DNA of 64,000 nt. It comes from Bartonella massiliensis (GTDB lineage: Bacteria > Pseudomonadota > Alphaproteobacteria > Rhizobiales > Rhizobiaceae). Location of the stretch: positions 1-64,000 of the forward strand of contig NZ_CABFVS010000013.1 in the NCBI RefSeq assembly GCF_902150025.1. Reading direction: 5' to 3'. Position numbers and translations under genes: made by a program. Positions 1 to 64,000 of the stretch are shown one piece after another. Numbering within the stretch: the first letter of the stretch is position 1; every line of letters starts with the position of its first letter. The notes beneath the pieces are model-generated. The model was given only the letters and a program-made list of their open reading frames with translations. It was not told where the DNA came from and searched no databases.

Positions 1-1
1 G

Positions 2-898
2 GGAAAAGCCGTTAAAAATAGAGTAATACAAATTACAGGCATAGGAGCAAGAAGTGGTTTTTCTGTACTTATGACTAAGGATTTACCTGATTTTCACGCA
101 ATAGATACAGGTCAATGTTTTCCACGGTATCTTTACGAAGATGCTTCGGTTTCAAAAAGTAAAAGTGAAAAACAATCCCATTTATTTACGATTTCTACAG
201 AGGAAAGCAAAAATGCTGGTTTACAGAGGCGTGATGCCATTACGGATGAAGGTCTAGACCATTTTAAAGCAGCTTATCCGAATGAAAAAATTACGAAAGA
301 TGATCTATTCTATTATGTTTACGGAATCTTACATTCGGAAGATTATCGTGCTCGCTATGCTGATAATTTATGCAAAGAATTGCCTCGTATCCCTTGTGTA
401 AAGAGTACTGATGATTTTTGGAAATTTGTGATAGCAGGACGTGAATTGGGTCATTTGCACGTAAATTATGAAGATGTAGAGCCTTATCCAGTGACCTTTA
501 AAAAAGGCAATCCAAAACAGACAGATATTTCTAATCCAGAAGAATTTTACCACGTTAAAGAAATGAAATTCGCAAAAGTTAAGAATAGTAAGGAAAAGGA
601 TAAAACAACAGTTATTTATAACAGCAATATCATCATAACAGATATCCCTCTTGAAGCTTATGAGTATATCGTAAATGGTAGACCCGCCCTTGAATGGGTT
701 ATGGGTCGTCAATGTGTAAAGACTGATAAAAAGAGTGGTATTGTGAATGATGCCAATCGCTATGCTGTTGAGACCGTTGGAAACCCTGCCTACCCTCTAG
801 AATTGTTTCAAAGGGTTATTACTGTAAGTTTAGAGACAATGAAAATCGTGAAAAAACTACCAAAATTAGAACTTAAAGAAACTGAATACGCTTATTAA
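2..898 (+). CDS. Type ISP restriction-modification enzyme, C-terminal part (5' end outside window)
   Basis: The frame is open from base 2, so the first ATG at 71 is internal and the gene begins upstream of the window. The visible 298 residues resemble the C-terminal target-recognition region of single-chain type ISP (LlaBIII-like) helicase-nuclease-methylase proteins: a GARSGFSVLMTKD stretch, then DTGQCFPRYLYE, then an IPCV..FW.F..AGRELGHLHVNYE block and a closing VMGRQCVKTDKKSGI..D.N block. In that family this region reads the DNA target, while the nuclease, helicase and methylase parts lie upstream. It ends normally at TAA with no frame break. The assignment rests on recalled family motifs; a stand-alone helicase-type restriction protein is the alternative. 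Confidence 0.75.
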   Translation, partial: GKAVKNRVIQITGIGARSGFSVLMTKDLPDFHAIDTGQCFPRYLYEDASVSKSKSEKQSHLFTISTEESKNAGLQRRDAITDEGLDHFKAAYPNEKITKDDLFYYVYGILHSEDYRARYADNLCKELPRIPCVKSTDDFWKFVIAGRELGHLHVNYEDVEPYPVTFKKGNPKQTDISNPEEFYHVKEMKFAKVKNSKEKDKTTVIYNSNIIITDIPLEAYEYIVNGRPALEWVMGRQCVKTDKKSGIVNDANRYAVETVGNPAYPLELFQRVITVSLETMKIVKKLPKLELKETEYAY

Positions 899-1079
899 GG
901 CATGCTCACATAATGGATATGCTAATCTTATTAAGGTCTCTTATGTATTGGTTTAAATGACAGTCTATTTTATCATCTGTTATGAAATAACAAAGATAGG
1001 AAATATTATCAAAATCCCTTTAATGAACTTTTGTAAATTCTATAAATGTATCATCTTGTAAGTAATGGAGATTGCGCAT

Positions 1080-1325
1080 TACTTCACGCTTTTATTTATT
1101 GCGTTCTTTAATGGCGTCACGACTCTCACGTAAAATAGAACACTATTGGATTGCACATTCACGGGCTTGTTTTAAAGAAATACTTCTCAAGGTACCCAAG
1201 CCCATTTCGCGATAGCACCCGTGAATAGCGTAACGATAAATCCATTGAGCACCACCATCACACTATTTTCCAGCCCTAAAATGTTGCGATAGATCTTGGC
1301 ACTTAAGACGGTTCATAAGAAACAT
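1080..1325 (-). pseudogene. Phage integrase N-terminal relic (P4/DUF4102 type)
   Basis: Read on the minus strand from an ATG at 1325, the sequence gives MFLMNRLKCQDLSQHFRAGK, an in-frame stop, then CDGGAQWIYRYAIHG.YREMGLG and LRSISLKQARE, followed by another stop. This is the N-terminal DNA-arm-binding part of P4-type tyrosine recombinases (AGK..DGGG..., W..RY...G..REMGLG, .SL..ARE). The catalytic domain is absent, so it is a dead fragment. It abuts a dispersed repeat and faces a second fragment on the other strand at 1505. Confidence 0.75.
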
Positions 1326-1492
1326 TTTTAGTCCTTTGTTGCATAAATTTTATCCACACGCTAATCCCGCTTGTGATGCGCAAGCAAGTGATTTTGATTG
1401 ATTCAACATGAACAAGTTTGACATGAGAGAAGCCTATGATATTTGGAACTCTCATTCAACGTACAAAACAATGAATTATTATTATAAATAAA
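1326..1492. repeat. Dispersed repeat copy 1 (upstream region of the integrase relic)
   Basis: About 165 bp recognisable again at 12950-13100, 20186-20352 and 55331-55470, and weakly at 40410-40545. Shared landmarks are a TTTTGATTGATTCAACAT-like core, a GAGAGAA.CCTA.G.TATT segment and a tail near TTATTATTATAAAT. In each of the four clear copies the decayed integrase start lies on the same side, so the repeat is probably the former promoter or attachment-side flank of one integrase gene family. Confidence 0.7.
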
Positions 1493-1504
1493 AGCGTTGT
1501 AAGT

Positions 1505-1640
1505 GATATGAGCTTGGGGGCCTTGAGAGGTATTTCTTTAAAACAAGCCCGTGAATTGGCAACTGGGTGGCGTTCTATATTACAGCATTCCCTTTTATCT
1601 CAATATGAAAAAAATCAGTCTATATGTTACGTATTCCGAC
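1505..1640 (+). pseudogene. Second integrase N-terminal fragment, opposite strand
   Basis: The plus strand reads MSLGALRGISLKQARELA followed by GWRSILQHSL, matching at nucleotide and protein level the MGLGTLRSISLKQARE block of the minus-strand relic at 1080-1325. After about 40 codons the similarity ends. The open frame runs on to 1792, but that part lies antisense to the next gene and is not supported. The two fragments flank the repeat in inverted orientation. Confidence 0.65.
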
Positions 1641-1655
1641 ATGGGTATATTTCTG

Positions 1656-2516
1656 TTACACTATCTTTGGAGGGTTACTGCTTATTGCTGCTTTTGTTAT
1701 TAACCAATAGCGATATATCAATGGCAAAGTTGTATTTTCTTGAAAAACTGCTGCCCCCAGCTGTAGAGCTTTTTGAAGAGAAGCTGGTATAATGGATAAT
1801 GGAAGAAATGCTGGCTTAAGAGTTCTAGGTAAAGCACAAGAATGCACGTAAAATTTGCTATAATGATCGCGTGATAATGCTACCATAGCTTCAACAATAC
1901 GGCCCTTTTGTTGATCACTGAGACGATGAGAATCTAAATCCTCCCTATTTACCCCTACAACCTTCAAAATATCAGTAGGTAAATAATAATGATAGCGTGA
2001 TTGCATGAATGATAAAAGACGTAATATACCGCTTAATCCTTGAGCAATCCCCCCATGTTCATAGATATCTGTAAAATCTTGTGCGATATCAGGATCCAAT
2101 ATCTGACAAGAAAGCTGTAAAATGATACCTGCTGTCTCACCACAATAGTGCTCGAGATCGTGAAGCGTTTCTATTGGATTACGGTAAAGATCCAAAATTT
2201 GTGCATCACAATAACGTAAAAAAGCTGCCTTAGGTAAATTAAAAAGAGTTATTGCTGTCAATAAACCACTCAAAATCGGATTATTTCCACTCGTTTGTGT
2301 TTCACTATGCGCAATAGAATCATACCACCAACGTAATCGTATTTCTCCAATGAGTGGATCATGGACACTTTCACGAATACGAGAAATCTCAGCATTAAAT
2401 GCGTAGAGAGCAGCTAATGCTTGGCGCTTTTTTTTAGGTGCAAATAAAACTGATATATAGCGATCACGATCTATGTTACGTAAAATATCAAGACAATAAG
2501 GAAGAGAACCTACCAT
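1656..2516 (-). CDS. Phytoene/squalene synthase-family protein (NDUFAF6-like subgroup)
   Basis: A 286-residue all-helical protein of the squalene/phytoene synthase superfamily. It opens with DRDRY.S.LFAP and ALYAFNAEISRIRE, then GEIRLRWW.D, and later YCGETAG and a GGIAQGLSGILRLL segment. In true synthases these positions carry Asp-rich metal motifs; here the first is replaced by FNAEISRIRE, as in the subgroup related to mitochondrial complex I assembly factor NDUFAF6, so squalene or phytoene synthesis is unlikely. In related Rhizobiales it closes the yajC-secDF-Mth938 run, and the Mth938-like gene lies upstream here across an 850-bp gap. Length is normal and the frame is intact. Confidence 0.75.
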   Translation of the reverse strand: MVGSLPYCLDILRNIDRDRYISVLFAPKKKRQALAALYAFNAEISRIRESVHDPLIGEIRLRWWYDSIAHSETQTSGNNPILSGLLTAITLFNLPKAAFLRYCDAQILDLYRNPIETLHDLEHYCGETAGIILQLSCQILDPDIAQDFTDIYEHGGIAQGLSGILRLLSFMQSRYHYYLPTDILKVVGVNREDLDSHRLSDQQKGRIVEAMVALSRDHYSKFYVHSCALPRTLKPAFLPLSIIPASLQKALQLGAAVFQENTTLPLIYRYWLITKAAISSNPPKIV

Positions 2517-3366
2517 TCTATGAACCGATTAACGTCCCCTTTTTTAGCCATTAAATTAATAATTCTCTTTTTATTCATATTAAAAAATAAAGCTCAGAAA
2601 ATAAGACATTTTCAATGTGCCTCTTAATGTATGATGAATTAAGACTTCTTTTCTAATCACTTTTCTTTCCAGAAAGAAAGTTTTTAAAAATTAAATAGTT
2701 CATTTTTTGGATAAAATTTATCTTATCCGGCTTATGCTAAAAACACCTAAAAACTAATCTTAACATGTATAGTGAAACTTAGACAACAGAACAATGCAAA
2801 ACACTTTTTGACTGAATAGATAACAAGGCACTTTTATAAAAAATGCACTGATCACAAAGACTTCATCAACTTATTAGCCTTCTTCCCATCCTAAAAATAA
2901 AAAAACCTCTCCCCCCCTGTTCATCAAAAATCCAATTGCGCTCTATAAAATTCTATTGTTATCAAGACATTGATTTATAATGATAATTTATTTTTGCATG
3001 TTGAGTTAAAAAACCGAATATTGTATAAAATTATTTCATTTCAAACCTATTGCATGTTGCAAGTAATCAAAACTATTCTCTTGCACGCCACAAGCGGAGC
3101 TGACACGTGATTTAAAAAAAACAAAAATACCCCTTATAAACCATCTCAAGTGCTAGAAGCTTATCACCTCTATGATTCACGAGACATTACAAGTTAGCCC
3201 CGCTCTGAATACTTACTAATGTATTTAAAATACACTTAATGCGTTAAGTTATATAATTTATGTTCCTTTATATTACCGCTTTAAACGGCGGTATTTTGCA
3301 GCACAACGTAATAATTGTACTCATCTTGTATGCTAGACGAGATCATTTATTTTATTAAAAAATACT
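2517..3366. other. 850-bp AT-rich intergenic region
   Basis: No supported gene, tRNA or repeat was found. The only structure noted is a short hairpin at 3274-3293 (TACCGC paired with GCGGTA, eight-base loop) downstream of the Mth938-like gene. It lacks a good T-run on the minus strand, so it is at best a weak terminator. Confidence 0.5.
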
Positions 3367-3753
3367 TCACTCTACCGCAAATAATAACGCCGCAACAGCG
3401 CGATCTTCAGCCAGTAAAACATTAAATGTACGCACCGCTGCTCCTGTACTCATTGTATCTGATGAAATACGCTTTTCCCCTAAAAGACCCCGTAACTCTT
3501 CAGGTAATCGTAATAATTCAATTCCAGTCCCTATTAATAAAACTTCAATCTCAGATGCTTCTTCTAAAACACGAGATAGATCCCCTTGAGTGGGAATAGG
3601 CCCTGCCATATCAATGCCATAAATTCCTGATGGGACACAAATAATAGAACCTCTATGTGACATATCAGCAAAACGAAATCCACCATTTCCATAAGCATCA
3701 ATAGGTGCACGACTTGGAAAATGTGCTTCACGAATTTGAATTGCATCGAACAT
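3367..3753 (-). CDS. Mth938-like domain protein (DUF498/NDUFAF3 family)
   Basis: A 128-residue protein spanning one Mth938-like (DUF498) domain. Recognisable blocks are a GGFRFADMSHRGSI segment near residue 25, then LLIGTG near residue 72 and a closing MSTGAAVRTFNVLLAEDR.VAA. Mitochondrial relatives (NDUFAF3) assist complex I assembly, while the bacterial role is not established. The start at 3753 gives the usual family length. In other Rhizobiales it follows secDF and precedes the squalene-synthase-like gene; here secDF is not found and a 465-bp gap separates it from yajC. Confidence 0.8.
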   Translation of the reverse strand: MFDAIQIREAHFPSRAPIDAYGNGGFRFADMSHRGSIICVPSGIYGIDMAGPIPTQGDLSRVLEEASEIEVLLIGTGIELLRLPEELRGLLGEKRISSDTMSTGAAVRTFNVLLAEDRAVAALLFAVE

Positions 3754-4197
3754 GAATAAGCACCCTTTACTTTTGAATAATCCTCTTGTCTTTTACTTTT
3801 CAGCATAAAACTTAACGGTAAATATAAAGCCGTAATATGTTAATCATAGTTCATCAGAATATTGAAGTAGAAATTTTTGCTATAAAACTTTGATCGGAGC
3901 ATACAACAAATATATGAAAAATTAGCTATAAACTGCCACTAAATGCTACGCTTAACCTACCTTTAAAAATTTTTCTCAGCTTAATTGACACAAAAATAAG
4001 AAGCTTCTCTTTGTGAGAAATAAGGATACTGTTTAAAAGACAGAAAAAATTACCTTAACATAAATAAAACCGTTGCTTTAATTTGGATAGCCTACAGAAA
4101 ACAAAGACACCATTTTTTGTCGTGATGATAAGAAACATTCCTCCTCACGAAATTGTCTTTATATTGTTATATTTTTTATAAAAACGCTTGTAAAAAT
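3754..4197. other. Intergenic gap where secDF is expected
   Basis: Between yajC and the Mth938-like gene most Rhizobiales carry secDF. I see no open frame or recognisable SecD/SecF motif in these AT-rich bases on either strand, only scattered stops. Confidence 0.5.
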
Positions 4198-4218
4198 GGT
4201 GTAAATTGCACTTACACC
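4198..4218 (-). terminator. Rho-independent terminator of yajC
   Basis: GGTGTAA and TTACACC form a perfect 7-bp stem with a seven-base loop directly against the yajC stop codon. On the minus strand it is followed by ATTTTT. This placement ends the transcript at yajC and argues against a lost read-through partner. Confidence 0.65.
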
Positions 4219-4680
4219 TTAAAATGTTTTTTCCTTATTTTCCTTTGATATAGCTTTTTTCTCTTTAGAGATATTCACTTTTTCTTTCTCAGTCGTTTTA
4301 GACTTAGACTTTTGTGGTATTTTTGTTTTAGTATTAAGCTTTGATTTCTTTTCTGCAATCGGCTCACCTTTAACGCGCACATCAGCTAATGTCGAGCGCA
4401 TAACACGAATATTCATATTATCACCAATTTCGACCTCTAATTCACCACTCTCGTCGTGAACTTTCGTAACCTTGCCGATAACACCACCACCCGTTATAAC
4501 TGTATCACCGCGACGTACTGCATTAAGCATTTCCTGTCGCTTTTTCATTTGTGCACGCTGCGGACGGATGATAAAAAAATACATAATTGCAAAAATTAAA
4601 ATAAGTGGGATAACGCTAACAAATGAAATTCCACTGGAAACATCGCCTGCACCTTGAGCATAAGCGTTCGTAATAAACAT
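4219..4680 (-). CDS. yajC: Preprotein translocase accessory subunit YajC
   Basis: A 153-residue protein with the YajC layout: a short periplasmic N-terminus (NAYAQGAG), one membrane helix at about 20-40 ending YFFIIRPQRAQMKKRQEML, then the cytoplasmic GDTVITGGGVIGKVTKV block and IRVMRSTLADV. YajC associates with SecDF-YidC at the Sec translocon. The tail after residue 110 is an unusually long Lys/Ser/Glu-rich, probably disordered extension. A terminator abuts the stop codon, and the expected downstream secDF is missing from this locus. An RBS-like GGAG lies just upstream of the ATG. Confidence 0.9.
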   Translation of the reverse strand: MFITNAYAQGAGDVSSGISFVSVIPLILIFAIMYFFIIRPQRAQMKKRQEMLNAVRRGDTVITGGGVIGKVTKVHDESGELEVEIGDNMNIRVMRSTLADVRVKGEPIAEKKSKLNTKTKIPQKSKSKTTEKEKVNISKEKKAISKENKEKTF

Positions 4681-5320
4681 TTTTATCTCCTACTCGTTAA
4701 ACTTCCGGTATTTCCCACTCTATTAAAACAAAATTCCGATTCAGAAAAACTTTCTTCAATAATTTATTATAAAAAATGATAAGGATATAATGTAATCTCA
4801 GCCTTATAAAAATGTAATAAATCCTTAAGAGACAGAATACAATAAGAAAAAAATGTAAAAAACAGGTTTATTTTTCTTGGGTTATATATCCTACACTATA
4901 AGCCTGCTCACTCACTTAATAACTCACTCACTTAATAAATGGTACAAAATTAATTTTTCTAATGAAAAAACTTTCATCTAGAGAGATAATTCATCATTTT
5001 TAATGTCGAACGATAAAGTTTAATACCGTTAAATACTCTCCTTTCAAACCTTTGGAATCAATCAAAATAACTTTTTTGCACATCACACTTATGAAATGAA
5101 CATGAAGATAAAACTCTTTATGATAAGAAATCAAATACGCATGCTCTCTCTTAAATGCAAGAGCAATTAGGACATTGGGTGCTACCAATCGTATGATGTT
5201 ATCATCTTATACCTTCATAATCACAAAGAGGATAATATTTAATGAACTTAACGAACTGTTTTTCTAAACTAATAATTGTCTCCTGCCACATTATATTAGA
5301 TATGGGGAAAAATATTAGGC
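4681..5320. other. Intergenic region upstream of yajC
   Basis: AT-rich, with no supported gene. In related genomes a DUF815 ATPase gene lies between nlpD and yajC, but I could not recognise any piece of it here. A perfect short tandem repeat is annotated separately at 4907-4938. Confidence 0.45.
4907..4938. repeat. Perfect 16-bp tandem duplication
   Basis: The unit CTCACTCACTTAATAA occurs twice head to tail (4907-4922 and 4923-4938). It lies about 230 bp upstream of yajC. Two copies only; function unknown. Confidence 0.8.
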
Positions 5321-5559
5321 ATGGGAAAACACCTTTCGATGATCGCATGTCATGCTAAAGAACATCAATACTTTATCAAATATGAACAGCTTTGAAAAAA
5401 GGGACAACACAACAGATTGATTATTCAACTCCTCAAACATTGCTAGGGGACTTGTATCATCTACAAGGAAAAATCAAGCAGAAAGATCATGTTATTGTAG
5501 AATTAGCTTTAAAAGCAAAAGCTCTAGAAGATTTAAAATATTCTGATGGATATTATTGA
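5321..5559 (+). pseudogene. Frameshifted small orphan ORF, function unknown
   Basis: Two short overlapping plus-strand frames join into about 79 codons if a one-base shift near 5392 is allowed: MGKHLSMIACHAKEHQYF at 5321-5395, then 55 codons at 5392-5559 containing TPQTLLGDLYHLQGKIKQ and a charged helix. The second half looks like real coding sequence rather than AT noise, with amphipathic, coiled-coil-like composition. I do not recognise the family. Its position in a gene-loss gap suggests a relic of an accessory or phage gene. Confidence 0.35.
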
Positions 5560-5632
5560 TTAAAAAAATAAATTATCTTTCATGAAATATTTATAAACTA
5601 TAAGATTATTCCAATTTAAAATCCTCAATCAA

Positions 5633-6802
5633 TTAGTTTTCTAAATATTTAAGAGGATTAACCGGTAATGAATTCTTACGCATTTCAAAATAAACACGTG
5701 GCGTTTTAACATTTCCAGAAATACCAGACTTAGCAATCTCATCACCACGTCTTATCCTTTGTCCTTTGTTAACAACAAGCTTACTATTACATCCATAAAT
5801 AGTGATAATATTATTTTCATGTCGAATCATAACAACATTACCCAATTCTTTTAATCCATCTCCCGCGTAAATAACGACACCATTTTCTGCCGCCTTTACC
5901 GATGAGCCTTCAGGTACAGCAATGTCTATTCCTCGATTCATTATTGTTCCCTTTTTTTGACCAAACTGGCTTAACAAACGCCCTCGTACGGGCCAACGCA
6001 TCTTAGAAATTCCTGTGGCTTGCGGAGTCACAATATTATCTGTACTTGATAAACCAGACTCATGATTCAATTGCTTCATCTGTTTAGAAGAATTTTTTTC
6101 AGAATTTGGTCTGTTCATCTGTGTAGAAGGTGGCGTTGTTATAGGCGCTTTATATATAGGAGAAGTCTTCTTGTGCTTTATAGAAGACGTCACTTGAGAT
6201 TGGAATGAAGATTCTGCTGTTGAAGCTGCCCAATCATTATTATTATAGGTCTTTGAAGTTGCTAATGTACGCCTGCTTGGAACCACAAGGACCTGACCGA
6301 TATAAATAGCATTGCTGTTTATACCATTTGCTGATTTTAATGCCTCAACACTAACCCCTATTTGTCTTGCAATACTGAGCAGTGTATCTCCACTCTGGAC
6401 AATATAAGAGTTTTGCCGAAAAATAGGAGAGTTATCCATTTGTGAACGAGAAAGCGTTCCAAGATTACGTGGAGGATCCCCCATAACGCGACCATCAGAA
6501 AGAACTCTCCTACCTTGCTGTGAAGAATTATAGGAAGAATTGTCATCAATCCACGAATCATCACTTGAGTCTACAGGGGGGAGTTCAGTGCTTTGTATCA
6601 TACCCGCACCATACGATAGCATTCGTGGATCTGTAGACATAGAGTTCGCTATATTTGATTGAGATGATACCGTATGATGAGAGAAAATATTGGAAAAACG
6701 TTGTGTACCAGAACTACAACCAGCAACAATAATAATCACCGCTAAAAAAGTTATTCTCTGAAAATTATGCCGGAAAATGTTATCCAAAGCTTTTAAACAC
6801 AT
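5633..6802 (-). CDS. nlpD: LysM and degenerate LytM (M23) lipoprotein, NlpD/LppB type
   Basis: About 389 residues from the ATG at 6802; a TTG at 6820 would add six residues. A lipoprotein signal ends in IIIVAGC (Cys29). A LysM domain lies at about 130-175 (YIVQSGDTLLSIARQIG ... IYIGQVLVVPS), then a Ser/Thr-rich linker, then a C-terminal M23 fold from GRLLSQFGQ. The zinc ligands of active M23 enzymes appear lost: the usual H before GID is replaced (MNRGIDIAVP), the YAH position reads YGC, and the HLHFE-like motif reads RVYFE. This matches amidase activators of the NlpD/EnvC type rather than a hydrolase. It lies directly downstream of pcm, as in other Rhizobiales. Confidence 0.85.
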   Translation of the reverse strand: MCLKALDNIFRHNFQRITFLAVIIIVAGCSSGTQRFSNIFSHHTVSSQSNIANSMSTDPRMLSYGAGMIQSTELPPVDSSDDSWIDDNSSYNSSQQGRRVLSDGRVMGDPPRNLGTLSRSQMDNSPIFRQNSYIVQSGDTLLSIARQIGVSVEALKSANGINSNAIYIGQVLVVPSRRTLATSKTYNNNDWAASTAESSFQSQVTSSIKHKKTSPIYKAPITTPPSTQMNRPNSEKNSSKQMKQLNHESGLSSTDNIVTPQATGISKMRWPVRGRLLSQFGQKKGTIMNRGIDIAVPEGSSVKAAENGVVIYAGDGLKELGNVVMIRHENNIITIYGCNSKLVVNKGQRIRRGDEIAKSGISGNVKTPRVYFEMRKNSLPVNPLKYLEN

Positions 6803-6970
6803 CGTTTTGCTCACTCTCAATACTCAACTCACTCCATTAAAGCTTTTTTAAATTACCGAAGAGTTAAAATGAGATGTTTTATTCATAAATATCCTTATTT
6901 AAGATCAAAGTGAATTTAACAGAAAATAAAAAGAGTGAAATAATTTGCGCTATTTCTTAAATTTTAAAGA

Positions 6971-7642
6971 CTAAAGTATTTCTGCAGCACCTTTAATAAA
7001 AGGTTGATAACGCACTTGAAACAGCTCTAAACACTCAAATCGACTACCAATTTTTGTATAGCGCGTCACCGTTTGTACCCCTTCATCTGGTCCTATCGCC
7101 TGAATAAGAATTCCATTTTCAGCTAAAAGTTCTAAAAATTCCTTGGGTTCATCAGAACGTGATGGCCAAATAAGAATGCGATCAAATGCTCCCAAACCTG
7201 TCACATTATGACTTCCATCAATCTGCCGTATAACAATATTTTCAATGCCCAAAGTTTGAAATTTTTGACGTGCTAAATCAACAAGTGTTTTATAACGATC
7301 AATCGTTGTTACACGGTCACTCAAACATGCCATAAGAGCAGTGCAAAAACCAGATCCTGTACCAATTTCCAAAACACGATGCTTTTTTTTCAATGATAGT
7401 GCCGAAAGAATTAACAGTTGTTCTTCCAAACGTTCCATATATTCACCACACTCAAGGGGAATAATTTTATTATCATAAGCACTATTAAACCACGGAGCAG
7501 AAACAAATTGTTGACGTGGAACTTTCTCTAACACCGAAAAAAAACGCACGTCATCAATGCCTTTGCTACGCATTTTTAGTACAAGAGCAGCCAGCTCCTC
7601 ACGAAACTGTAAAATACCCTTTTGCCCCATAGTATCATTCAC
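6971..7642 (-). CDS. pcm: Protein-L-isoaspartate O-methyltransferase
   Basis: Repairs isoaspartyl residues in aged proteins using S-adenosylmethionine. The 223-residue product has the PCMT Rossmann fold: VLEIGTGSGFCTALMA as SAM-binding motif I near residue 90, preceded by the ...F....VPRQQFVS start block, then IVIRQIDGSHN and FDRILIWPS. The predicted start is GTG at 7642, overlapping the stop of the small surE-like remnant; an ATG four codons later is possible. In relatives the order is surE-pcm-nlpD, so the overlap is probably what is left of the surE-pcm junction. Confidence 0.88.
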   Translation of the reverse strand: MNDTMGQKGILQFREELAALVLKMRSKGIDDVRFFSVLEKVPRQQFVSAPWFNSAYDNKIIPLECGEYMERLEEQLLILSALSLKKKHRVLEIGTGSGFCTALMACLSDRVTTIDRYKTLVDLARQKFQTLGIENIVIRQIDGSHNVTGLGAFDRILIWPSRSDEPKEFLELLAENGILIQAIGPDEGVQTVTRYTKIGSRFECLELFQVRYQPFIKGAAEIL

Positions 7643-7742
7643 TCTCTAATGGAGGTGCACTTTTATCGTCCCTACAAACCGCTTCTTTAAAAATGGCAAA
7701 ACCTTGCGTTTGCATACCATAACCTCTTTGCAATAAACGCAT
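7635..7742 (-). pseudogene. Probable surE remnant (internally deleted)
   Basis: A 35-codon frame starting ATG at 7742 reads MRLLQRGYGMQTQGFAIFKE and ends at TGA, overlapping the pcm start. SurE proteins begin like MRILLTNDDGI...GL..L, and surE normally sits between serS and pcm. The frame therefore looks like the fused first and last pieces of surE after loss of roughly 700 bp. The acidic nucleotide-binding NDDG motif is not preserved. The match is short, so chance similarity is possible. Confidence 0.45.
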
Positions 7743-7763
7743 ATTGTCTCTCCTTTCACAAAC

Positions 7764-9044
7764 TTAAGCAGTAATGCAACGGATGCCTCCCATATAGGGT
7801 TGTAAAACATCTGGAACAATAATTGATCCATCAGCTTGTTGATAGTTTTCAAGTACAGCAATAAGACAACGGCCAACAGCTGTACCAGAACCATTAAGGC
7901 TATGAACAAAATGCAATTTTTTCTCACCTTCTTTACGATAGCGCGCATTCATACGACGACCTTGAAAGTCTCCACAAACGGAACAGCTAGAAATTTCACG
8001 ATAACATGCTTGACCAGGAAGCCAAACCTCGATGTCGTAGGTTTTACGTGCTGCAAACCCCATATCCCCTGTAGAAAGAACCACTGTACGAAAAGGCAAA
8101 CCAAGCCGTTTTAAGATATCTTCTGCACATTCCGTCATACGTTCCAATTCAGTGAGAGACTGTTCTTCACTGGTAATCGAGACCATTTCAACCTTCCAAA
8201 ATTGGTGCTGACGCAACATACCGCGCGTATCACGACCGGCGGCTCCTGCCTCTGAGCGAAAACAGGGAGACAAAGAAGAAAATCGTAGTGGCAAATCTGA
8301 TATTTCAAGAATTTCATTGTTAACCAAATTGGTTAAGGGCACTTCTGCTGTAGAAATAAGCCATCGCCCATCTGTTGTCTGAAAAAGATCTTCAGCAAAC
8401 TTCGGCAATTGGGCTGCTCCATAAACAATCTCATCACGAACAAGAAGAGGCACTGAAATTTCTGTATAACCATGCTCATCGACATGCACATCAAGCATAA
8501 ATTGTCCCAATGCACGCTCTAACCGTGCTAACGCCCCTGAAAGTACCGTAAAACGTGTTCCAGACAAACGGCTAGCCCGTTCAAAATCCATCTGCTTGAG
8601 ATTTGGACCAAGATCAAAATGCTCTTTTGGTGTAAAATTAAAGGTTGGAGGTGTCCCAAAATGTCGAATGACGACATTATCACTTTCATCTTTGCCTTCT
8701 GGAACATCATCCAATGGAACATTGGGAAGTGCTGAAAGAATTTTTTCAAGACTTTTCGTCAGTTGTTTTTTTTCCGCTGTTGCTGAGGAAAGAAAGATTT
8801 TAATTTCTTCAATTTCTGCTCTAAGGCGTTCCACCATTTGCTGATCAGATAGAGCTAAAGCTTGTCCTATTTCTTTTGAAACCGCATTGCGACGTTCTTG
8901 AGCCAATTGTACCTTAGCAACATGTGACCGGCGTGCCAAGTCAAGTTGCATTAACCTTTCAGCTTGTGGTTCAAGACCTCTACTGACAAGCGCTTTATCT
9001 AATTCTTCAGGGTTTTCGCGAATCCACTTAATATCAAGCATCAA
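7764..9044 (-). CDS. serS: Seryl-tRNA synthetase
   Basis: Charges tRNA-Ser, and tRNA-Sec where present, in the cytoplasm. At 426 residues it has the normal length: an N-terminal antiparallel coiled-coil tRNA arm (about 30-100, rich in [21 protein letters not shown]-like charged heptads), then the class II catalytic core. Motif 2 is visible as [21 protein letters not shown] near residue 265, and motif 3 as [19 protein letters not shown] near 385. The start [12 protein letters not shown] is typical; one Met may be dropped. It lies between tatC and the surE remnant, the standard Rhizobiales arrangement. Confidence 0.96.
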
Positions 9045-9119
9045 AATTCCTCATTTATATTATTTTTTATTCTATATTGTTTTTATTTATTTCTCATCGC
9101 GTAAGATTATACATTTTTT

Positions 9120-9902
9120 TTAAGCGGATTTTCTTCTCTTTTCTATACTGTAAGCAATTAAAATGGAGATCTCATAAAGCGCTATTGTTGGTAAAGCTAC
9201 TGCAAACATCGTAAAAAAATCCGACGGCGTTATCATCGCCGCAATAATAAAAGAGAAAAGAATAAACCATTTTCGTTTAGATACCAAATCATGAGACGTT
9301 AAAAGTCCAACTTTTGTTAAAAGACTGATGACAAGGGGCAATTGAAAAATCAAACCAAAAATAAGGATAAACGACGTCATAAAGCTCAAATAATCGGAAA
9401 TACGCACGATAAACTCTATTTTTAAATGAGCATCTGGAAGAAATTGCTGAGAAAGACTAAACCAGAGTATTATGGGTACTAATAAAGCATAAACAAACGC
9501 TCCCCCAATACAAAATAAAAGAGGCCCCCCAATGAGAAATGGTAAAAAAGCCATACGCTCATTTTTATAAAGACCTGGTGCAATAAAACTATAAAACTGG
9601 AAAGCCATATAGGGAAAAGATAAAATAATCCCTCCAAAAGCAGCAAGTTTCACCTTTGTTAAAAAAGTTTCCCATACTTGCGTTGATTGCAAACGTATAC
9701 TCTCAGGATGTCCCCCTGCTATTTTCATTGCCCATTGATACGGCCATAGTAAAAAATTTAAGATATAATCTTTAGCAAAAAAACACATCATAAAAGCAAT
9801 CATAAATGCAACTAGGGTAGAAATAATTCGCTGACGAAGTTCAATTAAATGTTCTAAAAGTGGCGCCATATTGCCATCAACTTCATCTTTTTTTACATTC
9901 AT
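9120..9902 (-). CDS. tatC: Twin-arginine translocase subunit TatC
   Basis: The polytopic core of the Tat system, which recognises RR signal peptides with TatB and exports folded proteins. The 260-residue product begins with the conserved MAPLLEHLIELRQRI segment (residues 12-26) and shows six hydrophobic helices, with SFPYMAFQFYSFIAPGLYKNE in the first periplasmic/cytoplasmic loops and ITPSDFFTMFAVALPTIALYE near the end. Its start overlaps the tatB stop by four bases, showing translational coupling. Confidence 0.95.
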   Translation of the reverse strand: MNVKKDEVDGNMAPLLEHLIELRQRIISTLVAFMIAFMMCFFAKDYILNFLLWPYQWAMKIAGGHPESIRLQSTQVWETFLTKVKLAAFGGIILSFPYMAFQFYSFIAPGLYKNERMAFLPFLIGGPLLFCIGGAFVYALLVPIILWFSLSQQFLPDAHLKIEFIVRISDYLSFMTSFILIFGLIFQLPLVISLLTKVGLLTSHDLVSKRKWFILFSFIIAAMITPSDFFTMFAVALPTIALYEISILIAYSIEKRRKSA

Positions 9903-10333
9903 GACACTGCTTCTTTATCTTTAGAAGTAACAGAAACGCCTTCAGAATGATGAGAAACGATAGAAACTGCTATATCTTTCTTAATTGCCTTTTGATCATA
10001 TTCCAAAATTTCTTTATTTTTTTCTAACTTATGGTTTGTTGCCCTAACATCCAAATTATCGTGGACATCCTCTAATGTATTTTGAATGGAATCAAAAGTC
10101 TCTTCCAACTTCTTGCTCGAATCGTTCATATCTGAACATGTATTTTGCACATCATGAAGCTCAATTTGTTTTATGACATCATCAAACTGATGACGAAGTT
10201 CATTTGCGGTTGAATACATATAAGCTCTTACCTTTGCTATTGTCTTGAGTATTTTAGGTAAATCTTTTGGTCCAACAACAATGATCAGAACAAGTAAGAT
10301 TACGATAAGTTCTGGTCCATCAATCCCAAACAT
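9899..10333 (-). CDS. tatB: Sec-independent translocase protein TatB
   Basis: A single N-terminal membrane helix (MFGIDGPELIVILLVLIIV), the conserved VGPKDLPK turn, then an amphipathic helix ending in a long polar tail. This is the TatB pattern: E8 in the helix, GP rather than the FG of TatA. The protein forms the receptor with TatC. 144 residues is within the family range. tatC overlaps its stop codon, and tatA lies 55 bp upstream. Confidence 0.92.
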   Translation of the reverse strand: MFGIDGPELIVILLVLIIVVGPKDLPKILKTIAKVRAYMYSTANELRHQFDDVIKQIELHDVQNTCSDMNDSSKKLEETFDSIQNTLEDVHDNLDVRATNHKLEKNKEILEYDQKAIKKDIAVSIVSHHSEGVSVTSKDKEAVS

Positions 10334-10388
10334 CGCTTAACTCGACTTCCTGATAAAAAATTAATATACAATGATAATGACGTCTTTG

Positions 10389-10700
10389 TTATTTGATACC
10401 CTGTTTTTTAGCAACAGATGTCTTGCCTCCTTTCGAGTGAGAAGAAATCTTTCTGCGTGTTGCTGTATGTTTTGTCGATAACGGCTGAGATTGTTGAGAT
10501 TCTCTATCAATTATTTGGGAGGGAGCTGCCATTTCAACTTTATCCTCAATGATCCCCTCTTCTTCCTTCATATTCTTTTTGAAGGCTTTAATTCCCTTAG
10601 CAATATCGCCCATTAATTCAGAAATTTTACCGCGTCCAAAAAGCACAAAAATAAGCAATAAAATTATAATTAAATGTGTCGGTGAAAAAATATTGCCCAT
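10389..10700 (-). CDS. tatA: Sec-independent translocase protein TatA
   Basis: The pore-forming Tat subunit. I choose the ATG at 10700 ([12 protein letters not shown]), preceded by a GAGAGAG ribosome site, rather than the longer frame from 10760, because TatA starts directly before its membrane helix. Residues 8-22 are the helix, followed by the diagnostic [20 protein letters not shown] hinge and amphipathic helix, with FG at the hinge. The roughly 60-residue Lys/Ser/Gln-rich tail is variable and probably disordered. It heads the tatABC operon. Confidence 0.93.
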
Positions 10701-11805
10701 TACTCTCTCTAACTCTATGCTTTTAGATTTTATCTCACTTACCTCTGAAGAGAGTATCAAATATCGTATCTTACTTAATATATTTTTTTCTCAACCAAAA
10801 AGCAATCACACGCTTCTTAATGGAAATGACATAAACGAACTTTTATCCTCTCATCCCTTTTTAGGGGATTATAACACAAACCACTCAAAAATGATAAACG
10901 ACTTTATGCAAAGTTCAAAAGGCTTAAAGTTTTTTTTGAAGAAATTTCATATGATCTCTTGAACTGATCATCTTTCTGCAAAGATTATATTCAATATCTT
11001 TTCTTTAAAAAATGGTATCGTATATCCAATTGAAAATAACTCTTTCAAAAAAACTCTACCAATAAGAATAATATCATATAGGCTTCTATAAAAATTTGAC
11101 ATGTATTTGAAAATTTTTTTAAAAGTATATTCCCTGAACCATTTTCTGCGACACATCATCTAACATTAAAGTTGCCTTAAGACCTATCTCTTGCAAATAA
11201 TATTTTTAACAATTCTTTGTCTTGCAAGAATCCTGTTATCAATTGTTTTATAAACAATATAAATAATAACCATCGTCAACCCATCAATCAAATTTTAAAA
11301 AGATGCAACCTCATACGTTTCTAAATATTAAGTGTAATATCGCAATAGGAGCTCGCTTAAAATGCATATTAGACAACAGTTATGTGCCTGATCATATCTG
11401 TAAATATGTCTTAGTTAACGCATAAAATATATTAATTTATAAAGATCATTTACTTGCACATCACACGCAAGGTTAGCATAGAGAAATAATAGCTCTTATA
11501 GACGAGCTTGAGTGTCAAGGAGACTAGAAAATAAGTCGCAATATTGGAGAATATAACGATGTCAGCTTGCATCTTTATTCAGGAAAGAGTTTCCATTGAA
11601 ATGTTTGCCCTCTTCTTGTCTAATTTTCATATAAAAGATTTAAAATCCTAATAAAGTAAGAGCTCCCGTGACATTAATATTTTATATGTAAGTGGAGAAT
11701 TTTTTGATGGTAGAATCATTTCTACAAAAAACTTTTTATGGATATCAATTCTATTATTCTATGCTAATAATCTGATAGAGTTATACAAATGATAGAGTTT
11801 CTTCC
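10701..11805. other. 1.1-kb AT-rich divergent intergenic region
   Basis: It separates tatA (minus) from rlmJ (plus) and must hold both promoters. In relatives scpB lies upstream of tatA, but I recognise no trace of it. Small frames present here, such as 10968-11159 on the minus strand, have composition expected of AT-rich noise. No tRNA, strong hairpin or repeat was found. Confidence 0.45.
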
Positions 11806-12669
11806 ATGAATTATCGGCATATTTATCATGCTGGCAATTTTGCTGATGTTTTTAAACACATTATTGTCACCCGCATTGTAGAGTACCTCAAACGCAAAGA
11901 AAAAGCTTTTCGCGTTATAGATACGCATGCTGGTATCGGCATTTATGACCTCTCTTCTTTAGAAGCTCAAAAAACAGAAGAGTGGCGCGATGGTGTGCAA
12001 AAATTTTTTTCAACGCCTATCCCGGAAGATTTAAGCGCGCTCCTTTGTCCATGGTGTGATATCATTGCTGCCCTCAATAAAGGGGAAAAAGAAATTGTAT
12101 TTTATCCTGGATCTCCTTTTCTTATTCGTCAATTATTACGGAAACAAGATCGCCTCACCGCAATAGAATTGCACAATGAAGATTATCATATTTTAGCAAA
12201 AAATTTTGCCGGCGATTATCAGACAAAAGTGCTGCATTTGGACGGTTGGCTTTCCTTAAACGCTCATGTACCCCCAAAAGAAAAACGTGGATTTATTCTT
12301 GTTGACCCTCCGTTTGAAAAAACTGGAGAATTTTCCCGCCTTATTGAAGGATTAATGAAAGCCTATCGTCGTTTTTCTGGAGGGATCTACGCTTTATGGT
12401 ATCCCGTTAAATATGAAAAAGAAATTGAACATTTTCTTCACGCGCTTTATCAAACAGGAATTCCTAAGATTCTACAGCTTGAAATGCGTATTCGAAAAAG
12501 TTCAAGTCTACCTACTATGAATGGAAGTGGGATGATTATTATCAACCCTCCCTATCTTTTGGAAGAAGAAATGAAACAGCTCAGCCCTTTTCTTATCAAC
12601 CGTCTTGGACAAGATGAACATGCCCAAATAACGCATAAATGGCTTCAAAAAGAACAGCTATTCAGTTAG
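11806..12669 (+). CDS. rlmJ: 23S rRNA (adenine-2030-N6)-methyltransferase RlmJ
   Basis: Methylates A2030 of 23S rRNA using SAM. The 287-residue product begins with the family signature MNYRHIYHAGNFADVFKH and carries VIDTHAGIGIYDL (SAM site, about residues 42-54) and the catalytic DPPFE at about 167, a variant of the N6-adenine methylase DPPY motif. An LWYPVKY segment follows near 205. Length and start are typical. It stands alone on the plus strand with no close partner. Confidence 0.92.
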   Translation: MNYRHIYHAGNFADVFKHIIVTRIVEYLKRKEKAFRVIDTHAGIGIYDLSSLEAQKTEEWRDGVQKFFSTPIPEDLSALLCPWCDIIAALNKGEKEIVFYPGSPFLIRQLLRKQDRLTAIELHNEDYHILAKNFAGDYQTKVLHLDGWLSLNAHVPPKEKRGFILVDPPFEKTGEFSRLIEGLMKAYRRFSGGIYALWYPVKYEKEIEHFLHALYQTGIPKILQLEMRIRKSSSLPTMNGSGMIIINPPYLLEEEMKQLSPFLINRLGQDEHAQITHKWLQKEQLFS

Positions 12670-12701
12670 ACATTGCTCTTATATTTTTCCTAAATTTAAA
12701 T

Positions 12702-12740
12702 ACCCTTTTGTAAGATACAAAGGCGATGGGATTTTTTTAT
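12702..12740 (+). terminator. Possible terminator after rlmJ
   Basis: CCTTTTGTA pairs with TACAAAGG (one bulge, three-base loop). After an eight-base spacer comes a seven-T run within ATTTTTTTATTTT. The spacer is longer than usual, so this is tentative. Confidence 0.35.
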
Positions 12741-12834
12741 TTTGGGGATAATATCAATATAGACTCATAATAAGTTTATAACGATCATGTGAATCGTATA
12801 ATGATCAATGTCATTGAATCCCACCATCTTTACG

Positions 12835-13100
12835 CTTCATAAAGGAGTAAGTTGGTGGCATCATGCATTTTTCCAGCCCTTAATATTGCAACAGTCCTTA
12901 GCATTTGAGACAACTCATAAGAAGAATTTTTAGTCTTTTCTTGTATAGTTTTACTCCACACGGGCTCTTCCTGCTTGTCATATGCAAAAGACATCGTTTT
13001 GATTGATTTAATATGGAATAGATTTGAAATGAGAGAATCTTACGCTATTTATGCGTTTAATTCAATGTAAAGAATGATAAATTATCTTTATAAACCAATA
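12835..13100. repeat. Dispersed repeat copy 2 with decayed integrase start
   Basis: The minus-strand reading over 12835-12950 keeps pieces of the integrase N-terminus (RAGK-like block after AATATTAAGGGCTGGAAAA, then KDGG) with many stops. The part at 12950-13100 matches the upstream repeat at 1326-1492, including TCGTTTTGATTGATTTAATAT, GAAATGAGAGAATCTTACG and the TTTATAAACCAAT tail. It lies in the 620-bp gap before uvrC, and no other gene is visible there. Confidence 0.6.
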
Positions 13101-13303
13101 TCTTACTTTGTAATTATTTTTTCTTTTAGAAAGTCTCGCCTCTTAATCATTATGGATTTCCTATTCCAATCATTTTTTATGAAAAACAGGCACTCTAAAA
13201 TCATATTTTTATGCTATAAGGTATTATTTATAAAAAAACTAAAGACATAAATAATTATTACCTAATATAAAGAGTAAACAAAAAGCATTTCTTGATAAAT
13301 GGA

Positions 13304-15283
13304 ATGATCTTAAGAAACAATACAAATTGTCCGCAAAGTAAACGAGAAAATCTTTCTTTTCTCTCTAATATTACGTGGAACAATGCCAGTCAAAACAATG
13401 AAAAATTCCAAGGTGTCAAATTCATACAAGAATTTGTGAGACACCTTCCACATAAGCCGGGAGTTTACCGGATGATTGGTGAAAATGGTGATATTCTCTA
13501 TGTTGGAAAAGCCCGTAATCTCAAAAAACGTGTCTCAAACTATGCACGTGAACAAGGACATAATAATCGTATTACCCGCATGATTCGCGCAACATATCAT
13601 ATGGAATTTATTGTTACCCACACAGAAACAGAAGCACTCCTTTTAGAAGCAAATCTCATCAAAAGATTGCATCCACATTTTAATGTATTACTCCGTGATG
13701 ATAAGAGCTTTCCTTATATTATGATTACAGATGATCATCGAGCCCCTGCACTTTACAAACATCGTGGTGCTCGAACACAAAAAGCTCATTATTTTGGTCC
13801 TTTTGCCTCTGCTGGTGCGGTAACACAAACAATTCATGTTTTACAACGCGCTTTTTTATTACGGACCTGTACCAATGCAATTTTTGAAAACCGTACGCGC
13901 CCCTGTTTGCTTTATCAAATTAAGCGATGTTCTGCACCTTGTACCCATGAAATTAGTGATCGTGATTATAAAGAACTGGTGAGAGAAGCAAAAGCGTTCC
14001 TTTCAGGAAAAGATCAATCTGTTAAAAATGATATGGTCCAAGCTATGCATAAAGCCGCAGAAAATCTTGATTTTGAACAAGCTGCTTCTTATCGTGACCG
14101 CTTATCTGCCCTTTCTCATATTCAAAGCCATCAAGGTATTAATCCTCAAACGATAAAAGAAGCAGATGTTTTTGCAATTGCACAAAAGGAAGGAATGACC
14201 TGTATTCAAGTGTTCTTTTTTCGCATGGGGCAAAATTGGGGAAACCGAGCCTATTTTCCTAAAGCAGACCCCTCCTTTTCTCGTACTGAAATTTTAGCAA
14301 GTTTTCTTACCCAATTTTATGACGACAGACCACTTCCCAAAAGCATCCTTTTGTCCGAAGAAATCGAAGAAAAGACACTTCTTACAGAAGCATTGAGTCT
14401 CAAAGCAAATCACAAAATATCTCTTTCTTTACCCAAGCAAGGTGAACGGAAAACGCTTGTTAATCATGCCTATCTCAATGCTCATGAAGCACTTGAACAT
14501 AAGCTTGCTGAAACAGCGACCCATACAAAATTGCTTCAAGGGCTTGCTAAAACATTCCAACTCCCTTTTCCTCCACGTCGTATAGAAGTCTATGACAATT
14601 CTCATATTATGGGAACAAATTCTGTAGGTGCTATGATTGTTGCTGGTCAAATGGGATTTGTTAAAAATCAATATCGCAAATTCAATATTCGCTCAACAGA
14701 TATAACGCCTGGCGATGATTTTGGCATGATGAAAGAAGTGATTAAACGAAGATTTTCACGTCTTCTCAAAGAACATGGTTTGCCCCATAAAAGTCATGAC
14801 ATAAAAGAACAAGACTATGACCTTTTTCCCATTTGGCCTGATCTTATTTTAATTGATGGTGGTGAAGGACAAATCAACAGTGTCCATACAATACTTGCTG
14901 AATTACAATTAAATGATTTGATCACCGTTATTGGAATCGCCAAAGGTGTTGACCGTCATGCGGGACGTGAACGATTTTTTATAAAAGGTATGCCTTCTTT
15001 TACACTTCCCCCCCGTGATCCCATCCTCTATTTTTTGCAACGTCTGCGTGATGAAGCCCATCGTTTTTCCATTGGAACGCATAGAATCAAACGAAAAAAA
15101 GCAACATTCAAAAATCCACTTGATGAAATCGAAAATATCGGTCCGACAAGAAAGCGTGCGTTGCTTCATCATTTCGGAAGTGCCAAGGCGATTGCTGATG
15201 CCTCATTTGAAGACTTGAAAAAAGTTACAGGAATATCTGTCACAATTGCACAAAAAATTCATAACCATTTTCATGAAAAATAA
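13304..15283 (+). CDS. uvrC: UvrABC excinuclease subunit C
   Basis: Makes both incisions in nucleotide-excision repair with UvrB. About 659 residues from ATG 13304; a TTG at 13292 would add four. An N-terminal extension precedes the GIY-YIG nuclease domain (PGVYRM ... [18 protein letters not shown]). The UVR motif for UvrB contact reads [15 protein letters not shown]. The C-terminal RNase H-like nuclease contains [19 protein letters not shown] and [10 protein letters not shown]. Helix-hairpin-helix repeats close the protein ([17 protein letters not shown]). pgsA follows after about 70 bp, a conserved alphaproteobacterial pair. Confidence 0.95.
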
Positions 15284-15355
15284 GCTTGTTTCATTACCTT
15301 AGCCTTGTTACGTTTAGGGGATATATTCTCTTTTACAAGAATTAAAAATAGCTCT

Positions 15356-15937
15356 ATGAAAAATCATACTTTTTCTTTTCCAAATCTTTTAACTTATGCA
15401 AGAATTATTGCAGTCCCAATGGTTGTTGCCTGCTTTTTTGTAGAAGGACGTCTACAATCAAGCGATATCGCACGCTGGATTGCCGTTTCCATTTTTGTTA
15501 TTGCATCCATTACTGACTTTCTTGATGGTTACCTTGCCCGTATTTGGGAACAAACATCCAATATTGGTCGCATGTTAGATCCAATTGCCGATAAACTTCT
15601 GGTCTCTGCGTGCTTGCTCTTACTTGCCGCAGACAGTACTATTGCTGGATGGACTCTATGGGCAGCCATTATCATTCTTTGTCGAGAAATTCTTGTATCA
15701 GGATTGCGTGAATATTTAGCTGAATTAAAAGTGAGCGTTCCAGTCTCTCGTCTTGCAAAATGGAAAACTTTTGTACAAATGGTTGCTATTGTCTTTCTTT
15801 TAGCAGGACCCGCTGGTAATAAAGTTTTTCCTTACACAGTAGAATTTGGCATTACAATGCTGTGGATTGCTGCTCTTCTTACATTGTGGACAGGATGGGA
15901 TTATTTTCGCGCCGGTTTAAAACACGTCATCTCATGA
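15356..15937 (+). CDS. pgsA: CDP-diacylglycerol-glycerol-3-phosphate 3-phosphatidyltransferase
   Basis: Makes phosphatidylglycerophosphate, the first committed step to phosphatidylglycerol and cardiolipin, in the inner membrane. I choose ATG 15356 (MKNHTFSFPNLLTYARI), since PgsA proteins begin with a short N-terminus before PNLLT.RI; the frame is open from 15305. 193 residues. The CDP-alcohol phosphotransferase motif is complete: DFLDGYLAR, then eight residues, G...LDPIADKLL. Several membrane helices follow. In relatives moaD and moaE follow pgsA; neither is present here. Confidence 0.93.
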   Translation: MKNHTFSFPNLLTYARIIAVPMVVACFFVEGRLQSSDIARWIAVSIFVIASITDFLDGYLARIWEQTSNIGRMLDPIADKLLVSACLLLLAADSTIAGWTLWAAIIILCREILVSGLREYLAELKVSVPVSRLAKWKTFVQMVAIVFLLAGPAGNKVFPYTVEFGITMLWIAALLTLWTGWDYFRAGLKHVIS

Positions 15938-16202
15938 AATAGTCTCTTGATTTTTAATGATAATCTACCTTTTCTGCCACTTAAACAAGAGATAAGAATA
16001 CCGTAAGATTGACTTATTTCAAATCTATTGATGATGAAACAATTACAGCACTTTTTCACCCGTCACTGCCAAAATTGGCGCACAGTTAAAAGGCATTCAA
16101 AAAAATAAATAGGCTTTATCTCTCCACAAAAACAGTTGCAATATTAAAAGTGGAAAAAACGATGAATCTACATATCTGCCAAAGAGATCTATAATCTTAT
16201 AA
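15938..16202. other. Intergenic region after pgsA
   Basis: No gene is seen between pgsA and the hairpin at 16203. The molybdopterin genes moaD and moaE, which often follow pgsA in Rhizobiales, are not recognisable. Confidence 0.45.
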
Positions 16203-16244
16203 GCAAAAACCCAAAACACAGTGTTTCGGATTTTTGCTTTTTAT
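16203..16244 (+). terminator. Terminator hairpin between convergent pgsA and ndk
   Basis: GCAAAAACCCAAAACA pairs imperfectly with TGTTTCGGATTTTTGC around a three-base loop and is followed on the plus strand by TTTTTATTT. It lies between converging genes and the minus-strand side is also T-rich, so it may serve both. Confidence 0.6.
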
Positions 16245-16255
16245 TTACGCTTTTA

Positions 16256-16678
16256 TTAACCAACAATTTCTATCTCAGAAAACCAAAAAGCGATTTCTGT
16301 TTTTGCCGTTTCAGCACTATCGGATCCATGAACAGAATTTTCACCAATCGACAAAGCGTGAACCTTACGAATTGTTCCTTCTTCTGCATCACTAGGATTG
16401 GTAGCCCCCATTACTTCACGGTTTTTAGCTATGGCGTTTTCTCCTTCCAAAACCTGTACAACTGTTGGACCAGAAGACATAAATTCAACCAATTCGCTAA
16501 AAAAAGGGCGCTCTTTATGCACAGCATAAAAATTTTCAGCCTCACGCTTACTCATCCAAACACGTTTAGATGCAATAACACGCAAATCCGCATCCTCAAG
16601 CATTTTAGTAATTGCGCCCGTTAAATTACGACGTGTTGCATCTGGTTTAATCATCGAAAAAGTACGCTCTAAAGCCAT
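16256..16678 (-). CDS. ndk: Nucleoside-diphosphate kinase
   Basis: Transfers the gamma phosphate between nucleoside tri- and diphosphates by a ping-pong phosphohistidine mechanism. The 140-residue product begins [14 protein letters not shown], contains [13 protein letters not shown] and [14 protein letters not shown], and carries the active-site histidine in NSVHGSDS near residue 117. This is the canonical family length with no anomaly. It is monocistronic, with a hairpin downstream. Confidence 0.97.
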
Positions 16679-17052
16679 TTAACCACCTTTATTCTATTGA
16701 TAACATTCTCTAGCCATTTCTATAACGAGCAAGCGGCCCTTTGCCAAGTGACTCTGCAAAAATCTACACAAATTCTCAAAAATATAGAATAAATTGTAAA
16801 GAAGACTTCAATAGGAATACCAGCACTTCCTCCTCCCATCATAAGATGTATTGCCGCCTCTCAGTAAAAATATTGAGCTCTCTTTATATTCCTAAACGCC
16901 TCCCATCAAAATTACCATTTAAGCAATAAAAAATTATAACAAAAACCCAACGCGAAAAATATATAGCTTTTATGAAAACCTTTTTTTTAAGAAACGGATC
17001 TAAACACTTCGTATCTCGGTTTGAAAATCCCTTCACACACTGAAATAAATCA
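16679..17052. other. Intergenic region ndk-autotransporter
   Basis: It holds the ndk promoter side. A 62-codon plus-strand frame at 16741-16929 has no recognisable motif and biased composition; I treat it as noise. Nothing else was seen. Confidence 0.45.
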
Positions 17053-18085
17053 AAAAATAACCATATCGTTAAAAACTATAACGTACCCCTATAATGCCCT
17101 GAAGGGATTGTTTTGTTTTACGCCCTTTAACATAATGGGCCTCACCATATAATTTCAACTTCTCACTCACAAAACTGCTTAAACCTATGCCTAATTTACC
17201 CGCATTGCCTGACAAGTCCGTGCTAAATGGATGTTGTTCATTAATCAATGTCTGATTATCGTCTTTATTCTCACGCAACCATGCTGCTGTAATATATGCC
17301 TGTGATGAAGAAGCCATACGAGAGCCAAATTCATACCCTAAAGATAAGCCAACCTCACTGCGTAATGAAGTGAAGGGACGCATGTTACCGATCATGTCAT
17401 TCGATAACTTGATTTCTTTGCCCTCAACTTGCAACCATGTAAATTGTCCATAAGGCTGCAACCAACTGTTCTTGGATGTCTGAATCCGATAACCGGCTTC
17501 AAAGGAGGTTCCTACTGCCCATTGCGTATAGGTTCCTTCAATCCCTAAACCATTCGTTGAAACCGCCTTTAGAGTATTCTGATAATGATTATATTTTAAA
17601 ACACTATCAAGATACCATCCACTATAGTCCAAATAAGTGACATAAGCGCCAATACCATAACTATTAATACCGCTGGTTCCCCCCCGTGCATGCACAATGC
17701 GTGCGTGGTCATAACTGCCAAAACCACCTATATAAAACGCTCTATTTGCCCATTCGCTTAAGCCATTGATTCCTAAAACGATACCGGTCTGATCGAGCTT
17801 AAAGTCTATATGCTCTGTTGCAATACTCTCTTTCGTTTTAATTGCATAGGTCCATAAAGCCGTATTCTTTTTACTTTGATCTAAAATTCCTCTTCCCGCA
17901 CGCACAATTTGCATTTCATTGTGAAACACCATTGCTGGAGCGACAGACATGGACAATACCGCATCTGTAGAAGGCGTGGTTAAAAGTTGAAAAACTGAAA
18001 GCGTCTCACTTAATTGTGAAGAAGGTTGCTCTTTATGCGCTGGCCGCAAAATCATTTGATCAACTAAAGATTGAGAAGATACTGA
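17053..18085. repeat. Barrel-encoding repeat, copy A (near-identical to 23451-24480)
   Basis: About 1.03 kb covering the 3' end of the first autotransporter gene, from just past its stop through the beta-barrel into the linker (SSQSL.DQMILRPAHKEQ). By eye the first roughly 920 bp differ from copy B at only about four positions, then divergence rises sharply in the linker. The upstream passengers are unrelated in detail, which suggests recent gene conversion or duplication. Confidence 0.85.
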
Positions 18086-19645
18086 CACAGCAATCTGTTG
18101 TTTGTCAGCAGAAAGAGGAGGTGGTGATGCTGAAGGAGATACCACATGATTCTGACTTTCTTGAGAAGACGACACCAAAACATTAGAGACATTTTGTGCT
18201 TCTCTTAAATGACGTGGAGGCCGTGGCTTGGGCTCCTCTTTTTTAGTCGATTTACGAGAACCGTTATTTTTCCTTCCAGAAAGAGCGCCTTGATTAGACA
18301 ATGCAACAGGAACCTTTATTTTCTTGTTTACACATTCTATTGCAGTAGTATTAGAATGTTCTGTACCTCCAGAGGATCGGCTTAAATACCAAGTGGTAGA
18401 ATAACCACTCGAACTAGCACATCTTTTTTTCTTCAGCAATTGATACTGATAGGCTCCACCATCAACAGCTGTAATGTTTTTCCCCAAAAGATCTTCCAGA
18501 GTAAAATTAGCGCCTTCATCTTGGCTTCTATCGGTAATTAATGGAATCTCAGTAACAAAACTATTCCTTTGTGAGAGAGAACCAGTAATTTCACGACCAG
18601 AATCAGAAACGCTTATTTTGTGATTACCTGTACCTTCATCAATCGATAAATAATCGCTATTATGACTTCCCGTAGCATTAATATTAAATCGAAAATGTAA
18701 ATTTCCTGAAAGCTTTTCAACATGAAGTGAAATATGTCGTGGGTCATACGGAGTAAAAGTAAAAATAATAGTTCCATTATTCCCCCCTAAATCTTCAATT
18801 TTAATCTGTGGTTTTTCTCCTATATTTCGCTCACCTACCTCAAATATTGTTTCCGCAGCTCTTCCTTGTATAGGAGTATTTTTCTTAGTCGTGTGATTTG
18901 TCCTATCACTAGCAAATAAATAAAGTTCTCCGTTACCATTGACCCTTACTTCTCCAACAACCTCTTTCACACCAACATGTAGCCATGACCTAGCAGAATC
19001 CGTAATTGTTAAACTATCCACAAAACCTCCAGGATAGACAACTTGAATAGCCTGATCCTTCAAGGTAGTATTTAAAGACTCTCCTCCCGCTAAGACATGC
19101 TGCCTGCCATTTTTAGAAATTTTAGCCTCCATTGACGTCCCCCCCTCTTTTCTTTGTCCCATATAAAGATTTTGTTCTCCGTTATTTCCCACTTTCGTCT
19201 TCCAAGCGGTTGCTCCATCATATATATTCTGCTGTCCTATGGCTCCCTCTCCTCCAGAAACTGTGGTATCAGATGCACTGCTTTTTCTCTCCACATTTGT
19301 AAGATCAAGACCTTTTTCTTCATGAATAAACTGCTGACCTCCCAAAATTTTGGCATTCAGCGCACTTCCTGCACGTGTAACTATTTGCATCCCTCCTTTG
19401 TTAATAGTGGATCCTATAGAAGTTGCTCCATTCTCAACAAGTTCAACACCACCACCTTCAATTTTAATATTAGTACTAAGAAGCGCATTTGTAATCAGTA
19501 CTGAACCTTTTGGGACCTTCATCCCATTCGTCACCCCTGATATACTTTTTAGCTCTTCACTCTTTTTCTCAACTGCATTTGTAAATTGCACGAGACAACT
19601 ACTGATCATCAATACTGAAAAACTTAACTTGTATTTATATCGCAT
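17069..19645 (-). CDS. AIDA-like autotransporter (type Va secretion)
   Basis: A surface-exposed, self-secreted protein. I choose ATG 19645 (MRYKYKLSFSVLMISS), with GGAG about 8 bases upstream and the same spacing as the 28901 paralogue. 858 residues: signal peptide 1-26; AIDA-type short repeats to about 280 (GGQQ.., GENGEQNLYMG.., GG.VDSLTI); a pertactin-like rod with LSGNLHFRFN and GNHKISVSDSGREI; a Lys/Pro/Ser-rich linker at about 450-560; a 12-strand beta-barrel over the last 270 residues ending VRYSF. The architecture resembles the inducible Bartonella autotransporters. The barrel is almost identical to that of the third locus, while the passenger is different. Likely role: adhesion or immune evasion. 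Confidence 0.85.
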   Translation of the reverse strand: MRYKYKLSFSVLMISSCLVQFTNAVEKKSEELKSISGVTNGMKVPKGSVLITNALLSTNIKIEGGGVELVENGATSIGSTINKGGMQIVTRAGSALNAKILGGQQFIHEEKGLDLTNVERKSSASDTTVSGGEGAIGQQNIYDGATAWKTKVGNNGEQNLYMGQRKEGGTSMEAKISKNGRQHVLAGGESLNTTLKDQAIQVVYPGGFVDSLTITDSARSWLHVGVKEVVGEVRVNGNGELYLFASDRTNHTTKKNTPIQGRAAETIFEVGERNIGEKPQIKIEDLGGNNGTIIFTFTPYDPRHISLHVEKLSGNLHFRFNINATGSHNSDYLSIDEGTGNHKISVSDSGREITGSLSQRNSFVTEIPLITDRSQDEGANFTLEDLLGKNITAVDGGAYQYQLLKKKRCASSSGYSTTWYLSRSSGGTEHSNTTAIECVNKKIKVPVALSNQGALSGRKNNGSRKSTKKEEPKPRPPRHLREAQNVSNVLVSSSQESQNHVVSPSASPPPLSADKQQIAVSVSSQSLVDQMILRPAHKEQPSSQLSETLSVFQLLTTPSTDAVLSMSVAPAMVFHNEMQIVRAGRGILDQSKKNTALWTYAIKTKESIATEHIDFKLDQTGIVLGINGLSEWANRAFYIGGFGSYDHARIVHARGGTSGINSYGIGAYVTYLDYSGWYLDSVLKYNHYQNTLKAVSTNGLGIEGTYTQWAVGTSFEAGYRIQTSKNSWLQPYGQFTWLQVEGKEIKLSNDMIGNMRPFTSLRSEVGLSLGYEFGSRMASSSQAYITAAWLRENKDDNQTLINEQHPFSTDLSGNAGKLGIGLSSFVSEKLKLYGEAHYVKGRKTKQSLQGIIGVRYSF

Positions 19646-19884
19646 TATCCACACTCCACCTCAATTATTTAGAAAAATATCCCGCAACTACGTGGGTAGC
19701 TCATTTTAGATTGTATCATAATGTGTTTTATTTATGTCTAAATACAATTTTTTAGTGTATTTTTTAATTTAAACAATTTTAAATTGCAATCATTTGAACC
19801 ACTAAAAAGTGCTAACTGAAAGCAAAAAAATGAATAAACTTCAAAATGTTATTTATGTTCAAGGAATAGTTTACATCTTTGTAT
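19646..19884. other. Upstream region of the first autotransporter
   Basis: An extremely AT-rich stretch likely to carry the promoter. No further structure was identified. The integrase relic begins immediately beyond it. Confidence 0.4.
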
Positions 19885-20185
19885 CTGCAATTATGGATGA
19901 AAAAATGCTCATGCCCTTAATGAGGACACACCCTTCACGTAAAATAAAACATTCCAAACGGAATATAATTGCGTTACTCACTCATCGCTTGTTTTTAAGA
20001 GACATCTCTCAATACGCTCCAAGCCCATTTCCCAACATCAACTATGACTGCTATAATAGTAATCCCATTGCATACCACACATCTTTACACGCATGACAAA
20101 AGCAAGCCAACATCATCAAACACTTTGTCAGCCCTAAATATTGCTAAAACCCTTAGCACTTGTGGTGATTTATGAGAGGCTTTGT
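19885..20185 (-). pseudogene. Phage integrase N-terminal relic, third fragment
   Basis: On the minus strand the fragment preserves EMGLERIERCLLKTSDE before a stop, and upstream of it a W..YYSSHS block matching the W..RY..HG segment of the relic at 1080-1325, with stops and an extra segment between. It corresponds to the same integrase N-terminus but is more decayed. It continues directly into the dispersed repeat at 20186. Confidence 0.55.
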
Positions 20186-20352
20186 AAGTGCTTTCTTGTA
20201 TAATTTTTACTCCACACAGCTCTCATAACTTGTGATGTGCAAGAAAATGGTTTTGATTGATTCAAGATAAACAGATTTGAAATGGAGAAGCTTACGGTAT
20301 TCGGGTCTTTAATTCAATATGCATAACGCTAGATTATTATTATAAATCAATG
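20186..20352. repeat. Dispersed repeat copy 3
   Basis: It matches the 1326-1492 repeat: GGTTTTGATTGATTCAAGAT, GAAATGGAGAAGCTTACGGTATT, and an ATTATTATTATAAATCAATG tail. It has the same orientation relative to its integrase relic as the other copies. It lies between two autotransporter genes; the remaining bases up to 20543 hold nothing recognised. Confidence 0.65.
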
Positions 20353-20543
20353 TACTATCTTCAGCATACAAAACAATGTACACTCTTGATAAATTAATGT
20401 CTTGCCTTTAAATAGAGAGTATAAAGACATCTTTACTGTTTCAAGAAGGTCTCTATACTTTCTAGAAAATATAGCAATGCATTATCTGCTTAAGCTTGCA
20501 AAGCGATGATATTTGTAAAATTAATCAGTTGTGTAAAGGTGTT

Positions 20544-23108
20544 TTAGAAACTATAGCGTAATCCTATAATACCTTGAAGAGCATTTTTAATCTTACGTCC
20601 TTTTAGATAATGTGCTTCCGCATAAAGTGTTAATTTATCATTAACCGAACTGTTTAAACCAATTCCCAGTTTACCCGCACTACCCGATAAGTCTGTGATA
20701 AATTTATGCTGGTTATTAATTGTCACATCGTTATTATTTACATTCTCACGCAACCAAGCAGCCATAATATAAGCTGTTAATGATGTTTCTGAATTCACAA
20801 AGAATTCATGTCCTGCTGTTAATCCAACTTCACTGCGGAATGAAGTCGACGGACTTAAATCACCCATCATTCCATTGGAAAGTTTTATTTTTTTACCTTC
20901 AACCTGTAGACCTGTTAGCTTGATATAGGGCTGCATCCAAGTATTTTGCGCAGGTTCAAAATAACAACCAATCTCAAACGATCCACCGATTGCCCACTGA
21001 TTATAATGACTTTGAATTGCTAAACCATTTGTTGAGATAGCTTTCAAATTATCTCGATAATAATTATATTTCAAAACACCATCCATATACCATCCGCGAT
21101 GATCAAAATAAGTTGCATACGTTCCAATGCTATAAGAACTCAGATTACTATTTCCCCCTCGTGCATGTGAAACACGTGCTTGATCATAACTACCGAAACC
21201 ACCAATATATAACGCTCCATGTCTTAATTCACTCAACTGATCAGCCCCAACAACTAAACCTGTCTGCCCAAGCTTAAAGTGTGTATGACCTGTAGCAATG
21301 CGTTCTCTGCTCTTAATGGCATAAGTCCATAGCTCGATATCTTTCCTCTTTCTGTTCCAGATTTTCCTACCATTCCGTACAATTTGCAACTCATTGTTAA
21401 AAACAAGTCCAGAGGCTACGGACAACGTTAATACTGCATCCGTAGAGGGAGTGGTAGATGCTCCATCAGGAAAAAACGGATTTTTGGGATCTGGAATAGA
21501 AGTTTCCGGTCCACTGAGGCGGTCTGCAGATAAAAACCAAACTTTTCCATTTTCATCCTTTCTTTCTTTCAGACCATACATATACGTTCCACCATCAATG
21601 GCGTTAATGTTTTCGCCCTTAAGATCTGTCAACGCAAAGTGTGCTCCACCACTTTGATCCGTAATTAAATCACGCTTATTTGAAAAAGGATCCGTAATTT
21701 CAACGCCAGAATCAGCAACACTTATTGTATGATTTCCAGCCCCTTGCTCAATCAAGAGATAGTCACCACGGTTTTGAGCAATGGTGGTATTGAATGCGAA
21801 ATGTAAACTTCCTGAAAGATTATTCACATGAAGTTGAGAATAATAAGGATCAGAACCCGTAAATGCAAAAATAACACTTCCCTCACCACTTAATTTTTGT
21901 ATCAAAGAGCTTTTTCCATCAAACTCATCCGTAAGTGCGTACACTTTTGTATCTTTTCCATTGAGAAGAATATCTTCTACTGTCGTACGCTGTTGATCAT
22001 CCCCCGCATAAAGATGAAGCTGTCCAGAATGATTGACCTGTGTCTTGCCTTCTAATGTCGCTCCAGCATATACCCATGATTTTGTTTCATCATTCATTGT
22101 TAGATTTTTTACAGATCCGTCAGTATATATTTCCTGAACAGCATTCTCATTTAAAGTAACTCCAATAGCTTGACCGCCTTTTAAAATACGCTGTTTGCCA
22201 CCAGCAAAAACCTCTGTGTCAAATGCAAAACCATCATTTTTTGTATTTTGAGTTTTTTTTCCAATCTCTTGGACGCCCCCTCGCATAACTTTTGTATTCC
22301 AAACTTTTCCCCCATCATACACTTTTTGTTGACCTAGTGTTTTATCTTGACCATAAATGACCGTATGAGAAGCGCTACTCCCTTTAACTTCTCCTCCAAC
22401 ATCCCCCTCCCCAAAAACAAGCTGCTCCCCACCATAAATTTTAGTTCCCTCGACTTTTCCTCCATTTCCAACACTTTGTTGTCCGCCTTCTTTAACGACA
22501 GCATTTTTTGAAAAGCCTTGTTTTCCCTTTAAAGCCTGAACATTTTCAATTCCACCATGTTCAATTTTACTATTCTCACTAAGACCTCCTGCATAAACAT
22601 AAAGTTCTGCACCATTCTTTACCGTGTTATCGATAGACCGACCTGGACTATCAATCTCGCCATCATTTGAAATGTAAGCTTTACCTTCATGATCAAGGAC
22701 ATAATTTTCGAGCAGTGCCCCATCTTTAATGAAGATAAGTTCTGGTTTTTTAAGAAACGCAGTCTTTTGTTCTTGTTCCTTATATCCAATATTGTCATAA
22801 TGATTGCTGTCAAGCTCCTGTTGACTCGTAAACACTCTAGCGCCCTTAACAAGAGTGAAATCGATAGGCTCTTTAAAGAAGTCTACTTCATTGTTCGCTC
22901 TTACAATGACATCATTCGATGCTCCAAATATGCATCTTCCTGTTTTCATATCCCCATTATATTGAGCCTGAAATACTTGGTTATTTTCATAACTTGAAGA
23001 TTGACAAAAAAGAGGTATCCTTCCCTCATTTGCAGCAGCAGTTTGCACAAAACAGCTGCTCAACATGAGTACCCAAAAATTTCGTTTCCATTTATATTGT
23101 AGAGCCAT
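20544..23108 (-). CDS. AIDA-like autotransporter (divergent barrel)
   Basis: An 854-residue type Va autotransporter. Signal peptide 1-27 (SSCFVQTAAANEG). An extra N-terminal segment of about 100 residues precedes AIDA-like repeats (about 140-340: GGLSENSKIEHGGIENVQA, GGQQSVGNGGKVEGTKIYGG). The pertactin-like rod with LSGSLHFAFN and GNHTISVADSGVEI follows, then a very short linker and a beta-barrel ending LRYSF. Unlike its two neighbours it lacks the long Ser/Pro-rich linker, and its barrel is clearly diverged from theirs (conserved blocks such as YIGGFGSYD and SGSAGKLGIGL remain). A purine-rich AAGGGGGAGG precedes the start. The frame is intact, so it is probably functional. Confidence 0.85.
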   Translation of the reverse strand: MALQYKWKRNFWVLMLSSCFVQTAAANEGRIPLFCQSSSYENNQVFQAQYNGDMKTGRCIFGASNDVIVRANNEVDFFKEPIDFTLVKGARVFTSQQELDSNHYDNIGYKEQEQKTAFLKKPELIFIKDGALLENYVLDHEGKAYISNDGEIDSPGRSIDNTVKNGAELYVYAGGLSENSKIEHGGIENVQALKGKQGFSKNAVVKEGGQQSVGNGGKVEGTKIYGGEQLVFGEGDVGGEVKGSSASHTVIYGQDKTLGQQKVYDGGKVWNTKVMRGGVQEIGKKTQNTKNDGFAFDTEVFAGGKQRILKGGQAIGVTLNENAVQEIYTDGSVKNLTMNDETKSWVYAGATLEGKTQVNHSGQLHLYAGDDQQRTTVEDILLNGKDTKVYALTDEFDGKSSLIQKLSGEGSVIFAFTGSDPYYSQLHVNNLSGSLHFAFNTTIAQNRGDYLLIEQGAGNHTISVADSGVEITDPFSNKRDLITDQSGGAHFALTDLKGENINAIDGGTYMYGLKERKDENGKVWFLSADRLSGPETSIPDPKNPFFPDGASTTPSTDAVLTLSVASGLVFNNELQIVRNGRKIWNRKRKDIELWTYAIKSRERIATGHTHFKLGQTGLVVGADQLSELRHGALYIGGFGSYDQARVSHARGGNSNLSSYSIGTYATYFDHRGWYMDGVLKYNYYRDNLKAISTNGLAIQSHYNQWAIGGSFEIGCYFEPAQNTWMQPYIKLTGLQVEGKKIKLSNGMMGDLSPSTSFRSEVGLTAGHEFFVNSETSLTAYIMAAWLRENVNNNDVTINNQHKFITDLSGSAGKLGIGLNSSVNDKLTLYAEAHYLKGRKIKNALQGIIGLRYSF

Positions 23109-23450
23109 ATCCTCCCCCTTTCACGTCTTGCCTAGACAACAAACGTAATTAGCTCTACAAAATATATTTTCAATCTTAAATTGTAATAATTCTTCTTAGA
23201 AGCCCCATCACCTCACTCAAAAAACACTCTTTGCAATCTTTTAGATGCTTTTTGGTTGAGAATATAAGGGCATTGTTATCGTGTTCCTTTAGCACGCCTT
23301 TCAAGATTTCTTATCAAAGAAAAAAGCAATATATCATAGAGTATATAAGGCTATACGCCTTATCATAAAAAGTGAATCTGCATGCTATAAAATATTTTCT
23401 GACACTTCATTAAAGGCTTTTAAAAACAATCATACATTTAAAGATAACGA
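23109..23450. other. Intergenic region between autotransporter loci
   Basis: About 340 AT-rich bases, with no gene, repeat copy or strong hairpin recognised; presumably the promoter region of the downstream minus-strand autotransporter. Confidence 0.4.
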
Positions 23451-24480
23451 AAAAATAACCATATCGTTAAAAACTATAGCGCACCCCTATAATGCCCTGA
23501 AGGGATTGTTTTGTTTTACGCCCTTTAACATAATGGGCCTCACCATATAATTTCAACTTCTCACTCACAAAACTGCTTAAACCTATGCCTAATTTACTCG
23601 CATTGCCTGACAAGTCCGTGCTAAATGGATGTTGTTCATTAATCAATGTCTGATTATCGTCTTTATTCTCACGCAACCATGCTGCTGTAATATATGCCTG
23701 TGATGAAGAAGCCATACGAGAGCCAAATTCATACCCTAAAGATAAGCCAACCTCACTGCGTAATGAAGTGAAGGGACGCATGTTACCGATCATGTCATTC
23801 GATAACTTGATTTCTTTGCCCTCAACTTGCAACCATGTAAATTGTCCATAAGGCTGCAACCAACTGTTCTTGGATGTCTGAATCCGATAACCGGCTTCAA
23901 AGGAGGCTCCTACTGCCCATTGCGTATAGGTTCCTTCAATCCCTAAACCATTCGTTGAAACCGCCTTTAGAGTATTCTGATAATGATTATATTTTAAAAC
24001 ACTATCAAGATACCATCCACTATAGTCCAAATAAGTGACATAAGCGCCAATACCATAACTATTAATACCGCTGGTTCCCCCCCGTGCATGCACAATGCGT
24101 GCGTGGTCATAACTGCCAAAACCACCTATATAAAACGCTCTATTTGCCCATTCGCTTAAGCCATTGATTCCTAAAACGATACCGGTCTGATCGAGCTTAA
24201 AGTCTATATGCTCTGTTGCAATACTCTCTTTCGTTTTAATTGCATAGGTCCATAAAGCCGTATTCTTTTTACTTTGATCTAAAATTCCTCTTCCCGCACG
24301 CACAATTTGCATTTCATTGTGAAACACCATTGCTGGAGCGACAGACATGGACAATACCGCATCTGTAGAAGGCGTGGTTAAAAGTTGAGAAACTGAAAGC
24401 ATCTCACTTAATTGTGGAGAAGCTTGCTCTTTATGCGCTGGTCGCAAAATCATTTGATCGGCTAAAGATTGGGAAGATGT
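23451..24480. repeat. Barrel-encoding repeat, copy B (near-identical to 17053-18085)
   Basis: The partner of copy A. Identity starts just 3' of the stop codon (AAAAAATAACCATATCG in both) and runs through the barrel into the linker near the SQSLADQMILRPAHKEQ segment. Protein differences in the barrel are few, for example Ala for Thr in AVG(T/A)SFEAG and Ser for Gly in SGNA(G/S)KLG. Confidence 0.85.
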
Positions 24481-27400
24481 TGAAACAATTGAAGAAACAG
24501 AAGCTGGAGATTGTTGACTCAAGTTGCGGGAGTTTTCTCTTCGATGTGGTAACTTAATCGCATGCTCTTGTGTCTTTGTAAGCGTTGAAACAGGAGAAAC
24601 CGATTGATTTTGACTTAAGTGTCGTGCAGATCTTCTTCTACTGCATGGCAGACCATTGAGAAATGAAAAGTTATCAATAAAGACTGCAGATAAATACCAA
24701 ACTTTTTCATCCCCATCCTCACCAACTCTTTGTTTTAAAGCATACGTGTAAGTTCCACCATCAGCAATTTGAATTTTTGCACCAGAAAAACTTTGTAAAG
24801 TAAAAGATGCACCGCCACTTTGATCCACAATTAAATCAAGTTCTATTGAAGTAGGATCAACAATTTCAATATCAGAATCAGCCACACGTATTGTGTGAGA
24901 ACCACCACCATTATTGATAAAAAGATAATCCCCCTTTCCTTCTGCAAGGCTAACATTAAAATCGAAATGGAGTCTCCCCGAAAGGTCATCCACATAAAGC
25001 CGAGAATAATATAAATCATCCTCAGTAGAGGTAAAAGTGACTTGTCCTACACCACTTAACTTCTGAATCTGTGTTCTTTTGTCGTCAAACTCACTCGCAA
25101 CAAAGTATAATTGAGCATTTTCCCCCTCTAAATGGACATCTTCTACTGTGGTATGATGTTGATCATCTCCAGCATCAAGATGGAGTTGCCCTAAATCATG
25201 AATTTTTATTTCTCCTTCTAACAGCGCACCAGCAGAAACCCATGAATGCGCATCACCTTCAATCATTAGATTTTTTACAATGCTACCAGCATGAACTTCT
25301 TGAATACCACCAGCACGTAAAATTACTGTATCCGCCGTTCCCTCTGCGAATACTCGCTGAACATCACCTGCAAAAACCTCAGTATTCACGGCTAAACCAC
25401 CGGCTTTTTCTGCAAAGTTATCGTCATCAGGAAACCATTTAGCAAGAGTTTGTATTCCCCCACTCATCACTTTTGTTCCCACTACCATTCCATCATCATA
25501 GACATTCTGCTGTCCCGGTGTATCCCCCTGACTATAAAGTGTCGTATCATAAGCACTGCTTCCAACAATCCCCCCGTTTTCGTAACTATCTCCCCAAACA
25601 AGCTGATTACCACCGTAGATTTTAGCTTGCAATACTGTCCCTCCTCCTTCTACCTTTTGTTGCCCGCCCTCGTAAATAATCGTAGGCTCTGAGATTCCCT
25701 GTTCCCCTATAATCTCTGAATCACCATGCTCAATTGTCGTATTCTTACTGAAACCACCCGCTTCAACATAAAGTGTTCCAGATCCCTCAACCGTCGCGTT
25801 AATAGACTGTTTAAGAGCGCCTCCATCACCAGAAATATAAATGGTGCGATCATCACCAAGCAAAAAGCTTTGTAAAATGCCTTCTCCCTCACGAATACTA
25901 AAATTAATGACATCAGAATATGGATAAAAATTAATACCAACATCTTTTGATGGTGTGATATTTTCTTCCTTTTCCGGAGTTTCCTCTATAGGTAATTCCA
26001 TATGAGATGAAGAATCTAAAGAAGTAGAAGTTATTTCTAACGGTACCAAAGACCAAATTTTTCTACCGTTATGATCTTTTATCTTTAGAGCATATATGTA
26101 GGCTCCACCATCAACTGTACTCGTCTTTTCACCAGAAAAATCTGTCAGCGTAAAATAGGCATTTCCGCTTTGTTCATGAATGAAATCAAGCTCTAAAACT
26201 AAGTTCTAGTTTTGTAAAGAAGAATTGGTCATTTCAACACCAGAATCAATCACGCTTATGGTGTGATGTCCTTCCCCCTTTTTTATAAGGAGATAATCAC
26301 CGCGCTGCTCCTCAAAATTGGTATTCAGTCTAAAATGTAAATTCCCTGAAAGATTACCGATCTCAAGTTTAGAATAATGTGGATTAAATACGGTAGAAGT
26401 AAAAATAACACGACCATTCCCGCTTAAATTCTCAATCAAAGAACTTTCGCCATCCATTGTAGAAGCAATAGCGTACAATTTTGTATCTTTGCCATTTAAA
26501 ATAATTTTTTCGACTTCAGTACGAGATTGATCAGCACCAGCATAAAGATAAATTCGTCCAGAATCATGAATCATGGTGCTTCCTTCTAATGTTGCACCAG
26601 AATGTAACCATGACTGTGCTTGATCCTTAATGGTTAAATCTTTTACATACCCTCCTAAATCTATTTTCTGGAAAGCAGTCCCTTGTAAAAGAACCCCACG
26701 AGCTATTCCCCCGCTAAAACGTGTTGCTCTCCACCAGAAAAGACCTCTGTATTAAATGCAAAACTTCTATAATCGTCTATATCCCCTTCTACATAAAGAT
26801 TTTGTACCCCTCCTTCCATAATTTTTGTACGAAAAGCCTCTCCATCATCGTACACATTCTGATATCCTCGCACGCCATTTTCACCAGAAATGACGGTGTC
26901 ATAGGCACTGCTCTTCACCTTCTCACCTTTGATATCAGACTTTCCTGAAACAAACTGCTCACCACCGAAAATTTGTGTATCTTCCGCTTTGCCCTCATTT
27001 TCAATTCTTTGTTGTCCCCCTTTATGAACAATACTATCTTGTGAAATTCCTTGTGTTTTAATAAGCTCAATACCGCCATTTTCAATTTTGGTATACAAGC
27101 TAAAACCACCGCTATAAACGAAGAGCTTTCCACCATTTTTAACTGTATTACGAATTGAAGTTTCTCCATTACTATCAACTTTCTCACCGCTACTGTTAAC
27201 GCTAGAATCTGCAATCGTAACAATCATTCCCTTTTCGATTGTGTGTTCTGCGAGATCACTCGATAATGAAGCCATAGCAGATGGTTGCAAATTAAAGTCA
27301 GAAAATAAGGAGGGACTTGTCTTATCAGCGGCATAATTCGCATCTAAATACCAAATTTTACCGGTATCCTTATTATTTCTGTGTTTCAAACGATACCTAT

Positions 27401-28901
27401 AGGTTCCTGCATCAATCGTTTCGATTTTTTCACCAAAAGTATTTGTCAGAGTAAAATGAGCCTTTCCACTATGATCAGAAATTAATTTTAGCTTTTTGTG
27501 AAAAGAATTTGTCATTTCACGCCCTGAATCCATCACACTGATTGTATGATATCCAGAACTCCTTTCTTTAATGACAAGATAATCACTAAGGTGCTTGGCA
27601 AAGTTGACATTAAAATCAAAATGTAAAAAACCTGAAAGATCATCAAGATTAAGCTGAGAGTAATGCTTATTAGCCCCAGAAGACGTAAAAATAACGCGAC
27701 CATTTCCTTTTAAATTCTGGATATTAACGTGAGTTTTTTTGCCGTTATCTTCAGAAGCAATAATGTATAGTTTGGTATCTTTTCCATTTAAATTAAGATT
27801 TTCTACTTTCGTAACCGCTTCACCATTCCCAGAATAAAGATAAAGGCTGCCAAAATCATGAACATTTGTATCCTTATCTGCTATTGCACCAGCCAACATC
27901 CATGATTGTGCTTGATGATTAATTGTCAAAGTGTCCACATATCCGGTATCATATATTTTCTGAGTAGCTCTATCATATAAAGTAACTTCACCCGCATTCC
28001 CTCCTGCAAATATATTCTGCATCCCATTTTTAAAAAGTTCCGTACTCAGTGCAAAAGCCCCCTCATTGAGAGTAAAATCTTCCTCTTCTATATCGGCTGT
28101 ATCAGCATCTTCTGAGAAACCATTATTAAAATTCTTTTGACTACCAAGATTCTGGACACCACCTTTCATAACCTTTGTGTCAACAGCCATCCCTCCACTA
28201 TAGACATTTTGTATTCCTAGCATTCCATCTGCAGCATGAATCTCTGTATTGTAAGCACTACTCGCCTTATCTTTAATCAACAAACCAGATTTAAGGATCC
28301 CCTGACCAAAAATAGTCTGTTCGCCACCATAGATTTTAGTCCCTTCAGCATTTGCACCACTCTCAATAATTTGTTTACCCCTTTTTTTTACAATGGCATA
28401 TTCTGAAGTGCTCAAGTTTTTGACAAACTCAATCCCATTATGTGTAATTGTCGTATCCCTACTAACACTCGCTTCAATAATATAGAGTTTTCCACCCTTT
28501 CGAACCGTATTATTGATAGAATAGCCTGCATTTTCATAGCTAAAGCTATTTATTTCAGAATCGTCAGAATCACGGTTGGTAATATAAATAGAAGCACCAT
28601 CGCTTATTATTGAATTTGTTAAGACTTCAAAAAACAAGTTCTCTGATTCCTTCCTTTCCTCCTCTGAAGACTTATTTCCTTCTATTGCCTTTTCATGCAC
28701 TATCATTTTTGCCCCCTCTTTTTTTTCTTTTAATCCCCTTACTTTTGATAACAATTTTCTTATCTTTTCTGAATGTTCATTGATACCTACCGGTGTTAAT
28801 AGCTTTTCGTTTGGTGTTGCTACTCCATATGCATTCGGAATCTTGACAAAAAAACTACTGGTCATTAACGCACAAAAACTTAATTTCAATTTTCGTTGCA
28901 T
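23467..28901 (-). pseudogene. Giant three-module autotransporter, split by a frameshift and an amber stop
   Basis: The start region (ATG 28901) encodes a signal peptide and the barrel lies at the 3' end, but three frames are needed to connect them. Frame one (28901-26703) has the signal peptide (MQRKLKLSFCALMTSS) and one and a half passenger modules, ending HVLAGE then TAG. Adding one G to the G5 run at 26708-26712 restores GGIARGV... and reading continues with no stop to 26574 and on to an amber codon at 26206-26208. Beyond it the same frame runs through 26049 to the barrel end at 23467. Repaired length would be about 1810 residues: three tandem AIDA/pertactin modules, a Ser-rich linker and a barrel. 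As sequenced no product has both signal peptide and barrel, so it is a pseudogene or phase-off allele unless bases are wrong. Confidence 0.8.
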
Positions 28902-29460
28902 TATTCACACTCCATAATTCCAAATTTTAATCCCCCTCATTTAGAAAAAAGTGCATAGACCAAAACAACACTCTGTAATGGCTCAACCTCATATTTTTTA
29001 AGATAACAAAGCATTCAATGGTTTAAACTCTGAAAGATCAAATATACACTATGTGTTTTAAAATACATGCACAACCAAAGGATTTGTTTTTAATAAATAC
29101 ACTTAAAAAGTGTTATAATTATATTCATAAAGATTTTTTTGAATATTTTGAAACGCTAAACACTGATCTACGAATAAGATTGATCCTCAATCAATAAAAT
29201 CGGCTTTAAAATTTAAAGAAAACAGCACCGTGAATGAAGACAGCCTTTAATGTCCACATATTTTCATCTTTGACAGCATTTAAAATAGTTTCTTTTTTAA
29301 TAATCTAAAAAACACTTAATTCATGCTCATCAAGCTATAATCATAGTTTGAATATATTAAGAAACGCATAATATCGACTCGACACTGATTTGAATTTTTT
29401 ATAATTATAGTTGGTTAATTCATATTTGATTTGTCATATACTGAAAGGGACATTCTATTC
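28902..29460. other. Divergent intergenic region autotransporter-MFS
   Basis: An AT-rich region that must contain promoters for the minus-strand autotransporter and the plus-strand transporter. The sequence next to the autotransporter start (GGAGTGTGAATAATG) parallels that at 19645. No gene or repeat was found. Confidence 0.45.
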
Positions 29461-30750
29461 ATGTCTATAAACTCAGAAATACAAGGTACAAGCAACAGAA
29501 ATTCCCCTCGTCGCATTTTGTTTGCAAGCCTTATTGGCCCAACAATTGAATTTTTTGACTTCTATGTCTTTGCCACTGCCGCCGCTCTCATATTTCCTCA
29601 TGTGTTTTTTCCAACACAAAATGATCAGATTGCCATTTTACAATCTTTCCTGATCTTTGGAGCGGCTTTTTTTGCCCGCCCCTTTGGATCAGTTGTCTTT
29701 GGACATTTTGGAGATAAAATTGGAAGAAAAGCAACACTGATCGCCTCTCTTCTTACAATGGGACTTTCAACAGTCATTATTGGTTTTCTTCCCACATATG
29801 AAACAGCTGGGTGGTTTGCCCCTTTCCTCTTAACTTTGTGCCGTATTGGACAAGGAATGGGATTAGGAGGAGAATGGGGAGGAGCAGTTTTACTCGCAAC
29901 AGAAAATGCCCCTCCCGAAAAGCGGGGCTGGTATGCAATGTTCCCCCAATTGGGCGTTCCAATTGGTTTGTTTTTATCCATTGCTGTTTATTTAGCTCTT
30001 TTATACTTTCTCGATCATGATGAACTTTTAGCTTGGGGATGGCGCATTCCGTTTATTGCTTCAGTTGTTTTCATGATTATAGGATTATGGGTTCGTCTTT
30101 CAATCAATGAAACGGTTCAATTCAAAAAAACGCTTGAAAGTAAAGAACGTGTCAAAGTTCCTATCATCGATGTCTTTTTAGAATGTCCACGAATCCTATT
30201 TCTTGGAATATTTTCTGGTATGGCAACATTTGTTTTGTTTTACTTAGTTACTGCATATTTGCTAAGCTATTCAACAAATCATCTACAATTGCCGTTTTAT
30301 CAAGCTCTTCAAGTTGAAATTATCGGTGCTGTTTTCTGTGGGATTTTTACTGTCATCACAGGAAGACTCGCTGATCGTATTAGACGAAGAACTTTGATGA
30401 TTTGGATTACAATCATCACTGGGATCTATTCTTTCGCAATTCCTTATTTCTTAAGTTCTGGCGTTATAGGCGTGCTTGCAATGTCTGTCATTGGTTTATC
30501 ACTCATGGGAATGATATATAGCCCTCTTGGTGCTGTTTTAGCTTCACCATATCCAACAGCTATTCGATACACGGGTTCTTCTATCACTTTCAACTTATCG
30601 GGTATCGTAGGGGCCTCTCTGGCGCCTTATATTGCAGAATATCTGGTGCAGCATTTTGATACATCTTATATCGGCTATTATTTGCTTCTTGCTTCTTTTA
30701 TTTCACTAATCTGCTTTGTCGGATTTACAGATGATGAAATATCCAACTAA
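29461..30750 (+). CDS. MFS transporter, metabolite:H+ symporter (MHS) family
   Basis: An inner-membrane proton symporter of 429 residues. The ATG at 29461 follows a GAAAGGGA ribosome site and is preferred to the ATG at 29431. Twelve hydrophobic helices are visible, with the MHS hallmark FFDFYVFATAAALIF in helix 1, GHFGDKIGRKATL in the loop 2-3 motif, RIGQGMGLGGEWGGAVLL in helix 4 and a second ADRIRRRTLMIW repeat after helix 8. Relatives include ShiA, ProP and KgtP; the substrate (an organic acid, shikimate or betaine) cannot be read from sequence. It converges on the small genes at 30747, overlapping by four bases. Confidence 0.85.
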   Translation: MSINSEIQGTSNRNSPRRILFASLIGPTIEFFDFYVFATAAALIFPHVFFPTQNDQIAILQSFLIFGAAFFARPFGSVVFGHFGDKIGRKATLIASLLTMGLSTVIIGFLPTYETAGWFAPFLLTLCRIGQGMGLGGEWGGAVLLATENAPPEKRGWYAMFPQLGVPIGLFLSIAVYLALLYFLDHDELLAWGWRIPFIASVVFMIIGLWVRLSINETVQFKKTLESKERVKVPIIDVFLECPRILFLGIFSGMATFVLFYLVTAYLLSYSTNHLQLPFYQALQVEIIGAVFCGIFTVITGRLADRIRRRTLMIWITIITGIYSFAIPYFLSSGVIGVLAMSVIGLSLMGMIYSPLGAVLASPYPTAIRYTGSSITFNLSGIVGASLAPYIAEYLVQHFDTSYIGYYLLLASFISLICFVGFTDDEISN

Positions 30751-31013
30751 AATATAATAACGAAAAATAAAATAAAAACTGGCAGCAAAAATGCTGCCAG
30801 TCTCATTTTAAAAGACAGAGGTTGCGGTATACTCCACCACAATATTCCCGCAAAAAATGCGCTTAAAAAGAAAAATAAAAAATCCGCAAGATTGCTCATG
30901 TCAGCAACAGCGAACATTCCTGATAAGATATGCGTTGTTCCCAACCACGAGACGCAAAAAAAAGCCAACATCACGGCCCATAAAACAAGCAAAATGCAAT
31001 CAATCATCATCAT
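30747..31013 (-). CDS. Small hypothetical membrane protein
   Basis: About 88 residues, starting at the ATG run beginning 31013 (a GTG at 31016 is also in frame). Three hydrophobic segments are visible (DCILLVLWAVMLAFFCVSWL; FLFFFLSAFFAGILWW; FLLPVFILFFVIIF). I do not recognise a family. It overlaps the upstream 59-residue gene by the GAT repeat, indicating translational coupling in a holC operon. Its last codons contain a strong hairpin (30778-30801), so the coding end doubles as a terminator, which casts some doubt on the exact C-terminus. Confidence 0.5.
   Translation of the reverse strand: MMMIDCILLVLWAVMLAFFCVSWLGTTHILSGMFAVADMSNLADFLFFFLSAFFAGILWWSIPQPLSFKMRLAAFLLPVFILFFVIIF
30778..30801. 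terminator. Strong terminator hairpin at the convergent junction
   Basis: ACTGGCAGCA and TGCTGCCAGT form a perfect 10-bp stem with a four-base loop. On the minus strand it is followed by TTTTATTTTATTTTT, on the plus strand by CTCATTTT. It can end both the MFS transcript and the holC operon, although it lies inside the 3' end of the small minus-strand frame. Confidence 0.8.
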
Positions 31014-31179
31014 CACGCCGTTTCATTGTTTTACTTATAGGCCATATTCTTAGTATACCTAACAGAAAAATCACAATAAAGACCCAACGACCTCCTCCTG
31101 AGCCCTCCGCAATAAAAAGTGCTGGATTGACCATTCCTAGCACTCCTATAAAAATCAGAACAAAAGATACGAGACGCAT
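31000..31179 (-). CDS. Small hypothetical membrane protein (59 residues)
   Basis: The ATG at 31179 overlaps the holC stop codon as TAATG, and the frame ends in a run of Asp (RRDDDD). Two hydrophobic stretches (LVSFVLIFIGVLGMV; WVFIVIFLLGILRIWPI) around a Gly-rich turn suggest a small inner-membrane protein. The longer frame from 31197 would overlap holC by 19 bases and is less likely. Family unknown to me. The tight coupling to holC and to the next gene suggests a three-gene transcript. Confidence 0.5.
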   Translation of the reverse strand: MRLVSFVLIFIGVLGMVNPALFIAEGSGGGRWVFIVIFLLGILRIWPISKTMKRRDDDD

Positions 31180-31625
31180 TAAACCTGTTTTTCCCAACTA
31201 CGATCTTCGCTCTGTTGCCAATACGTTAAATTATGATTTTCCATTTTATATTTTTTCCACTGTTCCCGTGCAAAATTCAACTGCTCATCATTTCTACCAT
31301 CAAATAGCACAACAAGCCGTTGATAAGCATCAATATCAGAACAAACGGCTCCTTCTACGAGAAAGCGAAGCTTTGAATCATTGGGATTTTCTTGTCCTGT
31401 CGTCAGAAATACAGGCTGAAAGCTTGAATATTGATCACACTCTGTTCCATGTCCAATAAACGATTCATCAGCATAAACCCATAAATGCATATCTATAGAA
31501 TCGCGTTGCTCTTTACTCACACATTGTATTGTTACTTTACCAAAACGAGCCAATGCCCGCTCCACAAGCGTTGGCAAAATTTCTTTCAGCGTTGACTGCG
31601 TCAAATGATAGAATAAAATATCCAA
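31179..31625 (-). CDS. holC: DNA polymerase III chi subunit
   Basis: A component of the clamp-loader complex that links the polymerase holoenzyme to SSB. The 148-residue product fits the alphaproteobacterial HolC family: MDILFYHLT.STLKE.LP.L at the start, LW.Y.DESFIGHG near residue 50, QPVFLTT.QENPN near 70, and a closing RLVVLFDGRNDEQLNFAREQWKKYK. In other Rhizobiales holC sits beside pepA and lptF; pepA is absent here and lptF diverges across a 400-bp gap. Confidence 0.88.
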   Translation of the reverse strand: MDILFYHLTQSTLKEILPTLVERALARFGKVTIQCVSKEQRDSIDMHLWVYADESFIGHGTECDQYSSFQPVFLTTGQENPNDSKLRFLVEGAVCSDIDAYQRLVVLFDGRNDEQLNFAREQWKKYKMENHNLTYWQQSEDRSWEKQV

Positions 31626-32025
31626 TCTCTTAAGCCCTCATTATTCTTTATAAAAAGCCAACATCTTTTTTAGAGAAACCTCTATACCCCTCATATAAAA
31701 GAAAATGGTTCAAGATATAAACCTCTTTTTCTATTGAGCTGTATCATCTTTTTTCTCGTGTCTTTAAAAGGCTCTTAAAAAAAGGCAAAAAAATTATTTT
31801 CAACCTTAATAAAAAATTTTAAGTTATTTTTTAGATTCTTTATAGACTATCGTTGAAAATAAAATATAATATGTGTGAAAATTAAAAGGAATCTAGTGAA
31901 TAATTTTGTATTAGGGTGAGAATATCCAATCTAGGGGAGGGTATTTTTTTAATTTTATTACATTTGAACCGAAAGCAATAGAAATATTTGCTGTCGAATT
32001 AAAGATTGAGAGTATTCCCTAATTT
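31626..32025. other. Divergent promoter region holC / lptF
   Basis: 400 AT-rich bases between diverging genes. Leucyl aminopeptidase (pepA) normally lies here in relatives and is not recognisable. No clear hairpin was found. Confidence 0.45.
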
Positions 32026-33216
32026 ATGCGTATTATTGAGTTCTACATCCTAAAGCGTGTTTTTGTTTTGTTTAGTGCTGTCATGATTGCAGCTGTAAGC
32101 GTTAGTTGGACAGTTCAGATTCTTGCTCGGATAAACTTTCTTACAACAAGTAAACAAACACTCCTTACAGTCTTACAATTTTCACTTTCATTGGTTCCTT
32201 CTGTTATTTTTCTTGTTATTCCATTTGCATTAGTGATCGCAGTTACAACCATCCTTTCAGCAATGAATCAAGACTCAGAACTTGCTGTCATCAATGCCTC
32301 TGGTTTTCCTAAGAGTACTGTTTGGAAACCTATTCTTCTCCTTGCTATTGGGGCATCATGTATTTCTTTTTCTATCGCTAATTTTGTCGTTCCTCAAGCA
32401 CGCCTTCATATGCGACAAATGCTCGCAAATGCCCATTTTGATCTTATTAATCTGCTCATTAGTGAAGGAAGCTTTCAAAAGCTTGCCAATAACCTTTACA
32501 TAGAAATTGGCGCACGAAATCCAAACGGAACACTTGAACGTCTTTTCATTGCCGACCAGCGTGATCCTAAAACTGATCTTTTTTATTATGCAACAAAAGC
32601 CTCTATTGTAAACAATCAAAACGGTCGCTTTTTAATCCTCAATAACGGTGAAATAGAAAGAGTAAACCATCAAAATAACAGTGTTTCAATCGTTCAATTT
32701 AGCGCATATACCTTTAGCCTAGGAGAGTTTATTCCCAGTGATAAAACACCTACTCTTTATCCCAAAGATCGATCTCTTTCTTATTTACAAAACCCTGATC
32801 CAAAAGATCCCTACTATCAACGAAAACCACTCCAATATAAAGCTGAGTTCCACCGCCGACTAACACAATGGCTCTATCCAATCGTTTTTTCACTTATTGC
32901 ATTAGCAGCGGCCGGTAATGTACGTTCCCATCGACAAGCTCGTCATGCCGCAAATTTCTCGGCAATTGCCCTTTCTTTTCTGGTCTATTGGATAGGATAT
33001 TTTTTCGCCGAAAAAGCAAAGAACGATCTTGCATATGTTCCTCTCCTTTATATTACCCCCATAGGAACAAGTATATTGGTCTTTTTTATGCTTTTAACGA
33101 ATCATAGAATTGGACTCCCCACAAAACTTAATGAGATATTTCAAATTTTTTTTCAAAAAATAATGAACAAATTTGAACATCGAAAATCTCAAGATTTTCC
33201 GGATGAAATATCATGA
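32026..33216 (+). CDS. lptF: LPS export ABC transporter permease LptF
   Basis: One of the two permeases that, with LptB ATPase, extract LPS from the inner membrane and push it along the Lpt bridge. 396 residues of the YjgP/YjgQ family: helices at about 10-35, 55-80 and 100-120, then a large periplasmic jellyroll-like domain (about 130-270), then three C-terminal helices beginning HRRLTQWLYPIVFSLIALA. Conserved features include MNQDSELAVINASG, the coupling-helix region that contacts LptB. lptG begins within its stop codon (four-base overlap). Confidence 0.93.
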   Translation: MRIIEFYILKRVFVLFSAVMIAAVSVSWTVQILARINFLTTSKQTLLTVLQFSLSLVPSVIFLVIPFALVIAVTTILSAMNQDSELAVINASGFPKSTVWKPILLLAIGASCISFSIANFVVPQARLHMRQMLANAHFDLINLLISEGSFQKLANNLYIEIGARNPNGTLERLFIADQRDPKTDLFYYATKASIVNNQNGRFLILNNGEIERVNHQNNSVSIVQFSAYTFSLGEFIPSDKTPTLYPKDRSLSYLQNPDPKDPYYQRKPLQYKAEFHRRLTQWLYPIVFSLIALAAAGNVRSHRQARHAANFSAIALSFLVYWIGYFFAEKAKNDLAYVPLLYITPIGTSILVFFMLLTNHRIGLPTKLNEIFQIFFQKIMNKFEHRKSQDFPDEIS

Positions 33217-34304
33217 TTGGGTGGACACTTGGACGCTATTTTTTTATACGTTACCTTAAAATAACGTGTTATTTTTTGGGGGGTATTTTTGTTCTTGCTC
33301 TTTTAATCGATTTTACAGAAAATTCCGGTAGACTCCCCTCCCTTGCGCATTACACAGCAAAAGATGCATTTCTCCTCTCTGTTTTACGCATCCCTTTTAT
33401 TATGCAACAGCTTATCCCTTTTATTGCACTCTTTTCAGCAATGGCAACGCTTATCTCGCTCAACAAAAAACTTGAACTTGTGATAACGCGTTCAATCGGT
33501 GTTTCTGCATGGCAATTTCTTATGCCAGCCTGTTTGGGCGCTTTGCTTTTAGGACTATTTTCAATTCTTCTCATCAACCCCCTTGCTGCATGGGGATTTT
33601 CTAAAGCAGAAAAAATGATGACTGAATGGCGCAATAGTAATGTGTTAACACCTCTTCATCATCCACGTATTCATTGGTTAACACAGCGTACAGACTTAGG
33701 CAGAACAACCATTGGTGCTAAATTTATCACCGATCAAGGACTTTCTCTTCTCGATGCAACCTTTGTACAATACAAGGATAACGCAACCGTCAAAAATTGG
33801 ATTAACGCCCCAAAAGCAACCTTAACCAATGGTGCTTGGCTCTTAACAAATGGAACAATCTATAAAATAGGACATCCCCCTGAAAAATTTTCCGTGTTGC
33901 AAATAAAAACCAATCTAAAACCTGAATTTTTAACGGAACGTTTAGTAAATCCAGCAACTATTCCATTTTACCAATTGCCAAAAAAAATTATGATTGCACG
34001 TTCATTTGGCCATTCTGCCCATAATTTTGATATGTATTTACAATCTTTGATTGCCTTACCAGCATTGCTTGTGGCAATGACTCTTATTGCGGCAACCGTA
34101 TCTTTAAACTTTACACGTTCTGGCCAATCTGGAACGTTGATTCTTGGTGGCGTAATCGCTGGGTTTATGCTTTATGTTATTTCTGTACTTGTTCAGGCAT
34201 TTGGTAATGCTGGATATATCCCACCAATTATTGCCGCTTGGACACCAGTTGTTATTGCATTATTCTTGGGAATCTCTTTTCTACTTCATAAAGAGGATGG
34301 CTAA
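33213..34304 (+). CDS. lptG: LPS export ABC transporter permease LptG
   Basis: Partner permease of LptF. 363 residues with the same layout: N-terminal helices, a coupling segment LNKKLELVITRSIGVSAWQF near residue 90, a periplasmic domain of about 100 residues, and C-terminal helices from about 270 (LQSLIALPALLVAMTLIAA). It overlaps lptF by ATGA and its stop is immediately followed by the lptD start, so the three are co-translated. Confidence 0.93.
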   Translation: MIGWTLGRYFFIRYLKITCYFLGGIFVLALLIDFTENSGRLPSLAHYTAKDAFLLSVLRIPFIMQQLIPFIALFSAMATLISLNKKLELVITRSIGVSAWQFLMPACLGALLLGLFSILLINPLAAWGFSKAEKMMTEWRNSNVLTPLHHPRIHWLTQRTDLGRTTIGAKFITDQGLSLLDATFVQYKDNATVKNWINAPKATLTNGAWLLTNGTIYKIGHPPEKFSVLQIKTNLKPEFLTERLVNPATIPFYQLPKKIMIARSFGHSAHNFDMYLQSLIALPALLVAMTLIAATVSLNFTRSGQSGTLILGGVIAGFMLYVISVLVQAFGNAGYIPPIIAAWTPVVIALFLGISFLLHKEDG

Positions 34305-36674
34305 GTGAAAGCATTAACAGATAAAAAAATCATTTTTAAAAAATTAAGTGCTCTTTCTTTTAGAAGTGTCATGGGGATTATTTTAGGGGGGGCTTTGCCT
34401 TGTAGTGCGCATGCTCAAAGCCTTCTATCTTCTTCTCAAAGTCACATTCAAAATTCAGAGCTTCCTCTTTTGCTCTCTGCAGATGAACTCATCTACAATC
34501 GTGATGAAAACACTGTTTCTGCACAAGGGAATGTCCAAATCGAATATGATGGCAATAAAGTTGTCGCTCAAAAAATTATTTACAATCAAAAAACAGGACG
34601 ACTTATAGCACAAGGGAATGTTGAAATTACTCAAAAAGATGGAAATAAAATTTATTCCAATCAAATTGATATGACAAAAGATCTTGGCGAGGGTTTTGTA
34701 AATGCCTTACGTATTGATACGGCCAACAATGTTCACTTTGCAGCCCAAAATGCAACACGCAAAAACAATCAAATAACAGTCTTTGAAAATGCAACCTATA
34801 CAGCCTGTGAACCTTGCTCTTATAAACCAGATAGAGAGGTCTTGTGGAAAATTAAAGCCAGAAAGATCATATGGAATAATAGCGTCAAAAAAATTCGGTT
34901 TGAAAATAGCAGCTTCGAAGTTTTTGGTGTACCGATTATAAAATTTCCAAATTTTGAGCTCTATGATCCAACGGTCAAGCGTGCTAGCGGTCTGCTTACA
35001 CCTCATTTTTCTTTTACTAATTATCTTGGTATGGGCATAAAGAATTCTTATTTCTGGAATCTCGCCCCCCATTATGATTTCACGCTTTCTTCTACCGTTT
35101 ATACCCAACAAGGACTTTTAACCGAAGGGGAATGGCGTCAGCGTTTAAAAACGGGCCGTTATAACATTCGCTTTGCTCATATCTATCAAATAAAACCGCA
35201 TCGATTTGATAATGATACAATTGATGCACAGTATAAAAACCGTTATATGCTAGCGACAAAGGGGGACTTTCGTATTAATGCGCATTGGACTTATGGATGG
35301 GATATTCTTGTACAATCGGATCGGCATTTTAGTCGTGCCTACAAACTTGAAAATTATAACAATCCTACACAACTTTCTCAGATCTATCTGAATGGTCTTG
35401 CAGGGAAAAACCATTTTGATATGCGTTTTTATCATTTTAAAATTCAAGATTTGATATTGAATGATCCTCATTATGAACGTCACTCTCGGCAAGCGTGGGT
35501 TCTACCACGCATTGATTATTCTTTCACACCAGATGAGCCTATTTATAATGGAGAGCTAACCTTCCATAGCAATATGCAATCAATTTATCGCTCTCATGCT
35601 GACTTCAGTTCATCCGGCTGGAACAAAAATTCTCTCAACACCGTGAGACTCTCTGGTATGGCTGGAAATAGTTTGCGTTTAACAAATGAGATTCAGTGGA
35701 AAAAGCGCATTAATACGCACAATGGACTCATCTTAACCCCCCTTTTCTCTCTACGCGCCGATATCCTTGCAGTTAATGGACAAGAAAATCATGCTGCTTT
35801 TGTCGGAAACAATGCCTTATCCGCAATTCACGGCTCAAAAGTTCGTGGCATGGCAACAGCAGGGTTGGAGGCACGCTATCCCTTCCTCATTACAGCTGAT
35901 CATTCTACACATATTATAGAACCAACCGCACAAATTTTTATACGCAATAATGAACAATATATCGGACAACTTCCTAATGAAGATGCACAAAGCTTTGTCT
36001 TTGATGCAACCACGCTCTTTCAACGAGATAAATTTTCTGGTTATGATCGTGTAGAAGGAGGTACAAGAGCCAATATAGGTTTAAGATATTCTGGAAGTTT
36101 TAATGACAATTGGTCTCTTTATGGTCTTATTGGACAATCCTTTCATCTTGCAGGAAAGAATTCTTTTGCAGAAAAAGACTTTGTTAATGTTGGTATTCAT
36201 TCTAGCTTAGAAGCAAAACGTTCAGATTATGTTGCAATGTTTGGTGCAACCCATAAAAACGGCTTTTCCTTAGAAACACGTGGACGCTTTGATAAAAAAA
36301 CAGGAAAAATCCGCCGTAGTGAAATCGAAGCGTCACAAAAGTGGAATTTTTTTTGGGCCTCTGTACAGTATGCTTATATCGCAAGCCAACCAAATTACGA
36401 ATATCCCAAAGAGCGTCAAGAAATTTCTTTTCAAACAGGGTTTAAACTGGCAGACTATTGGTCTATTAATAGCAACGCCGGTTATGATCTTGTATCTGGT
36501 ACATTTATAAAACGAGGCATTAACTTGAATTATGCAGATGAATGTTTCGGGCTTACATTCGGTTATCAACAGGTAATAAATCCAGGGAGAAAAAAAACCT
36601 TACAAAACTTTAATTTCTCTCTTTCATTGCGTACGATCGCAGATATCGGAAAAAAGATAGATTCAAATTTATAA
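34305..36674 (+). CDS. lptD: LPS-assembly outer-membrane protein LptD
   Basis: Inserts LPS into the outer leaflet with the lipoprotein LptE. 789 residues from a GTG that directly follows the lptG stop. A signal peptide ends near ALPCSAHAQS; the periplasmic OstA/LptA-like jellyroll follows (LLSADELIYNRDENTVSAQGNV); the rest is a large barrel with alternating aromatic strands to a C-terminal region with CFGLTFGYQQ. Cysteines at CEPC (about 167-170) and near residue 747 could form the disulphide that activates E. coli LptD, although the exact pairing differs. A SurA-like chaperone gene follows. Confidence 0.93.
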   Translation: MKALTDKKIIFKKLSALSFRSVMGIILGGALPCSAHAQSLLSSSQSHIQNSELPLLLSADELIYNRDENTVSAQGNVQIEYDGNKVVAQKIIYNQKTGRLIAQGNVEITQKDGNKIYSNQIDMTKDLGEGFVNALRIDTANNVHFAAQNATRKNNQITVFENATYTACEPCSYKPDREVLWKIKARKIIWNNSVKKIRFENSSFEVFGVPIIKFPNFELYDPTVKRASGLLTPHFSFTNYLGMGIKNSYFWNLAPHYDFTLSSTVYTQQGLLTEGEWRQRLKTGRYNIRFAHIYQIKPHRFDNDTIDAQYKNRYMLATKGDFRINAHWTYGWDILVQSDRHFSRAYKLENYNNPTQLSQIYLNGLAGKNHFDMRFYHFKIQDLILNDPHYERHSRQAWVLPRIDYSFTPDEPIYNGELTFHSNMQSIYRSHADFSSSGWNKNSLNTVRLSGMAGNSLRLTNEIQWKKRINTHNGLILTPLFSLRADILAVNGQENHAAFVGNNALSAIHGSKVRGMATAGLEARYPFLITADHSTHIIEPTAQIFIRNNEQYIGQLPNEDAQSFVFDATTLFQRDKFSGYDRVEGGTRANIGLRYSGSFNDNWSLYGLIGQSFHLAGKNSFAEKDFVNVGIHSSLEAKRSDYVAMFGATHKNGFSLETRGRFDKKTGKIRRSEIEASQKWNFFWASVQYAYIASQPNYEYPKERQEISFQTGFKLADYWSINSNAGYDLVSGTFIKRGINLNYADECFGLTFGYQQVINPGRKKTLQNFNFSLSLRTIADIGKKIDSNL

Positions 36675-36776
36675 AGGGAATATATAAGTAATTTAACTTA
36701 TTATTGTTTTTATGAAAGAAAGCGTATAGTCTAAGTTGTTGATGAAAATTAATAAACAATGCGAAAGCCTATTTAC

Positions 36777-37727
36777 ATGAATAAATTGAAAAAGCGTGTT
36801 CTTGCTTTATTTTATATTACGTCTTTGAGTGTAAGCAGCCTGCTAATAAATGAATTTTTGATTCCGTTGGCCTTTGCGCAGACTGCTATTGTTGTTACAG
36901 TTAATGGCAACCCCATCACAAATTATGATATACAAAGGCGTGTTGCTTTTCTAAGACTACAACAAAAGCAAGGCAATTTAGTCGCACAAGCTAAAAAAGA
37001 GCTTATTGACGAAACGCTGAAAGATATTGAAATAAAACGCCGTAATATTGAAGTGAGCAATGATGAAGTTGATAGAGCTTTTGAGAATTTTGCAACACAA
37101 AATAATATGACCATTGATCAACTTGATCAGATTCTGATCCAAAGTGATATTACTGTACAACACTTTAAAGATTACATCCGAGGACAAATAGGATGGGGTC
37201 GTCTTGTTAGCGCACGTTATCAAGCTGAAACGGGTATGATTAGCGAACAAGAAGCTGTACGCAGAATATTAAAAAATGGTGGTGTTAAACCTTCAACCAA
37301 CGAATATACATTACAGCGCATTATTTTTGTCATTCCTGCACATCGTCGCTCGGAGATCTTTGAAAGACGTCAAAGGGAAGCAAGCAATTTCCGCGCCCAT
37401 TTCCATGGATGTGCAAATGCTCACAATCAAGCAAGAGGCATTTTAGACGTTACAATTCGCCATTTAGGAAAGTTTCTGGAGCCTCAACTTCCCAGTGCAT
37501 GGGAGCAAGCTATTCTTGCAACACCTGCTGGAAAGATGACAAAATTACAAGAAACATCTGATGGAATCGAAGCTATTGCCGTTTGCAAAATAAAGAGAGT
37601 TTCTGATGATTATGTCGCGCGGCTCATATTTTCTCTTCAGGACAGTAAAAAAAGAAGCCCGAAAAAACTTGAAGAATTAAGCGAAAAATATTTAGAAGAA
37701 CTGCGGCGCATAGCACGTATTCAATGA
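36777..37727 (+). CDS. SurA-like periplasmic peptidyl-prolyl isomerase/chaperone
   Basis: Periplasmic chaperone for outer-membrane proteins such as LptD. About 316 residues from ATG 36777 (another ATG at 36759). The signal peptide ends IPLAFAQ; the SurA N-domain follows (IVVTVNGNPITNYDIQRR, then QAKKELIDETLKDIEIKRRN), then a parvulin-like region (YTLQRIIFVIP to VCKIKRVSD) that is shorter and more degenerate than in E. coli SurA, with one isomerase domain only. It overlaps pdxA by ATGA. The lptD-surA-pdxA-rsmA order is conserved widely, which supports the call. Confidence 0.85.
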   Translation: MNKLKKRVLALFYITSLSVSSLLINEFLIPLAFAQTAIVVTVNGNPITNYDIQRRVAFLRLQQKQGNLVAQAKKELIDETLKDIEIKRRNIEVSNDEVDRAFENFATQNNMTIDQLDQILIQSDITVQHFKDYIRGQIGWGRLVSARYQAETGMISEQEAVRRILKNGGVKPSTNEYTLQRIIFVIPAHRRSEIFERRQREASNFRAHFHGCANAHNQARGILDVTIRHLGKFLEPQLPSAWEQAILATPAGKMTKLQETSDGIEAIAVCKIKRVSDDYVARLIFSLQDSKKRSPKKLEELSEKYLEELRRIARIQ

Positions 37728-38740
37728 TGACTGCTCTTGTTGTTAGTGGTGGTGATCCTGCCGGAATTGGTCCTGAAATAGCTCTAAAAGCGTGGAATTT
37801 GCGCGTTACTCGTCAAGTTCCACCTTTTGTCCTTATTGCTGATCCAGATGTTGTTCGTTCACGTGCTTGTTTTTTACAGATTGATGTTGAGGTAGAATCT
37901 GTTTTAGTCACCAATTCTGTCAAAAATTTTCAAAACGCTCTTCCTATTATACCGTTAAAAAACAAACAAAGTGATCAAGTAGGTATATCTTCATCAGACA
38001 ATGCTGCTGGAATCATTGAAGCTATTGAGCGCGCTGTTCAACTGATTCAAAGTGGACATGCTTCTGCATTGGTTACTTGTCCTATTGCCAAAAAAAATCT
38101 TTATGATATCGGATTTGAATTCCCAGGTCATACAGAATTTTTAGCTGATTTGGCTCATAAAGCTTTTCATAGAAGTTATCATCCCGTTATGATGTTGGCA
38201 GGGCCTCGATTAAAGACAGTTCCAATGACTGTTCATATTCCAATCAAAGATGTTCCTTCACAGCTGACCCATCATTTAATCACTCAAACAGCCTTCATTA
38301 CTGAATATGACTTAAAAACACGCTTTAAAATAACATCGCCCCGCTTAGCTGTTGCTGGTCTTAATCCTCATGCTGGAGAAGGGGGAACAATGGGAAGAGA
38401 AGAGTTTGAAGTTATCATGCCTGCTATTGAATATCTTAAAAAGAAAGGACTCAATATTACAGGCCCGCTTCCTGCCGATACAATGTTCCACGAATGTGCA
38501 AGAAAGACATATGATGTTGCCCTTTGCATGTATCATGATCAAGCCCTTATCCCTGTTAAAACATTAGACTTTGATACGACCGTTAATGTCACGTTAGGTC
38601 TCCCTTTTATTCGTACGTCTCCAGATCACGGAACTGCTTTTGACATTGCTGATAAAGGCATAGCTTCTCCGGAAAGTTTTATTGCTGCTCTTAAACTTGC
38701 AAATCAACTTGCAAAAAATAGTTTGATACCATGCCAATAG
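37724..38740 (+). CDS. pdxA: 4-hydroxythreonine-4-phosphate dehydrogenase
   Basis: NAD-dependent step of pyridoxal phosphate synthesis. 338 residues of normal length, with [17 protein letters not shown] at the start, TCPIAKKNL near 125, [11 protein letters not shown] near 135, [16 protein letters not shown] near 212, PADTMF, and [41 protein letters not shown], which holds the metal-binding histidines. It overlaps surA upstream and rsmA downstream (ten bases), so translation is coupled. Confidence 0.96.
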
Positions 38741-39561
38741 ATAATCTCCCCCCTCTGCGTGAGGTCATTGATACATATGGCTTACAAGCTCATAAATCTT
38801 TGGGACAAAATTTTCTTCTTGATCTGAATTTAACCTCTAAAATTGCTCATCAAGCAGGAAATATAGAAGGAAAACCCGTTATTGAAGTTGGACCAGGTCC
38901 TGGAGGGCTCACGCGCGCCTTGCTCGCAAAGGGGGCTATTGTAACAGCAATAGAACGCGATGAGCGCTGCATACCGGCTCTCTTAGAAATAGAAAAACAC
39001 TATCCGAACAAATTAAAACTTATTTGTCATGATGCGCTAAAACAAGACTTCTCAAAACTCTTTGTAACAAGCCCTGAAAAGCCACGCATTATTGCCAATC
39101 TTCCTTATAATATTGGAACACAACTCTTATTAAATTGGCTGTTAGTGGAACCATGGCCTCCTTTTTATGAATCAATGACATTGATGTTTCAACGAGAGGT
39201 TGCCCAACGGATTACGGCCAAACCTCAATCTTCTCATTATGGACGTCTTAGCGTCTTAACTGGCTGGCGTACCACGGCTAAAATTGCTTTTGATGTGCCT
39301 CCTCAAGCTTTCATACCGGCACCTAAAGTAACATCTTCCGTTGTTCATATTATCCCACGAACACGACCTCTTGTCTGTTCTGCACAAAAATTAAGCCTCG
39401 TCACAAAAACCGCTTTTGGACAAAGACGAAAAATGCTTCGTCAAAACCTCAAAACACTTGGAGGTACAGTACTGTTAGAAAAGGCTGGCATTGATGGAAC
39501 GCGCCGTGCTGAAACACTTTCGATTTCTGAATTTGTGACTTTAGCAAATCTGATAACCTAA
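38731..39561 (+). CDS. rsmA: 16S rRNA dimethyladenosine transferase (KsgA)
   Basis: Dimethylates A1518 and A1519 of 16S rRNA late in 30S assembly. 276 residues: [14 protein letters not shown] start, SAM motif [16 protein letters not shown] near residue 52, [11 protein letters not shown] (catalytic NLPY) near 125, [10 protein letters not shown], and a C-terminal [13 protein letters not shown] segment. Last gene of the lptF-rsmA operon and convergent with gmk; only about 30 bases separate them and I see no obvious hairpin. Confidence 0.96.
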
Positions 39562-39592
39562 AAAGTATAACTTTTTCAAAACAATAAAAATA

Positions 39593-40260
39593 TTAATCAA
39601 TCTTTTCAGCAATAAGTCTATCAACAAAAGAGCCAAGAAAAGCACAGCGCTCGCGTTTTGCTGTTTCAGCTAAATAAATTGATTTAATAAGTGATAAAGA
39701 CTGATCTAAGTCTTCATTAATTACAATATAATCATAAGAATGCCAATGTTTTAGCTCTGTTCGTGCGTTCTCCAGTCGTAAATTGATGATATCTTGACTA
39801 TCTTCTGCTCGACGATGTAAACGCGAAACAAGCTCTTTCATTGATGGTGGAAGAATAAAAACAGATACGGTATCTCCTGGCATTTTTTTTGCATCTGCTC
39901 AGTGCCTTGATAATCAATATCAAACAACATATCACGACCAGCACTCAATGCATTTTCAACGCTTTCGCGTAAAGTTCCGTAATAATTCCCATGGACCTCT
40001 GCCCATTCAATAAATTCATCTCTATCACGTTTATGTTCAAACTCTTCCTTTGAAATAAAGTGATAGTGGAGACCTTCTACTTCACTAGAACGCTTTTTCC
40101 TTGTGGTCGCACTGACAGAAAGCTCTAATTGTCCATCTTTTAGGAGTAAGCGAGAAATTGTTGATTTACCAGTACCTGAAGGTGAAGAGAGAATAAATAA
40201 AAAACCGCGGCGCTGATTTATTTTTATCGTATTCAACGCACTTTTAAAGTCTGTCATCAT
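39593..40260 (-). pseudogene. gmk: Guanylate kinase, split by a one-base loss in a poly-A tract
   Basis: Phosphorylates GMP to GDP and is normally essential. The upstream part (40260 down to about 39891) holds the P-loop [11 protein letters not shown], the GMP-binding block [13 protein letters not shown] and [16 protein letters not shown]. At the A8 tract in the coding strand (39883-39890 as T8) the frame shifts and ends after 140 codons. The remaining 96 codons ([18 protein letters not shown] ... to 39593) complete a normal Gmk if one A is added, giving QMQKKMPGD across the join. As sequenced the lid and C-terminal helix are lost. A sequencing error or transcriptional slippage on the A-run is more plausible than true loss. 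Confidence 0.85.
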
Positions 40261-40409
40261 ATTATTCTACTTTGTTCATAAATTTTTTAAAAATTTGAAT
40301 GATACATTATCTCAAGCTTTTTCCTAATCAATTGTTTTTTAGCGGTTCTCCATGTTATTCTGCACCTTTTATTGAGATCATTTATCAAAAAATATATTAC
40401 TTTCTTTCT

Positions 40410-40545
40410 TAAAGATTTTTTATCCATACGCTTATTCTACTCGTAACATATAAGAAAATGATTTTTTATCATTCTTATCAAAAGTTTAAGGTGAAAAATC
40501 TTACTCTATTTTTGGCTCTCATTTACGATATATAGTATCATTATA
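40410..40545. repeat. Weak dispersed repeat copy (candidate copy 5)
   Basis: Sequence between gmk and mltG that aligns loosely with the 1326-1492 repeat: TTTTTATCCATACGCTTATTC, then AAGAAAATGATTTT, and an ATCATTATAAATCAATT tail, with many differences. yicC usually lies between gmk and mltG in relatives and is absent. No gene is visible in 40261-40547. Confidence 0.35.
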
Positions 40546-40547
40546 AA

Positions 40548-41597
40548 TCAATTTTTTGCCTTTAATTCTCGCCATTTGCGAACATTCACATTATGTTCCT
40601 CTAAAGTTCGAGAAAAAACATGTCCTCCTGAACCATCTGCAACAAAATAAAGCGCATCACTGCTTGGTGGATGTGCCACCGCTTTCAAAGAATCGCGCCC
40701 TGGATTTGCAATAGCTGTTGGGGGCAAACCATTAATTTTATAAGTATTATAAGGTGTTTCCTTCTCAAGATCTGAACGATAAATTGCACGATCCGATGGC
40801 TTTCCTTTTCCTCCAAAGAGACCATAAATTACCGTTGGATCCGATTGAAGACGCATATGCTTTGTAAGGCGGTTATAAAATACCGCAGCAACCATTGGTC
40901 TTTCTGCTGCAACTCCTGTTTCTTTCTCAACAATTGAGGCCAATATAACAAATTCATCAATTGATTTAATGGGTAAATCAGGTGAACGTGTAGCCCATAT
41001 TGTATGAATTAAATTTTTCTGTCCTTCGAGCAATCTGTTGATAATTTCTTCGCGCGTCGTCCCTCGAATAAAACGAACAGTATCCGTCATCAAATAGCCT
41101 TCTGGAGGCAAAATTTTTGGAAGATCCCCAATCAAAATTTCATTTTCCGCTAAGCGATCAAAAACTTGCTGAACCGTTAAACCTTCTGGTACTGTAAATG
41201 TATATTCAATGGATTTTCCTTTCACAAGAATATCCATAATGTCCTGCATTGATGCATGAGCTGGAATTAAATATTCACCAGCCTTCAGATGAGTTGTGTT
41301 TTGGTAATAACCAACCCCATAAACAAAAATATCTGATGACCGAATGAAACCACGCTTTTCTAGCAATGACGCAATCTCACGAATTCCTGTTCCTGGATGA
41401 ATAAGAACAACTTGTCCTTCCTCAATTTTTCCCTTTTCCTCAAAAATACTTTTTCCAATATAAAGAGGAATACTTATGCCAAAAAGAATAATCACAATTA
41501 GCATAAGAAAAAAATGACCGATAATAACCAACGGATTACGGACGATCGATGATTTCTTTCGTTTTTTATGTGTTAACATGTCATATATCTGCTTCAA
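40548..41597 (-). CDS. mltG: Endolytic murein transglycosylase MltG
   Basis: Cleaves nascent peptidoglycan strands in the inner membrane and sets glycan length. 349 residues: short cytoplasmic N-terminus, one membrane helix at about 25-45, a LysM-like domain (VLIHPGTGIREIASLLEKRGFI), then the YceG fold with VPEGLTVQQVFDRLAENE, the catalytic Glu in LASIVEKETG, and VFYNRLTKHMRLQSDPTVIYG. The closing segment is YFVADGSGGHVFSRTLEEHN. It follows fabF, the usual alphaproteobacterial neighbour. Confidence 0.94.
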   Translation of the reverse strand: MKQIYDMLTHKKRKKSSIVRNPLVIIGHFFLMLIVIILFGISIPLYIGKSIFEEKGKIEEGQVVLIHPGTGIREIASLLEKRGFIRSSDIFVYGVGYYQNTTHLKAGEYLIPAHASMQDIMDILVKGKSIEYTFTVPEGLTVQQVFDRLAENEILIGDLPKILPPEGYLMTDTVRFIRGTTREEIINRLLEGQKNLIHTIWATRSPDLPIKSIDEFVILASIVEKETGVAAERPMVAAVFYNRLTKHMRLQSDPTVIYGLFGGKGKPSDRAIYRSDLEKETPYNTYKINGLPPTAIANPGRDSLKAVAHPPSSDALYFVADGSGGHVFSRTLEEHNVNVRKWRELKAKN

Positions 41598-41745
41598 TGA
41601 TTCGACGAGGAATCGCTTCTGTCCTTTAATGATTTTTTACATCGGACTTAACCCATCAATAGAAATTAAGGACAATATTATAATTTCCCATTCACCTTAT
41701 AATAAAAGAGAAAATTCAAAAGCAGAAATTAAATGAAAATACTTA

Positions 41746-43008
41746 TTATCCCCTAAAACGTCGCATCACTAATGATGCATTTGTCCCACCAAATCCAAAA
41801 GAGTTTGAAAGTATCGTATCAATTTTTCGCTCACGCGGTTTGTGCGGCACAAGATCGATTTTTGTTTCAATCGACGGATTGTCAAGATTAAGAGTCGCTG
41901 GCGCTATATTGTCCCGTATAGCTAAAACACAAAAAATAGCCTCAGCAGCACCGGCAGCACCAAGTAAATGCCCGATAGATGATTTCGTTGATGACATAGA
42001 AACTTGTGAGACATAATTCCCTAAAACACGCTCAACAGCTGCAAGCTCTATGGCATCAGCCATCGTCGATGTACCATGAGCATTAATATAATCAAGTTCA
42101 CTCACATTCACTTGTGCATGCTTAAGAGCCGACATCATACTACGCTGAGCCCCTTCACCACTTTCTGAAGGCGCTGTAATGTGGTAAGCGTCACCCGATA
42201 AACCATAGCCCATAACCTCAGCATAAATATGAGCCCCTCGCCTTTTGGCATGTTCCAGCTCTTCTAAAACCACAATCGCCGCTCCCTCCCCCATCACAAA
42301 ACCATCACGATCAGCATCATAAGGACGTGAGGCCCGTTCAGGATCATCATTGCGACAAGTAGAAAGAGCTCTACAAGCAGAAAAACCTGCAAGAGATATC
42401 CGATTTATCGGAGATTCGGTCCCCCCTGCTACCATGACATCTGCATCACCGAACATAATCAACCGCGCGGCATCACCGATCGCATGTGCCCCCGTCGAAC
42501 AAGCTGTTACGACAGAATGATTAGGACCCCGTAAACCATATTGAATAGACACATAGCCAGAAGCAAGATTAATCAAACGACCTGGAATAAAAAAAGGAGA
42601 AACACGACGTGGACCTTTATCACGAAGCGTATAACCAGCTTCAACAATGCCCTCAATTCCTCCAATCCCAGAACCAATTAATACCCCTGTACAAATCTGA
42701 TCTTCATCATTTTTAGGAAACCATTCAGCATCTGCAAGCGCTTGGTGAGCAGCAGCCATTGCATAAACGATAAATGCATCAACCTTACGTTGCTCTTTAG
42801 GTTCCATATACAAATCAGGATTATAAGTCCCCTCTGTTCCTTCCCCTAAGGGGATACGCGCTGCAATCTGGCATGGCAAATCAGACACATCAAATTCAGT
42901 AACCCGCCGAACACCACTTCTCCCTTCCAGAAGTCGCTTCCAGCTATATTCAACATTACCTGCTAATGGTGATACTAATCCTAAACCAGTAACAACAACA
43001 CGTCTCAT
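41746..43008 (-). CDS. fabF: 3-oxoacyl-[acyl-carrier-protein] synthase II
   Basis: Condenses malonyl-ACP with acyl-ACP in fatty-acid elongation. 420 residues of the thiolase fold. The Cys-His-His triad is visible: Cys in VVTACSTGAHAIGDA near residue 168, His in INAHGTSTMADAIE near 308, His in SSIGHLLGAAGAAEA near 345. It ends in the typical SNSFGFGGTNASLV loop. It lies about 100 bases downstream of acpP, its substrate carrier. Confidence 0.97.
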   Translation of the reverse strand: MRRVVVTGLGLVSPLAGNVEYSWKRLLEGRSGVRRVTEFDVSDLPCQIAARIPLGEGTEGTYNPDLYMEPKEQRKVDAFIVYAMAAAHQALADAEWFPKNDEDQICTGVLIGSGIGGIEGIVEAGYTLRDKGPRRVSPFFIPGRLINLASGYVSIQYGLRGPNHSVVTACSTGAHAIGDAARLIMFGDADVMVAGGTESPINRISLAGFSACRALSTCRNDDPERASRPYDADRDGFVMGEGAAIVVLEELEHAKRRGAHIYAEVMGYGLSGDAYHITAPSESGEGAQRSMMSALKHAQVNVSELDYINAHGTSTMADAIELAAVERVLGNYVSQVSMSSTKSSIGHLLGAAGAAEAIFCVLAIRDNIAPATLNLDNPSIETKIDLVPHKPRERKIDTILSNSFGFGGTNASLVMRRFRG

Positions 43009-43106
43009 AACTTCTAACCTTGAACTAAACTTCCGTTCTCAAAGCTCTCTTTTTAAAAAGCCCTGTAGAATATAGGCAAAAGCAAGCAGTGCCTTTGCCC
43101 TAATAA

Positions 43107-43343
43107 TCATGCAGAAGCTTTATCAATGAACTTGACTGCATCACCAACTGTAAAAATCGTTTCAGCAGCTTCATCTGGAATTTCTACACCAAATTCTTCT
43201 TCAAAAGCCATAACGAGTTCAACCGTATCAAGACTATCAGCCCCTAAATCATCGATAAAGCTTGCATTTTCTACGACTTTATCGGCATTAACCCCAAGAT
43301 GTTCCACAATAATTTTCTTAACGCGCTCTACTGTATCACTCAT
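43107..43343 (-). CDS. acpP: Acyl carrier protein
   Basis: Carries growing acyl chains on 4'-phosphopantetheine. 78 residues, acidic, four-helix: the prosthetic-group serine is Ser37 in [13 protein letters not shown], followed by [18 protein letters not shown]. It sits between fabG and fabF as usual, with a 261-bp gap upstream that may hold its own promoter (common because ACP is abundant). Confidence 0.97.
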
Positions 43344-43604
43344 GTTGAAATCCTCGAATTTATTTTTTCCTATAATTTGGTTAACTATATCGGCTCATCT
43401 AATCAAGCAATAGATGCATTCCTTTAAAAGATTTTAGCAATGATTTAAAACATCCTGTGGATATCCCCTACAAAATGAATCAATCTGACATTCCGACATC
43501 AATTGATCAACGACCTTATAAAGAAATAGATGCATCTTTCCATTTCAATCGTTACTATCTAAAATAATACGTCTTATAAATCAATGTGGAATACAAGAAA
43601 ATAC

Positions 43605-44342
43605 TCAAATCATTGCCATTCCACCATTGATATGGAGTGTTTGACCTGTCATATAGGCCGCTTCATCGCTCGCTAAATAAACAGCAGCAGCAGCTATTTC
43701 TTTCCCACTCCCCATACGTTTCATTGGAATCGCAGCCATAATATTTTCTTTTTGCTTTTCGTTAAGCTTATCTGTCATGGCAGATTTAATAAATCCTGGA
43801 GCAATACAATTGACAGTAATGTTTCGTGAAGCAATTTCTTGTGCTAAAGCTTTAGAAAAACCTATCAAACCTGCTTTTGCAGCACAATAATTCGTTTGTC
43901 CAGGATTTCCCACAACACCAACAACAGATGTAATATTAATAATCCTTCCATAACGACGGCGCATCATAAAATGTGTTAATTCACGCGTCAAAAGAGAAGC
44001 TGCTGTTAAGTTAACTTCTAAAACATTATCCCAGTCTTTATCTTGCATACGCACAAAAAGACCATCCCTGGTGATTCCTGCATTGTTAACTAAAATATCA
44101 ACACCATCCATTTCTTTTTCTGCAACTTCAGCCAATTGTTTAACCGATTGACGCTCAGAAAGATTAGCGGGAAATACAAAAACATTCTGTCCTAATTCTT
44201 CTGCCACTTCTTGAAGCTTATCTTCACGTGTTCCATGAAGTCCAACAATGGCTCCTTGTGCATGGAAACAACGTGCAATTGCCTCACCAATTTCTCCCGA
44301 TGCCCCCGTTACAAGAGCTTTACGTCCTGTTAATCTAAACAT
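43605..44342 (-). CDS. fabG: 3-oxoacyl-[acyl-carrier-protein] reductase
   Basis: NADPH-dependent first reduction of the elongation cycle. 245-residue short-chain dehydrogenase: TGASGEIGEAIAR as the cofactor-binding turn, NNAGITRD, the catalytic Ser in INITSVVGVVGNPGQ, and YCAAKAG with Tyr and Lys. It closes with YMTGQTLHINGGMAMI, typical of FabG. It lies 19 bases downstream of fabD. Confidence 0.96.
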   Translation of the reverse strand: MFRLTGRKALVTGASGEIGEAIARCFHAQGAIVGLHGTREDKLQEVAEELGQNVFVFPANLSERQSVKQLAEVAEKEMDGVDILVNNAGITRDGLFVRMQDKDWDNVLEVNLTAASLLTRELTHFMMRRRYGRIINITSVVGVVGNPGQTNYCAAKAGLIGFSKALAQEIASRNITVNCIAPGFIKSAMTDKLNEKQKENIMAAIPMKRMGSGKEIAAAAVYLASDEAAYMTGQTLHINGGMAMI

Positions 44343-44361
44343 TTTTTAACTCCTTTATAGA

Positions 44362-45306
44362 TTAAACGCCAAGCATCCCTAGCGCTGCTTCTATTTCATC
44401 AACTGTTCCAACTATTACCCCTTTTATATCCTTATTAATACGACGCGTTAAACCTGTTAATACTTTTCCAGAACCAACCTCAAAAAGCGTATCGATCCCA
44501 TGAGCACCGATCCATTCTATTGTTTCACGCCACCGCACCCTCCCAGTTACTTGTTGAACAAGAAGAGCAGCAATATGCTCAGGATCGCTTTCTGGTGCAA
44601 CAGAAACATTGGCAATCAAAGGAATAATAGGGGCCGCTTTGTTAACAGTCAAAAGTGCTTTCTTCATGGCATCGGCAGCAGGCTGCATTAACATTGAGTG
44701 AAAAGGTGCAGAAACTGGAAGAAGAAGTGCACGTTTTGCACCTTTTGTTGATGCAATCTCTACTGCTTTCTCAACGGCTTTTGCGACACCTGAAATCACA
44801 ATTTGCCCACCACCATTATCATTGGCAATCTGGCATAGTCCTTCTCCAGAAACAGTTTGGCAAATTTCTTCCACAACCTGCTCTTCCAAACCGATAAGAG
44901 CTGCCATAGAACCTTCACCAACCGCAACAGCAGCCTGCATAGCATTGCCACGAATACGCAAAAGCCTTGCCGTATCTGTGAGACTGAATGTACCTGCAGC
45001 ACAAAGAGCTGAATATTCGCCTAAAGAATGACCGGCAACAAACTTTACCTTTTCTTCTATACGAAGCCCTAATTGTTCCATCACACGAATAACAGCCATG
45101 GATACAGCCATTAATGCTGGTTGTGCATTGGCTGTTAACGTTAAAACATCTGCTGGTCCTTCAAAAATAATCTCTGATAATTTCTCACCTAAAGCATCAT
45201 CAACTTCCTCGAAAACCATTCGCGCCGCAACAAATTGCTCTGTAAGCGCCTTCCCCATCCCAACAAGTTGACTTCCTTGCCCTGGAAAAATAAAAGCTGC
45301 ACCCAT
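44362..45306 (-). CDS. fabD: Malonyl-CoA:ACP transacylase
   Basis: Loads malonate onto ACP. 314 residues: AFIFPGQGSQLVGMGKAL at the start (oxyanion region), the catalytic serine in FVAGHSLGEYSALCAAG near residue 94, a conserved LLPVSAPFHSMLM with the catalytic His near 203, and FEVGSGKVLTGL near the end. It heads the minus-strand fab cluster. Confidence 0.96.
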   Translation of the reverse strand: MGAAFIFPGQGSQLVGMGKALTEQFVAARMVFEEVDDALGEKLSEIIFEGPADVLTLTANAQPALMAVSMAVIRVMEQLGLRIEEKVKFVAGHSLGEYSALCAAGTFSLTDTARLLRIRGNAMQAAVAVGEGSMAALIGLEEQVVEEICQTVSGEGLCQIANDNGGGQIVISGVAKAVEKAVEIASTKGAKRALLLPVSAPFHSMLMQPAADAMKKALLTVNKAAPIIPLIANVSVAPESDPEHIAALLVQQVTGRVRWRETIEWIGAHGIDTLFEVGSGKVLTGLTRRINKDIKGVIVGTVDEIEAALGMLGV

Positions 45307-45412
45307 TAACCGACTCCTAAAATTGTGCCATTAAATTATTTTCTTTTGACCTTATTCATCGGCAAAAAGTCAAGATAAAGTGCTTTATTTAGAATGAATA
45401 TCTCTCTTAAAA

Positions 45413-45970
45413 TTATTTTAAAGGCGGAATTTGATATAAAAACTTAGGAAAATGCGGAGCGATAAACTGAATAACGCTCAAACTCATGAGACTTCCTAAA
45501 ATTATACCTGCTAAAATATCAAAGGGATAATGTACCCCCACAAAGATGCGTGCCCAACAGATCAAGCATAAAAATACCACGGCATATTTAAAAACCCCTT
45601 TATATCGATAAAAATAAAAGCTCGCTGTATAAGATGCAATGGTTAAGGCATGATTACTAGGAAAAGAAGCTGTTGCACGATGTTTAATAAGCGGTGTTGT
45701 CAACCCTACAACGAATGGGCGTGGATGGAAATAAATGAGAGAAATCAGATAACCTATAAAAAGAGCTATACAAATGCTTATGCAAATGCTTAGTACAATA
45801 CATCTTTCCTTTTTTCCACCACAAAACCACAATGCACATAGATGAAGAGGAATAATGTAAATTAAAAATTTTGCACAAAAAATACTAAACAAAACTAAAA
45901 TCGACCAAGATTGATGATTACCGACAAGCATCTTAAAGAGTGTAACATCAATCTGGTTTAAAAAGTCCAT
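45413..45970 (-). CDS. PAP2-family membrane phosphatase
   Basis: A 185-residue inner-membrane protein with five to six hydrophobic segments and the lipid-phosphatase motifs: YFHPRPF (motif 1), SFPSNHALTIA (motif 2) and RIFVGVHYPFDILAG (motif 3). This resembles BcrC/undecaprenyl-diphosphatase-type enzymes that recycle the carrier lipid, although phosphatidylglycerophosphate phosphatase is also possible. It is on the minus strand upstream of the fab cluster and has its own RBS (GGAGAG). No operon partner is clear. Confidence 0.8.
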   Translation of the reverse strand: MDFLNQIDVTLFKMLVGNHQSWSILVLFSIFCAKFLIYIIPLHLCALWFCGGKKERCIVLSICISICIALFIGYLISLIYFHPRPFVVGLTTPLIKHRATASFPSNHALTIASYTASFYFYRYKGVFKYAVVFLCLICWARIFVGVHYPFDILAGIILGSLMSLSVIQFIAPHFPKFLYQIPPLK

Positions 45971-46317
45971 TTTTCTCTCCTTTATCTATATATTACAACA
46001 CTATCGCTTTAGTAGAAGAGAGAAATATATTGAAAATATATCAAGATTTAATAAATCAATTTTTTTATATGCGTAAACTTGCTATTTTAAAAAAGAACCT
46101 GTAGATGTAAAACGTTTGTTGCCGGCGTTTTAGCTGGAGGTTGAACGGAGGGCTGTAAAATATCAGTAGGAAATACAATGTTTCCGGCCTCCCGTGTTTC
46201 CGCTCTGAGATGTCTCGAATCGTAAACGCGTCCTTTCTTCTTTGGGTTTCCAAAAAAGACAAGTCGCAGAGGCTTTGCGCTAAAACCGGTAAGATTTAAT
46301 TGAAGAAAGGCAAAACA
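45971..46317. other. Leader region upstream of rpsF
   Basis: Base composition from about 46085 to 46290 is clearly more GC-rich than other gaps (for example TTGCCGGCG, GGAGGTTGAACGGAGGGC, TTTCCGGCCTCCCG). No protein is recognisable. Such composition in a ribosomal-protein leader could reflect an S6:S18-responsive structure, but I cannot draw a supported fold. Antisense frames here are treated as noise. Confidence 0.35.
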
Positions 46318-46725
46318 ATGGCTCTTTATGAACATATGTTCCTTGCCCGACAAGACATTGCACCACAGCAAATTGATGAACTTTTGAGCCTCTACAAAAG
46401 TGTCATTGAAACGCATGGTGGAAAAGTTGGGCGTGTAGAAAATTGGGGACTTCGTCCTCTTGCTTATCGTATTCGTAAAAATCGTAAGGCTTATTATGTT
46501 TTGGTCAATATTGATGCACCTGCTGCAGCAATTGCTGAAATGGAACGTCAGATGCGAATCAATGAAGATATTTTGCGTTACATGACTATTCGTGTAGAAA
46601 AACACGAAAAAGAAAAATCCGCAATGCTTTCACACCTTGATCGTCATGCCCACAGTAGTCAGGATGAAGAACGCTCTCGTTCTCCGCGTCATCAACGTGA
46701 AAATGCTATAGAAGGGGTAGAATAA
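46318..46725 (+). CDS. rpsF: 30S ribosomal protein S6
   Basis: Binds 16S rRNA together with S18. The ATG at 46318 follows an AAGAAAGG site by seven bases and matches the conserved start [14 protein letters not shown]; the upstream in-frame ATG at 46300 is rejected. 135 residues: ferredoxin-like fold with [23 protein letters not shown], then a charged, probably disordered alphaproteobacterial tail after residue 95. rpsR begins at its stop codon. Confidence 0.97.
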
Positions 46726-46973
46726 TGGCTGATACAAATCAAACCGCTGCACGTCGCCCTTTTCATCGTCGTCGTAAAACATGTCCTTTTTCAGGCGCTA
46801 ATGCTCCCAAAATTGATTATAAAGATATCAAATTATTACAACGTTATATTTCTGAACGTGGGAAAATTGTTCCTTCACGGATTACAGCTGTTAGCCAGAA
46901 AAAACAGCGTGAACTAGCAAACGCTATCAAACGCGCTCGCTTTTTAGGCTTACTTCCATATGTTATAAAGTAA
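46725..46973 (+). CDS. rpsR: 30S ribosomal protein S18
   Basis: 82 residues, highly basic, with [38 protein letters not shown] and [13 protein letters not shown], which is diagnostic for S18. It overlaps the rpsF stop by one base and is followed by a good terminator at 46989, so rpsF-rpsR form a short operon. Confidence 0.97.
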
Positions 46974-46988
46974 ACGATCAAAGCACTT

Positions 46989-47019
46989 AAGCAGCTGGAG
47001 AAACTCTTCAGTTGCTTTT
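46989..47019 (+). terminator. Terminator after rpsR
   Basis: AAGCAGCTG pairs with CAGTTGCTT (one G-U pair) around a loop in which GAG and CTC can pair again, followed by TTTTC. It lies 15 bases past the rpsR stop. Confidence 0.7.
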
Positions 47020-47136
47020 CTTGTATGGTTTAGGAAAATGGCTTATCATATACTATTTATATGCTATGTTAGGCTATTAAATATCAAAGTTGAGGTATTG
47101 CCATGCCTCTAACTGCAAAAAAGCAGGACAGCAATA

Positions 47137-48117
47137 ATGAAAAAAAATCGCAATTATGAGATATTGACCGGTGTTTTGGCTGGATTGTTTGCTGTTGTGA
47201 TAGGAATGGCTATCATCAGTACTGAAAATAGAATACCCTCTTTATCTCTACTTCTTGGTTGCTTTCTTTCATTGCCAATTTTTATTGTTGCATTCGGCCA
47301 AGGAACATTTGCTAGCTTCGTTGCCTTAATCAGTGCGACTGTTATTCTTTCCTTAGTTACTGATATCTATATTGCTCTTGATCTTGCACTATTATCTTTT
47401 CTTCCTGCTGTTTATGCTTCTTGGCTACTTGGACTTGCACGACCAGCGCAAAAAGAAAATACACTGATATGGTACCCATTATCATCTGTTATTTTTCATT
47501 TAACAAACTTTATTGCTTTTATAGTCACCTTTATTGGACTCTATGTAAAAGCCCGCCCAGATAGTCCTTTTATTGCACAAAAAATCACTGCAAATATCGT
47601 ACAAACTCTACAACAGTCGCAATCCTTAAAAGAAGCTGATATACTTAATGTTAGTGAATTTTTAATGGCGCATGCCGCAACTTTAGCAGCTATTGCTCTG
47701 GCAGCTTCTAGTTTGATTTTTTTCATTGGTAATCTTTATTTTTCAATAATGACAGCTCAATATATGAAGTGGTTAAAAAGACCTCGAGATGATTGGAGCA
47801 AAACCCTTCGTCTGCCAATTTCTGGAATTGTTATTTTCATCGTTGTTTCCATAGCATCAATGATTGAATTTAGCGATTCTCTTAATTTGGGAACATATGT
47901 TTTTAGCTCTGCCTATACTGTCATCATATCAATTAGCGGTTTAGCCTATCTTCACAATATTACAAAAGGAGTAAACGGTCGGATTATTATACTTTCGCTT
48001 GTCTATATTGCTATTTTAACTGTTGTTTTTTTCCCGCCTATTTCTTTAATGATGCTTTTGATGGGTATTTGGGCCGCTATTCAATACAACTTTCAATCAC
48101 GAAAAAAACTTCCCTAA
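47137..48117 (+). CDS. DUF2232 family membrane protein
   Basis: 326 residues with about eight hydrophobic helices and no catalytic motif. The family is found in alphaproteobacteria between rpsR and rplI and has no known function. The start at 47137 follows a GCAGGACAG-like site. The gene ends 25 bases before rplI, suggesting they are co-transcribed, but a terminator precedes it, so its promoter probably lies in 47020-47136. Confidence 0.75.
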
Positions 48118-48142
48118 ATTTATTTGTTCGAAAGGAAAAACT

Positions 48143-48739
48143 ATGGATATTATTTTACTTGAGCGCATTCCTCGTCTTGGCCAGATGGGTGATATTGTCT
48201 CAGTTAAAGATGGTTATGCACGTAACTTTCTTTTGCCTCAAGGTAAAGCTTTACGTGCAAATGAAGCGAATAAAAAACATTTTGAGATGCAACGTGCACA
48301 GCTTGAAGCACGTAACCTTGAGCGCAAAAGCGAAGCACAAAAAGTTGCTGAAAAACTTGATGGTCAATCATTTATCGTTGTTCGTTCTGCTGGTGAAACA
48401 GGACAACTTTATGGATCTGTATCAACGCGTGATATTTCTCAAATCATAACGAATGAAGGCTTTTCTATTGGGCGAAATCAAATTGAACTAAACCATCCAA
48501 TAAAAATGATCGGTCTTCACACCATCACTCTTAGCCTCCATCCTGAAGTTCAAATTTCTGTGGTTATTAACGTTGCACGTTCTGCCAGTGAAGCACAACG
48601 CCAAGCAGAAGGTGAAACACTCACTTCTGCTGAAGAAATATATAATATTCAAGAAGAAATATTAGAAGAAAATCAGGAGGAATTGTTGCTCAAAGAAATG
48701 AATGACAACGATATAAACAGTCCTCACCAAGAAGCTTAA
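48143..48739 (+). CDS. rplI: 50S ribosomal protein L9
   Basis: 198 residues. The N-domain begins [36 protein letters not shown], which is diagnostic. A long connecting helix (ANEAN to VAEKLDG) and the C-domain ([12 protein letters not shown]) follow. The tail after residue 150 is a Glu-rich extension common in Rhizobiales. A GAAAGGAAAAA site lies directly upstream. Confidence 0.97.
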
Positions 48740-48779
48740 TTACTCCTTTTTCCTGTTTTATATCTTTTATTCCATTTAA

Positions 48780-48826
48780 ATGGTCATAAAATACTTAGGC
48801 TTTAAAGCTGAGTATTTTATGACCAT
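48780..48826. repeat. Long inverted repeat after rplI
   Basis: ATGGTCATAAAATACT pairs perfectly with AGTATTTTATGACCAT (16 bp), and the 15-base loop can pair further as GGCTTT with AAAGCT. There is no T-run on either strand, so it is not a standard intrinsic terminator. It lies 40 bases past rplI. Confidence 0.8.
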
Positions 48827-49335
48827 CTGACCATCATAGAGTCTCGTTGTTTGAAAGAATGAGCAATATCTTATCTAAAGATATTGCATTCCTAAAGTAA
48901 TAATCTCAAATTAAGAGGGAATGCTTCTTATTTCTCCAGTATAGAAGTAAAAATAATTTAAAACCCTACCCTTAAGAGTCAATTTTGCATGAGCGGTAGA
49001 TTGATGATATCTTTATATGATCTAAAATAAATTCAATTATAGAAAAGTCATTTATTTACGCCAATATCAGAATTTTAAGATCACCTAACTTCAAAAAACT
49101 TAAATTTAGAGTATCGAAACTGCCACTTTAAAATCCCACATTATAAAAATAGAACACACAGAATAGCTATTTATATTAATCATGCATGAATGATAAATGA
49201 GCAATGAAAAGAAAGTCTTTAAAAAATTATATGATTTTAACTTAAAATGAAGGTTTGTAGCTCTATTCTTTACAGTATACGGTTTTCAACTTATCGCCTA
49301 AAGTCGCTAGACTTAGAATTTTAGTGGAAAAAAAT
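48827..49335. other. Intergenic region rplI-dnaB
   Basis: About 500 AT-rich bases without a recognisable gene, RNA or repeat copy. It presumably holds the dnaB promoter. Confidence 0.4.
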
Positions 49336-50826
49336 ATGGAAGAAACCAGCATTGTTAATATCAGCTCTTCGAAAAAAGAAGATTCTCCTTCTTTTCGGCA
49401 ACTTCCACATAATATTGAAGCTGAACAAGCATTGCTTGGTGCCATCTTTATCAACAATGATTCTCTCGATCGCGTTTCAGATTTTCTAAAACCAGAACAT
49501 TTTTTTGAATCATTGCATCAAAAAATTTATGCTATTTTATCTCAGCTTATTAAAACAGGAAAACATGTAGATCCGGTTACGATCAAGCCCTATATCCAAA
49601 TGGAAGAGAAAATTGGAGATCTTACTGTATACCAGTATGTCGTCCGCTTAGCCAAAGAGGCCATTACCATTATTAACGCTGAAGATTATGGGCGCGTTAT
49701 TTACGACCTTTTTATTCGCCGTTCTTTGATTAAACTTGGAACTCAAGCTGTCAATACAGCCTTTGATGCTCCTGTAGAGCTTACGCCTACCCAACAAATT
49801 GAAACTGTTGAAAATCAGTTATTTGAGCTCGCAGAAAAAGGGAAATATGGCGGCGGCTTTGAAAATTTTAATGAGGCTGTCAAAAAAGCTATTGATATGG
49901 CAAGTGCAGCCAAACAACGCTCTTCACAATTATCAGGGATAGCCACCCATATTAAAACACTTGATGAAAAAATGGGAGGATTACAAGCATCTGACTTAAT
50001 TATCCTTGCTGGGCGTCCTGGTATGGGGAAAACATCTCTGGCAACTAATATTGCCTTTAATATTGCTAATGCTTACAATCATAATGACAATACCAAAAAA
50101 AATGAAGGCGGCATTGTAGGTTTTTTCTCACTTGAAATGTCCTCTGAACAACTTGCAACCCGTATTATTTCTGAACAAACAGAAGTCTCTTCTTCTGATA
50201 TTCGACGCGGTAATATTTCAGATGAACAATTTTCAAAAATTATTCGCGCGGTAAACCAACTCCAAAAGGCCCCCCTTTATATCGACCAAACTGGGGGAAT
50301 ATCAATCACACAACTAGCTGCCCGTGCACGACGTCTTAAGCGACAACATGGTTTGGATATTTTAATTATCGATTATATCCAACTCATGACCAGTAGCTCA
50401 AAGCGTTCGTCTGAAAATCGTGTTCAAGAGATTACAGAAATTACGACGGGACTCAAAGCCTTAGCCAAAGAATTAAACATCCCTATTATCGCTCTTTCAC
50501 AGCTTTCGCGCCAAGTCGAAAACAGAACGGATAAACGACCACAACTCTCCGACTTACGTGAATCTGGTTCTATCGAGCAAGATGCTGATATCGTTCTATT
50601 TGTCTATCGTGAAGCATATTATCTCAAAAATGAAGAACCCAAATTAGGCACTCTTGAACATGAAAAATGGATAGATGAAATGGGTAAAATTGAGGGGAAA
50701 GCTGATGTTATTGTTGCCAAACAACGTCATGGGCCGACAGGCATCGTATCCCTTGCCTTTCAATCTGATTTCACACGCTTTAGTGATCTGGCAGATAGCA
50801 ATTATCTTCCAGAACAAATCGGTTAA
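49336..50826 (+). CDS. dnaB: Replicative DNA helicase DnaB
   Basis: Hexameric 5'-3' helicase at the replication fork. ATG 49336 is preferred over GTG 49324 because a GGA site sits at proper spacing. About 496 residues: N-terminal DnaG-binding domain (RQLPHNIEAEQALLGAIF), then the RecA-like C-domain with Walker A AGRPGMGKTSLATNIAFN (about 225), Walker B LDILIIDYIQLM and LSQLSRQVENR. No intein is present. radA follows six bases later; alr, usually between them in relatives, is missing. Confidence 0.96.
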   Translation: MEETSIVNISSSKKEDSPSFRQLPHNIEAEQALLGAIFINNDSLDRVSDFLKPEHFFESLHQKIYAILSQLIKTGKHVDPVTIKPYIQMEEKIGDLTVYQYVVRLAKEAITIINAEDYGRVIYDLFIRRSLIKLGTQAVNTAFDAPVELTPTQQIETVENQLFELAEKGKYGGGFENFNEAVKKAIDMASAAKQRSSQLSGIATHIKTLDEKMGGLQASDLIILAGRPGMGKTSLATNIAFNIANAYNHNDNTKKNEGGIVGFFSLEMSSEQLATRIISEQTEVSSSDIRRGNISDEQFSKIIRAVNQLQKAPLYIDQTGGISITQLAARARRLKRQHGLDILIIDYIQLMTSSSKRSSENRVQEITEITTGLKALAKELNIPIIALSQLSRQVENRTDKRPQLSDLRESGSIEQDADIVLFVYREAYYLKNEEPKLGTLEHEKWIDEMGKIEGKADVIVAKQRHGPTGIVSLAFQSDFTRFSDLADSNYLPEQIG

Positions 50827-50832
50827 ATCAAC

Positions 50833-52210
50833 ATGGCACGCACCCGTGTTCAATTTATCTGTCAAAGTTGTGGAACGGTCCATTCTCGTTGGGCGGGGAA
50901 ATGTAGCGCCTGTGGAGAATGGAATTCCCTTGTTGAAGAAAATATAAATAGTGGCATAGGAAGCGGTCCTAAACAGAATATTCGTAAAGGACGCATCGTC
51001 GCCCTTACATCTCTTTCTGGAGACATCCAAGATGCTCCACGTATTCATTCTGGTATTGCTGAACTTGATCGCGTTACCGGTGGAGGCTTTGTTCGTGGAT
51101 CGGCACTCCTTGTTGGTGGTGATCCAGGTATTGGAAAATCAACATTGCTCACACAAACAGCTGCTGCTTTATCACACAAAGGACATAACGTCATCTATGT
51201 CTCAGGTGAAGAAGCTATTGCGCAAATTTGTCTGCGCGCGCAAAGGCTTGGAGCGCATAATACAGAGGTTAAACTTGCTGCTGAAACCAATGTTGAAAAT
51301 ATTCTTGCAACCTTAAGCGAGCATAAAAACCTTGATATGGTGATTATCGATTCGATTCAAACCTTATGGTCAGATACAGCAGATTCAGCCCCCGGCACTG
51401 TCACACAAGTGCGTATTGGTGCTCAAGCTATGATACGCTTTGCTAAAAAAACAGGAGCTGCTGTTGTTCTTGTTGGTCATGTGACAAAAGATGGGCAAAT
51501 CGCCGGTCCTCGGGTCGTGGAACATATGGTTGATGGCGTTCTTTATTTTGAGGGTGAAGGAGGCCATCATTACCGCATTCTTAGAACTGTAAAAAATCGC
51601 TTCGGACCAACAAATGAAATTGGTGTCTTTGAAATGTCTGATAAAGGCTTACGCGAAGTCATCAATCCATCTGAATTATTTTTAGGAGAACGTAATGAAA
51701 AAGCACCAGGCGCCGCTGTTTTTGCCGGTATGGAAGGAACACGCCCGATATTAGTAGAAATTCAAGCGCTTGTTGCTCCTTCTTCCCTTGGAACACCAAG
51801 ACGTGCAGTTGTCGGATGGGATGGAAATCGTCTTTCTATGATTCTTGCTGTTTTAGAAGCCCATTGCGGCATTCGTTTTGGGCAGCATGATGTCTATCTG
51901 AACGTGGCAGGTGGATATCGCATATCAGAACCTGCCGCTGATTTAGCTGTAGCCGCAGCTTTGGTTTCTTCTCTTGCCAATATCCCTTTGCCAACGGATT
52001 ATGTATATTTTGGGGAAGTCAGTCTTTCAGGAGCTACCCAGCGCTGTTGCACATTCAACACAGCGCATCAATGAAGCAAAAAAACTCGGTTTTCAGGGGG
52101 CATTTCATCCCACAACAACAACTGAAATCATGAAGTCGCTTAATTTTCAACAAAAAACTTTCTCCGACCTTCCTGAACTCGTTGCCACTCTCACCGCAAG
52201 TAAAAAATGA
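50833..52210 (+). pseudogene. radA: DNA repair protein RadA, frameshifted near its C-terminus
   Basis: A recombination mediator with a branch-migration activity. The first 413 codons contain the zinc finger (CQSCGTVHSRWAGKCSACGEWNS), Walker A GGDPGIGKSTLL, the RadA KNRFGPTNEIGVFEM signature and the Lon-like domain, ending LSGATQRCCTFNTAHQ. Beyond about 52035 the conserved continuation VAHSTQRINEAKKLGFQGAFHP is in another frame and runs to 52210. Full length would be about 459 residues. The shift falls just after SGA, where SGA(V/I)RPVA is expected, so the local sequence itself is altered and is not a homopolymer. The product loses about 50 residues of the Lon-like domain. Confidence 0.85.
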
Positions 52211-52337
52211 TTTTCACCACAGCGATGATAATATAGAAAAAAATCTATAAAATATAAAAGATCCTTGCTATAAGAACAAAAAATGTATTTTTATACTGAC
52301 TTAAAAGAACACAACTTTATGTATAAGGAACAAACAA

Positions 52338-52907
52338 ATGATCATAACAATCCTTGATGGAATTGTCGTAGTAATCATCCTGTTTTCCGCTTTTCTTGCT
52401 ATGCTTCGAGGATTCTCACGTGAGGTGTTATCGTTGGTTTCTTGGGCAGTTGCAGCTGTTACGACATTGCTTTTATTTAAGCCTATCTTACCTTTCTTTG
52501 AACAATATCTTTCTAATAAAATGATTGCATTGATCACAACACTGGTCACAATTTTTATTATTGTTCTCATTATTACTTCAATTATTACAATGAAGATCTC
52601 TGATTTTATTATTGATAGTCGAATTGGTATCCTTGACCGTACTATTGGTTTTATTTTTGGAGCACTTCGCGGTTTACTGATTATGGTCATCGGTATGTTG
52701 CTGATTAATGCCCTAATTAAACCTGAACACCAAGCAAGCTGGTTAAAAGATGCTAAAACAAAGCCTATTTTAGATTCACTGGGACAAAAAGTTTGGGAAA
52801 TACTTCCAAAAGATCTTGGGTTTATTCTCGAAAAGGCAGAAAATTTATTTAAAGACGGTCATAAACATACGAATGAGAAACATTCTCATGCAGATACTAA
52901 AAAATAG
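52338..52907 (+). CDS. cvpA: CvpA family membrane protein
   Basis: 189 residues, four hydrophobic helices (IVVVIILFSAFLAMLRGFSREVLSL start is diagnostic for CvpA), then IGILDRTIGFIFGALRGLLIM and a polar His-rich C-terminus. The family is linked to colicin V production and membrane homeostasis; its biochemical role is not settled. It precedes purF as in most proteobacteria, after an AAGGAACAAACAA site. Confidence 0.88.
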   Translation: MIITILDGIVVVIILFSAFLAMLRGFSREVLSLVSWAVAAVTTLLLFKPILPFFEQYLSNKMIALITTLVTIFIIVLIITSIITMKISDFIIDSRIGILDRTIGFIFGALRGLLIMVIGMLLINALIKPEHQASWLKDAKTKPILDSLGQKVWEILPKDLGFILEKAENLFKDGHKHTNEKHSHADTKK

Positions 52908-52992
52908 AGAAGAGCTTTTCACAAGGGAAGAGGACCAAATGATGTAAAATGTGATACGAATGATTCCTCCATATCACAACTGAAAGAATATA

Positions 52993-54483
52993 ATGATAAA
53001 AAGCGATATTTCCTGTCAAAAACTTTTATTTGATGATGATACCCTTCATGAAGAATGTGGGGTTTTTGGTATTCTTGGGCATGAAGATGCGGCAACATTA
53101 ACGGCTCTTGGACTCCACGCGCTGCAGCATCGTGGACAAGAAGCAGCTGGTATTGTTTCCTACCATAATAAAATGTTTCATCAAGAAAAGCATTTAGGTC
53201 TTGTTGGTGATCACTATACAAATCCTGCAACACTTGCACGTTTACCAGGGAATCGCGCTATTGGCCATACCCGGTATTCAACAACTGGAGAAGTAGCATT
53301 ACGCAATGTTCAACCCCTTTTTGCTGAATTGAAAGCTGGAGGCATTGCTATTGCTCATAATGGTAATCTTACCAATGGTCTTACATTGCGCCGTGAACTC
53401 ATTGCTTCTGGTGCTATCTGTCAATCAACATCAGATTCAGAAGTCTTTCTCCATCTTATTGCCCGCTCTCGTTATGAATCGTCCTCTGATCGTTTTGTGG
53501 ATGCGATTCGGCAAGTAGAAGGGGGATATGCTATGTTAGCACTCACGCGTACAAAGCTTATTGCAGCACGGGATCCGACAGGAATTAGACCTCTCGTAAT
53601 GGGGGAACTTGATGGTAAGCCTATCTTTTGTTCCGAAACTTGTGCTCTTGATATTATTGGAGCAAAATATCTCCGTGATGTTAAAAATGGCGAAATCATT
53701 ATCTGTGAAATACAAAAAAATGGAGAAATTACGAAAAAAATTATAAACCCCAAAAATGAAAAGCCAGAAAAACTTTGCTTGTTTGAATATGTTTATTTTG
53801 CTCGTCCTGACTCTATCGTTGGAGGGCGTAGTGTTTATACAACACGCAAGAATATGGGGATCCGTTTAGCACAGGAAGCCCCTTGTGAGGGCGATGTTGT
53901 TGTTCCAGTTCCTGACGGAGGAACACCTGCCGCAATTGGCTATGCTCAAGAAATTGGAATTCCTTTCGAGCTTGGTATTATTCGTAATCACTATGTTGGC
54001 CGTACTTTTATCGAACCAACACAACAAATTCGCGCTTTTGGTGTCAAGTTAAAACATTCAGCAAACCGCCCTATCATTGAAGGAAAACGGGTTATTTTGA
54101 TTGATGACTCTATTGTACGGGGAACAACATCGCTTAAAATTGTGCGAATGCTCCGTGATGCAGGCGCAAAAGAAGTTCATATGCGTGTTTCTAGCCCTAT
54201 GATTTTCTATCCTGACTTTTATGGTATTGATACCCCTACAGCTGAAAGTCTTTTAGCCAATCAATATCCAGATTTAAAATCTATGTGCAATTTTATTGGA
54301 GCAGACTCATTAGAGTTTCTTTCAACGGATGGATTATATCTTGCTGTAGCAGGAGAAAAACGAAATAATGCCGACCCACAATTTACTGACCATTATTTTA
54401 CTGGATATTATCCTACGCATCTGGTTGATCAAGAAAATCTCTCCAAAATTCATCAATCATCTGTTCTTAAAACAAGAGATTAA
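52993..54483 (+). CDS. purF: Amidophosphoribosyltransferase
   Basis: First committed step of purine synthesis: PRPP plus glutamine to phosphoribosylamine. 496 residues. A short propeptide precedes the nucleophile in EECGVFGILG (cysteine near residue 22), so processing is expected. Further blocks are GLHALQHRGQEAAGIVS, GNRAIGHTRYSTTG, IAHNGNLTN and the PRPP loop VILIDDSIVRGTTS. An SDR gene starts on its last base. Confidence 0.96.
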   Translation: MIKSDISCQKLLFDDDTLHEECGVFGILGHEDAATLTALGLHALQHRGQEAAGIVSYHNKMFHQEKHLGLVGDHYTNPATLARLPGNRAIGHTRYSTTGEVALRNVQPLFAELKAGGIAIAHNGNLTNGLTLRRELIASGAICQSTSDSEVFLHLIARSRYESSSDRFVDAIRQVEGGYAMLALTRTKLIAARDPTGIRPLVMGELDGKPIFCSETCALDIIGAKYLRDVKNGEIIICEIQKNGEITKKIINPKNEKPEKLCLFEYVYFARPDSIVGGRSVYTTRKNMGIRLAQEAPCEGDVVVPVPDGGTPAAIGYAQEIGIPFELGIIRNHYVGRTFIEPTQQIRAFGVKLKHSANRPIIEGKRVILIDDSIVRGTTSLKIVRMLRDAGAKEVHMRVSSPMIFYPDFYGIDTPTAESLLANQYPDLKSMCNFIGADSLEFLSTDGLYLAVAGEKRNNADPQFTDHYFTGYYPTHLVDQENLSKIHQSSVLKTRD

Positions 54484-55235
54484 TGATGACAAAACATGAC
54501 TTTAGTCTCCATGGGCGTGTTGCACTTGTTACTGGTGCGTCAAGAGGGATTGGCTATTATTTGGCCCTCGAGCTTGCTGCACGTGGTGCTCATATTATTG
54601 CTCTTGCACGAACAGTCAGTGGGCTTACTGAATTGGATAATCAAATCCGAGAAAAAGGGGCTTTTGCTACCCTTGTTCCCCTTGACTTACATCATATGGA
54701 AAATATCGATGCTCTTGCACTCTCTATTAAAAAACGTTGGAAAAAACTTGATATTATAGTTGCAAATGCAGGAATCCTTGGAACACTCTCACCAATAGCG
54801 CATATAGAAAACACGGTCTTTGAAGATGTTTTTCAAATAAATCTTTTTAGCCAATGGCGCTTAATGAAAGCCTTAGAGCCTTTATTACGTGAATCTGATG
54901 CTGGACGGGCTATCCTGTTATCCTCAAGCGTTGCGCATGATGCACGCCCTTTCTGGGGGGCTTATGCTGCCTCTAAAGCAGCTTTAGAAATGATTGCTCG
55001 TTGTTGGGCAGAAGAACTCAAACAAACCCCTATAAAAATTAATTGTGTCAACCCTGGAGCCACACGAACTGCTATGCGTGCTAAAGCTATGCCTGGTGAA
55101 AATCCAGAAACGCTCCCCTCACCACAAGAGATTGCACAAAAAATAGTTCATTTGTTCTCACCTGATTTAAAGGAAACCGGAAAACTCTTTAATGTCCGTA
55201 AAAATCGGTTTGTGGATTATCATATCCCTGATTGA
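54483..55235 (+). CDS. Short-chain dehydrogenase/reductase, substrate unknown
   Basis: 250 residues of the classical SDR fold: TGASRGIGYYLALELAARG for cofactor binding, VANAGILG, the catalytic serine in ILLSSSVAHDARPF, and YAASKAALEM (Tyr-x3-Lys). The C-terminal NPGATRTAMRAKA loop is typical. The family is usually annotated as a generic oxidoreductase; the conserved purF-SDR linkage in alphaproteobacteria says nothing firm about the substrate. It begins at the purF stop, so it is coupled. Confidence 0.85.
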   Translation: MMTKHDFSLHGRVALVTGASRGIGYYLALELAARGAHIIALARTVSGLTELDNQIREKGAFATLVPLDLHHMENIDALALSIKKRWKKLDIIVANAGILGTLSPIAHIENTVFEDVFQINLFSQWRLMKALEPLLRESDAGRAILLSSSVAHDARPFWGAYAASKAALEMIARCWAEELKQTPIKINCVNPGATRTAMRAKAMPGENPETLPSPQEIAQKIVHLFSPDLKETGKLFNVRKNRFVDYHIPD

Positions 55236-55290
55236 TCATCATCTGAGATTTAAATAGCCCAATCTCTCTCTCCTTTACCTGTGCTTTTTT

Positions 55291-55470
55291 ACAATGTTGC
55301 GACAGATCTTGGCACTTAAGACGGTTCATGTACACATTCATCCCGCTTTTGACGGGCAAGAGAATGATTTTGATTGATGCAACATAAACAGATTTGAAAT
55401 GAGAGAATCCTACGTTATTCGGAGTTCTCATTCAATATGAATAACGCTAGATTATCATTAAAATCAATGC
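55291..55470. repeat. Dispersed repeat copy 4 with a 13-codon integrase start
   Basis: On the minus strand the first bases read MNRLKCQDLSQH, identical to the start of the relic at 1080-1325. The remainder (TTTTGATTGATGCAACAT, GAAATGAGAGAATCCTACGTTATT, ATTATCATTAAAATCAATG) matches the upstream repeat closely. The integrase coding part is cut off after about 40 bases. It lies between the SDR gene and pssA. Confidence 0.7.
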
Positions 55471-55494
55471 CTTGTACAAGAAGAATGAGGCGCT

Positions 55495-56334
55495 TTATGA
55501 ATCTTGGATAGTTTTAGCCTCAGCCTTTTTTTCTTCTAAAGCAGCGCGTTTATTATAAGCGATAAAACTACAGGGGAGAAAAATTATATAGCTCACAGCT
55601 GTGATCAATAAAGTTTTCCATGTATAAGTTGCAAGAAAACCAACATAAATAACAATAACCAACATGCATGGTATAACGATATCACGTCTTAAATTTTGAT
55701 CAATTGTTTTTGCATTCCATACTGGTAGGCGACTAATCAAAAGAAAAGCAATAATTACCGTATAAAGACTAAAAAACAATGCCCACCCCCAACTAGGGAC
55801 TAAACCGAGAGCACCTAAATACATAGGTAATAAAAGGAGTAATGCCCCCGCTGGTGCTGGAACACCAACAAAATAACTTTTCTGCCATTGAGGTATATTG
55901 GTATTATCCAACATCACATTAAAACGCGCTAATCGCAAACAACAAGCAACACAATAGACAAGGGCTGCAACCCAACCAATGTGGTGTGCTTGATGCAAAA
56001 TAAAAGAATAAACAATAAGTGCAGGGGTCACACCAAAATTTACAATATCAGCAAGAGAATCCATCTGTGCCCCAAAAGATGAACTTCCATCTATTAAACG
56101 CGCAATGCGACCATCTGCACCATCTAAAACTGCAGCCAAAAGCACCATTAAAATAGCAGCTTCATAGCGTTGCTCCAAAGCTAAACGAATACTGCTCATC
56201 CCTGCACAAATTGCTAAAATAGTAATGATATTGGGAATGACATATCGCATTGATGTAGGTGAAGGCCGCCGATTTGTAACATCATCATGCTGTCCTTCAG
56301 GATTGAATGAAGAAAATGGCGAAAAATTTTTCAT
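55495..56334 (-). CDS. pssA: CDP-diacylglycerol-serine O-phosphatidyltransferase
   Basis: Makes phosphatidylserine, which Psd then decarboxylates to phosphatidylethanolamine. 279 residues with about eight membrane helices and the full CDP-alcohol motif: DGADGRIAR, then SSFGAQMDSLADIV. The N-terminal 25 residues are polar. It lies directly downstream of psd on the same strand (eight bases apart), the usual Rhizobiales pair. Confidence 0.93.
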   Translation of the reverse strand: MKNFSPFSSFNPEGQHDDVTNRRPSPTSMRYVIPNIITILAICAGMSSIRLALEQRYEAAILMVLLAAVLDGADGRIARLIDGSSSFGAQMDSLADIVNFGVTPALIVYSFILHQAHHIGWVAALVYCVACCLRLARFNVMLDNTNIPQWQKSYFVGVPAPAGALLLLLPMYLGALGLVPSWGWALFFSLYTVIIAFLLISRLPVWNAKTIDQNLRRDIVIPCMLVIVIYVGFLATYTWKTLLITAVSYIIFLPCSFIAYNKRAALEEKKAEAKTIQDS

Positions 56335-56342
56335 TGTGTATC

Positions 56343-57041
56343 CTAATCGTATCTGAAATCCGTTGTGGCACTCTTATCGTCAAAAGAGCCCAAAACTGTC
56401 TCTCCAGCAATTGCTGTTTGTCCAACCGAAACACGCAATTTCATTTCAGTTGGTATATAAATATCAAGGCGAGAACCAAAACGAATCAATCCAAATCGCT
56501 CCCCCGTCATAACGGCATCGTTTTCTTTTGACCAACAAACAATGCGACGCGCAAGCATCCCTGCTATCTGTACAATACCAATTTTACCATGTTTGCTCTC
56601 AATGACCATCCCATTACGCTCATTAAAATGGCTCGCTTTATCACACTCAGCATTGGTAAAACGACCTGGATGATAAACGATAGACTCTACCGTACCATTA
56701 ATAGGAATACGATTGATGTGGCACGAAAAAATATCCATAAAAATAGAAATACGGATCATTTCACCTTGCCCTAACCCTAATTCTTCAGGTGGAACACATG
56801 ATTCCACAAATGAAATACGGCCATCAGCAGGTGACATAACCCAGTTTGAATTCAAAGGAATTACACGATCTGGATCGCGAAAAAAGTATATACACCACAC
56901 CGTGAGAACAAGCCCGCACCAAAACAACGGACTCCATATCCAACCTAAAATAAGCGAAATAACAAAAAATGCTACAATAAAAGGATAACCTTCTTTATGA
57001 ATCGGCACAAAGCTATTATGGACAGATTGTAGAATACTCAT
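56343..57041 (-). CDS. psd: Phosphatidylserine decarboxylase proenzyme
   Basis: A pyruvoyl enzyme converting phosphatidylserine to phosphatidylethanolamine at the inner membrane. 232 residues of the short alphaproteobacterial type: two N-terminal hydrophobic segments, [13 protein letters not shown] near residue 65, [18 protein letters not shown] near 110, and the self-cleavage site [10 protein letters not shown] with Ser219 becoming the pyruvoyl group. The downstream partner pssA follows at once. Confidence 0.94.
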
Positions 57042-57158
57042 ATAATTTCCTATTCATCGTAAACTTAAACAAGCAATAAACCTTTTTGTTCCTCTTGTGT
57101 CTTTTTATGTATTTTATCAATCACCCCATATAAAGATATCGATTGCATTTTGCCCTAC

Positions 57159-59041
57159 TTATTTTTTACGATTAACAATACCCGTCTCATCTTCTTCACG
57201 CATTTTACGTAATTTTTCTTCAGCTTGCGATGCTTCAAGCTGCTTATTCCACATTGAAGCATATAAACCTTTCTTGCGTAAAAGCTCTGTATGCGTCCCA
57301 TTTTCAATAATACGACCACTTTTAAGAACCAAAATTTCATCAGCATTGATAACCGTAGAAAGACGATGCGCAATAATCAATGTTGTTCGCCCACGGCTTA
57401 CAATATCTAATGCTTGTTGAATTTCCTGTTCTGTTGTCGTATCAAGAGCCGCTGTTGCTTCATCTAGAATAAGAAGGGGGGGAGCTTTAAAAGCGTTCGT
57501 GCAATAGCTACACGTTGTTTTTCCCCCCCTGATAATTTTAGACCACGCTCTCCTACCATAGACTGAAAACCTTCCGGTAACATCTCAATAAATTTTGATA
57601 TTTGCGCCATTTCAGCAGCTTTGCGCATCTCTTCATCTGTCGCACTTGGACGTCCGTAGCGAATATTATAGGCAATTGTATCATTAAATAATACCGTATC
57701 TTGTGGCACCATACCGATTGCTTCTCGCAAACTCTTTTGTGTTACATTACGAATATCCTGCCCGTCAATTGTGATAGAGCCCGCATCAACATCATAAAAC
57801 CGAAAAAGCAATCGAGAAATAGTTGATTTACCAGCACCCGATGGACCGACAATAGCGACTGTTTTTCCTCCTGAAACTTCAAAATTAATATCTCTGAGAA
57901 TCTGACGCGCCGAATCATAAGAAAACTTTACTTGATGAAAACGAATAGTCCCATCACTTATCTCTAACGGTTTAGCATTCGATTTATCAACGATTTCCTT
58001 CTGAACATCTAAAAGATCAAACATCGCTTCAATATCGGTTAAACCTTGTCGAACATCACGATAAATTGAACCAATAAAATTCAGTGGAATAGAAAGTTGC
58101 ATTAAAAGGGCATTAATAAAAACAAAATCTCCTAAAGTTTGTGTCTTATAAAAAACTTCATAAGCTGACATCAGCATCATGGTTGTCATGCCAAGACCAA
58201 AGATAAGAGCCTGACCAAAATTAAGCCAACTTAACGATGTCCAAATCTTTGTTGCAGCTTTTTCATAACCGGCCATAGCGGCATCAAAACGATCGGCTTC
58301 TAGCGTTTCATTGCCAAAATATTTGACCGTTTCAAAATTCAAAAGAGAATCAACAGCGTGCGTATTTGCTTCAGTATCTGCTGTATTCATTTGTTGCCGA
58401 ATACGAATACGCCAATCACTCGCCTTAATGGTAAACAAGGTATATAACAAAACTGTTACAACAACGATGAGAAGATAATGCCCCCCATAATTGATGTAAA
58501 ATACAAAGGCCGTTAATATAAATTCTAGAACTGTCGGTACAGTACTGAGAATTGAAAATCTTACGATCGCTTCAATTCCTTTTGTTCCGCGTTCAATCAC
58601 GCGAGAAAGCCCACCAGTTCGGCGTTCTAAATGAAATCGTAAAGATAACTCATGAATATGGACAAAAGTTTTATAAGCGAGTTGACGAACAGCGTATTGA
58701 CTGACAGTGGCAAAAAGAGAATCGCGTAATTGATTTAAGCCTGCCTGTATAATACGTGCAGCATTGTACGCCAAAACAAGCATGATGGGAATAATTAAAC
58801 TGGATGGAAACCATTCAGGAAGCTGAAAGCTTGTATCAAGTACATTCGTAGCATATTTAAAAAAATACGGTACAGATATAAGAACGAGCTTGGCCAAAAT
58901 AAGATAAAATATTGCCCATAGCACACGTATTTTTAGATCACGCCGACCTACCGGCCACATATAAGGCCATAAATTGTAAAGTGTGTGCAGAGTTCCCTCT
59001 GTATCAGATGATACAGTTTTTGTCATTTCATTGCGTTTCAT
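57159..59041 (-). pseudogene. Atm1-type ABC exporter, frameshifted before Walker B
   Basis: A half-size ABC exporter of the Atm1/HMT1 family (heavy metals or glutathione-linked sulfur compounds). The long frame (59041-57464) has six-helix TM domain features, Walker [19 protein letters not shown], and the LSGGEKQRVAIARTLLKL signature, then ends at a TAG. In the shifted frame the conserved continuation LILDEATAALDTTT, then TLIIAHRLSTV and the C-terminus run to 57159. The change falls at a run of seven C on the coding strand (G7 at 57476-57482); one added base restores PPLLILDEA. Walker B and the H-loop are lost from the main product, so it would be inactive as sequenced. Confidence 0.85.
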
Positions 59042-59155
59042 AAAGCCTTTACTTCTCTATCATCCACACAAACAGGCAAAACACCCCCCTGTGTTATTTA
59101 TAGGTTCATCTCTTGTTACGCTTTTCGATAAGCGATACCTACTCGTTGTGTGAAG

Positions 59156-59830
59156 TTAGACTGTTTTTGAAAAAGGAACAAGAAATAATCCACTATACAG
59201 TTTATTATTTTGATCTGTATTTTCATACCACTCTGCAGCAAATAAATTTTCAACTTTTACATGCTTTTTTTTCAATTCTGCCTGAAGCCACTTTTTTGTT
59301 TTACCAATCTCTTTAAGACCATCATCAATAACTTCACCATTTTCCACGACAATCGTCGATTTCTTCCCCTCTTCCTTTTTAATAACAGTGCAATCACCAT
59401 TGGTTTCCAAACGCACAAAAGCAGCTTCATGTAAGTGACACCCTTTAAGACGTAACATCGCAATAAGATCATTGATATTGATCCCTAAACTTTTAATCTT
59501 ATCCATTTGAAAGACCCCATCTAAAACCAATGTAACATTTCGCCCTGCAATAAGACGGCGAAAAAAAACTGAATAACGTGCAAAAAGATTAAAAGAGGCA
59601 ATCAAGGTTTGCCAAATCAATAAAACAAGTAATAATTGAAGGCTGCTAATATTCTGGTTATAAATGACGCCTCCAATAATGCCTCCCATGACAAAATTGC
59701 TGACCAAATCAATAGGGGTCATCTGACTCAAACTCCCACGACCTGTCGTTCTTAAAATAAATAGGAAAGCAATAAGACCCACAGCCAGCTTAAGCGCGAT
59801 ATATCCGTAATGATATACAAATTCCATCAT
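59156..59830 (-). CDS. DUF421 (YetF-like) membrane protein
   Basis: 224 residues: three N-terminal membrane helices (KLAVGLIAFLFILRTTGRGSLSQMTPIDLVSNFVMGGIIGGVIY), then a cytoplasmic domain with LVLDGVFQMDKIKSLGININDLIAMLR and HEAAFVRLETNG, as in DUF421. The function is unknown across the family; some members are linked to spore or envelope properties. It lies between the ABC exporter and cysS, and no operon is obvious. Confidence 0.85.
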   Translation of the reverse strand: MMEFVYHYGYIALKLAVGLIAFLFILRTTGRGSLSQMTPIDLVSNFVMGGIIGGVIYNQNISSLQLLLVLLIWQTLIASFNLFARYSVFFRRLIAGRNVTLVLDGVFQMDKIKSLGININDLIAMLRLKGCHLHEAAFVRLETNGDCTVIKKEEGKKSTIVVENGEVIDDGLKEIGKTKKWLQAELKKKHVKVENLFAAEWYENTDQNNKLYSGLFLVPFSKTV

Positions 59831-59870
59831 ATTCTCCCTTTAATTTATGAGAACTGCTGGAATAGAGAAA

Positions 59871-61379
59871 TTAGGATCGTTTTATTTCCCACGTCGTTAT
59901 ACGCTCACCACTTTGCGGGTCCCTACTATCTTTTAAGAGAATCCCCTCGGCTGCAAGCTCATCACGAATTGTATCCGCAGCTTCCCACTCTTTATTATGG
60001 ATAAGCCGTAGTCTTTCGGCAATGCGCTGATCAATAAATTTTAAATCAAGAGAGGTTTTTTTTATAAATAATGGACAGTCTATTTCTTTAATCCATTCTT
60101 GTTGTAATAGTCCTAATAAATTCATCCCATGAGCAAGAGCCAAAGTATCCCCTGCTTTATAAAATTTTCGCAAAAGGGTTAATGCTTTTGGCGTATTAAG
60201 ATCATCACTGAGAGCATCTATTAAAGTATCATCAATCGCTTCATTGTTTTTAATCATATTCTCTTTACGACGAAGTAGTTCATACCAACGATAAAGTTCA
60301 CTGCTCGATTGTCTTAAACGCTGCGCGGTCCAATTTAATGGTTCACGATAATGCGTTTGAAGCATCGAAAAACGTGCAGACAAACCCGCCCAATTTTGCT
60401 TCATTTCATCGGCTAACACACCATTAAATTCCCCAAAATTATTTTCTAAAATAGAACGAATGGTTATGAAGTTGCCAAAGCTTTTCGACATCTTTTTCCC
60501 TTCAACTTGTAAAAAGCCATTATGCATCCACAAATTAGCCATTCGCTCCGTTCCAAAAGCTGAACAACTTTGTGCAATCTCATTTTCATGGTGCGGAAAA
60601 ATTAAATCAAGTCCACCACCATGGATATCAAAAATATTCGCAGTCGGATTATCGCAAGTTAAACCACCGCCATAGGGTGCTAATAACTTTGCCATTGACA
60701 TAGCAGAACACTCAATATGCCAACCTGGACGACCTAAAACTGATATTCCACCCGGCGATTCCCAACCTGGCTCTCCTTCCACAGAAGGTTTCCATAAAAC
60801 AAAATCCATTTCCTCTCGTTTATAAGCAGCAACATCAATACGCGCCCCTGCCCTCATTTCATCTAAAGAACGATTTGCAAATGCTCCATAATGGGGAGGA
60901 TTTTTTATGCTGCTTATAGAAAATAATATATGATTTTCCGCTTTATAAGCGTGCCCTTTTTCAAGCAATTTTTCAATGAGCGCGCGCATCTCCTCTAAAT
61001 GCTCGGTTGCCCGCGGCTGGCTGGTTGGCGATAGACAACCCAGCGCTCTTGTATCTTGTTGAAACTGGGAATATGTACGTTCTGTTAATTGACGAATAGC
61101 GTCGTTGAGTGACATGTTTGGATATTCGTGGGCGGCTCGTGCATTAATTTTATCATCGACATCGGTAATATTACGCGCATAGAGAACATGATCATTGCCA
61201 TAAACATGACGCAATAAGCGAAATAAAATATCAAAAACAATGACAGGGCGTGCATTTCCTATATGCGCATAATCATAAACTGTTGGACCACAAACATAAA
61301 GACGTACTTTTGTTGCATCGATTGGTATAAATTTTTCTTTTTTGCGTGTCAGCGTATTATAAAATCGCAACTCTCTCAT
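59871..61379 (-). CDS. cysS: Cysteinyl-tRNA synthetase
   Basis: Charges tRNA-Cys. 502 residues of class I: zinc-ligand and HIGH region in [19 protein letters not shown], then WHIECSAM and [21 protein letters not shown] (further zinc ligands), KMSKS as [10 protein letters not shown] near residue 275, and an alpha-helical anticodon domain. The C-terminus lies 40 bases before the DUF421 gene. Complete and of the usual length. Confidence 0.96.
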
Positions 61380-61854
61380 CGTTATACTCCGTGAACGATG
61401 TTACGCATCGCTCCTTTTAGATGTTTTTTATCTCAAATGATCGCATAATGCGGTTTCGGCTAAAAACTTTTCTTTGATACAACATTCTTCTTCCCCATTG
61501 TATCGAAGCTGTATCCATCATTTATCATACAAACACTCTCTTTTATTGAATTGGATAAAAGCATTCTGTAGATAGAGAGCTTTTCCTCCTTAAAGAAAAC
61601 AAGTTTAGAAAAAATTCCATGAACCATACAGCATAAATTTATATGAAAAGAAATAAATCTTAAATTTTTAACCACACAGAGATTCATTCGTATTTTCAAT
61701 ATTCCGCAATGGGTTTCTTCCTGTCTCTTACGCCCTATATTTTATTATCAATCCTTGAGAGTCATGTCGCAATTCTCTCTATTTTTAAACATCATTCTCA
61801 TGACACAATGATTTTATTTGTACAGAATGTTATTCAAAGAAAGTAATAAAAATA
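61380..61854. other. Divergent intergenic region cysS / TIGR02301 gene
   Basis: 475 AT-rich bases, with no gene, strong hairpin or repeat recognised. It must contain the promoters for both neighbours. A 79-codon minus-strand frame at 61460-61699 lacks any motif. Confidence 0.4.
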
Positions 61855-62256
61855 ATGCGTAATAGATTGATGAACATTATTATTTTAATATTGCTTATTA
61901 TTTCAATGCCAACCTTTGCGCAACAATCTCCACCTTATGAAAGAAAATTACTTCGCCTTGCGGAAATTTTGGGATCCCTGCATTCTCTCCAAAGTCTTTG
62001 CGAGTCTCCAACCAACCAATGGTATGACTATATGAATGCACTGATCGAAGCAGAACACCCCACCCCACAAAGACGCGCTTATTTTTATGAAGCGTTTAAT
62101 GAAGCCTATCTTGCTTTTTCTGAAAATTATCATCTTTGTACACAAGCAGCTATTGAAGCCAATCAAAGATACATTGAAGAGGGAAGAATTTTATCTGAAA
62201 ACCTTCTCACGCATTATAACAGCGAACCTGTAAAAAAATATCTCTCTCACTTTTAG
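61855..62256 (+). CDS. TIGR02301 family secreted protein
   Basis: 133 residues with a signal peptide (about 1-22, ending PTFAQQ) and a compact Cys-containing helical domain: ERKLLRLAEILGSLHSLQSLCES, RRAYFYEAFNEAYLAFSENYHLCTQAA. This matches the alphaproteobacterial TIGR02301 family of unknown function. Two conserved cysteines could form a disulphide in the periplasm. An ATG at 61870 is an alternative start. It is monocistronic and converges on pyrC. Confidence 0.8.
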   Translation: MRNRLMNIIILILLIISMPTFAQQSPPYERKLLRLAEILGSLHSLQSLCESPTNQWYDYMNALIEAEHPTPQRRAYFYEAFNEAYLAFSENYHLCTQAAIEANQRYIEEGRILSENLLTHYNSEPVKKYLSHF

Positions 62257-62624
62257 CAATATCAACGACACCGCCCTCATAAATGCGTAAATCAATAAAC
62301 TGTCTTCTCAAAAAAGAGTAACTTTTGAAGAAACACGCTTTTATTCTTATGAGAATCTTTTCTCCATATCGTTCTTTGTCCTCCTCCCAGCGCCTTTAAG
62401 GATAAAAATTTCTAATCCATACCGATCTGTAAAGGTTTGAATTTTAGTAGATTCTACTTGGATTCCCACTCATATAATTTACTTCATTAACACTCGAAAA
62501 AACTTAAGAATATTCATCAGACACTGCAAAAATATTTATGTGTCAAGAAATCTGATATGCCTTATATCACATCATCGCTCTAAAAAATGGTGTTTTTGAC
62601 ATCATAAGATAAAACTTATACTAT
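62257..62624. other. Convergent intergenic region
   Basis: 370 AT-rich bases between converging genes. No intrinsic terminator with a convincing stem was found, and plsY, often downstream of pyrC, is absent. Confidence 0.4.
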
Positions 62625-63953
62625 CTACACCAAAGTTTCTATAAATTTAACCGGTTCTCCTTGTGACGGTGTGACAATTTCACCTTCCCACATAACGCGC
62701 ATACCACGGATAATCGTTCCAACAGGCCAGCCTTTAACCTTTTGACCATCATAGGGCGTCCAACCGGCACGAGAACCAATCAGGGTATTTGTAATGATTT
62801 CCTCCCGCTTAAGATCAACAATGGTTAAATCAGCATCATACCCAACAGCAAGGCGCCCTTTACAGCTGATACCAAAAATACGACTAGGACTATGTGAAGT
62901 GAGATCAACAAAACGCTCAAGGGATATTTTCCCTGCATTCACATGTGTCAACATAATGGCTGCTGTTGTCTGTACCCCTGTCATTCCTGAAGGCGAAGAG
63001 GGATAAGGTTGAAGCTTTTCTTCAAGGGTATGTGGCGCATGATCAGAGCCTAAAACATCAATAATTCCCTGTTGAACACCGTACCAAAGAGCTTCACGGT
63101 GGCGCGGTTCACGAATAGGTGGATTCATCTGAATTAATGTACCAAATTGCTTATAATCATCAGCCGTGAGAGTTAAATGATGGTGTGTCACTTCAATTGT
63201 TGCAACATCTTTATGTTTTTTTAGAAAATCAATTTCTTCTTCTGTCGAGAGATGTAAGACATGAATGCGGGACCTCGTTTCATGCGCAATTTTTACCAAA
63301 CGTTGTGTACATTTTAGTGCCGCAACCTCATCACGCCAAACTGGATGGGATGATGCATCCCCTTCAATACGCAGTATTTTGCGCTCTTTGAGCCTTTCTT
63401 CATCTTCAGAATGAAAAGCTGCACGACGGCGTGTATTTTGCAAAATAAGACGGACACTTTCATCATCATCGACCAAAAGATCACCGGTAGAAGATCCCAT
63501 AAAGACTTTAATTCCAGCTGCACCAGGAAGTCTTTCTAACTCAGAAAGTTCATGAGCATTTTCACGCGTTCCTCCAACCCAAAATGCAAAATCACAATGC
63601 ATGCGATGAAATCCGCGTTTAACCTTATCCCTTAATGTATCTTCTGATGTTGTCAATGGATTAGTGTTCGGCATTTCAAAGACTGCTGTAACCCCTCCTA
63701 ACACAGCAGAATATGAACCACTTTCCAAATTTTCCTTATGTTCATTGCCTGGCTCACGAAAATGCACTTGGCTATCAATAATTCCTGGTAAAATATGAAG
63801 TCCCGTACAATCAATCACCTCACCAGCCGATGCACATGTAAGGTCGCCAATTTCCGCAATACGGCCATTTGTAACACCAATATCACGCTTGCTTCTTCCA
63901 TCATGATTCACAACTGTTGCACCTTTAAAAATTGTATCAAATGTTTTAAACAT
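62625..63953 (-). CDS. pyrC: Dihydroorotase (class I, alphaproteobacterial type)
   Basis: Closes carbamoyl-aspartate to dihydroorotate in pyrimidine synthesis. 442 residues of the amidohydrolase barrel: LPGIIDSQVHFREPG near residue 55, GGVTAVFEMPNTNP, carboxylated-lysine region GAAGIKVFMGSSTG near 148, VLHLSTEEE, EVTHHHLTL and the catalytic Asp in VLGSDHAPHTLEEK near 308. The first metal-site motif reads QVH instead of the usual HVH; I recall this as typical of Rhizobiales relatives rather than a defect. An AAGGAG site precedes the ATG. pyrB would be expected beyond the window. Confidence 0.9.
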   Translation of the reverse strand: MFKTFDTIFKGATVVNHDGRSKRDIGVTNGRIAEIGDLTCASAGEVIDCTGLHILPGIIDSQVHFREPGNEHKENLESGSYSAVLGGVTAVFEMPNTNPLTTSEDTLRDKVKRGFHRMHCDFAFWVGGTRENAHELSELERLPGAAGIKVFMGSSTGDLLVDDDESVRLILQNTRRRAAFHSEDEERLKERKILRIEGDASSHPVWRDEVAALKCTQRLVKIAHETRSRIHVLHLSTEEEIDFLKKHKDVATIEVTHHHLTLTADDYKQFGTLIQMNPPIREPRHREALWYGVQQGIIDVLGSDHAPHTLEEKLQPYPSSPSGMTGVQTTAAIMLTHVNAGKISLERFVDLTSHSPSRIFGISCKGRLAVGYDADLTIVDLKREEIITNTLIGSRAGWTPYDGQKVKGWPVGTIIRGMRVMWEGEIVTPSQGEPVKFIETLV

Positions 63954-64000
63954 AGCCAGGCTCCTTACATATTGCTCACCTATCGATTAGGTAACTTTGA

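Follow-up and report, generated by a model that had tools for sequence, protein, structure and literature searches.

A one-base frame break at an A8 run splits the guanylate kinase gene in an assembly of Bartonella massiliensis

The analysed window, the first 64,000 nucleotides of contig 13 in the Bartonella massiliensis assembly, contains the guanylate kinase gene gmk as two pieces on the minus strand, which together occupy positions 39593..40260. The N-terminal frame (39838..40260, minus strand) encodes 140 amino acids, the final ~14 of which are out-of-frame sequence. The C-terminal frame (39593..39883, minus strand) encodes 96 amino acids, and its first ATG takes up the last A of a run of eight A on the coding strand (A8; 39883..39890, T8 on the plus strand). 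The frame breaks at this run, as the preliminary description had stated, and comparison with the Gmk proteins of relatives placed the change of frame at about residue 125 of the N-terminal frame. Both pieces exceeded the cut-off for the profile PF00625, the N-terminal one over profile positions 5-119 and the C-terminal one over 114-178; membership in the family is thus carried by two adjacent pieces and not by one uninterrupted frame. A profile search of the draft assembly (90 contigs, 2.27 Mb, completeness estimate 100%) returned just these two matches to PF00625. As they are the sole matches and their profile spans adjoin, they represent one split gene, and a second gmk, one of the explanations raised in the preliminary description, was not found in the 90 contigs. 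The gene lies between mltG (YceG family, 40548-41597) and a convergent rRNA dimethylase gene (38731-39561), and the G+C content of the window is about 37%. Judged by the N-terminal piece, the closest named contigs among the best 80 of 551 matches belong to rodent-type Bartonella, e.g. B. tribocorum and B. queenslandensis. Guanylate kinase is essential in well-studied bacteria. A literature search for an essentiality screen in Bartonella yielded none among the matches listed.

The state of the run was compared across 71 Bartonella genomes, one genome per species. All but one carried gmk; the 71st, a genome of 85% completeness, gave no match. The gene was in frame in 68 of the 70 gmk-bearing genomes and split in two, both with A8, namely the genome under study (G000) and G011. 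The site read A7G in 31 genomes (followed by ATG in 29 and by TTG in 2). An A9 run was present in 16 genomes and the out-of-frame A8 in 2, and 21 kept the frame with a different spelling. Among the 14 gmk genes nearest to that of G000 by dN, 11 had A7G, one had A9 and two had another spelling. The preliminary description had derived the break from the loss of one A from an A9 run. The one-base change at the A8 run stands, but A9 as the ancestral state is not established from these comparisons; since 11 of the 14 nearest genes have A7G, the loss of the G would be a shorter alternative route to A8. A sample of 150 genomes of the order, two of them Bartonella, served as a wider comparison. Among the 148 non-Bartonella genomes a strong, near-full-length gmk match was obtained in 145, only a weak match in one and none in two, and a split of this sort occurred in none of the 148. 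The contrast between the genus and the rest of the order (2/70 versus 0/145, Fisher p 0.10) is suggestive only.

The second split gmk was assessed within its own assembly. G011 is a single-contig genome, of which 280 kb were examined. Its gmk, purF (GATase and phosphoribosyltransferase domains), LptD and LptF/G genes were off frame in comparison to four or five genomes, and its genes for an M1 peptidase and a pyridine nucleotide-disulphide oxidoreductase were off frame against the single comparable genome. In each of these genes the break lies in an A or T run or next to one, and in the aligned cases (n=3) the run was one base shorter. This pattern points to consensus error as the probable cause, and the G011 assembly looks prone to errors in run length. 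Because many conserved genes are similarly hit in G011, its A8 was not counted as a second case and was set aside as an independent parallel to the G000 gene. Also rejected was a candidate break at a T8 run (about position 7253 of segment L172): the reading is open in G000, and G011 is the odd one out.

A survey of frame breaks in G000 took in the window and 120 kb from contig 2 (184 kb in all), where 95 gene places could be compared; the comparison set comprised 478 gene places in the Bartonella genomes G064, G066, G055 and G026. Candidate breaks backed by at least two references were found at 9 of the 95 places in G000 and at 12 of the 478 in the four relatives (Fisher p 0.003). Places backed by a single reference were left out of the counts; those on contig 2 of G000 include 51242 and 54922. 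Hand reading retained five of the nine G000 places (gmk, a RadA-like ATPase, an ABC exporter and, twice, an aldehyde dehydrogenase) and dropped four (autotransporter 23120, mltG start 41594, short frame 43364 and gene end 52285). In the relatives two of the twelve were kept (G066 106607 and G055 19218) and ten dropped, so that four conserved genes of G000 were read as broken, as were two places among the relatives (p 0.008 for the contrast).

The ABC exporter (ABC_membrane and ABC_tran domains; 57464-59041, minus strand, with the remainder in another frame at 57162-57584) breaks near 57491 through a one-base difference away from long runs, and has 525 amino acids in G000 versus 627 in five relatives. 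In the RadA-like ATPase (50833-52074, plus strand) one extra base and an adjacent change near 52040 leave 413 amino acids, versus 464 in G064 and 462 in G011. The aldehyde dehydrogenase gene on contig 2 (L213:9800-11228), both pieces of which match PF00171, has lost one base at each of two sites about 84 bases apart in comparison to G064 and G066. Among the four broken genes, gmk alone has a run of seven or more at its break. As the breaks in the ABC exporter and the RadA-like gene are not at long runs, they hint at scattered assembly errors.

In 479 kb of G000 the length distribution of A/T runs resembled that of the relatives, and general compression of runs was not seen; the frequency of runs of at least nine, 2.5 per 100 kb, was at the low end of the range (2.0-5.6 in five others). 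In addition, 106 A/T runs of at least seven lie in G000 genes that relatives match across 90% or more of the gene, a count that gives no independent error rate because intact genes were the selection rule. It does show that long A/T runs in this assembly are common and mostly sound. Frame breaks are thus more frequent in G000 than in the relatives, without sign of a general run-length fault, a pattern that both real young mutations and scattered assembly errors fit.

Selection was estimated separately on the two sides of the run. Comparison of the G000 gene with its 14 nearest gmk genes gave a mean dN/dS of 0.155 for the part before the run and 0.119 for the part behind it; the corresponding means within the set of 14 were 0.154 and 0.150. 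Relaxed selection of the kind expected in a decayed pseudogene was not seen in either part against these 14 genes. Because both halves are under normal purifying selection, gmk is no old pseudogene, and the suggestion of a true pseudogene in the preliminary description gains no support, with the qualification that a very young pseudogene would look identical. These values do not discriminate between a recent break, a functional but leaky allele and an error, all of which they fit. The gene is otherwise intact and under purifying selection, as is typical of genes rescued by slippage, though the same would be seen after a recent break or with an artefact.

Within the run, a putative slip site of the sequence A_AAA_AAA is present in the frame of the N-terminal part (39883..39889, minus strand, read from 39889 to 39883), and a -1 slip on this heptamer would lead into the C-terminal frame. 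The site shares an A-rich slippery heptamer in frame with -1 ribosomal frameshifting of the dnaX type; the dnaX-type site is A_AAA_AAG, whereas gmk has A_AAA_AAA and no supporting structure was found. According to the available part of one study, ribosomes slip less well on A_AAA_AAA than on A_AAA_AAG (PMC5009743). RNA structure at the gmk run was not beyond chance (z -0.11, with 91 of 200 shuffles folding at least as well), and other than the heptamer no signals of programmed frameshifting were found at gmk. With respect to transcription, the run consists of eight A, and most published slippage cases examined involve runs of 9 to 11 A or longer. In the accessible portions of two further papers, RNA polymerase of E. 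coli is described as slipping weakly and preferring T runs (PMC6260861), and frame breaks in an 8A repeat were bypassed during laboratory drift of the M.HaeIII gene (PMC3812077).

Whether real or an error, the gmk break falls within a known kind of phenomenon. Varying run length in Bartonella gmk has in fact been published, and this closest parallel was missed by the preliminary description. As far as the available part of that report goes, 38 Illumina-assembled Bartonella genomes from the Negev were surveyed; its Table 1 lists gmk as ON/OFF with run lengths of A8-9, under the species B. khokhlovae (PMC11466379). B. khokhlovae is named there as the species with a run of at least nine in at least two strains, three strains having been sequenced, so the strain with A8 is presumably the third. 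The authors propose such repeats as candidate contingency loci. In the main text gmk is named once, in the table, and viability in the OFF state is accordingly not discussed there. The Negev repeat and that of G000 agree in genus, gene, run base, run lengths and predicted frame break; the Negev survey shows both lengths among strains and proposes a contingency locus, whereas G000 is one strain. Our genus set also contains a repeat in which the frame depends on run length, as expected of such a locus: A8 is out of frame and A9 is in frame in 16 of the 70 genomes.

A second group of parallels comprises genes of Blochmannia and Buchnera with frameshifts at poly-A tracts, for which rescue by transcriptional slippage was described (Tamas 2008 and Wernegreen 2010, as cited in the parts of PMC3017870 and PMC5009743 at hand). 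Like gmk of G000, these genes have a short indel at an A run, are otherwise intact and show no accelerated evolution. The endosymbiont genomes, however, are far more AT-rich, their tracts are longer and transcript evidence exists for some, whereas gmk has A8 in a window of about 37% G+C. In tssM of Citrobacter rodentium, an A11 run gives about 20% frameshifting with measured mRNA heterogeneity (PMC4256274, from the portion accessible). It is likewise an interrupted gene yielding a full-length protein through an A run, which for gmk is proposed only; it differs in run length (A11 versus A8) and in being a secretion-system gene. Literature linking Bartonella with transcriptional slippage was not found in the literature searched, and the one match that joins Bartonella, guanylate kinase and pseudogene concerns, in the text available, Rickettsia felis.

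The explanation we tentatively prefer, at just under an even chance, is that A8 is a genuine and reversible one-base length variant that is survivable through full-length Gmk made by slippage. On this reading Bartonella gmk contains a slippery A-rich site, the length of which reportedly varies among Negev Bartonella. The break would be young and could be reversed by replication slippage, and A8 cells would manage with less full-length Gmk, produced either by slips of RNA polymerase on the run or by -1 slips of the ribosome on A_AAA_AAA. In support of a real variant, no second gmk was found, 68 of 70 Bartonella have the gene in frame, and 145 of 148 other genomes of the order gave a strong, near-full-length match. 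Normal dN/dS in both parts, the A8-9 gmk published from Illumina assemblies, the A/T runs of G000, which are not generally compressed, and the 8A precedent in the drift of M.HaeIII are also consistent with it. Moreover, as most near relatives have A7G, a real variant would need one deletion, whereas a miscount would need a substitution plus an error. Against it count the three further conserved genes broken in G000 and the low-end number of runs of at least nine, and A8 in G011 is an unreliable witness. The rescue by slippage, which the preliminary description had put forward, could occur, and there are precedents for it. Yet A8 does not reach the A11 found in tssM and is short for strong slippage, the heptamer is of the poorer type and the fold is no stronger than in shuffled sequences.

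A base-call or assembly error, with gmk in frame in the isolate and the consensus one base off at the run, is a serious contender that we place somewhat below an even chance. It is favoured by gmk being a single-copy gene, well conserved otherwise and present in almost every genome. The excess of frame breaks in G000, both before and after hand reading, and the broken ABC exporter, RadA-like and aldehyde dehydrogenase genes in the same assembly argue in the same direction, and G011, with purF, LptD, LptF/G, M1 peptidase and oxidoreductase genes likewise off frame, suggests that an artefact is possible at this very site. On the other hand, G000 lacks general run-length compression, the gmk repeat is reported as A8-9 in Illumina assemblies of other Bartonella (PMC11466379, as far as available), and the two deletions in the aldehyde dehydrogenase gene look more like real decay. 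A real variant and a consensus error are thus nearly level.

We give little credence to a further extension of the genuine-variant reading, by which the slippery site would let replication slippage lower Gmk repeatedly and reversibly, while slippage in expression would secure a low but viable GTP supply, so that the run would act as a dial of growth rate and not as an ON/OFF switch. True loss of Gmk, with gmk as a fresh pseudogene in a cell that lives without the enzyme, is very improbable. The N-terminal frame covers the profile no further than position 119 of 182, so its product should be inactive unless rescued, and genomes with no strong match do exist (three in the order, two with none and one with a weak match, and one Bartonella draft with none), some of which incompleteness may explain; yet no second copy was found, gmk is kept in nearly all genomes examined and selection is not relaxed in either part. 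An enzyme assembled from both pieces, the second made from the ATG overlapping the run, is scarcely credible: this ATG sits exactly at the break, but it is no adaptation because 68 of 70 genomes have it as an internal Met codon, the remaining two having TTG, and a ribosome site upstream was not noticed on inspection by eye. Both the loss of a dispensable gmk and a split enzyme are hence considered unlikely.

If A8 is real, a supposedly essential gene tolerates a frame break in a bacterium other than a reduced endosymbiont, and Bartonella gmk would offer a direct test of the rescue capacity of slippage in expression. If it is an error, it illustrates how single-base faults turn essential genes into false pseudogenes in draft genomes, and lists of ON/OFF runs in essential genes would call for checks at the level of reads.

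An ab initio search for pairs of frames meeting at runs gave 35 candidates in 379 kb of G000. Fifteen were laid out, and 20 pieces from 11 of them (nine pairs and two single pieces) were scanned with Pfam. Five pairs had a Pfam match on both pieces and were rejected as neighbouring genes, the families being different; in four pairs one piece had no Pfam match. This work also led to the break in the ABC exporter. Elsewhere in the window, an autotransporter adhesin (23470-28901, minus strand) is broken at about 26679-26718; it has 1836 and 1839 amino acids in two relatives. The gap between mltG and gmk (40261-40547) consists of about 290-306 AT-rich bases in G000, G066, G055 and G026 and of about 58-67 bases in G011 and G064. 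A usual neighbour at this position is yicC. As yicC had no match in the four Bartonella genomes searched (G000, G011, G064 and G055), the long AT-rich gap may be a remnant of this gene.
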